Shown here piece by piece: positions 1 to 58,591 of a stretch of DNA of 58,591 nucleotides (the first letter of the stretch is position 1; every line of letters starts with the position of its first letter). The DNA is taken from the NCBI GenBank assembly GCA_947586625.1, contig CANPXS010000003.1:1-58591 (forward strand), in the 5' to 3' direction. This DNA comes from an uncultured Clostridia bacterium. Its GTDB lineage: Bacteria > Bacillota > Clostridia > Oscillospirales > CAG-272. The notes below the pieces were generated by a model. The model did not search any database. It saw nothing but the letters and a program-made list of their open reading frames with translations, and was not told the DNA's origin. The translations under genes were made by a program, and so were the position numbers.

Positions 1-183
1 GCATCCGACGCTGAGAAATGGGTCGCGCTGATAAAACAATACTCCCACCCCACAGAGCTGACCGCCGAGCTTCTGAATACTCTGATTGAAAAGATTGTGA
101 TTCACGAAGCAACGAAAGACGCAGACGGTATGCGGGAGCAGGAGATCGAGATTTATTACCGTTTCGTCGGTAAAATCGACTGA
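1..183 (+). CDS. Large serine recombinase, C-terminal end (5' part outside window)
   Basis: Open from the first base to the TGA at 181-183, giving 60 residues. The tail ends in IYYRFVGKID, preceded by ELTAELLNTLIEKIVIHEA. This matches the C-terminal region (DUF4368-type) of large serine recombinases carried by Tn4451-like and conjugative elements of Clostridia. Such enzymes cut and join element ends at a short core dinucleotide. The catalytic N-terminal domain lies to the left of the window, so activity cannot be judged. These genes commonly sit at the very end of their element, which fits the truncated host gene that starts about 40 bases downstream. The family call rests on pattern memory, not a search. 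Confidence 0.8.
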   Translation, partial: ASDAEKWVALIKQYSHPTELTAELLNTLIEKIVIHEATKDADGMREQEIEIYYRFVGKID

Positions 184-220
184 CGGACGGGAAGATACAC
201 GCTTATATCCTTAACTAAGT

Positions 221-1260
221 GAAACGGGCAGCGGGATGCCGGACATATCGCAGATAGTCCCGCTCGCGCACGTGTTCGGCGTGTCGACGGATGTGCTGTT
301 CGGCACCGTGGGCGAAAACAATGACGAAATCGAACGCATCATAAAAAGGTCGAGGAGATCGGAGCGCAGTTGTCGCACAGCGAGGAGGAAGAGAACGACA
401 GCCTCTATAAGCAGTGGGGGATATTGGAGAATGCGCTGAAAATATATTCGACGAGCACAAAGCTGCTTATTAAATCGATCGGAACGGGACTGTACTACTC
501 GCTTCGTATCGGCTGGTGCAAGAATGACGAGGTGCTTGTCGAGCGTTCGCGCGCCATCATAAACGAGTGCATACGCGAGGCTAAACTGCTTCGCAATTAC
601 AGCGACAACATCGACGACGTCACGTATGCGATGCACCGGCTTATAGACGCGTACAGCCGCACGGGACAGTTTGAACTCACGGTGAGTGAAGCGGAGCGTC
701 TGCCGTGTTCGGCGGTCGGTCTGCGCGGTAGACAGACGGCGGACATTATGGCGAAAAAGGGCGACCGCGACGGCGAGCTCGCGCAGCGGCAGAAGAACGT
801 CTCGCACCTTCTCGAATCCGTTTATATTGAGCTGTTGTCGATGAGTAACGCATATGTCTCACAAGGCAGACACAGGGACGCGTATACGGCGCTTCGCGCA
901 TCTTACGACATATATAAAGCCGTATTCGCCGACGAGATCGTGCCGTATTTCGGTCTGTGCAATCTGTACGAGAATATCGCATACGAGTGCATGGAGCTCG
1001 GCAGACACGATGAAGCGCTCGACCGGCTCGAGATTTTTTATAAGGTCATGAAAGAACATAACGACAGATGCGGCGCTGTGACGCATCCGAAAACGATGAT
1101 ACTTTCCGGTGAGTCGATCGAGTGGGGAGGCGGCGGACGCGGAACTGCGAGTGTGTGTATGCAGTATACGCTCGAGTTTCAGTGGTTCGACCCGATACGC
1201 GATACGGACCGTTTCCGCGAGCTTGTGAGGCTGGCGGACGAGCTTGACGAGTGGAATTAA
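221..1260 (+). pseudogene. XRE-family transcriptional regulator with TPR-like C-terminus; 5'-truncated and frameshifted
   Basis: From 221, frame 2 reads ETGSGMPDISQIVPLAHVFGVSTDVLFG, the second half of an XRE helix-turn-helix (normally WETG.G.PDISQ). The Trp codon and everything before it are missing; the sequence upstream belongs to the recombinase element. At the A-run 343-347 the frame slips. One extra A would restore IKKVEEIG and join the 296-residue downstream ORF (370-1260), which is helical and TPR-like. In this family the N-terminal domain binds DNA and the C-terminal helices sense a ligand or partner. With half the DNA-binding domain gone, the gene is very probably dead. The frameshift could also be a sequencing error. 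Confidence 0.8.
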
Positions 1261-1263
1261 GGC

Positions 1264-1296
1264 GTGGGGGAAGCTTTTCTTAAAAGTTTTCCCCAC
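1264..1296 (+). terminator. Palindrome of the terminator-like repeat family (copy 1)
   Basis: A 15-bp stem (1264-1278 against 1282-1296, two G-T wobbles) closes a CTT loop just after the pseudogene stop. It has the GTGGGGGAA...TTTTCCCCAC signature seen again at 26929, 42870 and 46579. An A/T-rich stretch follows, but there is no clean T-tract, so termination is plausible rather than certain. Confidence 0.6.
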
Positions 1297-1340
1297 AAAA
1301 ATTATTTAATTCAAATCCGCCGCGTAAAACCGATTCGCCG

Positions 1341-1368
1341 TTGACTTTTTTTCCATATATGATATAAT
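1341..1368 (+). promoter_or_regulatory. Sigma-A promoter for the nusB operon
   Basis: TTGACT (1341-1346) and TATAAT (1363-1368) are separated by 16 nt. Transcription would begin near 1375, only 8 nt before the first in-frame ATG at 1383. This favours the later ATG at 1407 as the NusB start. Confidence 0.75.
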
Positions 1369-1406
1369 TAAACTGTATCAATATGCAAAATAAACGGGTG
1401 AAAACA

Positions 1407-1844
1407 ATGACAAGACGTGAGGCGAGAGAGACGGCGATGACGCTTTTATATGAGCGCGCCTGCCGCGCGGATACGGACGCACGCGAGGTCTATGAAAGGT
1501 CGCTGTCGCTCCGTGACATCGAGGAAAACGATTATATTAAAGAAGTCTATTTCGGCGTGTGGGACTGCGTCGGCGAGCTTGACGAAAAGATCGCGGGCGC
1601 CGCTATCGGGTGGAGCCTCGAGAGAATGTCGAAGGTGACGCTTGCGATACTGCGGCTCGCCGCGTACGAGCTTTATCACATGCCGACGATACCCAAGAGC
1701 GTGACGCTCAACGAGGCTGTCGAGCTGTCAAAGCAGTACGACGACGCGCAGGCGTCGCCGTTCGTCAACGGCATACTCAGCCGCATCGCGGAGGATGAAA
1801 CGATAGAAAAGGTCGCGGTGCCGCGAAAGGGCGGAATGTCGTGA
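1407..1844 (+). CDS. nusB: Transcription antitermination factor NusB
   Basis: 145 residues beginning MTRREARETAMTLLYE, the standard NusB N-terminus. NusB binds boxA RNA together with S10 and promotes antitermination of rRNA transcription. The protein is all-alpha, with the family's C-terminal helices (TLAILRLAAYEL and NEAVELSKQYDD, then FVNGILSRI). The ATG at 1407 is preferred over 1383 because it has a GGGTG purine stretch upstream and matches the family's start. The stop overlaps the next start by 4 nt (GTGA), implying translational coupling. It is the first gene of the xse-isp operon. Confidence 0.93.
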   Translation: MTRREARETAMTLLYERACRADTDAREVYERSLSLRDIEENDYIKEVYFGVWDCVGELDEKIAGAAIGWSLERMSKVTLAILRLAAYELYHMPTIPKSVTLNEAVELSKQYDDAQASPFVNGILSRIAEDETIEKVAVPRKGGMS

Positions 1845-2794
1845 CGCATACGGCGGCGCTCGGCATCGACACGAGCAATTACACGACGTCGTTGTCGCTC
1901 GTCGTAGACGGCGAGGTGGTATCGAACAGAAAATCGCCGCTGCCTGTCGCGGGCGGTCAGCGCGGACTGCGTCAAAGCGACGCCGTGTTCGCGCATACGA
2001 AAAATCTACCTGCTTTGACGGACTTGATCGGAGCCGATATCGCGGCGGCGGGAGTCAAGGTCGACGCGATAGGCGTTTCCCGCGCGCCGCGCGACGGCGG
2101 GGAGTCGTATATGCCGTGCTTTCTTGTCGGGATAGCGGCGGCGCATGCGGCGTCGTCGGTCACGGGCGCGCCGATATATGAGTTTTCGCATCAGGCGGGT
2201 CACATCACGGCGGCGCTTTACTCCGCCGGACGGCTCGATCTGCTCGACAGTTGCGAGCCGTTTGCGGCGTTCCATGTGTCGGGCGGTACGACGGACGTTA
2301 CTGTCGTGACGCCGCGCTGCGGCGGTTTCGACGTTGAGCGCGTCGGCGGCAGCGACGACCTGCACGCGGGACAACTCATCGACAGAGTCGGCGTTATGAT
2401 GGGCATGCGGTTCCCGTGCGGTCCCGAGCTTGAAAAGGCGGCGGCAGACGTGCCCGTGTCGCTGTCCATGAAAACGTCGGTGCGCGGCGTTTACTGTTCG
2501 ATGTCGGGCGCGGAGAATAAGGCGGCGAAGATATTCCGCGATACCGGCGACGTTTCCGCGGCAGCGTCGTATACGCTCGACTTTGTGACCGCGACGCTCG
2601 ACAAAATGACGCGCGCCCTGCGCAAGTCGTATGCTACGATACCGATAATATATTCGGGCGGGGTTATGAGCTGCCGCAGGATGCGCGAAACGCTCGGGGC
2701 GCGGGACGGCGTATGGTTCGCGGAGCCGGATTTTTCGTCCGACAACGCGGCGGGTACGGCGCTTCTAGCATACAGAAAACATATGGGGAAATGA
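1841..2794 (+). CDS. Peptidase M22 / TsaD-like ASKHA-fold protein
   Basis: 317 residues with a GTG start overlapping the nusB stop. It has an N-terminal GIDTSNYTTS phosphate-binding loop, a metal-binding-like HQAGH motif, HVSGGTTDV and a C-terminal YSGGVMS, all features of the Kae1/TsaD (M22) superfamily. True TsaD makes the t6A modification of tRNA with TsaB and TsaE. This protein sits between nusB and xseA, where many Clostridia carry a divergent M22 paralogue of unknown role. I therefore call it TsaD-like, not TsaD. No signal peptide is seen, so it should be cytoplasmic. The gap to xseA is only 4 nt. Confidence 0.75.
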   Translation: MTHTAALGIDTSNYTTSLSLVVDGEVVSNRKSPLPVAGGQRGLRQSDAVFAHTKNLPALTDLIGADIAAAGVKVDAIGVSRAPRDGGESYMPCFLVGIAAAHAASSVTGAPIYEFSHQAGHITAALYSAGRLDLLDSCEPFAAFHVSGGTTDVTVVTPRCGGFDVERVGGSDDLHAGQLIDRVGVMMGMRFPCGPELEKAAADVPVSLSMKTSVRGVYCSMSGAENKAAKIFRDTGDVSAAASYTLDFVTATLDKMTRALRKSYATIPIIYSGGVMSCRRMRETLGARDGVWFAEPDFSSDNAAGTALLAYRKHMGK

Positions 2795-2798
2795 GCCT

Positions 2799-4040
2799 AT
2801 GGAGGATTTTTCTGCGATACCGATGACCATGACGGTCACGGAGCTGAACGAATATATAAAGATGTCGCTTGACGCGAATCCTGTGCTCGGCGACATCTAC
2901 ATCAAGGGAGAAATATCAAATTTCACGAATCACTATAAGACGGGGCATCTTTATTTCACGTTCAAGGACGAGAGTGCGGCGATGAAGGCTGTCATGTTCC
3001 GTTCGAGCGCAGTGAAGCTGAAATTCAGACCCGAGAACGGAATGAAGGTCATAGTACACGGCCGCGTAGCGGTGTTCGTGCGCGACGGGCAGTACCAGCT
3101 TTACGCGGACGCGATGGAGCCGGACGGCGTCGGCGCGCTCTATATCGCGTTCGAGCAGCTCAAGGCGAAGCTCGAAGCGGAAGGCCTGTTCGCGCCCGAG
3201 CGCAAGCGTCCGCTGCCGAAGATACCGACGCGCGTCGGCATCATCACGTCGCCGACGGGCGCGGCGGTCCGCGACATGATAAACATATCGGGACGACGCT
3301 TCCCGCTTGCGAAGCTGATACTGTATCCCGCGCTCGTGCAGGGACCTGACGCGCCGCCGCAGCTCATCGCGGGGCTTGATTATTTCAGCCGCACGAAGTC
3401 GGCGGACGTCGTTATAATCGGACGCGGCGGCGGCTCGATTGAGGATTTGTGGGCGTTCAACGACGAGGGAGTTGCGAGAGCCGTTGCGAGGTGCGAGGTG
3501 CCTGTTATTTCGGCGGTCGGACACGAGACCGATTTCACTATCTGCGACTTTGTCGCCGACAGGCGCGCGCCGACGCCGTCCGCGGCGGCGGAAATTGCGC
3601 TGCCGGAGGTCGGCGAGCTCAGACGCAAGCTGCAAAATATCATCACGCACAATTCGCTGTCGCTTTCCAAACTGGCAGAGGTGAAGCGCAGACGCCTCGA
3701 GGCGCTGTCGTCGAGGCGGTGTCTGTCGGCGCCGCACGTTCTTATCGACGACAAGCGCATGGCGGCGGTCGCATTGACCGATAAGCTGTCGGCGGCTATG
3801 GGGGCGAAGATAGGCGCGGGTAAGCTCGCTCTCGCGGGAGCGTCGTCGAAGCTCGACGCGCTCGCTCCGCTGTCGGTCCTGTCGCGCGGATACTTCGCCG
3901 TATACGGCGAGGACGGCGGTATCGTCAAAAGCGTACGCGATGTTAAGACGGGGCAGCGCGTGAAGCTGCGTGCGTCGGACGGTGAGATAGAGGCGTCGGT
4001 TACAAAAATAAACGAATATCACGGTGACGGAGAAAAATAA
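2799..4040 (+). CDS. xseA: Exodeoxyribonuclease VII large subunit
   Basis: 413 residues. The N-terminal OB-fold (about 10-115, LGDIYIKGEISNFTNH) binds single-stranded DNA. The catalytic region includes GIITSPTGAAVRD, GRGGGSIEDLWAFN and GHETDFTICDFVADRRAPTPSAAAE, the hallmark of the family. A long coiled region follows and the end carries the conserved LSRGY segment. With XseB it degrades single-stranded DNA from both ends to short acid-soluble oligonucleotides. The length is normal. The xseB start lies 1 nt beyond the xseA stop, so the two subunits are probably made together. Confidence 0.95.
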   Translation: MEDFSAIPMTMTVTELNEYIKMSLDANPVLGDIYIKGEISNFTNHYKTGHLYFTFKDESAAMKAVMFRSSAVKLKFRPENGMKVIVHGRVAVFVRDGQYQLYADAMEPDGVGALYIAFEQLKAKLEAEGLFAPERKRPLPKIPTRVGIITSPTGAAVRDMINISGRRFPLAKLILYPALVQGPDAPPQLIAGLDYFSRTKSADVVIIGRGGGSIEDLWAFNDEGVARAVARCEVPVISAVGHETDFTICDFVADRRAPTPSAAAEIALPEVGELRRKLQNIITHNSLSLSKLAEVKRRRLEALSSRRCLSAPHVLIDDKRMAAVALTDKLSAAMGAKIGAGKLALAGASSKLDALAPLSVLSRGYFAVYGEDGGIVKSVRDVKTGQRVKLRASDGEIEASVTKINEYHGDGEK

Positions 4041-4041
4041 A

Positions 4042-4290
4042 ATGGAAGAAAACGTAAAAGCAAACGCTGAAATGACGTTCGAGGCGGCGATAGCGCGTCT
4101 TGAAGAGATAGTGAGAGCGCTCGAAAACGGCAGTACGCCTCTCGACGAAGCGCTTTGCCTGTTTGAGGAGGGCGTGAAGCTTGTAAGGCTCTGCAACGAG
4201 CGACTCGACGGCGCGGAGCAGAAGATTAGAATGCTGACGTTCACGCCGGACGGAGATGCCGTCGAATCTGATCTTGTCGAACGGGGATAA
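4042..4290 (+). CDS. xseB: Exodeoxyribonuclease VII small subunit
   Basis: 82 residues starting at ATG 4042, with a GGAG Shine-Dalgarno at 4029-4032 inside the xseA end. The track's GTG at 4024 lies upstream of that site and is less likely. The motif TFEAAIARLEEIVRALENG followed by PLDEALCLFEEGVKL is diagnostic: two helices that form a hairpin and bind the coiled region of XseA. It has no catalytic role of its own. Confidence 0.93.
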   Translation: MEENVKANAEMTFEAAIARLEEIVRALENGSTPLDEALCLFEEGVKLVRLCNERLDGAEQKIRMLTFTPDGDAVESDLVERG

Positions 4291-4296
4291 CGCGAA

Positions 4297-5151
4297 ATGG
4301 CATTTTCTATCGGCAATATCGAGGACGTACTCGCTAAAAATGCAGAGCTGATAAACGGTGCGCTCGACAGTCTTTTGCCGCAGGGCGACGCGGGACATTC
4401 TATAATTTACGATGCGATGAGATACTCGGCGATGGACGGCGGCAAACGCATACGTCCATATCTGACGCTCGAATTCTGCCGCCTCGCGGGAGGCGACGTT
4501 ACGGCGGCTTTGCCGTACGCGTGCGCGGTCGAGTGCGTGCATACGTATTCGCTCATACACGACGATTTGCCGTGCATGGACGACGATGATATGAGGCGCG
4601 GCAAGCCGACATCGCATAAAAAGTTCGGCGAGGCGAACGCGCTTCTTGCGGGCGACGCGCTTTTGACGTATGCGTTCGGGCTTATCGCGGAAAATCCGTT
4701 CGCGGACGCGGAACGAAACGCGCGCGCCGTGTCGGTGCTTGCGTCCGCAGCCGGTCACGACGGCATGATAGGCGGGCAGGTGCTCGACATGATGTATGCG
4801 GAGAGGGAAGCGACGCTTGAAGAAATAGTCGAGATGGAGCGCAAAAAGACGGGCGAGCTTATCGCGGCCGCGGTGGCGCTCGGACTTGTCGCGGCGAACG
4901 CGCCCGAGGATATGTTCGCGTCGGCGCGGACGTATGCGTTCAACATAGGGTTGTCGTTCCAGCTCATCGACGATATACTCGACGCGGACGCGGGAGACGG
5001 CGAGGCGACGGTGATGTCGGTGTTGACGGTCGACGAGGCGAGGGGACTTGCGGCGGAGCTTACGGCGGCGGCGATCGACGCGGTCGTGCGGTACGAGCGC
5101 GCGGGCGATCTTGTCGCGCTCGCGAAGTGGCTGCTCCACAGAAATGCATAA
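4297..5151 (+). CDS. ispA: Polyprenyl (farnesyl/geranyl-type) diphosphate synthase
   Basis: 284 residues. The enzyme condenses IPP with DMAPP/GPP to make short prenyl diphosphates for undecaprenyl phosphate and quinone lipids. The first aspartate-rich motif is intact (HDDLPCMDDDDMRRG, about 88-102), as is GKRIRP upstream. The second motif is present as FQLIDDILD (about 222-230). The stretch after it is unusual: families normally have a GK..G.D....K.TYP segment, whereas here it reads DADAGDGEATVMSVL, shorter and without the lysines. It lies 6 nt after xseB in the same operon. The usual downstream neighbour dxs is absent. Confidence 0.9.
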   Translation: MAFSIGNIEDVLAKNAELINGALDSLLPQGDAGHSIIYDAMRYSAMDGGKRIRPYLTLEFCRLAGGDVTAALPYACAVECVHTYSLIHDDLPCMDDDDMRRGKPTSHKKFGEANALLAGDALLTYAFGLIAENPFADAERNARAVSVLASAAGHDGMIGGQVLDMMYAEREATLEEIVEMERKKTGELIAAAVALGLVAANAPEDMFASARTYAFNIGLSFQLIDDILDADAGDGEATVMSVLTVDEARGLAAELTAAAIDAVVRYERAGDLVALAKWLLHRNA

Positions 5152-5169
5152 CGAATGAATATATTCATC

Positions 5170-5198
5170 TTGATTTTGCGCCGCACCGGTGATATACT
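5170..5198 (+). promoter_or_regulatory. Promoter upstream of tlyA
   Basis: TTGATT (5170-5175) and TATACT (5193-5198) have a 17-nt spacer. The expected start site near 5205 leaves about 9 nt before the tlyA ATG, and no Shine-Dalgarno is visible. Confidence 0.65.
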
Positions 5199-5213
5199 GA
5201 CGGTATATAGTGT

Positions 5214-6038
5214 ATGAGAGCGGACGTTTACCTTTTTGAATACGGCTATGCCGAGAGCCGTGCACGGGCGAAATTTTTGATCGGCGAGGGCGCGGTCGAA
5301 ATCGACGGCAGACGAATCACAAAACCGTCGTTCGACGTCGACGAAACTGTGACGCACGACGTCAAGATCGATGTGGAGGCGTGTCCTTACGTGAGCGTCG
5401 GCGGCATGAAGCTGAAAGCGGCTGTCGACAGATTCAATATCGACGTGTCGGGAAAGCGCTGCCTTGATATCGGCTCGTCGACGGGCGGATTTACGGACTG
5501 CCTTTTGCAGCACGGTGCCGCGCATGTGTTCGCTGTCGATTCGGGCGATTCGCAGCTTCACGAAAAGCTGCGCGCCGACGAAAGAGTCACGGTCATGGAG
5601 AATACGAACGCGCGCGGACTTTTGCGCGCTGACGTGGGCGTTTTCGACATTGTGACGTGCGACGTATCGTTCATATCGCAAAGGCTCATCGTGCCTGCCG
5701 TAGCCGACGTGCTGTCGCCTGTCGGCGAGTTCGTGACGCTTATTAAGCCGCAGTTCGAGCTCGACAGACGCCGCGTCGGAAAGGGCGTCGTGACGGAACC
5801 CTCGGACAGGGCAGAGGCGATATTCTCCGTTGCTTGTGAGTGCGCGCGTCACGGACTGTTTATGCGCGCTCTGACGGTGTCGCCCGTCGAGGGCGGCGGC
5901 GTGCGCGACAGAAAAGCGCACGGAAACAGGGAGTATATGGCGCTTTTTGACAGAGTCGAACGTGCGGCATTGACTGTCGCGGATGCGCGAGCGTTCGTGC
6001 GCGGCGAGGACGAATGTGACGTGAGATTTTTCGCGTAA
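5214..6038 (+). CDS. tlyA: TlyA-family rRNA (cytidine-2'-O)-methyltransferase
   Basis: 274 residues. An N-terminal S4 RNA-binding domain (MRADVYLFEYGYAESRARAKFLIGEGAV, about 1-60) precedes an FtsJ-like Rossmann methyltransferase domain with SAM motif DIGSSTGGFTD and later DVSFIS and LIKPQFE. Family members 2'-O-methylate rRNA (in mycobacteria this sets capreomycin sensitivity) and some are annotated as haemolysins. The start is fixed by the S4 domain, although no ribosome-binding site precedes it. The predicted promoter leaves only a very short leader. The location before nadK-argR-recN is the typical clostridial context. Confidence 0.92.
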   Translation: MRADVYLFEYGYAESRARAKFLIGEGAVEIDGRRITKPSFDVDETVTHDVKIDVEACPYVSVGGMKLKAAVDRFNIDVSGKRCLDIGSSTGGFTDCLLQHGAAHVFAVDSGDSQLHEKLRADERVTVMENTNARGLLRADVGVFDIVTCDVSFISQRLIVPAVADVLSPVGEFVTLIKPQFELDRRRVGKGVVTEPSDRAEAIFSVACECARHGLFMRALTVSPVEGGGVRDRKAHGNREYMALFDRVERAALTVADARAFVRGEDECDVRFFA

Positions 6039-6053
6039 ACGGAGAGAGACGGT

Positions 6054-6377
6054 ATGAAACGACTTGCGGAAATGTGGCGCGACGTCGAGGCGCACGGCGG
6101 CGACGTTTTTATGATATCGCCGCCGAGGACGGGACTTTTGCGGACTGCGGCGGTGCTGTTCCTTTCTGAGATGATTATTGTCGGTGCGACAATGAACGTG
6201 CTGCTCGCGATAGTGACTGTCCCGGCGATGATGGCGTGGGCGTATTTCTATATCATTTTCTGCAAGGTTTGGGTCTATTATAAATATTCAAAATTTTATC
6301 TTGTAGCGTCGCCCGCCGTGTCGGCTCTCTCGGCGGTGGCGATACAGCAGACGATACTCGGCATTTGGGGGAGGTGA
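6054..6377 (+). CDS. Small membrane protein of unknown function
   Basis: 107 residues starting at ATG 6054, preceded by GGAGAGAGACGGT. I do not recognise the family. Two or three hydrophobic stretches are visible: about 28-62 (RTAAVLFLSEMIIVGATMNVLLAIVTVPAMMAWAY, in two parts) and about 80-104 near the end. It lies between tlyA and a MutS-like ATPase, 15 nt from the former, and overlaps the latter's upstream region. It is probably co-transcribed, but nothing indicates a role. Confidence 0.65.
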   Translation: MKRLAEMWRDVEAHGGDVFMISPPRTGLLRTAAVLFLSEMIIVGATMNVLLAIVTVPAMMAWAYFYIIFCKVWVYYKYSKFYLVASPAVSALSAVAIQQTILGIWGR

Positions 6378-6385
6378 ACGGTCGT

Positions 6386-7993
6386 ATGGACACGGTCTCG
6401 ATATTATGGCACAACGGCGCGCCGTCATGCATGATGCGCGACTTCGACTTTGTCGGCGAGCTTGCGCTTTCCGACCTTATCCCGCTTTCAAAGACGCGCA
6501 CATACGGCGAGGGTGAGCTTCGTCTCGAACCGTTTTTCACGACCGATACTGTGACGCTCTCATGCCGATGCGAGATGTTCTGCGAGCTGCTTGACGACGG
6601 CGGGCTTTATGACGGTCTTTCGTCGTGCTTTTCGGCGCTGTCCGATATATGCAGGCTGCGGCAGGAGAAGGAAGCGCCGCACACGAACGAGTCGATGATG
6701 TACAGCATAAAAGAGCTCGAAATGTACGTCGACTATGTCGACGGTATGGCGAAGTTATTTTCGGAGCATCCGGCGAAAAGCGAATTTTTGCGCAGACTCG
6801 AAGCGGAGATAAAGCGCATCGCGGAGTCGGAGGAATATCCGCGCCTGCGCGCGGAGGTGCAGCGACAGTCGCACGCGGTAAAAAACGCGAAGAGCATCAC
6901 TATCGGGCTGAACCTCGACGCGCAGCTTCGTCCGCTCGAAGCGGGGGTCGTCAAGGTCAACGAGGTGCAGTATCGGTCGGGTGAGTTTATAGATAAGCTG
7001 CTGCGGCTCGATTTTAAGGACGACGAGTTCACATGCTCGGTGCAGCTCTCACCGACCGACAAGAAACTGTCGCAGGAGGAAGCCGCCGCCATGCGGTATG
7101 CGGTCAACGGCGCGCTCGGCAAGATATTCTCGTCCGCGCTCGTCTCGTGGGAGCGGACGGTCAGAAAATACGTTATAAGCGGTCTTGACGCGCTGTTCCC
7201 GCTGCTGCCCGAGTGGCAGTTCATATCGGCGTGTATGGAAATGCTTCGCGTCCTTCGCGGGTATAAACGTCCGCTGTGCAAGCCGCAGTTCGGCGATCTT
7301 GACGAAATAACGGGGCTTTATAATCCGGCGCTCGCTATGTCGGGGCGCGTGCCCGTCGCCAGCGACATCGGATTCGGCGACGAGATAATATATATTCTGA
7401 CGGGACCGAATCAGGGCGGCAAGTCGGTTTTCACGAAATCGGTCGGACTCGCCTATTCGATGCTGCATCTCGGACTGCCACTGCCGGCGGTGTCAGCCGT
7501 GGTGCGTCCGGTCGACGCGATATACGTACACTTCGTCGACAGCAAGTCGGACCGCGCGTATAAAAACGGACGGCTCGCGGGCGAGTGCGAGGAGATAGGA
7601 ATCATAAACGGGAAGATAACGAAGGACAGTTTGTTTCTGTTCGACGAGGCGTTTTCGAGCACGAGCGCGGACGAGGCTGTCGTGCTCGCATCCGAGATAC
7701 TGTCCGCGTATGCGGAGATAGGCGTGCGCGGCGTATGCACGACGCATCTGCACGGGCTTTGCAGCATGGCGGACGGAGACGGCGCGTCGTCGCGCATATG
7801 CAATCTGACGGCGGTGCTTGCGGGCGAATCGCACGACAGGACGTACCGCATAGAGAAGGGCGGGCGCTACGGTCACAGCTACGCTATGGACATAGCGAAA
7901 AAATTCCGTCTGACGCGGGAGGAGATACTCGCAATGCAGAATGACAGAAAAATGCAGGACGGCGGAACATGGGAGGCGGCGTATGAGCATTAA
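6386..7993 (+). CDS. MutS-related ATPase (lacks mismatch-recognition domain)
   Basis: 535 residues from ATG 6386, which follows a strong GGGGGAGG site; the track's TTG at 6365 lies at or before that site. The C-terminal third is a MutS-type ABC ATPase: Walker A LTGPNQGGKSVFTKS, Walker B SLFLFDEAFSSTSADEAV and a TTHLHG switch histidine. The N-terminal 300 residues are helical, like the MutS core/lever. There is no domain I, so mismatch binding as in MutS1 is not expected. Such MutS-like proteins are common in Clostridia and of unknown role. It overlaps the nadK start by 11 nt. Confidence 0.8.
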   Translation: MDTVSILWHNGAPSCMMRDFDFVGELALSDLIPLSKTRTYGEGELRLEPFFTTDTVTLSCRCEMFCELLDDGGLYDGLSSCFSALSDICRLRQEKEAPHTNESMMYSIKELEMYVDYVDGMAKLFSEHPAKSEFLRRLEAEIKRIAESEEYPRLRAEVQRQSHAVKNAKSITIGLNLDAQLRPLEAGVVKVNEVQYRSGEFIDKLLRLDFKDDEFTCSVQLSPTDKKLSQEEAAAMRYAVNGALGKIFSSALVSWERTVRKYVISGLDALFPLLPEWQFISACMEMLRVLRGYKRPLCKPQFGDLDEITGLYNPALAMSGRVPVASDIGFGDEIIYILTGPNQGGKSVFTKSVGLAYSMLHLGLPLPAVSAVVRPVDAIYVHFVDSKSDRAYKNGRLAGECEEIGIINGKITKDSLFLFDEAFSSTSADEAVVLASEILSAYAEIGVRGVCTTHLHGLCSMADGDGASSRICNLTAVLAGESHDRTYRIEKGGRYGHSYAMDIAKKFRLTREEILAMQNDRKMQDGGTWEAAYEH

Positions 7994-8849
7994 AACGGTC
8001 GCGGTTTTGCCGTTCGGCATAGACGATAAAAATGACGCGCGTCTCGGCGCGCTGCTCGGCATGTGCCGCGGCGCGGGAGTCGACGTCGTGATGCTCGACA
8101 GTCTCACGCTGCCGGAAAAATGCAGCGGTATATGCGTTGCGGACGATGTGCCGGACGGCGTCGAGCTGATAATCACGCTCGGCGGCGACGGGTCGGTTCT
8201 GTACGCAGCCGAGAAGGCGCTGCCGCTCGGCGTGCCGGTGCTCGGAATAAACACGGGCAGGGTCGGATATCTTGCCGAAATATCGGGCGACGATATGGGG
8301 TCGCTCAGCGATATACTGCGCGGCGGATATGAGGTCGACGAGCGCATGATGCTGACGGCGGAGATACGATGCGGCGGCAGTGTGACGACGCTTCGCCCCG
8401 CGCTCAACGACTACGTTGTGACTAAATCATCTGCGGCGAAGATAGCGGGCATATCGCTGTCGTGCCGCTCGGGCGGCGACGTCTACGACGCCGGAAAATT
8501 CGACGCGGACGGCGTTATTTTTGCAACGCCGACGGGCTCGACGGCGTATTCGATGTCGGCGGGCGGTCCGCTCGTCGACCCGTCGATAGACTGCATATGC
8601 GTCACGCCGATATGTCCGCATTCGGTCATGTCGCGTCCGTCGATATATTCGACGAGATTTGTTATTGAGTGCGAGGCGGGAGAGTGGAGGCGTTCGGCGC
8701 TCGAGCTGTCGCGCGACGGCATGGAGACGGTGGAGCTTGCGGCGGGCGCAGTCGTGACGGTGCGCAAGAGCGAGTTTCGGACGAAGCTCGTCAGAGTGCG
8801 CACGGGCGGGTTCACGGGCGTGTTCCGCAGCAAAATGACGGGAAGATAA
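7983..8849 (+). CDS. nadK: NAD kinase
   Basis: 288 residues starting MSIKTVAVLPFG at ATG 7983, with GGGAGG just upstream; the track's earlier start at 7941 lacks support. It phosphorylates NAD+ to NADP+. Signature motifs are GGDGS (67-71), NTGRVGYLAE, the NAD-binding TPTGSTAYSMSAGGP and ITPICPHS-like CVTPICPHS. The 11-nt overlap with the MutS-like gene and the typical tlyA-nadK-argR-recN order show one operon. Confidence 0.94.
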   Translation: MSIKTVAVLPFGIDDKNDARLGALLGMCRGAGVDVVMLDSLTLPEKCSGICVADDVPDGVELIITLGGDGSVLYAAEKALPLGVPVLGINTGRVGYLAEISGDDMGSLSDILRGGYEVDERMMLTAEIRCGGSVTTLRPALNDYVVTKSSAAKIAGISLSCRSGGDVYDAGKFDADGVIFATPTGSTAYSMSAGGPLVDPSIDCICVTPICPHSVMSRPSIYSTRFVIECEAGEWRRSALELSRDGMETVELAAGAVVTVRKSEFRTKLVRVRTGGFTGVFRSKMTGR

Positions 8850-8889
8850 AAGTGAGCAGATCAAATAATAAAGAAGGAGGACGCGGACG

Positions 8890-9342
8890 ATGAAATCGAA
8901 GCGTCAGGGCAAGATACTCGAGATGATAAAGAAATACGATATCGAGACGCAGGACGAGCTTATCGCGCGGCTTGCGGAGGCGGGCATCGGCGCGACGCAG
9001 GCGACGATATCGCGCGATATACGCGAGCTGAAGCTGACGAAGGTGACCTCGGAGAGCGGCAAATACAAATACGTCCGCTCAAACGCTCACTCGGGCGTCA
9101 GCATGGCGAAATTTAACACGTCGATACTCGAGTCGATAACGAGCGCGGATTATTCGCTCAACGACCTCGTTATTAAAACGATACCGTCGATGGCGTCGGC
9201 GATAGCGGCGGGCATCGACGACATGGACATGCGGGAGGTGCTCGGGTGCGTGGCGGGCGACGACTGCGTCATCGTCATAACGCGCACAGAGGAGGACGCG
9301 GCGTTTCTGTGCAGGAAGTTCCGCGAGCTTATAAAACTGTGA
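8890..9342 (+). CDS. argR: Arginine repressor ArgR
   Basis: 150 residues behind a strong AAGAAGGAGG site. The N-terminal winged helix-turn-helix (IETQDELIARLAEAGIGATQATISRDIRELKL) binds ARG boxes. The C-terminal domain carries LGCVAGDDCVIVITR, the variant of the GT.AGDDT motif that binds arginine and forms hexamers. It regulates arginine biosynthesis and catabolism. In Clostridia it sits before recN, as here. Confidence 0.94.
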   Translation: MKSKRQGKILEMIKKYDIETQDELIARLAEAGIGATQATISRDIRELKLTKVTSESGKYKYVRSNAHSGVSMAKFNTSILESITSADYSLNDLVIKTIPSMASAIAAGIDDMDMREVLGCVAGDDCVIVITRTEEDAAFLCRKFRELIKL

Positions 9343-9358
9343 CGGGCGCGGGTTTTGT

Positions 9359-11041
9359 ATGTTGAAGTCGCTGCACATAGAAAATATAGCCGTCATAAAG
9401 CGTCTCGACCTTGAGTTTTCGCCGGGCTTCACCGTGTTCACGGGCGAGACGGGCGCGGGCAAATCGGTCATAATCGACGCGATATCGCTCGTGTCGGGCG
9501 CGAAGGCGCAGCCGCAGCTGATACGCACGGGCGAGAGCGCGGCGAAGGTGACGGCGCTGTTTACCGATATCGACGAAAGATCCGCCACAGCGATTTCGGC
9601 GGCGGGCATAGACGTCGTCGACGGCGAGCTTGAGATAGAGCGCACGGTGACGTCTGACGGCAAGAGCACGGCGCGCATAAACGGCAGGTCGACCTCGCAA
9701 TCGGCGCTTCGTCGTGCGTCGTCGTATCTGTTGTCGATAAACGGTCAGAGCGAGAGTCTGTCACTTAAAACTCCCGAAGCGCAGCTTGCGCTGATAGACG
9801 AATACGCGTGCGACGCGGACGAGCTGTCCGCGTATGCGTCGTCGTATGAGCGGTATGCGGCGGCAAGGTCGTCGCTCGACGAGCTCGAACGTCTGTCGCG
9901 CGAGGGCGCGCTCGCTGCCGATCTTTTGTCGTATCAGGTGAAGGAGATAGACGCGGCGAAGCTGAGCGCGGGCGAGGAAGAAGAGCTGACGATGGAGCGT
10001 GCGCGCATACGCTCGGGCGAGAAGATAACGAAGCTGGCGAATTTCGTATACCGCGCCGCGTACCAGAACGAAAAGGGCGCGTCGGCGTCGTATCTTGCGG
10101 AGCGTGCGGCGTCCGCGATGGAGCAGCTCCGCGAGTATTCACAGAGCGCTGCCGAGGACGCGGAAAAGCTGCGCTCCATATCGTATGAGCTTGAGGACAT
10201 AGCGCGCAGGACGTATCAGACGTTCGATCTCGGCGGCGCCTCCGACGACGACAGGGAGAGCAGGCTCGAGGAGATCGAGGACCGTCTCGACGCGATAAAA
10301 AGACTCGAACGCAAGTACGGGCGCGACATCGAATCAGTGCTTGCCCACCGGGACGAGGCAAAGCGCAAGCTCGACTCGATAGAGAATAACGAGGAGAGGG
10401 GTGCGGAGGCGCGCGAGGCGCTCGCCAAAGCCGAGGCGGAGGCGAACGTGTGCGCGGACGCGTTGTCAAATGTGCGCAGGGAAGCGTCCGCGCGCATGAC
10501 GGAAGAGATATGCGGCGTGCTCGCGGAGCTCGATATGCCGAAGGTCAAAATAGAGGTGCGGTTCACGGATTGTCCGCTTTCGCCGTGCGGACGCGAGACG
10601 GCGGAGATATACATCTCCGCGAACGCGGGCGAGGACGTGAAACCGCTCGCGCTTACGGCGAGCGGAGGCGAGCTGTCGCGCGTTATGCTGGCGATAAAGA
10701 GCGTGCAGAATGACAGCTCGGGCGAGGGCGCCATCATCTACGACGAGATCGACACGGGCGTGTCGGGGTCGACGTCGGGCAAGATAGGGCGCAAGCTGCG
10801 CGACGCGTCGTCGAGGACGCAGATATTATGCGTCACGCATTCGGCGCAGATCGCGGCGCTCGCGGACACGCACCTGTTTGTGCGCAAATCGGAGCGCGAC
10901 GGCAGGACGGAGACGTCGGTGCGCGAGCTCACGGGTGAGGACAAGATTGACGAGATCGCGCGCATAATAGGCGGCATCAATGTAACGGAGACACAGAAAA
11001 AAGCTGCCCGCGAGCTAATCGCCGAGGGCGAATCAAAGTAA
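9359..11041 (+). CDS. recN: DNA repair protein RecN
   Basis: 560 residues. An SMC-like ATPase with Walker A FTGETGAGKSVIIDAI near the N-terminus, long coiled-coil arms (about 150-360), then the signature LTASGGELSRVMLAIK and Walker B AIIYDEIDTGVSG. It acts at double-strand breaks, holding DNA ends for recombination with RecA. Length and domain order are normal. It starts 16 nt after argR with only a weak ribosome site (GGGCGCGGG). In spore formers spoIVB and spo0A often follow; here tyrS follows. Confidence 0.95.
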   Translation: MLKSLHIENIAVIKRLDLEFSPGFTVFTGETGAGKSVIIDAISLVSGAKAQPQLIRTGESAAKVTALFTDIDERSATAISAAGIDVVDGELEIERTVTSDGKSTARINGRSTSQSALRRASSYLLSINGQSESLSLKTPEAQLALIDEYACDADELSAYASSYERYAAARSSLDELERLSREGALAADLLSYQVKEIDAAKLSAGEEEELTMERARIRSGEKITKLANFVYRAAYQNEKGASASYLAERAASAMEQLREYSQSAAEDAEKLRSISYELEDIARRTYQTFDLGGASDDDRESRLEEIEDRLDAIKRLERKYGRDIESVLAHRDEAKRKLDSIENNEERGAEAREALAKAEAEANVCADALSNVRREASARMTEEICGVLAELDMPKVKIEVRFTDCPLSPCGRETAEIYISANAGEDVKPLALTASGGELSRVMLAIKSVQNDSSGEGAIIYDEIDTGVSGSTSGKIGRKLRDASSRTQILCVTHSAQIAALADTHLFVRKSERDGRTETSVRELTGEDKIDEIARIIGGINVTETQKKAARELIAEGESK

Positions 11042-11073
11042 AAAAGTAAAGACTGATCGAAAGGAAAACTGTT

Positions 11074-12297
11074 ATGGGAATTTATGAAGAGCTGCGCGCG
11101 AGGGGACTTATCGCGCAGGTTACGAACGAGGACGAGATACGCGAGATGTTGAACGCGGGCAAGGCGACGTTCTACATCGGTTTCGACTGCACGGCGGACA
11201 GTCTGACCGCGGGTCATTTTATGGCGCTGACGCTGATGAAGCGGCTGCAGCAGGCGGGCAACCGTCCTATCGCGCTTATAGGCGGCGGCACGACGATGAT
11301 AGGCGACCCGTCGGGACGCTCCGATATGCGGCGTATGCTGACGAAGGAGAACATCGACCACAACGCCGAGTGCTTCCGCCGTCAGATGGAGAAGTTCATC
11401 GAGTTCGGACCCGGCAAGGCGATGATGCTCAACAACGCCGACTGGCTAATGGATCTCAACTATATCGAGCTTTTGCGCGAGGTCGGCGCGTGCTTCTCGG
11501 TCAACAACATGCTGCGCGCCGAATGCTACAAGCAGCGCATGGAGAAGGGGCTGTCGTTCCTCGAATTCAACTACATGATAATGCAGTCCTACGACTTCTA
11601 TCATCTCTACAAGACGTACGGCTGCAACATGCAGTTCGGCGGCGACGATCAGTGGTCGAATATGCTCGGCGGTACCGAGCTTATACGCCGCAAGCTCGGC
11701 GCGGACGCGCACGCCATGACGATAACGCTGCTGACTGATTCGCAGGGGCACAAGATGGGTAAGACTGCGGGCAACGCCGTATGGCTCGATCCGAACAAGA
11801 CGAGCCCGTTCGATTTCTACCAATACTGGCGCAACGTGGGCGATGCCGACGTGCTCAAATGCATACGCATGCTGACGTTCCTGCCGCTCGAACAGATAGA
11901 CGAGATGGACAAGTGGGAAGGCTCAGAACTCAACCGCGCGAAGGAGATACTCGCGTATGAGCTGACAAAGCTCGTACACGGCGTGGACGAGGCCGACAAG
12001 GCGCAGGCGGCGGCGAAGTCGGTGTTCGGCGGCGCGGGAACTTCTGAGGACATGCCTACGACGGAGCTGTCGAATGAAGATTTCACCGACGGAAAGATCG
12101 GCGTGCTCGACATGATGATAAAGGGCGGGCTTGCGCCGTCGCGCAGAGAGGCGCGGACGCTTGTCGTTCAGGGCGGCGTGCTCCTTGACGGCGAAAAGGT
12201 CGCGGACGCGAATATGCAGGTGGAAATTGAGCGTTTCGCGGACGGAGTCGTTATCAAAAAGGGAAAGAAAACATATCATAAATATACGGTAAAATGA
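11074..12297 (+). CDS. tyrS: Tyrosyl-tRNA synthetase
   Basis: 407 residues, preceded by GAAAGGAAA. A class I synthetase that charges tRNA-Tyr. The first signature appears as GFDCTADSLTAGHFMAL (the HIGH position reads AGHF) and the second as GHKMGKTAGNAVW (KMSKS equivalent). An S4 RNA-binding domain closes the protein (SRREARTLVVQGGVLLDGEKV). The stop overlaps the next start (ATGA), so the HAD gene is translationally coupled. No T-box leader is visible in the 32 nt upstream. Confidence 0.95.
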   Translation: MGIYEELRARGLIAQVTNEDEIREMLNAGKATFYIGFDCTADSLTAGHFMALTLMKRLQQAGNRPIALIGGGTTMIGDPSGRSDMRRMLTKENIDHNAECFRRQMEKFIEFGPGKAMMLNNADWLMDLNYIELLREVGACFSVNNMLRAECYKQRMEKGLSFLEFNYMIMQSYDFYHLYKTYGCNMQFGGDDQWSNMLGGTELIRRKLGADAHAMTITLLTDSQGHKMGKTAGNAVWLDPNKTSPFDFYQYWRNVGDADVLKCIRMLTFLPLEQIDEMDKWEGSELNRAKEILAYELTKLVHGVDEADKAQAAAKSVFGGAGTSEDMPTTELSNEDFTDGKIGVLDMMIKGGLAPSRREARTLVVQGGVLLDGEKVADANMQVEIERFADGVVIKKGKKTYHKYTVK

Positions 12298-13004
12298 AAA
12301 AGTACGACACGATACTGTTCGACGCCGACGGGACGCTGTTTGACTTTGACAGTTCCGAGGCGAACGCGGTCGGCGAAGTCCTGACGATATGCGGACTGCC
12401 GTCGGACAAAGCGACGGTGGAGCTCTATCACCGCATAAACGATGCGGAATGGAAGGCGCTCGAACGCGGCGAGACGACGCGCGACAGGCTCAAGGTCGAC
12501 AGATTCGCAAAGCTTAAATCGGCGCTCGCCGAACGCGGCGTTTTGACACCGTCGACGGAGAGGGAGATGTGCGATTTATACGCGGAGCGTCTGTCGCAGC
12601 AGTGCATAATGGTAGACGGTGCGGTCGAAGTCTGCGAGAGGCTGTCGCGCACACATTCGCTCTACATCATAACGAACGGCATAACGCACGTTCAGAAAAG
12701 CCGCTTTTCGCGCTCGCCGATAACGAAGTATTTCGGAAGAATGTTCATTTCCGATGAGATGGGGTCAGTCAAGCCGGAGCGCAGATTTTTTGAGCTCGTG
12801 TTCGATGCGCTCGGCATGACGCCGGACGAAGCGGCGGCGCGCTGTCTCGTCGTCGGCGACTCGCTGACGAGCGACATCAAGGGCGCGGAGGCGGCGGGGC
12901 TCGATTCGTGCCTTTACGCTCCGTGCGGAGCTGCTGCGGGCGACGTCACGCCGACATACACGATATCGTCGCTCTACGAACTGTACGGTATACTCGGAGG
13001 CTGA
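12294..13004 (+). CDS. HAD-superfamily hydrolase, YjjG-type nucleotidase
   Basis: 236 residues. Motif I DTILFDADGTLFDFD gives the nucleophile and acid aspartates. IITNGI supplies motif II, the lysine lies in SVKPERRFFE and the metal-binding aspartates in CLVVGDSLTSDIKGAEAAG. The overall pattern (DGTLFDFD, ITNG, KPDP-like, GDSL.SDI.GA) matches the YjjG group, which dephosphorylates non-canonical pyrimidine nucleotides. The substrate here is inferred from the group only. It overlaps tyrS by 4 nt and is followed after 1 nt by murB. Confidence 0.82.
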   Translation: MKKYDTILFDADGTLFDFDSSEANAVGEVLTICGLPSDKATVELYHRINDAEWKALERGETTRDRLKVDRFAKLKSALAERGVLTPSTEREMCDLYAERLSQQCIMVDGAVEVCERLSRTHSLYIITNGITHVQKSRFSRSPITKYFGRMFISDEMGSVKPERRFFELVFDALGMTPDEAAARCLVVGDSLTSDIKGAEAAGLDSCLYAPCGAAAGDVTPTYTISSLYELYGILGG

Positions 13005-13005
13005 T

Positions 13006-13911
13006 TTGGATATAGGATCACTGAAATCGTTTCTCGACGAACGCGCCGATGAATACGAATACACCGCCGATGCGGACGCGTCGGAGCTCACGAGCTTCAG
13101 ATGCGGCGGCAAGGTCAGACTTGCGGTAAGTCCGAAAAGCATGTGGTCGCTGTGCGCGCTTTTGCGGGCTTTGACGGAGGCATGCATCCGCCACGACGTT
13201 ATAGGTCTCGGCACGAATGTGCTCGTCGACGATGACGGTTATGACGGCGTGCTTGTGATAACGTCGCTCATGACGGAGCTGACGATCGACGGCGAGATGC
13301 TTACAGCCGAGTGCGGGCGCGGCATAACGTCGTGCGCGTCGGCGGCGCAGAAGGCGGGGCTGTCGGGATTTTCGTTCGCGTACGGCATACCGGGCAGCGT
13401 AGGCGGCGCGGTCGCGATGAACGCGGGCGCGTACGGCGGCGAGATATCGGATATAATATTGTCGGCAGACTGCTGGGACGTCGGAGAACGGCGAATAGTC
13501 ACGCTTGACCGCGGCGCACTGTCGCTCGGCTACCGCGACAGCGTTATAAGGCGCGGCGGGCTCGTCGTTTTGTCGGCGAAGTTCGGACTGCAAAAAGGCG
13601 ATCCCGACGCGATATTTGCCGAGATGACGGACTTTATGAACCGCCGCCGCGAGAAGCAGCCGCTTTTGTATCCGAGCGCGGGCAGCGTGTTCAAGCGCGC
13701 GCCCGGTCACTTCACAGGCAAGCTGATAGAGGACGCGGGTCTTAAAGGCGTGCGCATCGGCGGCGCAGAGGTATCGGAAAAGCACGCGGGATTCATAATC
13801 AACAAAGGCGGCGCGACGGCGGGCGACGTGAAAGCACTCGTCGAGCTCGTGACGTCGCGCGTATATGAAAAGTTCGGCGTTATGCTCGAACGGGAGATAA
13901 TATATCTATGA
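13006..13911 (+). CDS. murB: UDP-N-acetylenolpyruvoylglucosamine reductase
   Basis: 301 residues with a TTG start behind GGAGG. The FAD enzyme reduces the enolpyruvyl ether to UDP-MurNAc in peptidoglycan synthesis. FAD-binding motifs GLGTNVLVDDDGYDG and PGSVGGAVAMNAGAYGGE are clear. The catalytic serine lies in SAGSVFKR and the C-terminal part has HAGFIINKGGATAGDV. Length is typical of the Gram-positive type. Overlap ATGA with whiA. Confidence 0.95.
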   Translation: MDIGSLKSFLDERADEYEYTADADASELTSFRCGGKVRLAVSPKSMWSLCALLRALTEACIRHDVIGLGTNVLVDDDGYDGVLVITSLMTELTIDGEMLTAECGRGITSCASAAQKAGLSGFSFAYGIPGSVGGAVAMNAGAYGGEISDIILSADCWDVGERRIVTLDRGALSLGYRDSVIRRGGLVVLSAKFGLQKGDPDAIFAEMTDFMNRRREKQPLLYPSAGSVFKRAPGHFTGKLIEDAGLKGVRIGGAEVSEKHAGFIINKGGATAGDVKALVELVTSRVYEKFGVMLEREIIYL

Positions 13912-14687
13912 GTTCGTATTCGCGTTCGGTCAAATCGGACATGATGGCGGTGAGGCTGAAAAACGACTGCTGCCGCGTTAACACGGCGCGGACGATTTTG
14001 ACGTGCGCGCCGGAGCTGCGTTTCCGCGACGCGGAGATCGCATCGTATGCGGCGGCGGTATCGGACGGCGTAGATGACTCTGACGTGGGCGAGCTGTGCG
14101 ACATGTCGCGGCTACGGTGCGCGGGCTGCCGCGCGTCGATACTGCGCGGCATATTCATCGCGTCGGGTTCGGTGTCTGACCCTGCGTCGAAGGAGCTGAA
14201 TCTCGATTTGTCGTTGCACGGAGAGGCAGCGGACAAGGTAGAGGCTGTCGTGCGCGCGTTCGGATTTGATTTCAGACGGCGCATGAGGCGCGGAAGTGTG
14301 GTGCTTTACCTTAAATCCGCGGACGCGATAGGCGGATTTTTCGCCGCCGCGGGAGTAAACCGCGTTCTTTTCGACATATCGAACGCGGGGCTCGTATCGG
14401 ATGTGGCGAACTTTGTCAACAGGCGCTCGAACGCGGACATGTTCAATCTTCGCCGCGCGACGGACGCGTCGGAGCGCGTCTGCGACGCGATACGCGCGCT
14501 CGAATGTGCGGGGCGCCTCGATATGCTCGGCGACGAGCTTTATGAAACGGCGATGCTGCGGCTCGAAAATCCCGAGCTGTCGCTGTCGCAGCTGGCGGCG
14601 ATATCGCCGACGCATATATCGAAGCCGGCGCTGTCGTCAAGACTGCGGCGGATAGAGGAGATCGCGGCGGAGGCGATGAAGGAATAA
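13908..14687 (+). CDS. whiA: DNA-binding protein WhiA (shortened N-terminal domain)
   Basis: 259 residues. Recognisable WhiA landmarks are CCR..TARTIL near the start, CAGCRASILRGIFIASGSVSDP, FVNRRSNADMFNLRRATDASERV and a C-terminal helix-turn-helix (LSQLAAIS...HISKPALSSRLRRIEEIA). WhiA proteins are usually a little over 300 residues. Here most of the first LAGLIDADG-like repeat, between the N-terminal helix and CAGCR, is missing or compressed. In other Firmicutes it influences division and chromosome segregation. The usual companions rapZ and yvcK are not between murB and whiA. Confidence 0.88.
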   Translation: MSSYSRSVKSDMMAVRLKNDCCRVNTARTILTCAPELRFRDAEIASYAAAVSDGVDDSDVGELCDMSRLRCAGCRASILRGIFIASGSVSDPASKELNLDLSLHGEAADKVEAVVRAFGFDFRRRMRRGSVVLYLKSADAIGGFFAAAGVNRVLFDISNAGLVSDVANFVNRRSNADMFNLRRATDASERVCDAIRALECAGRLDMLGDELYETAMLRLENPELSLSQLAAISPTHISKPALSSRLRRIEEIAAEAMKE

Positions 14688-14751
14688 GTGAAAAGAAAAT
14701 GACATCGAATTCGGAGGCGGCTGTGTCATTCGCTTTCGTGAGAAACTTGAA

Positions 14752-15360
14752 ATGGCAAATTTGATCGTTATATGCGGACCGCAGGCTGTCGGCAAAATGA
14801 GTGTCGCGGAATCGTTGCGGGACAAGCTGAAATACAATCTGATGCTGAATCACGACAGCATTGAAATATCCGATAAAATTTTCGGGTTCGCAACGCCGGC
14901 GCAGAAAGAATTTAACGCCGCTTTCCGCAGGACGGCGTTTGAAACTGCCGTAAAGTACGGCGTTGATTTGATTTTTACTTATGTATGCGCGTTTGAATCG
15001 CCTGATGAAAGAAAGTATTTGTCCATATTGGAGCGGCTTTTTACCGAGTCGGGCGGGAATTTTTATTTTGTCGAGTTGAGCGCGGACATAAAAGTACGGC
15101 TTTTGCGCAACGAGACGCCGTACAGACTGGAGCGAAAGCCGTCGAAGCGAAACATCGAGTGGAGCCGGGCAAATCTTCTTCGGGACGCGGAGCGGCACAA
15201 GCTGAATTCGGACGAGGGAGAGATGTGGTTTGAGAATCATATCAAGATCGACAACACAGATCTTTCGCCGGGCGAGGTCGCAGATATCATAATAGACAAG
15301 TACGGTCTTGCCGCAAACGAAAGGGAAGACAGGGAATACCGCTTCGGAGCGGATATATAA
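14752..15360 (+). CDS. P-loop kinase-like protein (AAA/shikimate-kinase-like)
   Basis: 202 residues. Begins MANLIVICGPQAVGKMS, a phosphate-binding loop in which the residue after GK is Met rather than Ser/Thr, as I recall from a family of small kinases with that GK-M variant. The remainder has a Walker B-like stretch VDLIFTYVCAF and a basic C-terminal lid (RNETPYRLERKPSKR). It likely phosphorylates a small molecule or nucleotide; the substrate is unknown. The base composition is more AT-rich than in whiA and dnaE, suggesting a separate origin. It stands alone, with 64 nt before and 96 nt after it. Confidence 0.6.
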   Translation: MANLIVICGPQAVGKMSVAESLRDKLKYNLMLNHDSIEISDKIFGFATPAQKEFNAAFRRTAFETAVKYGVDLIFTYVCAFESPDERKYLSILERLFTESGGNFYFVELSADIKVRLLRNETPYRLERKPSKRNIEWSRANLLRDAERHKLNSDEGEMWFENHIKIDNTDLSPGEVADIIIDKYGLAANEREDREYRFGADI

Positions 15361-15456
15361 GCATGCGCGTACTATACGGCGGCGAAATTTCCGGGGAAAT
15401 AATATCCGACGTTGAAAAATATATAGTTCACTGAAAATACAAGGGAGGGCGCGCGC

Positions 15457-18400
15457 GTGGATTTCGTGCATCTTCATTTACACAGCGAATACAGTCTGCT
15501 CGACGGCGCGTGCCGCGTCGCCTATATACCGAAGCTCGCAAAAGCGGAGGGACACAGCGCCGTTGCGATAACGGACCACGGCGTCATGTACGGCGTCGTT
15601 GAGTTTTACCGCGCGTGCGTCGCGGAAGGGATAAAGCCCATAATCGGATGCGAGGTATACGTCGCGCCGGGGTCGCGGTTCGACAAGGGACCGGGTACGG
15701 CGCCGCCGTCGCATCTCGTGCTTTTGTGCAAGAACGAGACGGGATATAAGAACCTCATGCGCATAGTGTCGCTTTCGTGGACGGAGGGATTTTACTCAAA
15801 GCCGCGCGTCGACACGGAGCTTTTGCGCGAGTATCACGACGGGCTCATCGCGCTTTCGGCGTGTCTGTCGGGCGCGATACCGCGCGCCGTCGTGTCGGGA
15901 GATTACGAATACGCGGAGCGTCTCGCAGTCGAGTATGATGCTATGTTCGGTAGAGGCAGTTTTTATCTTGAACTGCAAAATCACGGCATAGACGAGCAGG
16001 AAACTGTGAATGATGCGCTGTGCGACATCGCGGCGCGGACAGGCATACCGCTCGCCGCGACAAACGACGTTCACTATCCGCGCCGTGCCGACGCCGACAC
16101 GCAGGCGATCCTGACTTGCATCGGCACGAACAGCGTCATAACGGACGGCAGACCGCTCGGGTTTGACACGGACGAGTTTTACTATAAGTCTACGGCGGAG
16201 ATGGAGCGATTGTTCGGCGGCATCGACGGCGGCAGTCCGATATCGAACACGGTGAAGATAGCGGAGATGTGCTCGCTCGAAATGAAATTCGACAAGCTGT
16301 ATATGCCGCGCTTTCCGTTCACGAACGGCGTCGATCCGACAAAGTTCCTCACCGACAAGACGTGGGCGGGCCTGCAAGAGCGGGTCGGGCGCGGTCACAT
16401 CGTATACGACGAAACGTACACGGAGAGCGATTATAGGAGCCGCGTTGAGTACGAGCTGTCGGTCATATCGGGCATGGGATACAGCGAATACTATCTCATC
16501 GTCGCCGATTTTATCGCATTTGCGAAGGGGCGCGATATACCGGTCGGACCGGGGCGCGGCAGCGGCGCGGGCAGTCTTGTCGCGTATCTCATCGGAATAA
16601 CGGACATCGACCCGCTGCGGTTCGGGCTTCTGTTTGAGCGGTTCCTCAATCCGGAGCGCAAGAGCATGCCGGATTTTGACGTCGATTTCTGCTACGACAG
16701 GCGCGACGAGGTGATAGAGTATGTGCGCGAAAAGTACGGGCGCGACCACGTTGCGCAGATAATCACGTTCGGCACGATGGCGGCGCGCGCCGCCGTGCGC
16801 GACGTCGGGCGTGCGCTCGGCATGGCGTACGGCGACGTCGACCGTGTGGCGCGGCTCATTCCGCGCACGCTCGGTGTGACGCTCGCGGACGCTATGAAGG
16901 AGGCGGAGCTGCGCGAGCTATACGACGGCTCGCAGCAGGTGAAAAAGCTCATCGACACGGCGACGGCGATAGAGGGCATGCCGCGCCATGCGTCGACGCA
17001 CGCGGCGGGCGTCGTTATCACGGGCGAGCTGTTATACGACATCGTTCCGCTGTCGGTCAACGGCGGCATCGTCGTCACTCAGTTCGACATGGACACGGCG
17101 GCGCTCGTGGGTCTTGTCAAATTCGATTTTCTCGCACTGCGATATATCACGGTCGTGTATAACGCCGTGCGGAGGATAAAGGAACGCGAACCCGATTTTG
17201 ATATCGCGCTCATACCGAAGGACGACGCCGACACTATGAAGATGATAGCGTCCGGCGACACGAACGGAGTCTTCCAGCTCGAAAGCCCCGGAATGAAGCG
17301 CACGCTGACGGAGCTGTCGCCGGAGTATCTTTCCGATATAATCGCCGCGATAGCGCTGTTCCGACCGGGACCGATGGACAGCATACCGCAGTATGTACAG
17401 CGCCGTCACGGCGAGGGAACGCTAAAATACACGCATCCGGCGCTCGTCGAGATATTGCGCGAGACGTACGGCTGCATCGTGTATCAGGAGCAGGTCATGC
17501 AGATATTCCGCGACGTCGCGGGATATTCGCTCGCCCGCGCGGACACGGTGCTTCATGCGATGAAAAAGAAAAAGGCCGCCGAGCTCGAAGCGGAGCGCGG
17601 CAGCTTCATAGACGGCGCCGTCGAGCGCGGCATGACGCGTGAGGAGGCAAACGGGCTTTTCGACGATATGGCGTCGTTTTCGAGTTACGCGTTCAACAAG
17701 AGCCATGCGGCAGCGTATGCGGTCGTCGCGTACGAGACGGCGTATCTGAAGCGCCATTACAAAAAGGAGTATTTCGCGTCGCTGCTCGACTCGGTGCTCG
17801 GCTGGGAGTCGTCGACGGCGGAATATATCGCCGAATGTGAAAGAAGCGGCATCGCGGTCGTGCCGCCGAATATAAACGAGAGCCGCGCCGATTACACTGT
17901 CGGCGATTACGGCATAAGGTACGGCCTTGCCGCGCTCAAGGGGCTCGGCAGGCAGTTCATAGACGAGATAGTGCGCGAGCGCACAGAAAACGGACCGTTC
18001 AAGTCGTTCTCGGATTTTGCTGAGCGCATGGCGGAGCACGACATGAACAAGCGTCAGGTAGAGGCGCTCATCAAGAGCGGCGCGTTCGACATGCTCGGTC
18101 AGAGGCGGTCGCAGCTTCTTATGTCATATGAGGAGATAATCGACGGCGTACACGACAAACAGCGCAGAGGCGTGTCGGGTCAGCTCGATATGTTTGCTGC
18201 GGCGAGGTCGGAGGGGACGGCGGCTCCCGAATTCGTTTACCCCGATGTGCCGGAGCTGCCGCGCGCGAAGCTGCTCGAACTCGAAAAGGAAGTGTCGGGC
18301 ATGTACTTTTCGGGCCACATACTCGACGACTATGAAAAGGAATGTGAAGATGTCGAGCATGAGCCGATAGCGGCGATATCGGGCGGCGGAAACGGCGGCA

Positions 18401-19050
18401 TTGACGAAAACGACGACGGCGGGGAAGAAAGCGATGATGCCGGTGACGGTGCGCGCAGCCGCGACGGCGAAAAGGTCACGCTGATAGGGATAATAACGAA
18501 GCGAACGCCGAAGCAGACGCGGCGCGGCGAGCAGATGATGTTCCTCGTGCTCCAGGATAAAACGGGCGAGATAGAGGTCGTCGTGTTCCCACGTATGCTG
18601 CACGAATACATGGATGTGATAATGTCGGACGCGCCGATCACGGTGTCGGGCGAAGTCTCGGTCGAGGACGACAAAGCGCCGAAGATACTTCTGAATCACG
18701 CGGCGACGCTCGTCTCCGCGTCGACAGATAAAGTGAAAGCAAATCCGCAGACGATACCGCAGGCGGCGCAGCGTCCTATACATCCGCAGGCGGCGAACGC
18801 ATTTGTGTCAAAGCTTTATCTGCGCGTTCCAAGCACGTCGAGCGTCGAATATAAGCGCGCGTGCGCGCTCGTAGAGATATTCTGCGGCTATGTGCCCGTG
18901 TTCATTTTCGATTCGTCTGTGGGCAAATATACGCGTTTTCACGCGGGTGCGGACATGACGGAGCCGCGGCTTTTATCGGAGCTGTGTCACGTTCTCGGCG
19001 AAGAAAACGTCGTTGCGAAACAGTCACGACGTGACGGCGTCGCAGAGTAG
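15457..19050 (+). CDS. dnaE: DNA polymerase III alpha subunit DnaE
   Basis: 1197 residues, GTG start behind GGGAGGG. It has an N-terminal PHP domain (FVHLHLHSEYSLLDGA, AITDHGVMYG), a polymerase core with catalytic aspartates in PDFDVDFCYDRRDEVIEY and GPGRGSGAGSLVAY, the fingers (ESPGMKRTL), helix-hairpin-helix elements and a C-terminal OB fold (GEKVTLIGIITKRTPKQTRRGEQMMFLVLQD). Between HhH and OB there is an acidic, glycine-rich insert (about 985-1005, DENDDGGEESDDAGDG) that looks flexible. It is the replicative-type DnaE1. The last 27 nt overlap a convergent gene. Confidence 0.95.
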   Translation: MDFVHLHLHSEYSLLDGACRVAYIPKLAKAEGHSAVAITDHGVMYGVVEFYRACVAEGIKPIIGCEVYVAPGSRFDKGPGTAPPSHLVLLCKNETGYKNLMRIVSLSWTEGFYSKPRVDTELLREYHDGLIALSACLSGAIPRAVVSGDYEYAERLAVEYDAMFGRGSFYLELQNHGIDEQETVNDALCDIAARTGIPLAATNDVHYPRRADADTQAILTCIGTNSVITDGRPLGFDTDEFYYKSTAEMERLFGGIDGGSPISNTVKIAEMCSLEMKFDKLYMPRFPFTNGVDPTKFLTDKTWAGLQERVGRGHIVYDETYTESDYRSRVEYELSVISGMGYSEYYLIVADFIAFAKGRDIPVGPGRGSGAGSLVAYLIGITDIDPLRFGLLFERFLNPERKSMPDFDVDFCYDRRDEVIEYVREKYGRDHVAQIITFGTMAARAAVRDVGRALGMAYGDVDRVARLIPRTLGVTLADAMKEAELRELYDGSQQVKKLIDTATAIEGMPRHASTHAAGVVITGELLYDIVPLSVNGGIVVTQFDMDTAALVGLVKFDFLALRYITVVYNAVRRIKEREPDFDIALIPKDDADTMKMIASGDTNGVFQLESPGMKRTLTELSPEYLSDIIAAIALFRPGPMDSIPQYVQRRHGEGTLKYTHPALVEILRETYGCIVYQEQVMQIFRDVAGYSLARADTVLHAMKKKKAAELEAERGSFIDGAVERGMTREEANGLFDDMASFSSYAFNKSHAAAYAVVAYETAYLKRHYKKEYFASLLDSVLGWESSTAEYIAECERSGIAVVPPNINESRADYTVGDYGIRYGLAALKGLGRQFIDEIVRERTENGPFKSFSDFAERMAEHDMNKRQVEALIKSGAFDMLGQRRSQLLMSYEEIIDGVHDKQRRGVSGQLDMFAAARSEGTAAPEFVYPDVPELPRAKLLELEKEVSGMYFSGHILDDYEKECEDVEHEPIAAISGGGNGGIDENDDGGEESDDAGDGARSRDGEKVTLIGIITKRTPKQTRRGEQMMFLVLQDKTGEIEVVVFPRMLHEYMDVIMSDAPITVSGEVSVEDDKAPKILLNHAATLVSASTDKVKANPQTIPQAAQRPIHPQAANAFVSKLYLRVPSTSSVEYKRACALVEIFCGYVPVFIFDSSVGKYTRFHAGADMTEPRLLSELCHVLGEENVVAKQSRRDGVAE

Positions 19051-19410
19051 CTCGAGCGTCTCAAGATCGCACTCGATTCCGGCAAAAAGCAGCTTCTGAA
19101 TATCCTCGGGAAGCGTGAAAACGAACACGTCGACGGTGTAGACGGGAGTTTCATTGCCGTCGGCAAAGACGCCTATCTTACCGTCGTGCTCGCGCACGAG
19201 AAATGTGTCGGCGTCGACGGTGGCGATCACTTCGAGCGCGTCGCGGTATATGTCGGCGTCGTCGGACGGCACAGACGGCACGACAGTTTCGGTCGCGGAG
19301 GCGGGTGTTGTGTCCGGCGCGTTGGCGGCGGCGGTGATCTTCTCGGTTCGCGGCGGGGCGAAGGACGCGGCCAGTATTATAAGGACGGTCAGCAGCAAAA
19401 GTTTTTTCAT
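19024..19410 (-). CDS. Small exported protein with BofC-like C-terminal domain
   Basis: 128 residues from ATG 19410 (GTG at 19416 is also possible). The N-terminus MKKLLLLTVLIILAASFAPP is a signal peptide or anchor. An S/T/A/P-rich linker follows, then a compact domain DTFLVREHDGKIGVFADG...YTVDVFVFTLPEDIQKLLFAGIECD. That domain resembles the small clostridial proteins with a BofC-like C-terminus (Y.LREY.GKIAVF...DVYV..LP..D...L..GI). The function is unknown. It is convergent with dnaE and overlaps its end by 27 nt. Confidence 0.68.
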   Translation of the reverse strand: MKKLLLLTVLIILAASFAPPRTEKITAAANAPDTTPASATETVVPSVPSDDADIYRDALEVIATVDADTFLVREHDGKIGVFADGNETPVYTVDVFVFTLPEDIQKLLFAGIECDLETLELLCDAVTS

Positions 19411-19497
19411 ATGCACCTCGGAAAAAAGTATTCGAAAATATTTTTGCCCGATTTTTGAAAATAATCCCGTTCTGTCACAAATTGTTCATAAATTCGG

Positions 19498-19505
19498 TGT
19501 ATAAT
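19498..19505 (+). promoter_or_regulatory. Extended -10 element for the penicillin-binding protein gene
   Basis: TGTATAAT (19498-19505) is a perfect -10 hexamer; an upstream TG lies next to it. The best -35-like hexamer TTGTTC (19482) is only 12 nt upstream, too close, so the site is rated moderate. Confidence 0.45.
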
Positions 19506-19549
19506 ATGCATATACACACATTTGACCTGAAAGGAGGAGTGAACGGCGC

Positions 19550-22324
19550 ATGACGAACAATAAATTCACGACTGCTCTCGGACGCGCGCGTGACAGATTC
19601 GTCTCGTATATCGAGGGCGCATACGGGAACGTACATCTCGGCGACGAGCTTATAACGGCGCTCAGCATCGTCGGGCGCGTCATATACACAGTCCTTGCCG
19701 TTATCCTCGACATAATAATAACTGTACTTCTTATCTGCGGCATAACGGGCATAATCGTCGTCACCGCGTTCGCTATCTATGTAAAAAACTACATCGACCC
19801 GGTGTTTGACGACAACCTCATAGTCGTTCAGTCTGACACGACGTCGCAGCTTTACTACATGGACTATGAGGACCGCGAAAACAGGATAGGCGAGCCTGTC
19901 GAGATAGAAGATCAGGTGCTCGTCGGCTCTGAGTACAGCATATGGGCGGACTACAGCCAGTTCCCGCAGGACCTCGTCGACGCCGTTGTCGCGATAGAGG
20001 ACCAGCGCTTCTGGAGCCATCCGGGCGTCGACTGGTTCCGCACGGCGGCAGCCGCGGCGAATCAGGTGCTGCACATCAAGGCGACGTTCGGCGGCTCGAC
20101 GATAACGCAGCAGGTCGTCAAAAACGCGACGGGCGACGACGACTTTACGATACAGCGAAAGGTGCAGGAGGTACTGCGCGCGCTCAATCTCGAAAGCAGG
20201 CACAGCAAATACGAGATCATCACGATGTATCTGAACATGATACCGCTGTCGCAGAACTGCACGGGTGTGCAGAGCGCAGCGCACACGTATTTCAGCAAGG
20301 ATGTCAGCGAGCTGTCGCTCATAGAGTGCGCGGCGCTCGCGGCAATACCGAAGTCGCCGTACAAGTATGACCCGCTCCGCCACCCCGAATATAATGCGGA
20401 ACGTCGGCGCGACGTGCTCGACAAGATGCTCGAGCTCGGCTCCATAACGCGCGCGGAATACGACGAGGCTTACTATGCCGACCTCGATCTCAATATATCG
20501 CGTTCGTCGGGTATGACGAGCGTCACGTCGTGGTATACGGACGCCGTCATCGAGGACGTTATAAACGACTACGTGGAGCAGTACGGCGTGTCGCGCGAGC
20601 TCGCGAGCATACTGATATATACGTCGGGGTGGAACATCTACACCGTCATGGACCCGGCGCTCCAGGAAACGCTCGAGAATATATATCTCGACGACTCGTA
20701 TTTCCCCGAGGATGAGACGGGACTTAAACCGCAGTCGGCGGCGATGATAATCGACCCTAAGACGGGCGACATACTCGCCCTCGTCGGCGGCAGGGGAGAG
20801 AAGACGCAGAGCCGCGGACTGAATCGCGCGACGCAGTCGCTGCGTCCGAGCGGCTCCTCGATAAAGCCGCTGTCCGTGTACGGCCCCGCGATCGACAAAG
20901 GTATCATCAACTGGGCGACGGTGCAGGACGACGTGCCTATCGACTTTACGCTTCGCGACGACGGCACGTACCGCACGTACCCGATAAACTCGACGAATAA
21001 ATACGAGGGGCTCACGACCGTATACGACGCGTTGCGCAAGTCGACGAACACGATATCGATGCGAACGCTCGGTCTTTTGGGCATCGACGAGTCGTTTTCG
21101 TTCCTGCACGATAAAGTGCATATGGAGTCGGTGCTCGACAGCTACGAGACGGCGGCGGGCAATATTCTGACGGACAGGGACAGAGCGCCGCTTGCGCTCG
21201 GTCAGTTCACGCTCGGCATCACGGTGCGCGAGATAACGACGGCGTATCAGATATTCGCAAATAAGGGCGTATACAATTATTCGCGCACGTACCTTAACGT
21301 GACCGACCAGGAGGGCAACGTCATATTGACGACGGAGAAGCCGAGCGAGGTCGTCATAAGCGAGCAGACGGCGTCGATAATGACGAAGCTGATGGAGGCC
21401 GTCATCGACTCAGGTACGGGACGAAAGATAACGATAAAGGATTCGCTCGACGTCGCGGGAAAGACAGGTACGACGAACGCGGACTATGACCGCTGGTTCA
21501 TCGGTTATTCGCCGTATTATCTGTGCGGCGTATGGTTCGGCTACGACCTCAACCAGACGCTTTCGCAGTTCTCGGTAAACCCCGCCATGACGATATGGGA
21601 CAGCGTCATGACGGAGATACACAGCGACTTAATATCGGCGGACGCTGCCGGAATCACACCGCTCAAGGAGTTCGAGGACGCGCCTGGACTTGTAAAGGTC
21701 ACGTACTGCATGGATTCGGGCAAGCTGATGACCGACGCGTGCGAGCACGACCCGCGCGGAAGCCGCGCGCAGACGGGATATTTCACCGCCGATACGGCGC
21801 CGACGGAGCCGTGCGACACGCATGTGCTCGTCAACTACGACAAGACGACGAAAGCGGTCGCAAGTCAGTACTGCAAGGGTGAAAATATAGTGCAGTACGG
21901 GCTCATACGCGTCGAGAACAGGGTGTTCCCGACGAACGTAAAGGTGACGGACGCGCAGTATACGTGGCGCGCGCTGCCGTCGAACGTCAAGCCTGCGGGA
22001 AGCGGAGGCGTGCCGTTCTACAATAACATGCTGCCCGAAGGCATGTACAGCGGCACATCGGGAAAGAGCACGCCGTTCAACAGATTTTGCTTCGAGCATT
22101 ACGATTTTTCACATTCGTCCGGCATAGACACGTCGTATTTCGGCGCGGGCGAGACGCAGCCGCCGGAGACTGCGCCGCCGACGGTACCGCCCGAGACTGC
22201 GCCGCCTACGGTACCGGTCGAGACTTCGCCGCCGACGCAGCCCGATACGTCGCCGCAGGTGGTCGGACCGCCTGTCGGCGAAGACGCGCCGCCTGACGAC
22301 GGCGATGCTGCCGGAGGCGGTTAA
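19550..22324 (+). CDS. Class A penicillin-binding protein (bifunctional transglycosylase/transpeptidase)
   Basis: 924 residues, strong GAAAGGAGG site. A single membrane anchor lies at about 45-75. The GT51 glycosyltransferase domain has EDQRFWSHPGVDW and GGSTITQQVVKN. The transpeptidase domain shows the active-site SSIK (in SGSSIKPLS), STNT and KTGTTNADYD motifs. It polymerises and cross-links peptidoglycan outside the membrane. The C-terminal tail of about 60 residues is built from PPETAPPTVP-type repeats and ends in an acidic, glycine-rich stretch. That tail is low complexity and may span the wall. Gene size matches PBP1A-like enzymes of Clostridia. Confidence 0.93.
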   Translation: MTNNKFTTALGRARDRFVSYIEGAYGNVHLGDELITALSIVGRVIYTVLAVILDIIITVLLICGITGIIVVTAFAIYVKNYIDPVFDDNLIVVQSDTTSQLYYMDYEDRENRIGEPVEIEDQVLVGSEYSIWADYSQFPQDLVDAVVAIEDQRFWSHPGVDWFRTAAAAANQVLHIKATFGGSTITQQVVKNATGDDDFTIQRKVQEVLRALNLESRHSKYEIITMYLNMIPLSQNCTGVQSAAHTYFSKDVSELSLIECAALAAIPKSPYKYDPLRHPEYNAERRRDVLDKMLELGSITRAEYDEAYYADLDLNISRSSGMTSVTSWYTDAVIEDVINDYVEQYGVSRELASILIYTSGWNIYTVMDPALQETLENIYLDDSYFPEDETGLKPQSAAMIIDPKTGDILALVGGRGEKTQSRGLNRATQSLRPSGSSIKPLSVYGPAIDKGIINWATVQDDVPIDFTLRDDGTYRTYPINSTNKYEGLTTVYDALRKSTNTISMRTLGLLGIDESFSFLHDKVHMESVLDSYETAAGNILTDRDRAPLALGQFTLGITVREITTAYQIFANKGVYNYSRTYLNVTDQEGNVILTTEKPSEVVISEQTASIMTKLMEAVIDSGTGRKITIKDSLDVAGKTGTTNADYDRWFIGYSPYYLCGVWFGYDLNQTLSQFSVNPAMTIWDSVMTEIHSDLISADAAGITPLKEFEDAPGLVKVTYCMDSGKLMTDACEHDPRGSRAQTGYFTADTAPTEPCDTHVLVNYDKTTKAVASQYCKGENIVQYGLIRVENRVFPTNVKVTDAQYTWRALPSNVKPAGSGGVPFYNNMLPEGMYSGTSGKSTPFNRFCFEHYDFSHSSGIDTSYFGAGETQPPETAPPTVPPETAPPTVPVETSPPTQPDTSPQVVGPPVGEDAPPDDGDAAGGG

Positions 22325-22376
22325 GTGTGAGTTTTAGAATTATTGTGCAACAGATATGAAAAAAGCGAAAAAACTG

Positions 22377-22405
22377 TTGACACGGCTGTGATTTTGTACT
22401 ATACT
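22377..22405 (+). promoter_or_regulatory. Near-consensus sigma-A promoter for the DUF4430 gene
   Basis: TTGACA (22377-22382), 17-nt spacer, TATACT (22400-22405). This is among the best promoters in the window and agrees with the optimised codon use of the gene it serves. Confidence 0.85.
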
Positions 22406-22451
22406 AAAAATAACGAAATCTTCAATTTTATTTCGGAGGGGTTATAAAACC

Positions 22452-23003
22452 ATGAAAAAGAGAACGATCAAACTGATCCTGTTTGCGCTTGTCGCAGTTA
22501 TGATGATCCCCATGATGGCAGGCTGCGGCGGAGAAAAAATGACCGTTACAGTCGGTGCAAGACTCGGTCAGGACTATATCGACTACATGCTTGACGTTGA
22601 GCATGCCGACGACGAGAGCTATACGATCCCCGCCAACGACCGCGTACTCTTGAACGACGTTGAGATCGAGATAGAGTACAACGAGGGCGAGCAGATCAGC
22701 GCTCTGCGCGCTATTCAGGAGGCGTGTGCTAACCACGGTCTAGACTGCCTTACGAACGAGGAAGAGACCTCGATGGAAACTCTTAAGACGTACAGCGGCT
22801 TCACGAGAAGCGTCAACGGCGAAGTCCTCGTGTTCTTCTGGACCTACACGATCAACGGCGTTGAGCCGACGGGCGGCCGTATGTCCACGAACTACGTCAA
22901 GGACGGCGACAAGGTCGAATTCATTCTGACAGCGGCAAGCTCCGAGGATAATGTCGATATCCAGGGCGAACTTGCAGAAGATCAGGCAACCGAAGAACAG
23001 TAA
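22452..23003 (+). CDS. DUF4430 (transcobalamin-like C-terminal) lipoprotein
   Basis: 183 residues behind GGAGGGG. Lipoprotein signal peptide with lipobox MMAGC (Cys about 25). The mature part holds a DUF4430-type domain: EISALRAIQEACANHG-like start, then VFFWTYTINGVEPTGGRMSTNYVKDGDKVEFIL, where W.Y.NG and V.DGD are typical. Such domains resemble the C-terminal part of transcobalamin and occur in surface proteins; ligand unknown. Unlike most genes here, isoleucine is written mainly ATC, not ATA, as in rpsO, suggesting high expression. It has its own promoter and terminator, so it is monocistronic. Confidence 0.82.
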   Translation: MKKRTIKLILFALVAVMMIPMMAGCGGEKMTVTVGARLGQDYIDYMLDVEHADDESYTIPANDRVLLNDVEIEIEYNEGEQISALRAIQEACANHGLDCLTNEEETSMETLKTYSGFTRSVNGEVLVFFWTYTINGVEPTGGRMSTNYVKDGDKVEFILTAASSEDNVDIQGELAEDQATEEQ

Positions 23004-23019
23004 TTTAATATTGTACCGG

Positions 23020-23050
23020 TCGGGGACGGCAAAGCCGTCCCCGATTTTTT
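23020..23050 (+). terminator. Intrinsic terminator of the DUF4430 gene
   Basis: A perfect 11-bp GC-rich stem TCGGGGACGGC / GCCGTCCCCGA with an AAA loop is followed by six Ts. The T-tract ends 1 nt before the -35 box of the next promoter. Confidence 0.93.
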
Positions 23051-23051
23051 G

Positions 23052-23081
23052 TTGACAAAATATGCGGCGCCGTGATATACT
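23052..23081 (+). promoter_or_regulatory. Sigma-A promoter giving a likely leaderless mRNA
   Basis: TTGACA (23052-23057), 18-nt spacer, TATACT (23076-23081). The start codon is 7 nt beyond the -10 box, at the expected transcription start. Confidence 0.75.
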
Positions 23082-23087
23082 CAACTC

Positions 23088-23969
23088 ATGAAATACGCGA
23101 AAATTATACCTATACTGACGGTCGCCGCCGTGTTCGCGGCTGTCGCGATAATAATGTCATCGGTGATGTCGGATCACGGCGAGCGCATGGAGACAGCCGG
23201 GAGCGGCGCGGACGCCGTTCCCGATACAGAGAGCGATGCGATGCCCGATGTGTCGTCGAGCGACGGTGTGATAACGGAGGCGAGCGCGTCGGACACATCA
23301 GGCGCATATGTGACTGCGGCGGAGTCGAGCGATGTGACGACGATACCCGAAACGGAGCCGGCGCCAGTGCAGACGATACCTGTCGGCATATACAAAAAGG
23401 ACGGCAAAACGTGCCGCCTTTTGACGGAGTATAAAAGCATTTGGCCGGAGTCGGACGGAGACAAGCTGTGGAAACTTGACACATGGACGTACAAGGACCG
23501 TGAAAACCTCATATGCGACATTGACTATTTCGCTGTGTTCACGTCGGACGAGGAAAAGATAGATTTCTCATACTGGGACAAGACGTGGGTCGACAGATGG
23601 GAGTCGTGCGGACTTGACGATACGTATAAGATCGGATTCGAGCTTGAAATAGTAAAAAAGTCCGGCGGACCGTCGGAGAGGATTACGGTGCTGTCGCCGT
23701 CCGACACGTTCAAAGCGGAGAAGTATTTTGAGCTTTACCTATACGACTGCGTCGCACACGCGCACGATTCTTGGTACAGTCATATCACGGAAAAGACCAA
23801 CTACGACGACACGAAGAACGTGATGATAAAGATAACGCTGCGCGACGGATGCTACGACGTGGAGAGCATAATTTTGACAGCATTTGTGTACAGCGGCGCG
23901 GACGAGTTCGACGCTGACGGTTTTTACGTCGGCGCGAACAAATACACCATAACGGTTTCGAGAGAATAA
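23088..23969 (+). CDS. Exported protein of unknown function
   Basis: 293 residues. N-terminal membrane segment (IIPILTVAAVFAAVAIIMSSVM, about 6-27), a long S/T/D/E/P linker (about 30-100) and a C-terminal domain of about 190 residues with many aromatics and charges (LWKLDTWTYKDRENLICDIDYFAV, FEGDTFKAEKYFELYLY-like segments). I do not recognise the domain. The start ATG lies at the predicted transcription start and has no Shine-Dalgarno, implying leaderless translation. Ile codons are mostly ATA, unlike the gene before it. Confidence 0.7.
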   Translation: MKYAKIIPILTVAAVFAAVAIIMSSVMSDHGERMETAGSGADAVPDTESDAMPDVSSSDGVITEASASDTSGAYVTAAESSDVTTIPETEPAPVQTIPVGIYKKDGKTCRLLTEYKSIWPESDGDKLWKLDTWTYKDRENLICDIDYFAVFTSDEEKIDFSYWDKTWVDRWESCGLDDTYKIGFELEIVKKSGGPSERITVLSPSDTFKAEKYFELYLYDCVAHAHDSWYSHITEKTNYDDTKNVMIKITLRDGCYDVESIILTAFVYSGADEFDADGFYVGANKYTITVSRE

Positions 23970-23979
23970 GATATTGTAC

Positions 23980-24008
23980 TTGCAAATGCGCTGATAATGT
24001 GGTAGAAT
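23980..24008 (+). promoter_or_regulatory. Promoter upstream of ybaK
   Basis: TTGCAA (23980-23985), 17-nt spacer, TAGAAT (24003-24008). The leader to the ybaK start is about 60 nt. It contains a short GGCG...CGCC stem-loop between an AAAGG sequence and the start codon. Confidence 0.55.
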
Positions 24009-24073
24009 ATGAGCGGACGCGTGAGTCTTTGATTTGGACAAAGAGAAAGGCGGCGCAAAACGCCGATTCTGAT

Positions 24074-24562
24074 ATGGCTAAAACGACTAAAACGAACGCG
24101 CAGCGGATGCTGGACTCTGCCGGAATTGCATATGAGACTGTCGAATACGAGGTCGACGAGGACGATCTTTCGGGCGTACATGCCGCCGAGGTGAGCGGCA
24201 TCGACCCCGATATGATGTTCAAGACGCTCGTCGGCAAAAACGAACGCGGCGAGTATCTCGTGTTCTGCATACCCGTGGCGGAGGAGCTCGACCTAAAAAA
24301 GTGCGCGCACGCCGCAGGCTGCAAGAGTGTGGCGCTCATACATGTGAAGGAACTTTTGCCCGTGACGGGATACATACGCGGCGGGTGCTCGCCGGTCGGG
24401 ATGAAGAAAAAATTTCCGACGTACGTCGACGAGACGGCGGAGCTGTTCGATGAAATATACGTCAGCGCAGGTATGCGGGGACATCAAATGAGAGTGCCGA
24501 CGGAGGAGCTTCTGCGGTATCTCGGCGCCGGAGTATCCGATCTTACGGCGCGCCGTGCGTGA
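24074..24562 (+). CDS. ybaK: YbaK-family aminoacyl-tRNA deacylase (Cys-tRNA(Pro))
   Basis: 162 residues from ATG 24074. The start fits the family (AKTTKTNAQRMLDSAGIAYE); the track's earlier start adds an unsupported extension. Family members hydrolyse Cys mis-attached to tRNA-Pro. The conserved lysine region MMFKTLVGKNERGEYLVFCIPV and the glycine loop YIRGGCSPVGMKKKFPTYVDE are clear. The best purine tract (AAAGG) is about 21 nt upstream, beyond a small hairpin, so initiation is unusual or weak. Confidence 0.9.
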   Translation: MAKTTKTNAQRMLDSAGIAYETVEYEVDEDDLSGVHAAEVSGIDPDMMFKTLVGKNERGEYLVFCIPVAEELDLKKCAHAAGCKSVALIHVKELLPVTGYIRGGCSPVGMKKKFPTYVDETAELFDEIYVSAGMRGHQMRVPTEELLRYLGAGVSDLTARRA

Positions 24563-24625
24563 CAAGTTTGTATAAATAAAATCTAAGTACAACAATTATC
24601 TTTAATTCGTGCAAAAGGAGTGGAC

Positions 24626-25780
24626 ATGCTGAATATTGCAGTTATCGGCACGGGCAACATCGCGCCCGCGCACATCGAGGGCTATCTCCGTTTCCCGGAG
24701 CGCTGCCGAATCGTCGCGCTTTGCGACATCTATCCCGAAAAGGCGGAGGCTAAGAAAGCGCATTTCGGACTTGACGGCGCCAAAATATTCGATTCTCACG
24801 AGAAAATGCTCGCGGAGTGTCCCGAGATCGACCTCGTGAGCGTTTGCACACCGCCGTTCACGCATGCGGAGCTTGCGATAAACTGCCTGCGCGCGGGTAA
24901 GAACGTCGTTGTTGAAAAGCCGATGGCGGCATCGCTCGAGGAATGCGACCGTATGCTTGAGGCTGAGCGCGAGAGCGGCAAGATGCTCGCTGTCATCGCG
25001 CAAAACAGATTCACCGACCCGTATTGGCGGCTCAAAAAGGTGCTCGATTCGGGACTTGTCGGACGCGTTCTCCACGCGGAGGTCGACTCGTACTGGTGGC
25101 GCGGACACTGCTACTACGATCTGTGGTGGCGCGGCGCGTGGTCGACGGAGGGCGGCGGATGCACGCTCAACCATGCGGTCCATCACATTGACATGCTCGG
25201 CTGGATGCTCGGTACGCCCGAGAAGGTGACGGCGGTGCTGTCAAATGCGGCGCACGACAACGCAGAAGTCGAGGACATTTCGATCGCGGCGATGCAGTAC
25301 GCGGGCGGGACTGTCGCGCAAGTGACGAGCTCCGTTATACATCACGGGGAGGAGCAGAAGGTCGTGATGCAGTGCGAAAAGGCGAAGGTTTCGGCGCCGT
25401 GGAGCACATATGCATCGACGTCGCGCGAAAACGGTTTCCCGATACGCAACACGGAGCTTGAGGGTGAACTGAACGCGTTCGAAGCGTCGATTCCTAAGCT
25501 GCCGTACACGGGACACACGGCGGAACTCGACGACGTTATGCGCGCGGTCGAGACGGGAGGACGTCCGTTCATCGACGGCGTAAGCGGACGCCGGACGATA
25601 GAGATCATCACGTCCATTTATAAGTCCGGCTTTGAAGCGCGCACAGTGTCGCTGCCGCTTGCGAAGGACGATCCGTTCTACACGACGGACGGCATAATGG
25701 CGAACGTGCGTCATTTCTACGAGAAAACCTCATCGGTAAAGAATTTCACCGACGGCGAGATAACCGTCGGCGGCAGATAA
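24626..25780 (+). CDS. Gfo/Idh/MocA-family oxidoreductase (first of pair)
   Basis: 384 residues from ATG 24626 with AAAAGGAG 5 nt upstream. N-terminal Rossmann fold (NIAVIGTGNIAPAHIEGYL) and the family's catalytic-site motif VEKPMA (about 97-102). The C-terminal sheet domain contains the HHIDMLGWMLG segment with the usual histidines. Members oxidise or epimerise sugars or inositols with NAD(P). The substrate is unknown. The gene is 47 nt upstream of a second enzyme of the same superfamily, so they are probably one operon and successive steps. Confidence 0.85.
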   Translation: MLNIAVIGTGNIAPAHIEGYLRFPERCRIVALCDIYPEKAEAKKAHFGLDGAKIFDSHEKMLAECPEIDLVSVCTPPFTHAELAINCLRAGKNVVVEKPMAASLEECDRMLEAERESGKMLAVIAQNRFTDPYWRLKKVLDSGLVGRVLHAEVDSYWWRGHCYYDLWWRGAWSTEGGGCTLNHAVHHIDMLGWMLGTPEKVTAVLSNAAHDNAEVEDISIAAMQYAGGTVAQVTSSVIHHGEEQKVVMQCEKAKVSAPWSTYASTSRENGFPIRNTELEGELNAFEASIPKLPYTGHTAELDDVMRAVETGGRPFIDGVSGRRTIEIITSIYKSGFEARTVSLPLAKDDPFYTTDGIMANVRHFYEKTSSVKNFTDGEITVGGR

Positions 25781-25827
25781 TTATAGATAAGCAGAAAAGA
25801 TAATAAATTTGAAAGAGGTATTCGTTT

Positions 25828-26913
25828 ATGGCTGATTTTCAGATGTCGGACGGAATGAATTACGCGCCCGAGGGAAAGCCGTCGCCCGTCGTGGGACCCG
25901 GCGAATTTGAATTTGCCGCGATAGGACTCGATCACGGCCACATCTACGGCATGTGCAACGGACTGATCGAGGCCGGCGCGACGCTCAAGTATGTGTATGA
26001 CCCCGATCCGGTCAAGGTCGCCGACTTCTGCCGCCGCTATCCCGGCGTTAAGGCAGCGGCAAGCGAAGAGGAAATATTCTCCGACGACAAGGTAAAGCTC
26101 GTCGCGGGCGCCGCAGTCACGTCGGAAAGATGTGCGCTCGGACTGCGCGTCATAGACGCAGGGAAAGACTACTTCACCGACAAAGCGCCGTTCACGACTC
26201 TCGCGCAGCTTGCAGTCGCGAAAATGAAGGTCGCGCGGACGGGTCGCAAGTACATGGTATACTACGGCGAGCGTCTTCACAACGAGTCCGCGATATACGC
26301 GGGGCAGCTCATCAAAAAAGGCGCGATCGGACGCGTCGTACAGGTACTCGGACTCGGTCCGCACAGACTGAACGCGCCGTCGCGTCCCGACTGGTTCTTC
26401 AAAAAAGAGAAGTACGGCGGCATACTCTGCGACATCGGCAGCCATCAGGCGGAGCAGTTCCTCGCGTATTCGGGCGAGACGGAGGCGCACGTCGTTCATT
26501 CGCAGATCGGCAATTTCGCGCATCCGGAATATCCCGAGCTTGACGATTTCGGCGACGCCGTGATCGTCGGCGGCAGCGGTGCGACGCAGTATTTCCGCGT
26601 CGACTGGTTCACGCCGGACGGGCTTCGCACATGGGGTGACGGCAGGACGATGATACTCGGCACGGACGGTTACATCGAGCTGCGCAAGTACATAAACGTC
26701 GGCACCGACGACGGGAGCGATCAGGTGTTCCTTGTCGACAAAAAGGGCGAGCACCGCTTCTGCGCACGCGGACAGGTCGGCTTCCCGTTCTTCAGCGATC
26801 TTATCAAAGACTGCATAGACAGGACAGAAAACGCGATGACGCAGGCGCATGCGTTCCTCGCGGCGGAGCTCGCGCTCACCGCGCAGGCGAACGCCGAGGT
26901 CATAGGGAAGTGA
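25828..26913 (+). CDS. Gfo/Idh/MocA-family oxidoreductase (second of pair)
   Basis: 361 residues behind GAAAGAGG. An unusual N-terminal extension (about 30 residues with PEGKPSPVVGPGEFEF) precedes the Rossmann strand FAAIGLDHGHIYGM. The VEKP motif is replaced by TDKAPFTT, the form seen in a subset of the family. The C-terminal half carries DIGSHQAEQFLAYSG. It differs strongly from its neighbour, so the pair is not a recent duplication. Substrate unknown. A palindrome of the repeat family follows the stop. Confidence 0.82.
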   Translation: MADFQMSDGMNYAPEGKPSPVVGPGEFEFAAIGLDHGHIYGMCNGLIEAGATLKYVYDPDPVKVADFCRRYPGVKAAASEEEIFSDDKVKLVAGAAVTSERCALGLRVIDAGKDYFTDKAPFTTLAQLAVAKMKVARTGRKYMVYYGERLHNESAIYAGQLIKKGAIGRVVQVLGLGPHRLNAPSRPDWFFKKEKYGGILCDIGSHQAEQFLAYSGETEAHVVHSQIGNFAHPEYPELDDFGDAVIVGGSGATQYFRVDWFTPDGLRTWGDGRTMILGTDGYIELRKYINVGTDDGSDQVFLVDKKGEHRFCARGQVGFPFFSDLIKDCIDRTENAMTQAHAFLAAELALTAQANAEVIGK

Positions 26914-26928
26914 ATAATATAAAATTAT

Positions 26929-26960
26929 GTGGGGGAAACTTTTGAGAAAGTTTCCCCCAC
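26929..26960 (+). terminator. Palindrome of the terminator-like repeat family (copy 2)
   Basis: A perfect 14-bp stem GTGGGGGAAACTTT / AAAGTTTCCCCCAC with a TGAG loop lies 15 nt after the stop. It is followed by ACCCCTTTCAAAATTTTTT, the same 3' flank as the copies near the GH2 gene. It probably terminates the dehydrogenase operon. Confidence 0.7.
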
Positions 26961-27040
26961 ACCCCTTTCAAAATTTTTTATAAGAGTTTTGTTTGGTATA
27001 ATCGTATATATGTACGGTGATTTTTTATATGTACGTTCGC

Positions 27041-27610
27041 TTATATCTTCACTAACTTTGCCAGCCGCATTGATACGGCGTATGCGATGATGACGGAGAC
27101 GACGTCCTTGATGAGAAATGGAACGGACACGACGAGCGCGGCGGCAAAAAAGCCGGTCTTTGTCAGAAGTGCAAACTGCAATGTGCCTAAAATGTGGAGC
27201 AAAATCAGTCCGACAAGTCCGAGCACAAGGCGCATGACGGCGCGCAGCTTCGTTTCGTCGGGCTTATATTTCAAGAGACCGCAGCATATGACCATCGGCA
27301 CAAAGCCGAAGATGAAGCCGCCCGTCCTGCCGACGAGCACGCCGACGCCTGCGCCGAAGCTCGAAAACACGGGCACGCCGACGGCGCCAATCACTATATA
27401 TGCGAGCGCGGCGGACGCGGAGCGCCACGAGCCGAGCATATAGCCGCACAGCGCGACGGCGGCGGTCTGGAGCGTTATCGGCACGCCGGACGGCAGAGGT
27501 ATCGCCACCTGCGAGCATACGGCGAGAATGGCGGTGAACAGCCCCACCATTGCGACGCTGCGCACGCGAGCGTGACTTTTTGACATCGCAGTATTATCTT
27601 TTATCGGCAT
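27041..27610 (-). CDS. bioY: Biotin transporter substrate-binding subunit BioY
   Basis: 189 residues with about six membrane segments. Family motifs are PLPSGVPITLQTAAVALCGYMLGSW near the N-terminus and GRTGGFIFGF in the middle. BioY is the S-component that captures biotin and works alone or with an ECF energising module, which is not in this window. The start is ATG 27610 with GAGG upstream. It is transcribed alone from its own promoter. No biotin synthesis genes or BirA-like inverted repeat were recognised. Confidence 0.93.
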   Translation of the reverse strand: MPIKDNTAMSKSHARVRSVAMVGLFTAILAVCSQVAIPLPSGVPITLQTAAVALCGYMLGSWRSASAALAYIVIGAVGVPVFSSFGAGVGVLVGRTGGFIFGFVPMVICCGLLKYKPDETKLRAVMRLVLGLVGLILLHILGTLQFALLTKTGFFAAALVVSVPFLIKDVVSVIIAYAVSMRLAKLVKI

Positions 27611-27643
27611 AATGCACCTCGCAAAAATGGTTTATTTTGGGTT

Positions 27644-27672
27644 ATTATATCATTTCACGCATGCGCGGTCAA
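27644..27672 (-). promoter_or_regulatory. Sigma-A promoter for bioY
   Basis: On the minus strand, TTGACC (27672-27667), 17-nt spacer, TATAAT (27649-27644). The leader is about 30 nt. Confidence 0.8.
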
Positions 27673-27724
27673 TATAATAACTGACGAAATACGATGTTTG
27701 ATGCTTAATTTGCTGCATTTTGCA

Positions 27725-27754
27725 TAAAAAAAGTAAAAGATGTCGAGGCGACGT
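27725..27754 (-). terminator. Possible weak terminator after the acetyltransferase
   Basis: On the minus strand a 6-bp stem ACGTCG/CGACAT (one G-T pair, loop CCT) just after the stop is followed by CTTTTACTTTTTTT. The stem is short, hence low confidence. Confidence 0.4.
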
Positions 27755-27757
27755 TTT

Positions 27758-28276
27758 TCACTGCGGAGTCGGTGTGGGGGCGGACGATCTGTCGTAGATC
27801 ATTCGCAGTTCCGTATTCGGTGTGCCAAGCATGATTTCCGCCTCTGTCCCGTCAAAGTGAAAACCGTACCGCTTATAGAAACTGATCGCACGCTCGTTTC
27901 CTTTCAACACCCACACTGCAACTTTATTATAATCCGAAAGCTCGTTGAGTGCAGCGTTCATCAGTTCATATCCGATCTTTTGACCGTGATACTCCGAAAG
28001 GACGTAAAGTGCAAAGACTTCTCCGTGTGCGGGGAGCGTTTCGTCGCGATACGGACCGTATCCGACAAAACCGATGACTGTTTCTCTGTCTTTTGCCACA
28101 AGAATGTTGTCCTGCCATTTGTGCGCGATCGCGGTACATTTTTCGAGCGTATGACGCTCGAGATAATTCGCGTCGATCAGGCCCGTATATGTTTCGTGCC
28201 AGGATTTGTAATGGACGTATCCCTTGCCGTTTATTTCGTCTTCGCTCTCCATAGGTTTGATGATATAATTGTCCAT
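27758..28276 (-). CDS. GNAT-family N-acetyltransferase
   Basis: 172 residues. The acetyl-CoA-binding core is visible as EVFALYVLSEYHGQKIGYELMNAAL (the Q/R-x-x-G-x-G/A motif as QKIGYE) followed by ALNELSDYNKVAVWVLKGNERAISFYKRYGFHFDG. Substrate unknown; the WHETYTGLI region near the N-terminus is typical of this GNAT subgroup. Base composition is more AT-rich than in most of the window, shared with the next gene upstream. No clear promoter lies in the 85 nt before it, so it may be read from the methyltransferase promoter. Confidence 0.83.
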   Translation of the reverse strand: MDNYIIKPMESEDEINGKGYVHYKSWHETYTGLIDANYLERHTLEKCTAIAHKWQDNILVAKDRETVIGFVGYGPYRDETLPAHGEVFALYVLSEYHGQKIGYELMNAALNELSDYNKVAVWVLKGNERAISFYKRYGFHFDGTEAEIMLGTPNTELRMIYDRSSAPTPTPQ

Positions 28277-28361
28277 CTTCGCTTTCTACTTAATATTTCG
28301 ATTTTTCTTTCAAACTTGTCGAACAGATAAAGACGCGTAGCATCGAATCAAGGAAACTTGT

Positions 28362-29000
28362 TTATTCCTCTGCGTCAAGAACAACAATGAAACCATGTTC
28401 ATTTGATGGCAAAATATTGTATTTGATTCCATCCGTCAGTTTTTTGATTTCAAAAGCAGAATACGGATGAAACACCATCCCGTCCCATTTACCGCGATTG
28501 AAGAAATAGTCTCCGTCTTTATTTATTTCATGCGGTTCTGATTCGTATTCGCTGTCTGTTGCATCCAAAGTCAACAGTACGCAGCCGCCCGGTCTAACGA
28601 TACGCAATAGTTCCCTAACAGCATAGACGCCTTGCTTGATCGGCATATGGTCAATTACATCTCTTGCAACAACAGCATCAAAGCATTTTGACGGATATCC
28701 CGTTGACAGAATGTTTGCCTGCTTGAAATCCTTTGCCGGATATCCGTTCTCTGTGATTAGTTTTTTAGTCAGCAGGACGGCATCTTCCGCGATATCAAAG
28801 CCGCAGACAGCAAAACCGAATCGTGCGAGCTTAAGCGAATAGATCCCGCATCCGCATCCGGCATCACAGATATATTTTGCTTTTTTCTTTCGTAGGAAAG
28901 CAATGACAGCGTCCTCGGTCGAATCAAGACTTGCGGCATATGATGTTATACGTTCAGGAGCAATCGTTCCCCACGTTCGATTCCAAAATGTTTCACCCAT
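28362..29000 (-). CDS. Class I SAM-dependent methyltransferase
   Basis: 212 residues. The SAM-binding motif I is KYICDAGCGCGIYSLKLARFGFAVCGFDIAEDAV and motif IV/post-I DAVVARDVIDHMP. This is the small-molecule methyltransferase type (Methyltransf_11/25-like); the acceptor is unknown. It is clearly more AT-rich than its surroundings, suggesting acquisition together with the acetyltransferase. It has a strong promoter (29055-29083) and a small inverted repeat CGAACAATAGTTCG downstream of it that could be an operator. Confidence 0.82.
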   Translation of the reverse strand: MGETFWNRTWGTIAPERITSYAASLDSTEDAVIAFLRKKKAKYICDAGCGCGIYSLKLARFGFAVCGFDIAEDAVLLTKKLITENGYPAKDFKQANILSTGYPSKCFDAVVARDVIDHMPIKQGVYAVRELLRIVRPGGCVLLTLDATDSEYESEPHEINKDGDYFFNRGKWDGMVFHPYSAFEIKKLTDGIKYNILPSNEHGFIVVLDAEE

Positions 29001-29054
29001 ACCTGTATATCCGTAAATCTTTTATTTCGAACAATAGTTCGTCAAACATGAAAC

Positions 29055-29083
29055 ATTATATCACGACAATGTAAAAAAATCAA
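29055..29083 (-). promoter_or_regulatory. Sigma-A promoter for the methyltransferase
   Basis: Minus strand: TTGATT (29083-29078), 17-nt spacer, TATAAT (29060-29055). The inverted repeat CGAAC-AATA-GTTCG at 29028-29041 lies in the leader. Confidence 0.75.
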
Positions 29084-29116
29084 CCGTGTGTGCGGGAATT
29101 TTTTACATAATAGGGG

Positions 29117-29145
29117 TTGACAAACGAACGGAGCGGTGATATAAT
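29117..29145 (+). promoter_or_regulatory. Consensus sigma-A promoter for cysK
   Basis: TTGACA (29117-29122), 17-nt spacer, TATAAT (29140-29145): both hexamers perfect. It is divergent from the methyltransferase promoter. The short leader (about 28 nt) leaves no room for a riboswitch. Confidence 0.9.
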
Positions 29146-29179
29146 GCCTACAATACCGATAGGAAAAGGGAGGAAACAG

Positions 29180-30109
29180 ATGAAAACGTACGACAAAATA
29201 ACCGATCTCATCGGCAATACGCCGCTTTTGAGACTGACGAACTACATCGAGGCAAACGCCCTCGGCGCCGACATATATGGCAAGCTCGAGTATTTCAATC
29301 CCGCGGGGAGCGTCAAGGACAGGATCGCGAAGGCGATGCTCGACGACGCGGAGGAAAAAGGACTGATAAAACCCGGCGCCGTCATCATCGAGCCGACGAG
29401 CGGCAACACGGGTATCGGACTTGCGGCAGTCTCCGCCGCGAGAGGGTATAAGATCATACTTACGATGCCTGAGACGATGAGCGTCGAGCGCCGCAATCTG
29501 CTCAAAGCGTACGGCGCAGAGATAGTGCTGACGGACGGCGCAAAGGGAATGTCGGGCGCGATAGCGAAAGCGAACGAGATCGCTGCGTCGACGCCTAACA
29601 GCTTTATTCCGGGGCAGTTCACGAACCCCGCGAACCCGGCGATGCACCGCGCGACGACGGGTCCCGAGATATGGCGCGACACCGACGGCAAGGTCGACAT
29701 ATTCGTCGCGGGAGTCGGCACAGGCGGAACGCTCAGCGGCGTCGGCGGATATCTGAAATCGCAGAATCCGAATGTGAAGGTCGTCGCTGTCGAACCGGCG
29801 TCGTCGCCGGTACTTTCGAAGGGCGTATCGGGACCGCATAAGATACAGGGCATCGGCGCCGGTTTCGTGCCGGACACGCTCGATACGTCAATTTACGATG
29901 AGATCATAGCGGTCGAAAATGACGATGCGTTTGCGACAGGCAGGACGCTCGCGCGCAAGGAAGGACTGCTCGTCGGCATTTCATCGGGCGCTGCGGTATG
30001 GGCGGCGGCGCAGCTCGCAAAGCGTCCCGAAAACAAAGGCAAGCTGATAGTGGCGCTCCTGCCCGACACGGGTGAGCGGTATCTGTCGACGCCGATGTTC
30101 TCCGACTGA
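29180..30109 (+). CDS. cysK: Cysteine synthase A (O-acetylserine sulfhydrylase)
   Basis: 309 residues from ATG 29180 with GGGAGG at 29168; the track's upstream start falls inside the promoter. PLP lysine in [16 protein letters not shown], substrate loop [11 protein letters not shown], and [16 protein letters not shown] binding the PLP phosphate. It converts O-acetylserine and sulfide to cysteine. Length is normal. Strongly transcribed by the promoter score. No cysE or sulfur regulators are adjacent. Confidence 0.95.
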
Positions 30110-30126
30110 ACAAAAGCGCAAAGATC

Positions 30127-30162
30127 GACGCGGTGAGACTTCTGTCGAAGACTCACCGCGTC
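30127..30162 (+). terminator. Hairpin between convergent cysK and SGNH gene
   Basis: An 11-bp stem GACGCGGTGAG/CTCACCGCGTC extends with CTTC/GAAG after one mismatch. No T-tract follows on either strand, so it may act as a transcript-end stabiliser or a bidirectional stop. Confidence 0.5.
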
Positions 30163-30188
30163 TGCGTATTATGATTCAGTTTGCAGCA

Positions 30189-31661
30189 TTACTGCGGCGG
30201 GTCGATGACGGACAGTCTGCCCGCGTAGATGCCCCAGAAGTAGTCGGAGACGTAGCTGCCGTACGATTCGTACGGGACGAGTATCGTCGGCGGAGTGCCG
30301 AGTCCTGACAGAAGCTCCGCGCCGATCGCTACCGAGTTGCAGTCGGTGTTGTAGATGTAGACGCTCTCCACTGCCGCCGCGCCCGACAGGAACCCGTCAT
30401 ATATCTGCACGACGTTGTCGAATATGATGAGCGTCTTCATCGCGTCGGCGTCTGCGAACGCTGACGCGCCGAGCGCGAGCACGCGTTTGCCGCCTATCTC
30501 GCGCGGTATAACTATCGTGTCGAGCGATTTGCCCGCGTCCGCGATGCCGGATATCACAACGCCCTCGCCGAAATTCTCGACGACGAAAGCGTCTGCGGAC
30601 GTTTCGGTGAAGTCGGTTTCCGTTATGGGCTTCTGCTCGTCATCGACGACGGGTACCTCGGGGATATCGGGGTATACGATCTCGACAGCGTCCGTCTGGC
30701 CTATGGCGCGCAAGATGTCCTCGCAAAGCTGCATCGAGCGTATCGGGACGCCAGCGTCGTTGAGGTGGAAGTTGCTGTCGTAGAAGTAACCGGCGTCGAG
30801 TATGTAGTCGCCGACCTCGGATATGACCTCGCAGTCGAGGTTATCGTGCAGGAACTGATAGAACGCGTGGATCTCTTCCTCGTCTGTCGTAAGGACGGCG
30901 TCCTCATTCATAGGCGGGAAGCTGAAATACACGTCGACGCCGTGTCTGTGTGCCCACGCGACGTAATCGTTGACGTAGTCGATGAAATCACCGTCGAATA
31001 TCTCGCCCGAGAGCGTGATGTACTTGTTGGGGTCAAAGCCGAGCGTCATCTGATTGTACGGGCGCTCGTAGACGATGTCGCCGTATTCGTCGAACGACGA
31101 TTTCGCGTATACGCCCGTCACGTCGAGCCCGCCGGATTTCGCGTAGCGTATCTTCGATGCGGCGTAGCCCCAAAAGCCGCCCGCCATGTCGCCGATGTTG
31201 TCCTTGCCGATGTGCAGAAACAGCGACATATCGCTGTCGCATGCCTGCCACATCGCCTCGGAATTATAGTAGAGCGACAGCGTCTGCGTGTCCATTTCGG
31301 GGCATATGACGACGACGTCGCCGCGCGACAGTCCCGACTTTGACAGATCCATCATGACCTTTGTGCCGAGCGTCGCATAAAGACCGAAGTTGACGACGGG
31401 ACGTCCGATAACATCTTCCATCGCGTCCGAGTCTATGCCGAACGCGAGACTGCTCCCCCCGATCAACACGACCTTTTCGCCGTCGACAGTGCGCAGACGG
31501 TCATATTTCTCCGACAGCTCGCCGAGGAACGTCTCGGAGAACTGCGGCTTTGTCATCATAGCGACCGCGACGAACGCGAGCACGGGTATCACCATTGCGA
31601 GCGCGAGCGCGATGAACGACATCGTGTATTTCTTTACGTTTTCATTTTTGCCGTTTTCCAT
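30189..31661 (-). CDS. SGNH-type exported protein with C-terminal LRR-like domain (MBOAT partner)
   Basis: 490 residues. N-terminal membrane anchor (about 14-36). The SGNH-like domain starts VVLIGGSSLAFGIDSDAM (the GGSS gives the serine) and ends with FYDSNFHLNDAG (catalytic Asp and His). From about 385 the sequence (AFVVENFGEGVVISGI...VIPREIGGKRVLALGASAFADADAMKTLIIF) matches BspA-type leucine-rich repeats (LRR_5). MBOAT proteins are often paired with an SGNH partner that transfers an acyl group to a cell-surface polymer (compare AlgI/AlgJ/AlgX and DltB/DltD). The acceptor here is unknown. It is 20 nt downstream of the MBOAT gene. Confidence 0.78.
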   Translation of the reverse strand: MENGKNENVKKYTMSFIALALAMVIPVLAFVAVAMMTKPQFSETFLGELSEKYDRLRTVDGEKVVLIGGSSLAFGIDSDAMEDVIGRPVVNFGLYATLGTKVMMDLSKSGLSRGDVVVICPEMDTQTLSLYYNSEAMWQACDSDMSLFLHIGKDNIGDMAGGFWGYAASKIRYAKSGGLDVTGVYAKSSFDEYGDIVYERPYNQMTLGFDPNKYITLSGEIFDGDFIDYVNDYVAWAHRHGVDVYFSFPPMNEDAVLTTDEEEIHAFYQFLHDNLDCEVISEVGDYILDAGYFYDSNFHLNDAGVPIRSMQLCEDILRAIGQTDAVEIVYPDIPEVPVVDDEQKPITETDFTETSADAFVVENFGEGVVISGIADAGKSLDTIVIPREIGGKRVLALGASAFADADAMKTLIIFDNVVQIYDGFLSGAAAVESVYIYNTDCNSVAIGAELLSGLGTPPTILVPYESYGSYVSDYFWGIYAGRLSVIDPPQ

Positions 31662-31681
31662 ATTTCAGTCCGCGCTCCTTT

Positions 31682-33151
31682 CTAAAACTGGAAGTAGATG
31701 AACGTGCTCTCGCCGTTGCCGGACGCGATTATGAGCGCGGCGACAATAACGAGCCACGCGACCTGCGCATAGCCGTATGCGGCGGGGAGCGATTCGCCGT
31801 CACAGTCTACACGGCACATATCGGAAAGCTGTCTGCGGTCGAAGCGCGTCAGTATCCACACGGCGACTGCAAGCGCTATTGCCATTGTGACGCCGAGGCC
31901 CATCGCGGAGAACGTGTCGCGCGCATACGCGAGTCCGCCCCAGTCGGTGAACAGCTTTTTCATTATGATGCCGAGGTCGGAAATTGAGTTGGCGCGGAAG
32001 AATATCCATGCGAAGCATACGAGTACGAATGTGAAACACTGCTGCAAAAAGCCGAACCAAGACGATTTCATATCAATGTGCATTTTTGTATATATGCGTT
32101 CACGCAGCTTCTGCGTCACGCCGCCTATGACCTGATAAAGCCCGTGCAGCATACCCCATATGACGAACGTCCACGCCGCGCCGTGCCAAAGTCCCGACAC
32201 GAGGAAGACTATCATCACGTTTATGTATCTGCGCGTCTTGCCACGCCTGTTGCCGCCGAGCGGGATATAGAGGTAGTCGCGGAACCATGTCGAAAGACTG
32301 ATGTGCCAGCGTGACCAAAACTCCTTTATCGAGCGCGATATGTACGGGCGGTTGAAGTTCTGCATCAGGCGTATGTCCATAATGCGCGCGCAGCCTATCG
32401 CGATGTCGGTGTAGCCGGAGAAGTCGCAGTATATCTGTATTGCGAACAGCACGGTCGCAACGAGCACGCCGAGACCCGTCGCATTCGCGACGTCGTTGTA
32501 AACGGCGTTTACGTAAACGGCGGCGATGTCGGCGACTACGAGCTTCTTGAAAAAGCCGACGAGCATTATGCCGAGTCCCTCCGTCATGTTGGCGCGCGAT
32601 ATTTTATGCGGAGCCTTGAGCTGCGGGAGAAGATTCTCCGGACGCTCGATAGGTCCTGCGACGAGCTGCGGGAAGAACGACACGAACAGCGCGTAGTAAC
32701 CGAAGTGGCGCTCCGGCGCTATTTTTCCGCGGTAGACGTCTATGACGTACGACAGCGTCTGAAACGTGTAGAACGATATGCCGACGGGTAGGATAAGATC
32801 GAGGGAAAGGTCCTTCGGTCTGCGTCCGAACAGGCGTATTATGTCCTCGACGGAGCCGGAAAGGAAGTTATAGTATTTGAAGAACACCAAAACGCCGAGC
32901 GAGGCGAAAAGAGCTATTATGAGATAGAGCTTTTTAAGCGCCTTTTTGTCTGTCTTTGAAACGAGTATTGCTGTCACGTACGAGACTGCGGTCGTGAACA
33001 GAATGAGCAAGATGAGCTTTGCGTCCCAGTACATGTAGAAGTAGTAGCTCGCCGCGAGCAGCGCTATCCAGCGGAACCGCGTAGGCAGAATGTAGTGCAG
33101 TATTATGACGATAGGCAGGAATATAAGAAATTCAAGAGAATTAAATACCAT
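31682..33151 (-). CDS. MBOAT-family O-acyltransferase
   Basis: 489 residues, about 10-12 membrane segments. Signature motifs are NFNRPYISRSIKEFWSRWHISLSTWFRDYLYIPLGGNR and SGLWHGAAWTFVIWG, with the active-site histidine in LWHGAAW. These AlgI/DltB-like proteins carry acyl groups across the membrane for polymer O-acetylation or alanylation. The pairing with the SGNH gene supports a cell-envelope O-acylation role. It overlaps the upstream small membrane protein by 11 nt. Confidence 0.92.
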   Translation of the reverse strand: MVFNSLEFLIFLPIVIILHYILPTRFRWIALLAASYYFYMYWDAKLILLILFTTAVSYVTAILVSKTDKKALKKLYLIIALFASLGVLVFFKYYNFLSGSVEDIIRLFGRRPKDLSLDLILPVGISFYTFQTLSYVIDVYRGKIAPERHFGYYALFVSFFPQLVAGPIERPENLLPQLKAPHKISRANMTEGLGIMLVGFFKKLVVADIAAVYVNAVYNDVANATGLGVLVATVLFAIQIYCDFSGYTDIAIGCARIMDIRLMQNFNRPYISRSIKEFWSRWHISLSTWFRDYLYIPLGGNRRGKTRRYINVMIVFLVSGLWHGAAWTFVIWGMLHGLYQVIGGVTQKLRERIYTKMHIDMKSSWFGFLQQCFTFVLVCFAWIFFRANSISDLGIIMKKLFTDWGGLAYARDTFSAMGLGVTMAIALAVAVWILTRFDRRQLSDMCRVDCDGESLPAAYGYAQVAWLVIVAALIIASGNGESTFIYFQF

Positions 33152-33461
33152 CGATTGCCTCCTTGTCAGACTGCGCGTCGGCAGCGTTCTCTTTTGTCGA
33201 TCTGCGGCGCGGTAGCTTTCCGTATGCGGCGCCGAATATCACCGCCGCGAATACGAGCAGCACGAGGTACAGCTCTTCAAGCGACGCGTCGCGGAAAAGC
33301 AGAAGCAGAGCCGCCGCGAGCTCGCACAGCGCTGCAAGCGTCGCGGGCAGCCATTTGAGGCGCGTATTTTTCATGAAGCGATACCACAGCGCGCATGCGA
33401 GCGCAGCCGCAAGTATCAGGGCGAGTATGAGCCCGCCTGTCAGTCGGTCCAATTCTATCAC
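33141..33461 (-). CDS. Small three-helix membrane protein
   Basis: 106 residues, GTG start with a weak site. Three hydrophobic segments (about 7-27, 36-57 and 64-82) are followed by a basic, then polar, tail (KLPRRRSTKENAADAQSDKE). I do not recognise the family. It is the first gene of the MBOAT-SGNH cluster and overlaps the MBOAT start, so a partner role in O-acylation is possible. Confidence 0.6.
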   Translation of the reverse strand: MIELDRLTGGLILALILAAALACALWYRFMKNTRLKWLPATLAALCELAAALLLLFRDASLEELYLVLLVFAAVIFGAAYGKLPRRRSTKENAADAQSDKEAIDGI

Positions 33462-33515
33462 CTGCCAATAAAATATTTTACAGTTGTATAATATCGGTTC
33501 TGCAAATGTATAAAT

Positions 33516-34142
33516 CTATCTTTTCACGAGCCTGAACGTCAGCCTCATAAACTGACGGCACGACGCGTACACATTGCGTCCGAGCGACACGTCGTCGTTG
33601 TAGGACTGATCCGCCGTCGTGAGGGCGGGGTATTCGCCTCTGTAAATCTCGTACCTGCGGAAAAGGGAGTAGAGATCGGCTATCGAATAATAATCGGCCG
33701 GCAGCTTTACGCCCGAAAGACGCAGCATCGATACGGCAAATTCAACACATGTGAACGAGTCGCGCACGTTTACTCTGTGACGTAGCGGCACGAGCGCCGC
33801 CGACAGCATATTGTAAACGTATGCGTCGGGGTGCGCGCACATAAGATCAATCTGTGTTTTCACGCGCGCGTATCCGTCGTGTCCGACTGGCAGCGCGCAC
33901 ACAGCGATATCGGCGACGCCGAAGTCGCCGCGGTACCGTTCCGCGCCCTCGCAGACAAAGCCGCCGCAGAACGGAGTCTCGCGCTTCAGCCGCGCGAACG
34001 AGTACATCTCACATAAGCTGCCGTCGAGCGCTATCGAGACATGATTGTATATCCCATGCGTCACGGTGCGGATAAATCGCCCCATTCTGTACGGCGTGCG
34101 GGAGAAAACGACGTATATGCAGTTGTCGGAACCGTTTTCCAT
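33516..34142 (-). CDS. Permuted papain-like (YiiX/NlpC-P60-type) hydrolase
   Basis: 208 residues from ATG 34142, which has the strong GGAGGAAATACGC upstream; the track's upstream start overlaps the CPBP gene. The histidine-bearing segment THGIYNHVSIALDGSLCEMYSFAR comes first and the likely nucleophile Cys in DSFTCVEFAVSMLRLSG second, the order of circularly permuted papain-like enzymes (YaeF/YiiX). Such enzymes may cleave peptidoglycan or amide links of lipids. No signal peptide is visible. It lies 23 nt downstream of a CPBP protease gene and shares its promoter. Confidence 0.72.
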   Translation of the reverse strand: MENGSDNCIYVVFSRTPYRMGRFIRTVTHGIYNHVSIALDGSLCEMYSFARLKRETPFCGGFVCEGAERYRGDFGVADIAVCALPVGHDGYARVKTQIDLMCAHPDAYVYNMLSAALVPLRHRVNVRDSFTCVEFAVSMLRLSGVKLPADYYSIADLYSLFRRYEIYRGEYPALTTADQSYNDDVSLGRNVYASCRQFMRLTFRLVKR

Positions 34143-34165
34143 GCGTATTTCCTCCGACGCGCGCG

Positions 34166-34873
34166 TCATATTATGCCGAAAAGAATAAGCCCGACCGTGT
34201 TGATGCCGAGATTGGCGCACATGTGTACGATCCACGACGGGTAAATGACGCCGCGCTGATCACCTAATGCGTCGACGCGGTCGAATATGAGCGCGCCGAC
34301 GAAGAGACCGAAAAGCAGAAGCGCCATTAGAAGCGGCGAGAACCACCCCTTCATTATTGCGACGTGGTATACGGCGAACGCGGCAGACGAAAATATATAC
34401 GCGAACCGTCTGCCGGCTAAATCGGCGAGCGCGCCGAACGCGAATGCGCGGAACATTATCTCCTCGCAAAGCGAGTTTACGACGGAGATGTAGGCGGCGA
34501 CGTATATAAAATTGTCGCGCGTCACGCCCTCTCCGTCGGCGAGAGATGCGGTGACTGCCGAAAAGTCGAACACACCCCGCAGCGCGAAGTAGCCGCCGAC
34601 GATAAGCACGTATATCGCGGCGCCTGCCGCGAGCGCAAACAAAAGTCGCTTTCCCGCGCCGCGCGGTATGAACCACGAGCGGAGCGACGAGCCGCGCTTT
34701 GTGAACGAATACGCGAGCGGTATGCATATGAACAGTACAAGCTTTACGGCGGATTTCACGGTGTACGGCGGTTCGATAACGCCGTCGACGACCGCCATCG
34801 CAGCGCATGCGAGCATAGTCGCGGCTATGATAAAGAGCGAAGCCGTTCTATTCCCGCTTTTCACCGACATCAA
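34166..34873 (-). CDS. CPBP-family intramembrane metalloprotease
   Basis: 235 residues with about seven membrane segments. The conserved motifs of the Abi/CPBP fold are present: SLCEEIMFRAF, AVYHVAIMKG and HMCANLGIN. The glutamates and histidines bind the metal in characterised homologues (Rce1-like). Some members process prenylated or bacteriocin peptides; here the role is unknown. It has its own promoter (34910-34938). The permuted papain-like gene follows. Confidence 0.88.
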   Translation of the reverse strand: MMSVKSGNRTASLFIIAATMLACAAMAVVDGVIEPPYTVKSAVKLVLFICIPLAYSFTKRGSSLRSWFIPRGAGKRLLFALAAGAAIYVLIVGGYFALRGVFDFSAVTASLADGEGVTRDNFIYVAAYISVVNSLCEEIMFRAFAFGALADLAGRRFAYIFSSAAFAVYHVAIMKGWFSPLLMALLLFGLFVGALIFDRVDALGDQRGVIYPSWIVHMCANLGINTVGLILFGII

Positions 34874-34909
34874 GACCGCGCCTCCGCTTTGCGATAAACA
34901 GTTGTTACA

Positions 34910-34938
34910 ATTATACTATAACCGCAAATGATTGTCAA
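34910..34938 (-). promoter_or_regulatory. Consensus sigma-A promoter for the CPBP protease gene
   Basis: Minus strand TTGACA (34938-34933), 17-nt spacer, TATAAT (34915-34910). Both hexamers are perfect. Confidence 0.88.
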
Positions 34939-35030
34939 TCGTTCGGGTGAAAAATGCCGAATCGTTTTGAAAAATAATGTTTTTGTGTTCCCATTTGCGG
35001 CGAGGGCGGTGTCATTTTCGATTTAACCAC

Positions 35031-35064
35031 TTGACTAAACGCGCAAAGTATAGTACATTATAAT
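35031..35064 (+). promoter_or_regulatory. Promoter region of obg
   Basis: TTGACT (35031-35036) pairs with TACATT at a 17-nt spacer (35054-35059). A perfect TATAAT lies at 35059-35064, 22 nt away. Which -10 is used is unclear. Confidence 0.5.
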
Positions 35065-35087
35065 AAATATCATATAGAGGAATCAAA

Positions 35088-36356
35088 ATGTTTGTTGATA
35101 AAGTTACGATATACGTCAAAGCCGGAGACGGCGGAAACGGCTGCATATCGTTCCACCGCGAGAAATACGTCGCCAAGGGCGGACCGGACGGCGGCGACGG
35201 CGGCAGAGGCGGAAATGTAGTCTTTACCGTCGACGAGGGCACAAATACGCTTTTGGCGTTCAAATACAGACGGAAATTTATTGCAGGTAACGGCGAGGGC
35301 GGCAAAGCGGGCAAGATGCACGGCAAGTCTGCGGACGACCTGCTCGTACCTGTGCCGCCGGGGACGCTTCTGCGGGACGCCGATTCCGGCGCGATAATAC
35401 ACGACATGTCGGACGGCAAGCCGTTCGTTCTTTGCCGCGGGGGCAGAGGCGGCTGGGGAAACCGCCACTTCGCGACGCCGACGCGGCAGATACCGCGATT
35501 TGCAAAGAACGGCACGAAGGGCGAGGAGCGCGACGTCACGCTCGAGCTTAAAATGATCGCTGACGTGGGACTCGTCGGACTGCCGAGCGTCGGCAAGTCG
35601 TCGATACTCGCCGCTATATCGGCGGCAAGACCGAAAATAGCCGAGTATCATTTCACGACTCTGTCGCCGAATCTCGGTGTCGTCGCGTACGGCGACGGCG
35701 GATTTGTCGCCGCCGACATACCGGGTCTTATCGAGGGCGCGTCGTCGGGCGCGGGACTCGGTCACGAGTTTTTGCGCCACGTCGACAGGTGCCGCATGCT
35801 CGTCCACGTCGTCGATATCGCATCTGTAGAGGGACGCGATCCTATCGCGGACATGGAGACTATAAACAGCGAGCTCGAAATGTATTCGCCGGAGCTCGCG
35901 GATCGTCCGCAGCTCGTCGCGGCGAACAAATTCGACGCCGTCGACGAGGAGACGTTCGACCGCGAGCGGTTCGAAGAATATGTGCGCTCGCACGGATGGG
36001 ACCTCATCTACATCTCCGCCGCGACTGGGTACAACATGAAGGAGTTTGTGAACAAGGTCGGCGCGATGCTCGAAACGCTGCCGCCCGTCACGGTCTACGA
36101 GCCGGAGGTGACTGACGAACCCGTCATATCTTCGGGCGTCGAGACGACGGTGCACAAGGATGGCGACGTATACGTCGTCGAGGGCGAATGGCTGTTCAAT
36201 CTGCTCGGGCAGGTGAACCTATCCGACCGCGAATCGCTCGCGTATTTCGGGCGTGTTTTGACAAAGTACGGCGTTATCGACATGCTCGAGGAGAACGGAT
36301 GCAAAAACGGCGACACCGTGTCGATATACGACTTCCAGTTTGATTTTGTTAAGTGA
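35088..36356 (+). CDS. obg: GTPase Obg (CgtA)
   Basis: 422 residues. An N-terminal glycine-rich Obg fold (DKVTIYVKAGDGGNGCISFHREKYVAKGGPDGGDGGRGGNV), a G domain with G1 GLPSVGKSSIL, G3 DIPGLIEGAS and G4 ANKFD, and a C-terminal OCT domain. It helps assemble the 50S ribosomal subunit and monitors growth state. The order of domains and length are typical. It begins the obg-mnmM-VanY string. Confidence 0.96.
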   Translation: MFVDKVTIYVKAGDGGNGCISFHREKYVAKGGPDGGDGGRGGNVVFTVDEGTNTLLAFKYRRKFIAGNGEGGKAGKMHGKSADDLLVPVPPGTLLRDADSGAIIHDMSDGKPFVLCRGGRGGWGNRHFATPTRQIPRFAKNGTKGEERDVTLELKMIADVGLVGLPSVGKSSILAAISAARPKIAEYHFTTLSPNLGVVAYGDGGFVAADIPGLIEGASSGAGLGHEFLRHVDRCRMLVHVVDIASVEGRDPIADMETINSELEMYSPELADRPQLVAANKFDAVDEETFDRERFEEYVRSHGWDLIYISAATGYNMKEFVNKVGAMLETLPPVTVYEPEVTDEPVISSGVETTVHKDGDVYVVEGEWLFNLLGQVNLSDRESLAYFGRVLTKYGVIDMLEENGCKNGDTVSIYDFQFDFVK

Positions 36357-36359
36357 TGT

Positions 36360-36950
36360 ATGGAAAATACGATTGACAACGACCGCTTCGGACGCATGAT
36401 AGACCTGCTCGAGGTGCAGAAGTCGTTTATACTGAACCACCTCGCACCGGGCGGCACGGCGGTCGATTTCACGATGGGCAACGGGCACGACACATCGTTT
36501 CTGTCGCGCACCGTCGGCAAAGACGGGCACGTATATGCGTTCGACGTGCAGCCTGAGGCGCTCGAGTCGACGAGAAAAACGCTTGTTGCCGACGGCTGTC
36601 CCGACAACGTGACGCTCATACTCGACTCGCACTCGAACGTAAAAAACTACGTGCATGAGCCTATAAACGCCGGAATGTTCAATCTCGGATTCATGCCGGG
36701 CGGCGACAAGTCGAAAACGACGATGCGCACGACGACGATGCCGGCGGTCGCATCGGCAATTGAACTGCTCGCGCCTGGGGGCGTTTTGACAGTTGCGGTA
36801 TATCCTGGTCACGCTGAGGGCGACGCGGAGGGGCGCGAGCTGCGCGAGTATTTCTCTACGCTTGACAGACACGTTCTGTGCTGCACGGAGATACATATCG
36901 TAAACTCGCCGTCGTCTCCGTTTTTCACCGTGATCGAGCGCAGACTGTAA
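36360..36950 (+). CDS. mnmM: tRNA (mnm5s2U34)-methyltransferase MnmM / YtqB-type
   Basis: 196 residues. SAM motif TAVDFTMGNGHDTSFLSRTVG, then VYAFDVQPEAL, and NLGFMPGGDKSKTT, which is the YtqB signature (MPGGD.S..T). YtqB of Bacillus has been shown to methylate nm5s2U to mnm5s2U in tRNA wobble position 34. The C-terminus reads VNSPSSPFFTVIER, close to the family's N.P..P.I.VI. It starts only 3 nt after obg, with no strong ribosome site, so coupling is expected. Confidence 0.87.
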   Translation: MENTIDNDRFGRMIDLLEVQKSFILNHLAPGGTAVDFTMGNGHDTSFLSRTVGKDGHVYAFDVQPEALESTRKTLVADGCPDNVTLILDSHSNVKNYVHEPINAGMFNLGFMPGGDKSKTTMRTTTMPAVASAIELLAPGGVLTVAVYPGHAEGDAEGRELREYFSTLDRHVLCCTEIHIVNSPSSPFFTVIERRL

Positions 36951-36973
36951 ATTTTATCGAAGGAGGCAAACGG

Positions 36974-38449
36974 ATGAACGGCGGAATGAATCCGCGCGAC
37001 AGATATTACGCGGAGATGAAGGCGGCCGAGGACAGGCGTCGAGAAGCGCAGAGACGCGATGCGATCGAACGTGAGCGGCGCGCACGCGAAGAGGAGCGCC
37101 GCCGCCGTGAAGCGGAACGTCAGCGCGCGATACAGAGAGAGCGCATGAGACGCAAAAAACAGCGCCGCATTTTCCTGCGCCGTTTCCTCGTTTTTCTATT
37201 TTTTATCGCTATCATACTTGCGATCGTATTCGCCGTAACGGTGATATCGTTTCGTATGAGATCGAACATCGGCACGGACACGTCGGAGTACAAGATAGTG
37301 TACGGCGAGGACGACGACAGCGTGACGGAACGCGTATCGGCGGCAAAATTTGAACGCGACGGCGTGCGGTACGTCAATTATACGTCTTTGTCGTCGTATC
37401 TGTCCATGTCGGTGATGGCGAAGGACGGCGTTTACAGCTTCATAATCCCCGAAAGCGGCGAAACTGTTACGTTTACGAACAACTCTGCCGATGCCGACGT
37501 CAACGGCTCGTCGGTGCGTCTCGACGGTGCATCGCTGTACGAGAACGGCGACGTGTGGACGCCGCTGTCGTTCGTTACGCGGTATATGACGGGCGTCAAG
37601 GTCACAATAGATGAGGAAAAGCATACGGTCACGTTCGTCGTCGACGGCAAGGCAGGTTTTACGAATAAAAAAGTCGAGACGCTGCCGCACTACGGCGAGA
37701 CTGAGGGCGATGATACGACAGATACGGGGACAGAGACGCCGCCGGAGGACGAAATACCGGCTGTCGAGTTCAAATCCGATTTGTCGGCGTATGAACAGTA
37801 CATGAACCCGACGGGGGAGGAACGCGACGCGTATCTGATACTCGTAAACACGACGCATACGATAGGCGAGGATTACGCCCCGACCGATCTTGTCGACATC
37901 AAAAATACGCGAACCGACAGAGGAGCGCGCCAGATGCGCGAGGTCGCGGAGAAGGCGCTCGAGGCGATGTTCATCGAGCTGTTCGCAAACGGCTACGACG
38001 GAAACGGCCCGTCGGGCTATCCGGTTTCCGTCATGAGCGCGTACCGCTCGTACACGGAACAGGTATCGCTTTTCAACTCCTACGTCGACAGGGAAATGCG
38101 CGACGATCCGTCGCTTTCACGCGCGCAAGCGGAGAAGATAACGTCGACGTATTCCGCGCCTCCCGGAACGAGCGAGCATCAGACGGGACTGTGCGTCGAC
38201 ATGCACAATATGCCGTCGGCGCAGAAGGCGTTCGCCGACCAGCCCGCGTATGAATGGCTGCGCGACAATTCGTGGAAGTTCGGCTTCATTCTTCGTTTCC
38301 CCGAGGATAAGCAGGACATAACGGGCATCACGTTTGAGCCGTGGCATTACAGATACGTGGGACGATATCACGCGTATAAGATATGGAGCTCGGGCATGTG
38401 CCTCGAGGAATACGTCGAGGCGATGGAGAATAACGGCGCCGCAGGTTGA
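36974..38449 (+). CDS. VanY/LdcB-type carboxypeptidase (M15B) with stalk domain
   Basis: 491 residues from ATG 36974 after AGGAGG. The first 60 residues are a very basic/acidic coiled segment (RRREAQRRDAIERERRAREEERRR). A membrane anchor follows (about 65-87), then a copper-amine-oxidase-N-like domain with paired repeats (about 105-220), a D/T/E linker, and a peptidase M15B domain with SAYRSYTEQVSLF, SEHQTGLCVDM and EPWHYRYVG (zinc ligands His, Asp, His). It should trim D-alanine from peptidoglycan stems outside the membrane. Confidence 0.88.
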   Translation: MNGGMNPRDRYYAEMKAAEDRRREAQRRDAIERERRAREEERRRREAERQRAIQRERMRRKKQRRIFLRRFLVFLFFIAIILAIVFAVTVISFRMRSNIGTDTSEYKIVYGEDDDSVTERVSAAKFERDGVRYVNYTSLSSYLSMSVMAKDGVYSFIIPESGETVTFTNNSADADVNGSSVRLDGASLYENGDVWTPLSFVTRYMTGVKVTIDEEKHTVTFVVDGKAGFTNKKVETLPHYGETEGDDTTDTGTETPPEDEIPAVEFKSDLSAYEQYMNPTGEERDAYLILVNTTHTIGEDYAPTDLVDIKNTRTDRGARQMREVAEKALEAMFIELFANGYDGNGPSGYPVSVMSAYRSYTEQVSLFNSYVDREMRDDPSLSRAQAEKITSTYSAPPGTSEHQTGLCVDMHNMPSAQKAFADQPAYEWLRDNSWKFGFILRFPEDKQDITGITFEPWHYRYVGRYHAYKIWSSGMCLEEYVEAMENNGAAG

Positions 38450-38516
38450 CGCGCCATGATCGCACGGTGATCGGCGGTAATATACAGCAAACACAAAGGA
38501 TAAGGAGGCATTTACA

Positions 38517-39464
38517 GTGCCTATACGCATACCGAACGAGCTTCCCGCAACGAAAACGCTGCGGGAGGAGAACATATTCGTCATAACGGAAAACCGCGCC
38601 GCGATGCAGGACATACGTCCGCTCGAGATCGCGATACTGAATCTCATGCCGACTAAGATCGTGACCGAAACGCAGCTCGCAAGACTGCTAGGCAACACGC
38701 CGATACAGGTTCAGATGGAGCTCATAATGACGAGCACGCACAAGGCGAAGAACACGTCCGAGGAGCACATGCTCACGTTTTATAAGACGTTCGACGACAT
38801 AAAGGACCGCACGTTTGACGGACTCGTCATAACGGGCGCGCCTGTCGAGCATCTGCCGTTTGAATCGGTCGAATACTGGGACGAGCTCTGCACGATAATG
38901 GAGTGGTCGAAAACGCACGTAACGAGCACGTTTCACATTTGCTGGGGAGCGCAGGCGGCGCTTTACTATCACTACGGCATACAGAAGCGACCGCTCGAGA
39001 AAAAGCTGTTCGGCGTGTTCAGACACACCGTCGACTACAAGCGCTCGATACTGTTCCGCGGCTTCGACGACGTCTTCATGGCGCCTCATTCGCGCCACAC
39101 GACAGTCGACAGAGCCGATATCGAAGCGGAGCCGAGACTGAAAATCCTTGCATCGTCGGAGGAAGCAGGCGTTTACGCCATCATCGCCGACCACGGACGG
39201 CAGATATTCATAACCGGTCACTCCGAATACGACGCGGACACGCTCGAACGCGAATATCTGCGCGACAAAAACGCGGGACTGCCGATAGATATGCCCGTCA
39301 ACTATTACCCGAATGATGACGACACAAAGCGCCCTGTCGTGACGTGGCGCTCGTCGGCGAATCTGCTCTACTCGAACTGGCTCAACTATTTCGTTTATCA
39401 AACGACGCCGTTCGACATCAGAAACGTCAGTGACCCGTCCGCGAGAACGTCGACGCCGGAATGA
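38517..39464 (+). CDS. metA: Homoserine O-acyltransferase MetA, probably acetyl-specific
   Basis: 315 residues with a GTG start and AAGGAGG 8 nt upstream. The MetA fold is evident: nucleophile Cys142 in HICWGAQAA, and the R-H-T..D sequence APHSRHTTV. Residue 111 is Glu in [12 protein letters not shown]; in studied enzymes Glu111 goes with acetyl-CoA and Gly111 with succinyl-CoA. The product should be O-acetylhomoserine for methionine synthesis. No SAM riboswitch fits in the 67 nt upstream, and no other methionine genes are adjacent. Confidence 0.94.
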
Positions 39465-39477
39465 TGAAAAAGAAAAG

Positions 39478-39515
39478 GGGAGAGAAGCCGCGACGCTTCT
39501 CTCCCATATTTTATT
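39478..39515 (+). terminator. Terminator between metA and the DUF4097 gene
   Basis: An 11-bp stem GGGAGAGAAGC/GCTTCTCTCCC with a CGCGAC loop is followed by ATATTTTATT. On the other strand it is followed by CTTTTCTTTTTC, so it can stop transcription both ways. Confidence 0.85.
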
Positions 39516-39518
39516 GAA

Positions 39519-40193
39519 CTATCCCTTATACGACATCGTAATGTCGCCGACGTTGACGCTTATCGTTATGCGGTGCGGTGCGTTTTCGTCGCCGCCGCCG
39601 ATATTAGCCGCGTCGTCGTTGTCGGAGGTGACGTTTACGAAATAATTCTCGCGCGATTCCGGAAATGAGGCGATAACGTCGCCGACGTTCACGTTCATCA
39701 TTATATCGTCGGTACTGACCGCGACGAGAAACAGCGAACCCGTGTCGATGTCGACTGCCATCGACGGGGCCGTGACGCCCTCGATGCTGACGTCGCCGTA
39801 ATCGACGTCGACGTCGTAGTCGACCCCGACATTTTCGGGTATGCCAACTCTTACGCCGTACCGTCCGCTGTCGCCGCGCGAAAGCGAGTCGATAACGGAC
39901 GTCGTCGATTCGGTCACGGTCAATATACCGCCGTTTGCGACAGCGGCATATACGCCGCTTTTCGGTTCCGCAAAGCTGACGACTATGCTGTTGCCGGAGA
40001 GGGTATATACGTCGACGTAGCCTGCCGACAGGTCGATATTGACGGTCTTCACGTAGTCTGTGGAGAATGTCAGCTCGGAGCTTATTATCTCATCGTCCGG
40101 CACGTCGACGAGCTTGTTTATGAGCACGAGCGCGCCGATTATCACAATAGCGGCGATTATGACGAACAGCGCCGCCAGAATGACGCGTTTCAT
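39519..40193 (-). CDS. DUF4097-type membrane-anchored beta-helix protein
   Basis: 224 residues with AAAGG upstream. One N-terminal membrane segment (about 4-27) and then repeated short strands of the DUF4097/adhesin type (VKTVNIDLSAGYVDVYTLSGNSIVVSF, DVDVDYGDVSIEGV, GSLFLVAV, VNVGDVIASF, ISVNVGDITMSYKG). The recurring GDV/GDI turns suggest a right-handed beta-helix outside the membrane. It is the last gene of the VTC-DUF4956 operon, separated by 3 nt. Confidence 0.75.
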   Translation of the reverse strand: MKRVILAALFVIIAAIVIIGALVLINKLVDVPDDEIISSELTFSTDYVKTVNIDLSAGYVDVYTLSGNSIVVSFAEPKSGVYAAVANGGILTVTESTTSVIDSLSRGDSGRYGVRVGIPENVGVDYDVDVDYGDVSIEGVTAPSMAVDIDTGSLFLVAVSTDDIMMNVNVGDVIASFPESRENYFVNVTSDNDDAANIGGGDENAPHRITISVNVGDITMSYKG

Positions 40194-40196
40194 TTG

Positions 40197-40883
40197 TCAG
40201 AGCCTTTCGTGTTCGGCGGTTTCGGGCATCATGCCGCAGACGATGTCGAGGTTACCGTTGCGGCAGCGTATCTCGTCGAGCATCTCCTTTTCGTCGTCCT
40301 CGTTTGACATTATGATGTTGTATGTAAGCTGGTACATACTGCCCATATTCGTTGTGCGGATGCGGACAAGGCGCGCGGACTTCGTATATTTGTCAAATAT
40401 GTCGTCGAAGATGTGGGGGTAGTTGAGTCCCTCGGGAATCGTTATCTTCAGCTCCTGCTCGCCGTGTCTGCCGCCGCCGAGACCCGATATCGAGATGAGC
40501 GCGTAAACGAGCAGTGCGACGACGGTGAATATGACAGCGAGCCATACGAATCCGACGCCCATCGTGATGCCCGCCGTCATGGCAATAAACAGCACGAGTA
40601 TGTCGGATGCGGTGCCGGGATTAGAACGGTAACGAATCAGCGAGAATGCTCCTGCGACGCCGAGTCCGACGCCGATGTTGCCGTTGACGATCATTATCAC
40701 GACCTGGACTATAAACGGTATCAGCGTCAGTGAAACGGATACGCTCTTCGACTTTTTGCCGACGAACGCAGAGACCGTGGCGATGGCAAGCCCGATTAAG
40801 AGCGATACGAGCGAGCATATGAGAAACCTGCCGACGGTGACCTCGCCGAGCTCGACCATTGATGTGAAAGTCTTGTCAAACAT
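40197..40883 (-). CDS. DUF4956 membrane protein
   Basis: 228 residues. About four membrane segments in the first 150 residues with the conserved core GNIGVGLGVAGAFSLIRYRSNPGTASDI, then a cytoplasmic C-terminal domain (about 160-228) of mixed alpha/beta. DUF4956 genes occur next to VTC-domain polyphosphate polymerases in many bacteria. The function of the family is unknown. It overlaps the VTC gene by 8 nt and has its own GGAGG site. Confidence 0.88.
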   Translation of the reverse strand: MFDKTFTSMVELGEVTVGRFLICSLVSLLIGLAIATVSAFVGKKSKSVSVSLTLIPFIVQVVIMIVNGNIGVGLGVAGAFSLIRYRSNPGTASDILVLFIAMTAGITMGVGFVWLAVIFTVVALLVYALISISGLGGGRHGEQELKITIPEGLNYPHIFDDIFDKYTKSARLVRIRTTNMGSMYQLTYNIIMSNEDDEKEMLDEIRCRNGNLDIVCGMMPETAEHERL

Positions 40884-41628
40884 TTTGTTTTTCCTCCGAT
40901 TCTTTTTCTTCGGTTTCTTCCGTTTCTCCGACCTTTCGGGTCACGTCGATGTAGGCGGTGCCGTATTTGCTGAACGACGTCGGGAATATTGACAGCTCGC
41001 TGAACTTGCGCGCGAGCCAAATCGGCATAGCGTCGGGTATCTTGACCTCCATCAGCCGCATACCGTCGGGGAGCAGAGGCGTCCCATATGCGCCTTTTGT
41101 AAGGTCGAAATCGTAGTCGCGGAACAGTAGATTTTTGTCGAAGGTGATGCGCAGGTTCGGGTCGTCCTTGCCGAAGTAAGCGGTGCGGTCATAGGAGAGC
41201 ACCATCGCGGGTGCTATGCGGTCGTAGAACGACAAGAGCCACGAGATCTCCTTCGCTATCTGCGAGTCCTTGCGGGATTCGGGCACGACGCCCGTCGTCG
41301 TGAACTCCATCGCCTCTTTATACGGCATGCTTATGCGGCGCTTGTAGACGATGCCGCGGTACTTTTTCTTTATCTCGACGAACGCGATCGACGTGTCCGT
41401 CGGCGTGCCGTAGCAGCGCAGGCGCAGCTTTTCCTTGTAAACGGGCTTGTCGTTCGAGGCGCGCACAAGAGCGAACGACGGCGTGTCGTAGTAGATGTTG
41501 AATATCGTGCTCTCGCCGTAAGAGTCGCCGCACATGTACTCGTCTACTGACGGCGCAAGCCCTTTGTACTGTTCTTCGGTTATTATGTATTTTTTTTCGA
41601 CTCGCTTAAAAACTTCCTTAAAAGCCAT
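40876..41628 (-). CDS. VTC-domain protein (candidate polyphosphate polymerase)
   Basis: 250 residues from ATG 41628 behind GGAGG. The VTC tunnel-fold signatures are clear: EKKYIITEEQY, NIYYDTPSF, EKLRLRCYG, FVEIKKKY, LSYDRTAYFG and LMEVKIPDAMP. These basic and acidic residues line the polymerase tunnel in the yeast Vtc4 enzyme, which makes polyphosphate from ATP. Bacterial members are largely uncharacterised. It is first in the operon with DUF4956 and DUF4097, suggesting a membrane-associated system. Confidence 0.88.
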   Translation of the reverse strand: MAFKEVFKRVEKKYIITEEQYKGLAPSVDEYMCGDSYGESTIFNIYYDTPSFALVRASNDKPVYKEKLRLRCYGTPTDTSIAFVEIKKKYRGIVYKRRISMPYKEAMEFTTTGVVPESRKDSQIAKEISWLLSFYDRIAPAMVLSYDRTAYFGKDDPNLRITFDKNLLFRDYDFDLTKGAYGTPLLPDGMRLMEVKIPDAMPIWLARKFSELSIFPTSFSKYGTAYIDVTRKVGETEETEEKESEEKQNV

Positions 41629-41669
41629 AAAACCTCCGCTGCATCTTCCGCGTGACACTGTTTAATATT

Positions 41670-41698
41670 ATTATATTGTAAAATCAATGTAAAGTCAA
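41670..41698 (-). promoter_or_regulatory. Sigma-A promoter for the VTC operon
   Basis: Minus strand TTGACT (41698-41693), 17-nt spacer, TATAAT (41675-41670). The leader is about 40 nt. Confidence 0.85.
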
Positions 41699-41738
41699 GA
41701 GGTGTGAGGTAAGACAGCGCGATTTATGTTGAAAAGAG

Positions 41739-42653
41739 TCACATAAACGATTCGTCGTTCCATTCGATATACGGCGAGCCGTCGTCGCGGAAACGTATTT
41801 TCAGAATCACATAGCCGGACTTTGAATAGTCGAACGGATGCGACATAGGATAACCGCCCCATCGGTCGCCGAAATAGTAGTATTCGCCGTCGACGGGAAG
41901 CACGAACGCGGGCTGACTGTGATATGTCGTCGAGTCGCCGAACGGCGAGAGCATGCTCCATCTTCCGTCGATCTTGTCGGCGACTGCATAGCAGCCCTGA
42001 TTCGGACGCCAGCCCGTGCAGAACGAGGACAGCATATAGTACCGTCCGTCGCGGTAAAACACCGCTGGAGCTTCGCGGAATTCGCCCTGCCATAACACAT
42101 TCACAAGTCCGTCGACGTTCATATAGTCGTCGGTCAGACGGTATACATGCATGTCGGCGTTATCGCGCGACGATGAGATGAAGTATGCGGCGCCGTCGTT
42201 GTCGCGAAAGAGCGTGCAGTCGCGGCTCATGTAACCGTACGGATTAAAGTGACCGTGGTAGACGAAATCGCCGTCGGGTGTGTCGCACGTCGCGACGCAA
42301 CATGCCGCGTCGTGATAGTCGCGTCCGTTTTCATAGTGCGCCCACATCACGAATTTGCCTGTTTTTTCGCAGTAGAGGACCTTCGGACGTTCGATGTTGA
42401 CCTTGTGACCGTCGTCGCGGCAGAGCCTTTGCTCGGTGCGCACGCGGTACGGGCGTTTGACGCTGTCTGTCGTCAGAATGTGGCTGCGGAATTCCCAGTT
42501 TTTCAGATCGGCGGAACGGTAGCACGAGACATAGTAGTTTTCGCGCCTGTCCTCGCCGTACCAGTACCAGTATTCGCCGTATCGAATTATGTAACCGCCG
42601 TGCGCGTGGAGCGGCGCGCCGTTTATGTCGGTAAAAACACTTCCGTTTTTCAT
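41739..42653 (-). CDS. Glycoside hydrolase family 43 protein (galactanase-like)
   Basis: 304 residues from ATG 42653 with AAAGGA upstream; the track start reads through a repeat. The start GAPLHAHGGYIIRYGEYWYWYGEDRR matches the AHGGGI..YYWYGE motif of the GH43 group that includes exo-beta-1,3-galactanases. It is a five-bladed propeller type with conserved SRDCTLFRDNDGAAYF in the middle. There is no signal peptide, so it acts inside the cell on imported oligosaccharides. It lies downstream of a GH2 beta-galactosidase, separated by 263 nt of repeats. Confidence 0.8.
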   Translation of the reverse strand: MKNGSVFTDINGAPLHAHGGYIIRYGEYWYWYGEDRRENYYVSCYRSADLKNWEFRSHILTTDSVKRPYRVRTEQRLCRDDGHKVNIERPKVLYCEKTGKFVMWAHYENGRDYHDAACCVATCDTPDGDFVYHGHFNPYGYMSRDCTLFRDNDGAAYFISSSRDNADMHVYRLTDDYMNVDGLVNVLWQGEFREAPAVFYRDGRYYMLSSFCTGWRPNQGCYAVADKIDGRWSMLSPFGDSTTYHSQPAFVLPVDGEYYYFGDRWGGYPMSHPFDYSKSGYVILKIRFRDDGSPYIEWNDESFM

Positions 42654-42675
42654 AGTGAATCCTTTCGGGGAATGT

Positions 42676-42795
42676 AATAAAAGATTTTGAAGATAAGGGG
42701 CTAATGGGAGGGGACTTTTTTTGTTTTGGAGCCCCTTTTGGTAAAAGGTGCCCCAAACCCTCTCCAAAAGCGGACCGATTAGTGATTATTTTAAG
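42676..42795 (-). repeat. Composite repeat, part A (copy 1)
   Basis: The 49-nt core 42728-42776 (GGAGCCCCTTTTGGTAAAAG... to ...AAAAGCGGACC) recurs at 46445-46493 with the same length. On the minus strand it forms GGGGCACCTTTT/AAAAGGGGC stems preceded by GGTCCGCTTTTGGAGAGG. It lies in the 263-nt gap between the GH2 and GH43 genes. Confidence 0.8.
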
Positions 42796-42841
42796 CTATC
42801 TCCGAGGATATTGTTTCCGTTTACCTGATAAAATCAAAATC

Positions 42842-42913
42842 GGTAATAAAAGTTTTTGAAGAAAGGGGTACGGGGAAAGGAACTTTTTTCAAAAAGTTCC
42901 TTTCCCTGTGAAA
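42842..42913 (-). repeat. Composite repeat, part B (copy 1): terminator-like palindrome (family copy 3)
   Basis: A 19-nt stem (42870-42888 with 42891-42909, one mismatch) lies just beyond the GH2 stop. On the minus strand it is followed by ACCCCTTTCTTCAAAAACTTTTAT, the conserved flank of the family. It probably ends the GH2 transcript. Confidence 0.8.
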
Positions 42914-42916
42914 AAC

Positions 42917-45900
42917 TTATTTATTAAATCTAATATAATACAAGTCAAAGTCGCATCCGGGGAGGAATACTGCGTTGACGTCGGCGGTGCCTACGGCGCC
43001 TGATACGGAGACTGTGACCTCGTACGGCTTATCGGACGCGGCGAAGTCGACGGCGGTCACCTCGTCGCCTATGCGTATCTCGACGGTGTCGCGCTCGTGG
43101 TGCGTTTTGCCGCATACGGTGACAGTCGACGCGCCGTCGCCGAACTCGAGCGCGGCGAAACCGACGGTGACGTTGTTGCCGATGTGCGCTATGCGGTCGC
43201 CCTCGCGCCTGTACGTGTCGCCGTAGAGAACGTCGCAGTCGGGGGCGCGCAGTATCTCATACGCGCGCGCAGGCGCGGCGAAGCGGAACCCGCCGAATAT
43301 CATCGGCTGTATGAAGTCGAAGCGAATACGGCGTAGTCCGCAGAGACGGTGCGGCAGCTTATACGACCGCGTGCTGTACGTGTACCACGGGTGATCGGCG
43401 ACAAAGTAGAACTCGCCGAGCTTTTCCTCGCCTTCGGTCACGTCGTATATCGAGAACGGCAGCGTCGAGTTGTGATAACGCATCATCGTCACGGCGACGT
43501 CGTCGGAGCCGAGAGGCCCGAAGTCAACGTTCTCGAACAGTACGGACGACGTCGACGCAAGCGAACGCACGCCGCCCTCCTTCTCGGGTAGCATAGAGTC
43601 GGAACCCGTCGCGACGATGCCGGGCACGAAGCGGTACGGGTCGCAATAGTGGGCGCCTACGCCTTCGGCAGTGAAATGTATCTCCGAATAAACGGCGGGG
43701 TAGGGTGTGCCGATGTTGCTGTACGCGCGCAGCGCAAACTCGCCGTCGGCGGTCGCGGTCACAGTCGCACCCGCGCCGTTTTCGTCAACGTCGACGGTGA
43801 CAAAATCGGCGGCGACTCCGCGCGTTATAGCGGTCCATTCGATGCTGCCGCAGTTGGCGTTTGTCGGGTACGACTTCATCGAAACGTGCACAGACGGCGC
43901 GTCCTTCGTCAACGTGCGCGTCGAGGTCGACAGCTCTATCTTGCGAAGCGGTATCTCGCCGCTTTCGGGCGACTGCTCGCATCTGTCGATGACGGTGATG
44001 CCGTCGGGGACAGAGCAGGGAAGAGACGGCACTGTGACCGACACTGTAGGCAGCGACGGCGACGAAACGGTGACGGTGACGTCGCCCGGCTCGTCTGTCG
44101 CGGCGACTATTGCCATGAGTCTGCCGGAGAACAGCCGGCGCGAGCTCGATTTGTACTGCTCGTAGTCGGTGCTGTCGCCGTTGTCGAGCCCGACGAGACG
44201 ACCTGCGCCCGTGACGGCGACGTTCATGCGGTTGCGCGCGTTGGCGACGAATGTGCCGTTTTCGTCGACGGTCGATATCGCAACAAATAAGAGATCGCGT
44301 CCGTCGGCGTTTATGCTTCCGCGCTCCGGCTCAAGTACGATCGATGTGGGATCGGAGAACGAGCGCACCTCGTCGCGCGCGACGATATTGCCGTCTTTGT
44401 CGTATGCGACGGCGGTGAGCGCGCCTGGTGCGTACGGTATCTGCCAGAATTCCGATATCTTCATGCCCGATTCATGGTCGTGGTCGAACGTGCCGACGAG
44501 CGAGCTGTTGAAATAGAGTTCGGAGCGCGACGCGTTCGAGTGAACGGTCACGTCGATCATTTCGCCCTCGTTGTAGTCCCAGCATTCGGGCGATATGCGC
44601 ACGAACGGTGTAACAGCACCGTCCGTCCACTCCGCGCGGTACGCGTAGTATGAATCCTTCGAGAATCCAGCCGTGTCGATCTGACCGAAGTAGGAGTTCT
44701 TCGTCTCATACGGCGTCGGCTCGCCGATGTAGTCAAATCCCGTCCATATGTACTGACCGGCGCAGTAGCGCGCGCGCCTGTCCTCGGTTATGTTGTACTC
44801 CGTCGATTTCGACGCCCATGACGTCGTGCAGTTGAACATAGACGAGCACTGATGGTCGTCGTGCGTTAAAAACTTGGACGAATACGGATAGTGATATATG
44901 CCGCGGCTCTGCACCGTCGACGCCGTCTCACTGCCGTAGATGCAGTATGTCGGGTATTTTTCGTGATGCGCGTCGTAGAGCGATTCGGCGTAATTGTAGC
45001 CAACGACGTCGAGCAGAAGTCCGCACTTCTGCGCGTTTTCATTGCGCATGTGGTTAGAGCCGGATGTCGTGAACGCGTTTTTGTACGGGTCGTGGACGCG
45101 GACGAGACGGCAAAGCTCCTCCGTCACCTCAATGCCGCGCGGCGACGTTGTGTCGCCTATCTCGTTGCCTATCGACCACATTATGATGCACGGGTGGTTG
45201 CGGTCGCGGCGTATCCACGAGGCGACGTCGCGCTCGTGCCACTCGCGGAAATATACGCCGTAGTCGTGCTGCGTCTTGGGGTATTCCCACATGTCGAACG
45301 ATTCGTCAATGATGAGGAATCCGAGCTCGTCGCAGAGTTCGAGCAGCTCGACGGCGGGCGGATTGTGCGACGTGCGAATCGAATTCACCCCCATCGAGGC
45401 GAGCTTTTCGAGCTTGCGCCGCAGCGCGGCTTTGTTGACGGCTGTGCCGAGAGCGCCGCAGTCGTGGTGCTCGCATACGCCGTGCAGCTTGACGTGCCTG
45501 CCGTTGAGATAAAATCCCGAATCGGCGCGGAACTCGATCTTGCGGAAACCGAAGCTGTTCTCCGCCGCGTCGATGATGCTGCCGCCGACGGTGAGTACCG
45601 TCGAGAGCGTATACATATATGTGTCGCCGATGTCCCACAGATGCGGCGACTCGACGTCCATGCCGCATTCGCAGATGTTTCCGTCTACGCTTGACTCGAC
45701 CGATGCGATCGCGTTTCCGTCGCGGTCGACGATCTTGTGCGTCAGCGTGCCGTGCTCGCACCCGCAGAGCTCCGTGCGCACGGTGACGCGCCAGCTGCCG
45801 CCGTCAAGACGCGCGTACGATATGTATACGCCGTCAGAGGCGATGCGCGTCACAGGCGCGGTTTTAAGCCATACGCAGCGGTATATGCCCGCGCCCGAGT

Positions 45901-46285
45901 ACCAGCGCGTGTTCGGGTCGCGGTATACGCAGCGAACTGTTATCACGTTCTCACCCTCATGCAGGTGATCGGTGACGTCGACCTCGAACGTCGTGTAGCC
46001 GTATTTCCACTCAAACACAGCCTCGCCGTTGACGAACACGGTCGAGTCCATGTAAACGCCCTCGAAGCGAAGTATCGTGCGGTCTTCCGTCGGCGCATAC
46101 GTGTAGACGCGCCTGTACCAGCCTTCGCCCGTGCGGTATAGAGCGTGTGTGTCGTAGATCATGTAGTCGTGAGGGATCTCGACAGGACGGAACACGTCCG
46201 ACGACATCACGTCGCCGTAGGAGGCGCCGAGCGACGTTTCGCAGAATTCCCATCCGTCACAGAAAAGTTTTGCTGTCGTTATCAT
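42917..46285 (-). CDS. Glycoside hydrolase family 2 beta-galactosidase-like enzyme
   Basis: 1122 residues from ATG 46285 behind GGAG; the track start lies upstream of the promoter's own -10. N-terminal sugar-binding domain (about 1-150, with GWYRRVYTY and TRWYSGAGIYR), Ig-like domain, then a TIM barrel with SIRTSHNPP, IMWSIGNEIGD (acid/base Glu) and YGSETAST (nucleophile Glu region). Ig-like modules of the DUF4982 type and a long C-terminal part follow, including a probable carbohydrate-binding domain near the end. There is no signal peptide, so it is cytoplasmic. The beta-galactosidase specificity is inferred from the layout. Confidence 0.88.
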   Translation of the reverse strand: MITTAKLFCDGWEFCETSLGASYGDVMSSDVFRPVEIPHDYMIYDTHALYRTGEGWYRRVYTYAPTEDRTILRFEGVYMDSTVFVNGEAVFEWKYGYTTFEVDVTDHLHEGENVITVRCVYRDPNTRWYSGAGIYRCVWLKTAPVTRIASDGVYISYARLDGGSWRVTVRTELCGCEHGTLTHKIVDRDGNAIASVESSVDGNICECGMDVESPHLWDIGDTYMYTLSTVLTVGGSIIDAAENSFGFRKIEFRADSGFYLNGRHVKLHGVCEHHDCGALGTAVNKAALRRKLEKLASMGVNSIRTSHNPPAVELLELCDELGFLIIDESFDMWEYPKTQHDYGVYFREWHERDVASWIRRDRNHPCIIMWSIGNEIGDTTSPRGIEVTEELCRLVRVHDPYKNAFTTSGSNHMRNENAQKCGLLLDVVGYNYAESLYDAHHEKYPTYCIYGSETASTVQSRGIYHYPYSSKFLTHDDHQCSSMFNCTTSWASKSTEYNITEDRRARYCAGQYIWTGFDYIGEPTPYETKNSYFGQIDTAGFSKDSYYAYRAEWTDGAVTPFVRISPECWDYNEGEMIDVTVHSNASRSELYFNSSLVGTFDHDHESGMKISEFWQIPYAPGALTAVAYDKDGNIVARDEVRSFSDPTSIVLEPERGSINADGRDLLFVAISTVDENGTFVANARNRMNVAVTGAGRLVGLDNGDSTDYEQYKSSSRRLFSGRLMAIVAATDEPGDVTVTVSSPSLPTVSVTVPSLPCSVPDGITVIDRCEQSPESGEIPLRKIELSTSTRTLTKDAPSVHVSMKSYPTNANCGSIEWTAITRGVAADFVTVDVDENGAGATVTATADGEFALRAYSNIGTPYPAVYSEIHFTAEGVGAHYCDPYRFVPGIVATGSDSMLPEKEGGVRSLASTSSVLFENVDFGPLGSDDVAVTMMRYHNSTLPFSIYDVTEGEEKLGEFYFVADHPWYTYSTRSYKLPHRLCGLRRIRFDFIQPMIFGGFRFAAPARAYEILRAPDCDVLYGDTYRREGDRIAHIGNNVTVGFAALEFGDGASTVTVCGKTHHERDTVEIRIGDEVTAVDFAASDKPYEVTVSVSGAVGTADVNAVFLPGCDFDLYYIRFNK

Positions 46286-46295
46286 GATTATTCTC

Positions 46296-46309
46296 CGTTT
46301 ATATAAACG
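46296..46309 (-). promoter_or_regulatory. Candidate operator in the GH2 leader
   Basis: A perfect 14-bp palindrome CGTTTATATAAACG lies between the GH2 promoter and its ribosome site. A repressor bound here would block transcription. The regulator is not in the window. Confidence 0.5.
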
Positions 46310-46319
46310 TTTCCGACTA

Positions 46320-46348
46320 ATCTTACCATGCGCGCGAAAAAATGTCAA
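46320..46348 (-). promoter_or_regulatory. Sigma-A promoter for the GH2 gene
   Basis: Minus strand TTGACA (46348-46343), 17-nt spacer, TAAGAT (46325-46320). Confidence 0.72.
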
Positions 46349-46390
46349 TTACAGTCTGTCGGATAAAATAATACAGTTTATCGGTTTTGT

Positions 46391-46510
46391 AAAAGTTCTT
46401 GAAAAGAGGGTGGGTGCAGGGAGGGAGAGAAACTTATTTATTTAGGGGGCCCCTTTTTGTAAAAGGTGCCCTCCACCTCTCCAAAAGCGGACCAAATCTG
46501 TTTATCTTAA
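46391..46510 (-). repeat. Composite repeat, part A (copy 2)
   Basis: The 49-nt core 46445-46493 aligns without gaps to 42728-42776 and is followed on the plus strand by a similar TTTATCTTAAG. It sits in the 348-nt gap between the GH2 start and the small gene at 46634, which holds nothing else but the GH2 promoter and part B. Confidence 0.8.
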
Positions 46511-46549
46511 GTTCGCACCGAGAATTTTTGTTATTGTTAATTATAGAAA

Positions 46550-46625
46550 AATTGTAAAAGTTTTTGAAAGAAAGGGAGTGTGAGGGAAGGAAAACTTTTT
46601 TTCAAAAAGTTTTCCTTCCCTCACA
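46550..46625 (-). repeat. Composite repeat, part B (copy 2): terminator-like palindrome (family copy 4)
   Basis: A perfect 22-bp stem (46579-46600 with 46604-46625) and a TTC loop lie 8 nt beyond the stop of the small gene. On the minus strand ACTCCCTTTCTTTCAAAAACTTTTAC follows, as in the other copies. It is the strongest member of the family here. Confidence 0.85.
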
Positions 46626-46633
46626 GTATAAAC

Positions 46634-46927
46634 CTAAATCTCACCAACGAGTCGGCGCATCTCGTCGCGCGTATGCACGGAACGCGCGCGGCGTATGATA
46701 TCGTCCTGTTCGGAGTTGGACATCGCCGTGAAGCGGTGGAACGCGTCCGTGTCCTGCGCGAATGCCATGGCGAGTCCCTCGGGCAGCTCGGCGAATTCCT
46801 CGACGGGCGTCACGCCCTGCCACGCGGGATGGTAAGCGCCGGCGCTTATACCGGACGGCAGTCCCGACGGGTCGGGAAAGGAATACGGGTACGGACTGTT
46901 GTTATTTGTGTATGAGTTGTTTTTCAT
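46634..46927 (-). CDS. Short conserved protein of unknown function
   Basis: 97 residues from ATG 46927 with GAGG upstream; the track's start reads into the esterase gene. An Asn/Ser/Pro/Tyr-rich N-terminus precedes LPEGLAMAFAQDTDAFHRFTAMSNSEQDDIIRRARSVHTRDEMRRLVGEI. I recognise this end as similar to short clostridial proteins of the form LP.GFGMALAQN..AM..F..L....Q..II..A......EM..FV. Their role is unknown. It is the last gene before the palindrome at 46579. Confidence 0.65.
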   Translation of the reverse strand: MKNNSYTNNNSPYPYSFPDPSGLPSGISAGAYHPAWQGVTPVEEFAELPEGLAMAFAQDTDAFHRFTAMSNSEQDDIIRRARSVHTRDEMRRLVGEI

Positions 46928-47007
46928 GGTAATCCTCTCGGGGGACAAACAAAATGTCCCCGACGTTATTGTCTGCACGTCGGGGACGCATGTATTCGTG
47001 GTAAAAA

Positions 47008-48033
47008 TTAGAGCAGATGACGGTCGATGAAATCGTCCATGAATTCGCCGACCCAAACGTGACCGCCCTGATGGACGTGGAGCTCGATATTGCTGCGCGC
47101 GCCGAAGTTTTCGTACGCGGCTCCGGCTATTTTGACCTGTGAGCGGACGTTTTCGATGCCGGACGCGCCCGCGAGTCTGTCGTTCACGCCCGATTCAATG
47201 AAAAACGGACGCGGCGCTATCATGGCGCCGATGTCTCCCATGTCGACGGTCTCGTAAAGATGCGGGGCGAAGTTGCAGCCGCAGTTTGCGGGCTGGAGCA
47301 AAAGCGCATCGCGGAAGCCGTAGAAATATCCGCTCGTTATCGCGAGAGCGACGCGCCTGTCGAGGGCTGAGAAGTATATGGTCTGCTCGCCGCCGCCGCT
47401 CATACCGGCGCAGCCGATGCGGCGCTCGTCGACATCGTCTATAGACCCAACAAAGTCGAACAGACGCATGAGGTCCCACACCATGCCGCCGATCGGGGTG
47501 ATGCCGAGACAAATGCACGCGTTCAGCATCTCGCGGTGCGAGTTCTGTGACTCCTTGCCCTCGCCCTGCTGACCGCGCTCGCGCCGTTCACCCGAACCGC
47601 GCGCGTCGGGAGCCGCCACATAATATCCGCGTCGGCAAAGTGACACGCCGAACGACTCGTATTCGAGCGTTTTCCCGTCGGGAGAGAATCCGAGGCACGC
47701 TTCTTTCGCGCCGCCGTGACCGTGCGGATTGAGCATCGCGGCGCCGTTCGGATGCTCGGGGACGAGAAGATAAAATGTCATGAACACTGTCGGCTCCGTC
47801 TCTATCACATAGTGACGGCGCACAAAGCCGTCGAATGCTACCTCGTCGAGAAGCTGCGCCTGCGCGCCATCAACGGGGATGCAGCGATCGAGTCCTATCG
47901 CTGATGACAGCGCCACCGACGCTTTTTCATACCAGCGCTCGTGCGACTCTTTGTCAACGGCGTCGTATGCGTACCTGCGCGCGAAGCGGTCGAAGCGAAG
48001 CTTCATGTACTCCTCTGTAGTGTAATAAGTCAT
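47008..48033 (-). CDS. Alpha/beta hydrolase (acetylxylan-esterase-like)
   Basis: 341 residues from ATG 48033, which overlaps the mltG stop (ATGA); the track start lies deep inside mltG. The nucleophile elbow is GCAGMSGGGEQT. The acid and His follow in ESGVNDRLAG and HQGGHVW, and the oxyanion region LNPHGHGGAKE lies upstream. Members of this group deacetylate polysaccharides or act on other carboxylic esters; the substrate here is unknown. There is no signal peptide. It sits 80 nt upstream of the small gene. Confidence 0.8.
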   Translation of the reverse strand: MTYYTTEEYMKLRFDRFARRYAYDAVDKESHERWYEKASVALSSAIGLDRCIPVDGAQAQLLDEVAFDGFVRRHYVIETEPTVFMTFYLLVPEHPNGAAMLNPHGHGGAKEACLGFSPDGKTLEYESFGVSLCRRGYYVAAPDARGSGERRERGQQGEGKESQNSHREMLNACICLGITPIGGMVWDLMRLFDFVGSIDDVDERRIGCAGMSGGGEQTIYFSALDRRVALAITSGYFYGFRDALLLQPANCGCNFAPHLYETVDMGDIGAMIAPRPFFIESGVNDRLAGASGIENVRSQVKIAGAAYENFGARSNIELHVHQGGHVWVGEFMDDFIDRHLL

Positions 48034-49457
48034 TCGTAATCCTCCTCCTCGTCGTCCTCCTGATACTCGGACGAGCCCGAGCCGCCGGCAAATATTGTCG
48101 ATACTGCTACGCCGTTTTTGATGTCCTCGATCGCCTGATTGTGCTCGGCGAGCGTTTCCGAAAAGACTGACAGTCCGTCGTTGTTTGCGACAAAATAGAA
48201 GTAGTCGGTGGCGCGCGGATATATCGCGTACGTGATCGCCGCCGTGCCGGGATTGCATATCGGACCGGGCGGCAGACCGCGGTACTTGTACGTGTTGTAT
48301 GGCGAGTCGTATTCGGTGCCGGTGAGCGTGTCGGGGCGTTCGCCCATATCGTTGAACATCGCGTACATTATAGTCGCGTCAGATTCAAGATACGGGTACG
48401 AGGCGCTGTTTTTGAGCCTGTTGTCAAATACGGACGAGACGAGCGGGAATTCTGCCTGCCCGCCGGCTTCCGCTTCGACCATCGACGCGAGTATCATCGC
48501 CTGATCGACCGTCATGCCTTTAGAATGGACGTAGTCACGGAATTCATCGGTGAATTTGACCTCGAAATTGTCGAGCAGCTTCGATATCGCCATGACCTCG
48601 CTCGAATCGGTGAAAAAGTAGTAGGTGTCTGGGAAGAGGTAGCCGTCGAGACGGTAATATCTGTCCTCGGACCAGCCGTTTTCCTCGAGCTCGTCGATAA
48701 ACCAGTAGTTGAAATCGTCGCTCCAATCGTAGTTGTTTATAGCTTCGACGAATCCCTCCTCGGTGCCTATCCCGTTTTCAACGAAAAGGTCTATTATCTC
48801 CTTTGTCGTCATGCCTTCGGGAATAGTGATAGAGATCTGCTCGACGTCGTGCGTCGGCTTGAACGCGTCGATGAACTGACCGTAATTGAGCGTCTTTGAA
48901 AGCGAATAGTCGCCCGCGACGAAAACGCCGTAGTCGGGATCGTTCTCGTTTTCGGTGAACTGCGCGTACAGCTTGAATATTTTCGGGTACGATATGAGCC
49001 CGTTTTCATAGAGCAGATCGGCAATATCGTTGAGCGTCGCCGCCTCGGGCACCGTCACGTCGACGACCTCGTCGTCCTTGACGAGAGCGAATACGTCGTT
49101 GCCTATCGGTATGACGACAAATAGCGCGAGCGCCACGCCGACGACGATAATAAACATGAGGTATACAATGCCCTTTATCGTGCCGACGATAGCGCCTGTC
49201 ACGCCGTTTACGTGGCGGTTTATATCCTTTTCTTCGCTTTCGTCGGACTCGTCGGCGTCGTCGTCGGGAACGTCGCCGTTTATGGACGCCGATCTGTATT
49301 TGTCGTTAACGTCAGCGTCGGCGACCGCGCCGACGGACGATTTTATCGTATCGCCCGAGTCAGCGCTTTTTTCGGATGCGCGGACTGCGGGACGTATCTT
49401 GACTGTATGAGCTTCGCGCGGTACGGTTCCGCGTTCATCGCCGCTATTATCATGCAT
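48030..49457 (-). CDS. mltG: Endolytic murein transglycosylase MltG
   Basis: 475 residues from ATG 49457, with AGGAG 10 nt upstream; the longer track ORF reads into the CPBP gene. An acidic, Ser/Asp-rich cytoplasmic tail of about 90 residues is followed by a membrane segment and the YceG domain: VTVPEAATLNDIADLLYENGLI (LysM-like), then LDGYLFPDTYYF, ILASMVEAEAGG (catalytic Glu) and GLPPGPICNPG. It cleaves nascent glycan strands at the membrane. The cytoplasmic extension is longer than in many homologues. Confidence 0.94.
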   Translation of the reverse strand: MHDNSGDERGTVPREAHTVKIRPAVRASEKSADSGDTIKSSVGAVADADVNDKYRSASINGDVPDDDADESDESEEKDINRHVNGVTGAIVGTIKGIVYLMFIIVVGVALALFVVIPIGNDVFALVKDDEVVDVTVPEAATLNDIADLLYENGLISYPKIFKLYAQFTENENDPDYGVFVAGDYSLSKTLNYGQFIDAFKPTHDVEQISITIPEGMTTKEIIDLFVENGIGTEEGFVEAINNYDWSDDFNYWFIDELEENGWSEDRYYRLDGYLFPDTYYFFTDSSEVMAISKLLDNFEVKFTDEFRDYVHSKGMTVDQAMILASMVEAEAGGQAEFPLVSSVFDNRLKNSASYPYLESDATIMYAMFNDMGERPDTLTGTEYDSPYNTYKYRGLPPGPICNPGTAAITYAIYPRATDYFYFVANNDGLSVFSETLAEHNQAIEDIKNGVAVSTIFAGGSGSSEYQEDDEEEDYE

Positions 49458-49483
49458 GAAAGAACGACTCCTTTCTCCCGCCG

Positions 49484-50383
49484 TCACAGAAGAACGGCGA
49501 GTATGTATATGAGCAGACATGCGGCAAACGGTATCGTCATGACGGCATAGACTGCCGGCGTGCGCTTTTCCTTCGGTCGCACATACGAGCTGTCAGCATT
49601 ATAGACGCCGTAGCTTTTATAAAGTCTGCCTGCCTCGCCGAACAGAAGCGCGAACGAAAGTATCGTCAGCGCGGTCACGAGAAATGAAAAAATAACTATG
49701 TTGCGAGGCTGAAGTATGCTGTTCCAGATGTAATCCTCAAAAAACAGAGTGAAGATGTTGTTCGCAGTGTGTACGACCATCGAGGCGAGCACCGAACGGC
49801 ACGCGTAGACCGTCATCGCGAGTATTACGCCCGAGATAAAATAAACGGGAATGAGCGTCAAGTCGAAGTGCAGCATCGTGAAAAGAACGGAACTGAGTAC
49901 GACCGCCGCCGCGACGCCGCAGTCCTCATATTCGGCGAGCATGATGCCGCGGAACACGAGCTCCTCCGTTATTGCGGGGAACAGAGCGAACGAAAGGCAC
50001 GCGAAAATGACCGAATCGCCGTATCCGGCGCTCGGCGTGAAAACGTGATAGATAAGTCCCGTTTCAGGCGTATAGTGAAGCGCCGAATTTATCCACAGCT
50101 TGATCGTACACGTTGAAAGTATGAGCGTTATCGTTGAAATAAGAATGAACGGTATGCTCCCCGGTTCGAAAAGTCTGAACCGTATCGTGCTCGAATATCC
50201 GCCGCCGCGCAACCTGCAGAAGAACAGCGCCGGCATCGCGAATATGAGAAGCTCAAAAATAATGACGGTCAGATACGGGTTCGTGCCGCCGAGCTTCGAC
50301 GTGTCGACGAGTTCCGAGCCGAGCAGAAGCAGAAATATGACTGCGCACAGCGTCGGCGCTGCGTTAACGGACCGTATTTTCAA
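49484..50383 (-). CDS. CPBP-family intramembrane metalloprotease
   Basis: 299 residues, TTG start overlapping the end of the previous gene by 20 nt. About eight membrane segments. The Abi/CPBP motifs TEELVFRGI, LFTMLHFD and VVHTANNIF are in order. This is a second CPBP protein, unrelated in detail to the one at 34166. It has a linker with YVRPKEKR before a final membrane pair. Function unknown. It is coupled to the formyl-THF cyclo-ligase and 26 nt ahead of mltG. Confidence 0.87.
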   Translation of the reverse strand: MKIRSVNAAPTLCAVIFLLLLGSELVDTSKLGGTNPYLTVIIFELLIFAMPALFFCRLRGGGYSSTIRFRLFEPGSIPFILISTITLILSTCTIKLWINSALHYTPETGLIYHVFTPSAGYGDSVIFACLSFALFPAITEELVFRGIMLAEYEDCGVAAAVVLSSVLFTMLHFDLTLIPVYFISGVILAMTVYACRSVLASMVVHTANNIFTLFFEDYIWNSILQPRNIVIFSFLVTALTILSFALLFGEAGRLYKSYGVYNADSSYVRPKEKRTPAVYAVMTIPFAACLLIYILAVLL

Positions 50384-50972
50384 GCGTGGGACGCACTCCT
50401 TTTTCCGTTATGAGAAGTCCGGCTCTGATGTCGTAGCGTCCGTGCGGCAGCGACGGGACGACGAAGTCGGAGAATATGACGCCGACGACGGAGCCCTTGT
50501 AGGCGTTGAAGAATCTGTCGTAGTAGCCGCCGCCGTAGCCGAGGCGGTAGCCGTACTTGTCGAACGCTATCGCGGGCGCGAACGCGAGCGAGCCGCGCGT
50601 GTCGTCGCTCGGGTCATAGAGCGGTGCGTCCTCGCGGGGCTCGAGCAGTCCGAAGCTGCCGGGCTCGAGCTCGTCGAGGGAGTTCACGATGTGATACGTC
50701 ATGTACGCGAACGAATCCTCGGGCTTATGACATCGCGGGAACGCGACCGATTTGCCCGCGTCCCACGCCGCTTTCGCGATCGGCGTCACGTCGACCTCGA
50801 CCTTTTTCGGTGCGTAGAGAAGTATCGTCTGCGACAGACGGAAGCCGGAGAGCGCGACCGCGCGCTCGCATATGGCGCGGCTCATCTCGTCGCGCTTTTC
50901 CTGCGGTATGGCTTCGCGTGCCGCGATGTACTTTTCGCGCAGCTCGGCCTTCTGTGCCTTCATGTAATTCAT
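50364..50972 (-). CDS. 5-formyltetrahydrofolate cyclo-ligase
   Basis: 202 residues, GAAAGGA upstream. ATP-dependent conversion of 5-formyl-THF to 5,10-methenyl-THF. Typical motifs are LREKYIAAREAIP, FRLSQTILLYAPKKVEVDV, AFDKYGYRLGYGGGYYDRFF and the C-terminal VPSLPHGRYDI. Length is normal. A run of small, closely spaced genes follows on both sides. Confidence 0.93.
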   Translation of the reverse strand: MNYMKAQKAELREKYIAAREAIPQEKRDEMSRAICERAVALSGFRLSQTILLYAPKKVEVDVTPIAKAAWDAGKSVAFPRCHKPEDSFAYMTYHIVNSLDELEPGSFGLLEPREDAPLYDPSDDTRGSLAFAPAIAFDKYGYRLGYGGGYYDRFFNAYKGSVVGVIFSDFVVPSLPHGRYDIRAGLLITEKGVRPTLENTVR

Positions 50973-51006
50973 ATATTGTCCTTTCCTTTCGAAGCCTGTA
51001 AGTCGT

Positions 51007-51633
51007 TTACGCGCGGTATCCGTCCCGCGCGCGGTCGACGGTGTCGTCAGATGCGATTATTTTCAACAGAACAGGTAAGCAACGGTATCCGTCGCGCGCG
51101 CGGTCAACGGTTTCGTCGGCCTTATCTTTACCGAGTATAGACGCGACGAGAGCGTGCCCGAAATCGAGGGTGAAGCCCGCCGCCTTCGCGGTCACTATTT
51201 TGCCGTCGACGACGACCGGCGCGTTCTCCACGACTGCGCCTTTGAGTTCACCCGTATACGCGGAGAACGATACGGCGCGGCGTCCCGCCAAAAGTCCGAG
51301 ACTGCCGAATATCGACGGTGCCGCGCATATCGCGCCGATAACGGCGCCCTTTTCATACGCCGCCAAAACGGCGCGTCTGACGTCGGCTGACGCTGAGAGA
51401 TTGTCGGTCCCGGGCTGCCCGCCGGGAAGAACGACCGCCTCCATGTCGTCGATCCTGACATCATCAATTCCGATGTCGGCGGTGACGGGTATGCCGTGCG
51501 AGCCGGTCACGACGCGTCCGCCGCCGCTGCCTACGGCGACGGTCAGAACAGACAGCCCCGCGCGGCGCATTATATCGACGGGAGTTATCGCCTCTATCTC
51601 CTCAAATCCGTTTGCGAGAAATACGTATACCAT
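51007..51633 (-). CDS. DJ-1/PfpI-family protein (YajL-like) with duplicated tail
   Basis: 208 residues from ATG 51633 with GAGG upstream. The family nucleophile is the Cys in VIGAICAAPSIFG, the conserved Glu is in NGFEEIEAITPVD, and GGQPGTDNL supports the glyoxalase/deglycase-like fold. The usual C-terminal end (about 185) is followed by TVDRARDGYRC...TVDRARDGYRA. This is a tandem in-frame duplication of a short stretch, at plus-strand 51014-51048 and 51083-51117 (32 of 35 nt identical). Start lies 2 nt after the tmk stop. Confidence 0.88.
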   Translation of the reverse strand: MVYVFLANGFEEIEAITPVDIMRRAGLSVLTVAVGSGGGRVVTGSHGIPVTADIGIDDVRIDDMEAVVLPGGQPGTDNLSASADVRRAVLAAYEKGAVIGAICAAPSIFGSLGLLAGRRAVSFSAYTGELKGAVVENAPVVVDGKIVTAKAAGFTLDFGHALVASILGKDKADETVDRARDGYRCLPVLLKIIASDDTVDRARDGYRA

Positions 51634-51635
51634 GA

Positions 51636-52298
51636 CTACACCTCTATGTTGAGTACGCCGCATACGGCGCGCTTGATTTCATTGAATATTTCGTCCTTCG
51701 GGCGCATCGCACAGCCGCGCGTGGCCTGCACCGTCCGCCAGCCGAACGTCTCGCTCGCATATCTGCCCGCTTCATGGCATCGCGCCATGAAGTCCGCGTC
51801 GCGCTCGTGTACGTCGCGCTCGCGTCCGCGCGACTCTATCATCGCGCGCGACAGCTCGGGCGTTATCTCAAGATAAACGACGAGGTCGGGGCGGGGAAGT
51901 ATCAGCTTCGAAAACTCGAAGTCGCAGAGCCAATCGGCAAAATCGCGCCACGACCCGCGCGGGAGCTTGGAAAGCTGATGTATCAGATTCGCCGTCGTGT
52001 ATCTGTCCGCCAAAACGACCGTGTCGGGGTCGTTATAGTCGGCGCGCCAGTCGGTGACGTATGAGACGTACCTGTCGGCGGCGAAGAACATCGATGCCGC
52101 GTAAGCGTTCGTGTCGTCGGCGTTCCCGAGCGCGCCCGAGAGATACATGCGGACGAGAACGGAGCTGTCATTTTCATAGACGGGAAATTTCAGCTTGCGC
52201 ACGCGGACGCCGCGACCTTCGAGATATGACGCGAGCATCTCGTACTGCGTGCTTTTGCCCGAGCCGTCGAGCCCGTCTATGGCGATAAGTCTGCCCAC
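51636..52298 (-). CDS. tmk: Thymidylate kinase
   Basis: 220 residues with a GTG start, GGAGG 8 nt upstream. P-loop AIDGLDGSGKSTQYEM; the DRY motif ADRYTTANLIHQLSK and the lid ESRGRERDVHERD are in order. It phosphorylates dTMP to dTDP. The sequence differs from canonical TMPK in details (KFPVYENDSSVLVRMYLSG), as in the clostridial subtype. The GTG start sits inside the end of the zinc-ribbon gene region. Confidence 0.87.
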   Translation of the reverse strand: MGRLIAIDGLDGSGKSTQYEMLASYLEGRGVRVRKLKFPVYENDSSVLVRMYLSGALGNADDTNAYAASMFFAADRYVSYVTDWRADYNDPDTVVLADRYTTANLIHQLSKLPRGSWRDFADWLCDFEFSKLILPRPDLVVYLEITPELSRAMIESRGRERDVHERDADFMARCHEAGRYASETFGWRTVQATRGCAMRPKDEIFNEIKRAVCGVLNIEV

Positions 52299-52303
52299 GA
52301 CCG

Positions 52304-52648
52304 TCACCTCCGATCGCGTTTCTGCTTCTGTATGTCGTAATGCTTGACTATCTTCGATACGACATACACGGCGGTTACGGCGACGATGAGCACGCCGAGC
52401 CATATCAGTATGACAAGACCGCCGAACGCCGGACCCTTTATCATCGTTGCGGCTATGAGCGACGCCAATATAACGAATATGACGCACGACATCAGCGCGG
52501 ACGCGCGCTTTTTTTTGCGCTCCATCCGTTTCAGCTCGTCGTCGGTCAGCGCCGGCTCGTCGCCGAATCTGTACCCGCATTCGGAGCAATTCTGTGCGTT
52601 CGGCGGGTTTATTGTATGACAAACGGGACAATTTTTATACTTTTCCAT
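52304..52648 (-). CDS. Zinc-ribbon membrane protein
   Basis: 114 residues. N-terminal zinc ribbon CPVCHTINPPNAQNCSECGYRF with two CxxC pairs, a polar helix (LTDDELKRMERKKKR) and two membrane segments (about 53-70 and 76-98), with a basic tail. The role is unknown. It is located 30 nt after ftsK and its stop lies 5 nt upstream of the tmk GTG. Confidence 0.75.
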   Translation of the reverse strand: MEKYKNCPVCHTINPPNAQNCSECGYRFGDEPALTDDELKRMERKKKRASALMSCVIFVILASLIAATMIKGPAFGGLVILIWLGVLIVAVTAVYVVSKIVKHYDIQKQKRDRR

Positions 52649-52678
52649 AATATTCTGCCTTCATGATCGTCGTATCAT

Positions 52679-55540
52679 TCAGTCGAGCTCGCCGCGCAGA
52701 ACGATCTCCTGGAACTGCTGGCGCGATATGAGCACCTCGCGCGGACGCGGACCGTCGGGCGGTCCGACGTATCCGAGCGTTTCCATGCGATCGATGAGCT
52801 TGGCGGCTCGCCCGTACCCGAGCGAGAGCCTGCGCTGTATGAGAGACGTCGATATCTTGCCGGAGTCGACGGCGAGCTCGAGCGCCTGACGCAGCATCGG
52901 ATCGTCGAACGTCTCCCCGCCGCCCGATTCGTCGTCGGAGGACGCGGCGGCTCCGCGTCCTTTCTTGCCTGCACCGCACTGACGCGCAGCTTCTTCGATG
53001 CCCTCGATGGCGTCCTCGTCGTAGTGAGGCACAGGACACGAGCCCTTGAGGAAGTCGGTGACGACTTCCACCTCGCTGTCGCTGACGAAAGCGCCCTGCA
53101 CGCGCTGCGGCTTCATCGAGCCTATCGGCGCATAGAGCATATCGCCGCGTCCGAGCAGCTTTTCTGCGCCGCCCGTGCCGAGTATCGTGCGGCTGTCGAC
53201 CTGCTGCGCGACCGTGAGCGCGATGCGGGACGGAAAGTTGGCTTTGATAAGTCCCGTCACGACGTCGACGGAGGGACGTTGCGTACCGATTATGACGTGG
53301 ACGCCCGCCGCGCGCCCCTTCTGCGCTATGCGGCATATGGACGTCTCGACGTCGTCGGGAGCCGTCATCATAAGATCGGCAAGCTCGTCGATGATTATGA
53401 CGAGATACGGCATGAACTGCTTTTCGGGATCGTTTTCGGTGACCTTGTTGTAGCTGTCGATGTTTCGCACGCCGACGTCGCGTATCATCTCGTACCGCTT
53501 TTCCATCTCACCGACTGCCCATGAAAGCGTTCCCGCAGCTTTTTTCGCGTCGCACACGACGGGAACGTGCAGATGCGGTATGCCGTCGTAGGGTACGAAT
53601 TCGACCTGCTTCGGGTCGATCATGATAAGTCGCACCTGATCGGGACGCGCGCGGTAGAGAATGCTCATGATTATGCAGTTGATGCAGACCGATTTACCGC
53701 CGCCAGTCGTACCGGCTATGAGAAGATGGGGCATTTTGGCGATGTCGCAGTAGACGGGAGCACCGGCGACGTCGCAGCCGAGCGCGGCGGTAAGAAGACT
53801 CTTTGCGTTCGCGAATTGGTCTGTTTCAAGAAGCTGACGGAGCGAAACAGTCTCGCGCACTCTGTTAGGCACCTCGACGCCGACGGCGGCCTTGCCCGGT
53901 ATCGGCGCTTCGATTCGAACGCTCTGTGCGGCGAGATTAAGCGCGATGTCGTCGGACAGATTCGCTATCGCGGACACGCGCGTGCCCGTTTCGGGCGTCA
54001 GCTCATAGCGGGTGATAGTCGGACCGTGCGCGACGTCGGATATCTTTGTTTTGACCTTGAAGCTGCGGAGAGTGTCGACGAGACGCTGCGCCGTCTGCCG
54101 CAGCTCCTCAAGATCGGCGGATGTCGCCGCTGCAGGCGGCGTCAATAATGAAATAGGTGGGAACTCATAGACCTTTACAGGCTCGTCCGGCTCATCCGGG
54201 ACCGGCGCGATACCGTCGGGCTCCGATATCGACTCGACCATCGCCTCGATATCATCGTCGTCGTAGCCGGGATCGTCGTCAAGACCTCCGCTTACCTCGG
54301 AGACTGCGTTCGGGTCGATGCTCGAGATAGCGCTTCGCAGAAGCGCGTCGAGTTCGTCGTCGCTCACGTCATTATTATCGCCGTTGGCGGACGCATTCGT
54401 GTCCGTATCACAAGTACTTTCACTGCCGATATTGAGTATATCGGAAATATCGTCACCGCCGCCCTCGCCGCTCTCGGTCACGTCCGCGGGCGCGACAGGC
54501 TCCGGCGATATGACGCGGCGCACCTTTGCAGTCGATTTCGCCTCCGACGGCGTATCTACCTTTGCACTGTTATCCTGCGTCTCGCCGCCGTTTGCTTCAA
54601 ACGACTGCTCGCCGTAGCGTTCGCGCGTGCGGCGCATGACCTCGTCGAATATCTTTTTATCTATCTCGTCGCGCTCGTCGGCGCTGTCGGCTGTATCTTC
54701 GTCCGTCTCGCGCACGTCCTGCGACATGTCGACGTCTGTGTTGAATTTCTTTGCGCCGCGTCCTTTTTTCGATACCTTGATATCGGACTTGTCCACCATC
54801 GCGGGCGGTATATCGGACGGGTCGACGTGCATAGTCTCGGCGGCCGCCTCCGCTTCCTCGAGCAGACGCTCGCGCTGACGCGCGTCATATTCCGCGATGC
54901 GCTCGCGCCTGTCGGCGCGCTTATCCCTCATCCTTTGACGCAGCATCGAAAATACGACGGCGGGCGTCAGTCCGAACAGCAAGAGACATAGAACGAACAG
55001 TATCGCGGCGATAATAATTATTGATATTATCCGTCCGAAGCATGTGATGAATACGGAACCCAAAAGCCCGCCGACAACGCCGCCGCTCGTGTTGGCAACG
55101 CCGCTGTCATAGAGAGCCTTCACAGAAAAATCGGCTTTGCCGGACAGAAGTATATGCATGAGCGTTGCGAAGAGCAGCCATATCGCAAACGAGCACCAGA
55201 AGCGCCATCCGACGCGGCGCGGATCATCGTCATCGTGCCAGAACACGCCGAGCAGAATGAGTATCACCGGCGTCGCGTACGCGGATACGGACAAAAGACC
55301 GAACATCGCGCCGCGCAGAAAATGGACGACGACGCCCTCGTCGGGCAGTACGAGTATCAGAAGCGACAGAAGCGCGCATACGTAGAATACGAACGGCAGT
55401 ATCTGACGCCACACGCCTGACGGCGGCGCGCTTTTTGCTTTGTTTGTCTTTACCCTCGACGTAGTTGACGGCGTTTTCTTTTTCGACGTGCCTTTTGCCG
55501 ATGTTTTCTTCGCGCCGCCTGTGCTTTTTCCGGATGCCAT
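52679..55540 (-). CDS. ftsK: DNA translocase FtsK/SpoIIIE
   Basis: 953 residues. Basic N-terminal tail, four membrane segments (about 45-195), a long acidic linker (about 260-460) and the RecA-like motor with Walker A LIAGTTGGGKSVCIN, Walker B LVIIIDELADLMM and the RIAQKGRAAGVHVIIGTQRP loop. The C-terminal gamma winged helix (KISTSLIQRRLSLGYGRAAKLIDRMETLGYVG) reads chromosome-polarity sequences. It clears DNA from the division septum. The linker is longer and more acidic than in many homologues. It begins the long minus-strand gene string. Confidence 0.95.
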   Translation of the reverse strand: MASGKSTGGAKKTSAKGTSKKKTPSTTSRVKTNKAKSAPPSGVWRQILPFVFYVCALLSLLILVLPDEGVVVHFLRGAMFGLLSVSAYATPVILILLGVFWHDDDDPRRVGWRFWCSFAIWLLFATLMHILLSGKADFSVKALYDSGVANTSGGVVGGLLGSVFITCFGRIISIIIIAAILFVLCLLLFGLTPAVVFSMLRQRMRDKRADRRERIAEYDARQRERLLEEAEAAAETMHVDPSDIPPAMVDKSDIKVSKKGRGAKKFNTDVDMSQDVRETDEDTADSADERDEIDKKIFDEVMRRTRERYGEQSFEANGGETQDNSAKVDTPSEAKSTAKVRRVISPEPVAPADVTESGEGGGDDISDILNIGSESTCDTDTNASANGDNNDVSDDELDALLRSAISSIDPNAVSEVSGGLDDDPGYDDDDIEAMVESISEPDGIAPVPDEPDEPVKVYEFPPISLLTPPAAATSADLEELRQTAQRLVDTLRSFKVKTKISDVAHGPTITRYELTPETGTRVSAIANLSDDIALNLAAQSVRIEAPIPGKAAVGVEVPNRVRETVSLRQLLETDQFANAKSLLTAALGCDVAGAPVYCDIAKMPHLLIAGTTGGGKSVCINCIIMSILYRARPDQVRLIMIDPKQVEFVPYDGIPHLHVPVVCDAKKAAGTLSWAVGEMEKRYEMIRDVGVRNIDSYNKVTENDPEKQFMPYLVIIIDELADLMMTAPDDVETSICRIAQKGRAAGVHVIIGTQRPSVDVVTGLIKANFPSRIALTVAQQVDSRTILGTGGAEKLLGRGDMLYAPIGSMKPQRVQGAFVSDSEVEVVTDFLKGSCPVPHYDEDAIEGIEEAARQCGAGKKGRGAAASSDDESGGGETFDDPMLRQALELAVDSGKISTSLIQRRLSLGYGRAAKLIDRMETLGYVGPPDGPRPREVLISRQQFQEIVLRGELD

Positions 55541-55623
55541 TTATGTAAAACCTGCTTATACCTGAAATAAATTTAATGCGGGAAAGAACGGCGAAATAAA
55601 CGGCCGCTATTCGTCCCGAGTAT

Positions 55624-55652
55624 ATCATAACAGATTTTGAGTCAAAATACAA
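55624..55652 (-). promoter_or_regulatory. Candidate promoter for ftsK
   Basis: Minus strand TTGTAT (55652-55647), 17-nt spacer, TATGAT (55629-55624). An overlapping TTGACT/TATACT pair with a 15-nt spacer is an alternative. The leader would be about 75 nt. Confidence 0.45.
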
Positions 55653-55686
55653 GTACATGAAAGACAATATTGAGGATATTATTTTT

Positions 55687-56100
55687 ATGAAGAGTTTATA
55701 TGACGGACGAAGCATCGGCATATCGGCAGCGGTATATACCGCGGGCGCGGGATTTCTTGCCGGGGTGTGCAACGGCATGATAGGCTGCGGAGGCGGCGTG
55801 ATCATCGTGTATGCGCTGTCGCGCCTCTACGAAAACGACCCCGAGCGAACGTCCCGCGACGTGTTCGCGTCCGCGGTGGCGGCGATACTGCCTATGTCGC
55901 TTGTGTCAACGCTTTTATATACGGCGTCGGGCGTCGCCGACTCCGGTGCGGTGAAATATATAGTTCCGGCGGTGACGGGCGGCATCGTCGGCGCGTACTT
56001 TCTCGATAAAATAAATCAGACTTTTCTGCGGCGGCTGTTCGGACTGCTCGTCATGTGGGCGGGAGTATCGCTGATACTGCGCCGCGCAGGGATAATGTGA
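55687..56100 (+). CDS. TSUP (TauE/SafE) half-permease, first half
   Basis: 137 residues from ATG 55687 (TGAGGA upstream); the track's start at 55657 lacks a ribosome site. Four membrane segments with AGVCNGMIGCGGGVIIVYALS, the glycine-rich signature of the first TSUP repeat, and SGVADSGAVKYIVPAVTGGIVGAYFLDKI. Full-size TSUP transporters (about 250 residues) fuse two such repeats. The stop overlaps the next start (TGATG), which encodes another half. The two probably pair to form one anion or sulfite-type permease; the substrate is unknown. Confidence 0.82.
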   Translation: MKSLYDGRSIGISAAVYTAGAGFLAGVCNGMIGCGGGVIIVYALSRLYENDPERTSRDVFASAVAAILPMSLVSTLLYTASGVADSGAVKYIVPAVTGGIVGAYFLDKINQTFLRRLFGLLVMWAGVSLILRRAGIM

Positions 56101-56462
56101 TGAGCATAATAGAGATACTGACAGCGTTTCTGTGCGCGGCGCTCTCGGGTATGGGGGTCGGCGGCGGGGGACTTTTGCTCATTTACATCGCGATGTTTAC
56201 CGATACGCCGCAGAAGGAGGCGCAGCTCTATAATCTCATTTTCTTTATGTGCGCGTCAGCGTCCGCGCTTTTGCTGCACGTAAAAAAGCGCCGACTCGAC
56301 CTTCGTGTCATATCGCTGCTCGCCTTGTCCGGCGTGCCGGGAGCCGTTGTCGGCAGCGTCATACTGCGCGGACTCGGCGACGGCGCCGTAGGCACGATAC
56401 TCGGCGGATTTCTGTTTCTTTCGGGCGCCGCGTCGCTTTTTTCACGCGAAAAGCAAAAATAA
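56100..56462 (+). CDS. TSUP (TauE/SafE) half-permease, second half
   Basis: 120 residues from ATG 56100, overlapping the previous stop by 1 nt. It has four membrane segments, ALSGMGVGGGGLLLIYIAMF (the TSUP glycine motif) and LALSGVPGAVVGSVILRGLG. The sequence is clearly not identical to the first half, so the duplication is old. It is translationally coupled to its partner. Confidence 0.82.
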   Translation: MSIIEILTAFLCAALSGMGVGGGGLLLIYIAMFTDTPQKEAQLYNLIFFMCASASALLLHVKKRRLDLRVISLLALSGVPGAVVGSVILRGLGDGAVGTILGGFLFLSGAASLFSREKQK

Positions 56463-56497
56463 ATTTGTTTCGCGAGCGCATTTTGTGCAATCGCATA

Positions 56498-56526
56498 TTT
56501 ACAACGCGAGTTTTTCGTGATATAAT
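56498..56526 (+). promoter_or_regulatory. Sigma-A promoter for rpsO
   Basis: TTTACA (56498-56503), 17-nt spacer, TATAAT (56521-56526). The leader of about 80 nt has a GGACG...CGTCC stem (loop CGGGGAAGTTTTCAC) that could bind S15, although I could not match it to a known leader. Confidence 0.75.
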
Positions 56527-56611
56527 GCTTTCAGCGCTCGGCACGGGACGCGGGGAAGTTTTCACCGTCCGCATCCTGAGTCGTGACGCAATATGAAAAT
56601 GAGGTGAAAAA

Positions 56612-56881
56612 ATGGCACTCACAAAAGAAGGCAAGCAGGAGATCATCGAAAAGTACGCTATCCACGAAGGCGACACGGGCAGCCCCGAGGTCCAGATAGC
56701 GATCCTTACCGAGCGTATCAATCAGCTCACCGAGCACCTGAAGAACAACAAGAAGGACCACCACAGCCGCAGAGGTCTGCTCAAGATGGTCGGACACCGT
56801 CGCAATCTGCTCGGCTATCTCCAGAAGGTCGACATCGAGCGTTACCGTGCGATCGTTGACAAGCTCGGCATCAGAAAGTAA
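56612..56881 (+). CDS. rpsO: 30S ribosomal protein S15
   Basis: 89 residues with GAGGTG upstream. Diagnostic [50 protein letters not shown]15 binds the central domain of 16S rRNA early in assembly. Isoleucine codons are nearly all ATC, in contrast with the ATA-rich majority of genes here. The order rpsO-pnp is conserved. Confidence 0.98.
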
Positions 56882-56906
56882 TCCAGCAGCCGAAGAAAAA
56901 CAAAAA

Positions 56907-56938
56907 CGGTATGCCGCGTCTGTCGGCGCGGCATACCG
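56907..56938 (+). terminator. Hairpin after rpsO
   Basis: A 12-bp perfect stem CGGTATGCCGCG/CGCGGCATACCG with an 8-nt loop lies 25 nt after the rpsO stop. No T-tract follows on the plus strand, so it may pause, protect or process the rpsO mRNA instead of ending it. Confidence 0.55.
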
Positions 56939-56946
56939 ACCTGGAC

Positions 56947-57040
56947 GGGCGCTTTTCGGAATAGCATTTACAAACGTGCGCACGGCACACATGCGCAAAG
57001 AGTGCGCGCGTTTGTAAGTGTTAGTCCGTGAAGACGCCCC
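56947..57040 (+). promoter_or_regulatory. Long imperfect stem-loop in the pnp leader
   Basis: The 19-nt arm CATTTACAAACGTGCGCAC (56965-56983) pairs with GTGCGCGCGTTTGTAAGTG (57002-57020) with two wobble positions. The stem extends outward with GGGCG (56947) against CGCCC near 57035. In enteric bacteria a pnp leader stem is cut by RNase III and controls PNPase level; a similar autoregulatory role is inferred here. Confidence 0.6.
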
Positions 57041-57071
57041 CGAAAAACAAATAGGGAGGATTCAAGCACAG

Positions 57072-58591
57072 ATGTTTGAAAATTACAGAGTTTTTGAAAC
57101 AGAATACGCAGGCAGACCGTTAAAGGTCGAGGTCGGCAAGGTGGCGGGACTCGCCAACGGCTCGTGCCTCATCTCCTACGGTGAAACGACGGTCCTCGCA
57201 TGCGCGACGGCGTCCGAGAAGCCGCGCGACGGCATAGACTTTCTGCCGCTGTCCGTCGATTTCGAGGAGCGTCTCTACGCGGCGGGCAAGATACCGGGCG
57301 CGTTCCTTCGCCGCGAGGGAAGACCGTCCGAGAAGGCGATACTGACGGCGCGCGTAATCGACCGCCCGATCCGTCCGCTTTTTCCGAAGGATCTCCGCAA
57401 CGACGTCGTTCTTTCGATGACGGTCATGTCGGTCGACCCCGACTGCTCGCCCGAGATAACGGCGATGATAGGCGCGTCCATCGCGCTCTCCATATCCGAC
57501 ATACCGTGGAACGGACCGATATCGGGCGCGTTCATCGGCATGGTGGACGGCGTGCCGGTCGTCAATCCGACGGCAGCGCAGCGCGCGGTCAGCACACTTG
57601 AGCTTACGGTCGCGTCGAGCGCGAAGAAGGTCGTAATGATCGAGGCGGGCGCGAAGGAAGTGTCCGATGCGAACATGTTTACCGCGATCATGCTTGGTCA
57701 CGAGGAAAACTGCAAGCTGCTCGAGTTCATAGACAAGATAATCGCCGAGGTCGGCAAGCCGAAGTTCGAGTATCCGTCGTGCGAGCTCGATCACGACATG
57801 TTTGACAAAGTATTCGATTTCTGCGAAAAGGACGTCATGTTCGCACTCGATACGAACGACAAGAACGTCCGCGACGAGCGTATGGTCCCGATAAAGGACG
57901 CGATAGTCGAAAAATTCTCCGAGGAGTATCCGACGATAGCGGATCAGATGGAGGAACTCGTTTATAAGATACAGAAGAAGATAGTGCGCCGCTGGCTGCT
58001 CGAGGACGGCAAGCGCGTAGACGGCAGACGTCTCGACGAGATAAGACCTCTCGCCGCCGAGGCGGGCGTTCTTCCGAGAGTACACGGCAGCGGACTGTTC
58101 ACGCGCGGTCAGACGCAGGTCATGTCCATATGCACGCTCGGCTCCATTGACGAGGCGCAGGAGCTTGACGGCATCGACGAGCAGACGACGAAGCGCTACA
58201 TGCACCACTACAATATGCCCGGCTATTCTACGGGCGAGGCAAAGGCGTCGCGCAGCCCGGGACGCCGTGAGATCGGTCACGGAGCGCTCGCGGAGCGTTC
58301 GCTCGTGCCCGTTCTTCCGTCGATAGACGAATTCCCGTACGCGATACGCGTCGTCTCCGAAGTCGTGTCGTCAAACGGCTCGACGTCGCAGGGCTCCGTA
58401 TGCGGCTCGACATTGGCTCTCATGGATGCGGGCGTGCCGATAAAGGCTCCTGTCGCGGGCATTTCGTGCGGACTTATCACCGAGGGCGAGCGCTGGATGA
58501 CGATGATAGACATTCAGGGACTCGAGGACTTCTACGGCGACATGGACTTCAAGGTCGCCGGCACGCACAAGGGCATCACGTCCATTCAGAT
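57072..58591 (+). CDS. pnp: Polyribonucleotide nucleotidyltransferase (3' end outside window)
   Basis: About 506 residues present, no stop before the window end; about 200 residues (rest of the second core, KH and S1) are missing. GGGAGG lies upstream. First RNase PH domain (DGIDFLPLSVDFEERLYAAGKIPGAFLRREGRP), helical linker, second RNase PH domain with GSGLFTRGQTQV, SRSPGRREIGHGALAERSL and SNGSTSQGSVCGSTLALMDAG. The metal-binding aspartates fall in DIQGLEDFYGDMDFKVAGT. It degrades mRNA from the 3' end with phosphate, in the RNA degradosome. Confidence 0.96.
   Translation, partial: MFENYRVFETEYAGRPLKVEVGKVAGLANGSCLISYGETTVLACATASEKPRDGIDFLPLSVDFEERLYAAGKIPGAFLRREGRPSEKAILTARVIDRPIRPLFPKDLRNDVVLSMTVMSVDPDCSPEITAMIGASIALSISDIPWNGPISGAFIGMVDGVPVVNPTAAQRAVSTLELTVASSAKKVVMIEAGAKEVSDANMFTAIMLGHEENCKLLEFIDKIIAEVGKPKFEYPSCELDHDMFDKVFDFCEKDVMFALDTNDKNVRDERMVPIKDAIVEKFSEEYPTIADQMEELVYKIQKKIVRRWLLEDGKRVDGRRLDEIRPLAAEAGVLPRVHGSGLFTRGQTQVMSICTLGSIDEAQELDGIDEQTTKRYMHHYNMPGYSTGEAKASRSPGRREIGHGALAERSLVPVLPSIDEFPYAIRVVSEVVSSNGSTSQGSVCGSTLALMDAGVPIKAPVAGISCGLITEGERWMTMIDIQGLEDFYGDMDFKVAGTHKGITSIQ

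What the first reader, a model, noticed from the sequence alone, without database searches (positions are those of the whole stretch)
46579..46625. Family of terminator-like palindromes next to stop codons
Four main copies (1264-1296, 26929-26960, 42870-42909, 46579-46625) share the pattern GTGGGG(A)AA...TTTTC loop and mirror image. Each lies within about 20 nt after a stop. Three are followed in gene direction by A-C-(T)CCC-TTTC-(TT)C-AAAA-TTTT. Stems are 14-22 bp. This looks like a dispersed element that serves as terminator.
Basis: seen in the sequence. Interest (0 to 1): 0.62.

Follow-up and report, generated by a model that had tools for sequence, protein, structure and literature searches.

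The report
Hairpins with mirror-image tails after genes
Directly after many stop codons in these gut bacteria sits a DNA hairpin followed by a tail that is the mirror image of one hairpin arm and changes in step with it, the pattern expected if all three strands lock into a triple helix; selection on such a structure in a living genome would be new and directly testable.

Summary
The four palindromes exist, each 4-14 nt after a stop codon, and three belong to a genome-wide family (about 120 places in the 2.4 Mb assembly). "Family of stop-adjacent palindromes" is right; "terminator" is unproven, and in gene direction the hairpins lack the adjacent T-run of a canonical intrinsic terminator. The conserved tail (CCC-TTTC-AAAAA-C-TTTT) is not a fixed sequence. 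In each copy it is the mirror image of that copy's own 3' arm. Own-arm matching beats shuffled pairings in four data sets (z 7.4-14.5, 0 of 5000 shuffles each), including one copy from each of 22 genomes. Inner tracts track in length and order (TTTCT with AAAGA, TCTTT with AGAAA, TTCT with AAGA). Watson-Crick pairing cannot produce a mirror relation; an intrastrand triplex that switches its purine strand midway can. Between two sister species with 94-98% identical flanks, most sites carry different but again self-consistent hairpin-tail sets. The copies at 42.9 and 46.6 kb are also the ends of a ~200-nt repeat confined to these two species. Closest known kind: bacterial intrastrand triplex motifs (PIT/TM-ECO). 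The triplex is inferred, not measured.

The parts
46577..46627 (-). H1 hairpin, 8 nt after the stop at 46634 (gene on minus strand); arms GTGAGGGAAGGAAAACTTTTT / AAAAAGTTTTCCTTCCCTCAC
   Evidence: CM R1 70.7 bits
46551..46576 (-). mirror-image tail CCCTTTCTTTCAAAAACTTTT (putative third strand)
   Evidence: mirror of the adjacent 3' arm with one gap and one mismatch
46420..46550 (-). core repeat downstream of the tail, ending in a second degenerate arm and tail (CM match 46386-46478)
42870..42909 (-). H1 hairpin, 7 nt after the stop at 42917 (GH2 gene, minus strand)
   Evidence: 78.4 bits
42843..42869 (-). mirror-image tail ACCCCTTTCTTCAAAAACTTTTATTAC
42714..42842 (-). core repeat (about 75% identical to that at 46420), with a second degenerate arm and tail (CM match 42674-42761)
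26928..26961 (+). H1 hairpin TGTGGGGGAAACTTTTGAGAAAGTTTCCCCCACA, 14 nt after the stop at 26913
   Evidence: 58.7 bits
26962..26984 (+). mirror-image tail CCCCTTTCAAAATTTTTT; no core follows
1264..1296 (+). related hairpin without mirror tail; marginal member
   Evidence: CM only 20.1 bits, E=0.004

Best explanation
A family of dispersed elements placed directly after genes, whose conserved unit is a perfect hairpin (purine-rich 5' arm, pyrimidine-rich 3' arm) plus a 14-22 nt tail that mirrors the 3' arm. The tail is built to lie in the groove of the hairpin as a third strand, giving an intrastrand triple helix of about 16 triads (median). In the base half the purines are on the 5' arm. In the loop half the purines are on the 3' arm, and the tail changes from pyrimidine to purine at exactly that point, so the helix would be an alternate-strand (strand-switching) triplex. 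SHOWN: the family, its position, and the copy-by-copy mirror covariation across 22 genomes. STRONGLY INFERRED: Hoogsteen or reverse-Hoogsteen pairing as its cause. WEAKLY INFERRED: the pairing strand is the gene's template strand, as DNA. INFERRED: the structure works as a 3'-end boundary (stopping or anchoring polymerase, or sealing the transcript end), and is spread and rewritten by exchange between copies, so each site keeps the structure but not the sequence.
For: Own tail vs own arm against shuffled pairings: own genome z=14.5 (N=50), sister species z=11.6 (N=39), another genus G050 z=7.4 (N=20), one copy per genome z=8.5 (N=22), 0 of 5000 shuffles each. Direct repeat, 5' arm and complement give much less or nothing. 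Inner tract expected vs observed: AAAAA 58, AAGAA 24, AAAGA 10, AAGA 7, AAAAAA 3, AGAAA 2, AGAA/AAAGAA/AAAAGA 1 each; the 22 exact matches with non-palindromic tracts all follow mirror order and none the direct order. At the strand switch the tail has C opposite arm C (137 of 151), and the number of C's tracks (1-1, 2-2, 3-3) in most copies. Orthologous sites: own beats cross match in 11 of 15 pairs, equal in the 4 nearly identical ones, never worse. Position: 92 of 137 within 27 nt after a same-strand stop. Covariance-model matches in 43 of 59 genera of the family and in another family of the order. Strand choice: at base-half A:T pairs the tail has T 592, A 51, C 17, which fits a purine-motif triplex on the template strand (A.A-T or T.A-T); at loop-half T:A pairs it has A 618, T 0, which fits a strict pyrimidine motif there.
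Against: No structure was measured. 14% of aligned triads are mismatched and many tails need one gap. On the coding strand or in RNA, runs of C+ would be unfavourable near neutral pH. The comparable E. coli motif formed a triplex in vitro as single strand, but showed no in vivo footprint, and earlier work found no terminator activity (PMC4666352). Copies exchange sequence, so within-genome shuffles overstate independence (the one-per-genome and ortholog tests answer this in part). Tails were picked by a loose pattern fixed in advance, which narrows variation. No expression data.
Confidence: 0.6

Rival explanations
1. Ordinary intrinsic transcription terminators whose sequence became uniform by copying; the tail is just the U-tract region.
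For: Stop-adjacent, stable hairpins, T-rich tract within ~6-12 nt, mostly between convergent genes (95 of 122 downstream genes convergent).
Against: Canonical terminators do not need a mirror-image, copy-specific tail of 14-22 nt. The same genome has normal A-stem-T terminators. Scans do not flag these copies in gene direction. Other hairpins of the genome give z=2.7 in the mirror test against 14.0. About 20% sit at gene starts.
Confidence: 0.2
2. Selfish miniature transposable element: hairpin and tail are the end recognised by a mobilising enzyme; the place after stops reflects tolerance or a target preference.
For: Near-identical copies at unrelated sites in G080. In G427 two unlike hairpin-tail units face each other about 175 nt apart at several loci, and 9 facing pairs occur in G000/G006. 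The core repeat is confined to two species. Alleles move between loci.
Against: No Y1 (REP/IS200-type) transposase in G000, G006, G005, G050, G080 or the three order-level genomes. Orthologous sites stay occupied while their sequence changes, which is exchange at a fixed site more than insertion and loss. No insertion-site duplication was established. Mobility would still need a reason for the mirror tail.
Confidence: 0.25
3. RNA-level triplex at the mRNA 3' end (U.A-U and C+.G-C), protecting the transcript from 3' exonucleases, analogous in principle to eukaryotic 3' triple helices.
For: Gene-sense RNA has the order purine arm, pyrimidine arm, pyrimidine tail; position right after stops.
Against: The loop half would need purine-motif triads, which RNA forms poorly (own knowledge). 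Long CCCC third strands need protonation. The substitution pattern (A tolerated at base-half A:T, T never at loop-half T:A) fits the template strand better.
Confidence: 0.15
4. Mirror covariation is an artefact of purine/pyrimidine composition and of related copies.
For: Arms are purine-rich and tails pyrimidine-rich everywhere; copies exchange sequence.
Against: Shuffles keep composition and still give z 7.4-17; one copy per genome z=8.5; upstream-flank control z=2.2; single-position rearrangements in the inner tract track exactly.
Confidence: 0.04

Closest known systems
Bacterial intrastrand triplex motifs (PIT elements / TM-ECO / BoxC; ITxF classes I-IV; Hoyne, Maher; Holder et al. 2015, PMC4666352)
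   Same: Intergenic dispersed repeats of three consecutive domains on one strand able to fold into a triplex; associated with local sequence instability. The base half here fits class III on the coding strand and class I on the template strand.
   Different: TM-ECO is one nearly fixed 37-nt sequence, G/C-rich class II, with no set distance to genes and no terminator activity. Here sequences differ at nearly every site with arm-tail covariation, the helix switches strands midway, stems are 15-25 bp, and copies abut stops.
Intrinsic (rho-independent) terminators
   Same: Stable hairpin a few nt after the stop; T-rich stretch downstream.
   Different: No T-run adjacent to the stem; CCCC first; mirror tail; not flagged in gene direction.
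REP/BIME elements with RAYT transposases, and MITEs
   Same: Short dispersed palindromic intergenic repeats, sometimes facing pairs or tandem arrays.
   Different: No Y1 transposase found in most bearing genomes tested, the own genome included; no single consensus arm sequence; mirror tail not described for REPs (own knowledge).
Alternate-strand triple helices designed in vitro (own knowledge, not tested here)
   Same: Third strand crossing from one purine strand to the other at an R-Y junction.
   Different: Those are synthetic; here a genome-encoded version is proposed from covariation.

Membership tests
Intrinsic terminator | hairpin followed within 0-2 nt by a T-rich tract in gene direction | tested here: not met
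   none of the three tailed copies flagged on the gene strand
Intrinsic terminator | RNA 3' ends at the element | not testable with these tools
   no transcript data
Intrastrand triplex motif (PIT/TM class) | three consecutive domains on one strand: two pairing by Watson-Crick, the third related as Hoogsteen strand | tested here: met
   median 16 triads, 86% matched, copy-specific
Intrastrand triplex motif (PIT/TM class) | forms a triplex in vitro | not testable with these tools
   needs CD/NMR/melting
TM-ECO in particular | conserved 37-nt sequence, no fixed distance to genes | tested here: not met
   arms differ between sites and between orthologs; 92 of 137 within 27 nt of a stop
REP/RAYT | genome encodes a Y1 (TnpA-REP) transposase | tested here: not met
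   PF01797 absent from G000, G006, G050, G080, G427 and others; present in one bearing genome (G078) and in several without the element
MITE | precise empty/filled sites with target duplication | tested here: inconclusive
   distant congeners lack the element at sites A and B but are too diverged for exact junctions; G006 gained or G000 lost one unit at site A
Known structured RNA (Rfam 15) | match above gathering score | tested here: not met
   0 matches in the window

The most novel reading that the evidence does not exclude
A naturally evolved alternate-strand triple helix acts as a new class of gene 3'-end boundary signal across a family of gut Clostridia, kept by selection on Hoogsteen pairing while its sequence turns over faster than the flanking genes.
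Probability: 0.35. Interest if true: 0.9.

Novelty: new variant of a known kind. Interest (0 to 1): 0.74.

Why it matters
Whether intramolecular triplexes matter in living genomes is an old open question; the best studied bacterial motif gave no in vivo footprint. Compensatory mirror changes at dozens of sites are the kind of evidence that established RNA helices, applied to a third strand, and they supply matched and mismatched natural alleles ready for a decisive bench test. If the element also ends transcripts, it would add a mechanism of 3'-end formation; if not, it is an unusual repeat with extreme turnover.

Tried and rejected
Direct repeat of the 3' arm (fits symmetric tracts such as AAGAA, fails for AAAGA, AAGA and AGAAA). 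Tail pairing with the 5' arm by Watson-Crick (C.C mismatch at the junction, and broken in TCTTT/TTTCT alleles). Rfam. REP/RAYT. Integron-like attC arrays (considered because of the tandem units; no test made, no array of gene cassettes seen). Phage origin of the core: 0 matches in viral contigs. Literature searches for triplexes in bacterial terminators or for this repeat found only the PIT/TM line; closed journals are not in that library.

Full report
OBSERVATION. The four palindromes are present where stated, each 4-14 nt after a stop codon. Stems this long do not arise in composition-matched random sequence. Three of the four share the flank described; the one at 1264-1296 does not and is a marginal member. 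A covariance model of hairpin plus tail (R1, 36 sequences) finds 146 matches at E<=0.001 in the own assembly, about 120 distinct places after merging opposite-strand matches by hand.

ANATOMY. In gene direction: stop codon, usually 2-27 nt, hairpin H1 (5' arm like GGGGGAGAAAAAC|TTTTT, loop of 2-4 nt, 3' arm its complement, usually perfect), a 0-5 nt linker, then a tail such as CCCTCTCTTTTC|AAGAAC and CTTTT. Perfect complementarity is kept although nearly every copy has a different arm. In the window the copies at 42.9 and 46.6 kb are followed by a ~110-nt core and a second, degenerate arm and tail. That ~200-nt unit is repeated in tens of places, often in tandem, and some copies carry an extra three-hairpin insert. 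The core is therefore narrowly distributed and probably young; the hairpin and tail are not.

THE MIRROR RULE. Comparing each tail with its own hairpin shows that it is the mirror image of the 3' arm, equally the parallel complement of the 5' arm. First test: 71 copies, local alignment score 11.8 against 8.4 for shuffled pairings, z=17.4, 0 of 20000. Direct repeat gave z=6.7; 5' arm and complement gave no signal. Repeated per data set: own genome z=14.5, sister species 11.6, genus G050 7.4, one copy from each of 22 genomes 8.5, always 0 of 5000. Controls: upstream flank z=2.2, other hairpins of the genome z=2.7, some of which look like degenerate members. The loop-proximal tract is the cleanest case: expected and observed agree in length and order (AAAAA 58, AAGAA 24, AAAGA 10, AAGA 7, AAAAAA 3, AGAAA 2 and three singletons; some off by one base, a handful of misses), and all 22 exact matches with asymmetric tracts follow mirror order. 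At the purine-to-pyrimidine switch the tail carries C opposite arm C instead of the mirror G (137 of 151), and in G050 one, two or three C's in the arm go with as many in the tail in 15 of 19 copies.

WHY A TRIPLEX. I know of no copying or Watson-Crick process that produces a mirror repeat; a third strand in the groove of the hairpin does (inference from established nucleic-acid chemistry). On the coding strand the base half would be the pyrimidine motif and the loop half the purine motif; on the template strand the reverse. The tolerated exceptions favour the template strand: at base-half A:T pairs A replaces T more often than the transition C does (51 against 17 of 663), as allowed in a purine motif; at loop-half T:A pairs T never appears (0 of 622), as required in a pyrimidine motif. 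This is suggestive only. No structure was measured.

EVOLUTION. At 17 orthologous sites of the two sister species the flanks are 94-98% identical up to a few nt before the hairpin, and downstream sequence is often collinear, yet most sites carry different arms and tails, each internally matched. In 15 scorable pairs own matching exceeds cross matching in 11 and equals it in 4 (Wilcoxon p=0.0017). A replaced allele often has a close relative (edit distance 0.02-0.09) at some other locus while its ortholog differs by about 0.2-0.44. So modules appear to be exchanged between sites as units. At site A (window 42.7 kb) G006 has two tandem core units where G000 has one, G005 has hairpin plus tail without core, and G001, G007 and G009 show no core and no such module in the stretch examined; at site B G006 carries the insert-bearing core and extra hairpins in the loop.

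DISTRIBUTION. 43 of 59 sampled genera of the family match R1 at E<=0.01, many at or near the scoring cap, others not at all. In the class only one further family of the same order has many copies, with the mirror rule visible. In G080 the module is nearly invariant at 16 sites; in G427 and G214 unlike modules face each other about 175 nt apart.

FUNCTION. Placement argues for a 3'-end role: 92 of 137 copies start within 27 nt after a same-strand stop, 95 of 122 next genes are convergent, 2 of 137 lie in called genes (simple ORF caller). But 9 of 50 own-genome copies abut a gene start on the other strand within 33 nt, and canonical terminator scans do not flag the tailed copies in gene direction. 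A boundary role (termination, roadblock or transcript-end protection) is the best guess; a selfish end structure is the main rival. The known relatives, PIT/TM-ECO triplex motifs, showed no terminator activity and no in vivo footprint but were linked to local instability (PMC4666352), which agrees with the fast turnover here.

LIMITS. Draft, possibly incomplete assemblies; repeats sit at contig ends. Gene calls are my own. Scoring caps make copy numbers lower bounds. Tails were chosen with a loose preset pattern. Most own-genome loci were reached through similarity to the core repeat, so they are not a random sample. Copies within a genome are not independent.

Noticed in passing
window 42714-42842 and 46420-46550; loci L043, L044, L045, L049: A ~110-nt core (..CTCGGAGATAGCTTAAGATAANCACTAATCGGTCCGCTTTTGG..) repeated in tens of places in two sister species only, in tandem arrays of (core + 3' arm + tail)n; two versions (CGGAGATAG..AATCGGTCCG and CAGNGCGTA..ATTTAGTCCG).
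   Followed up: partly
L009, L012, L017, L043 and G006 site B (L082): Some cores carry an inserted three-hairpin segment (GGAGCATCTCCTCACTTCGTTCGGAGCTGCCACACTTTCCGC..GCGGAAAGTGTCGGAGGTTTGGAGCGTAAGCGACAAAACTCC), present or absent at the same site in the two species.
   Followed up: partly
L004:2920, L036:1516, L191:2382, L197:16984, L198:8527: A second dispersed palindrome family (TTTGACAAGGGGGACTTTCTCGCAAGAAAGTCCCCCTTGTCGAA, 20 bp stem) with conserved flanks, intergenic, unrelated to the mirror-tail family.
   Followed up: no
L289, L294, L298, L302 (G427) and L290, L295 (G214): A nearly identical ~210-bp element bounded by two unlike hairpin-tail modules facing inwards, at many loci: looks like a miniature mobile element of another family in the order.
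   Followed up: no
G006 contig starts (L103, L109, L110, L120): Many element copies lie within 1-2 kb of contig ends, so the repeats probably break the assemblies and copy numbers are underestimates.
   Followed up: no
window 39478-39505: An unrelated hairpin between two convergent genes is flagged as an intrinsic terminator in both directions, a useful contrast.
   Followed up: no
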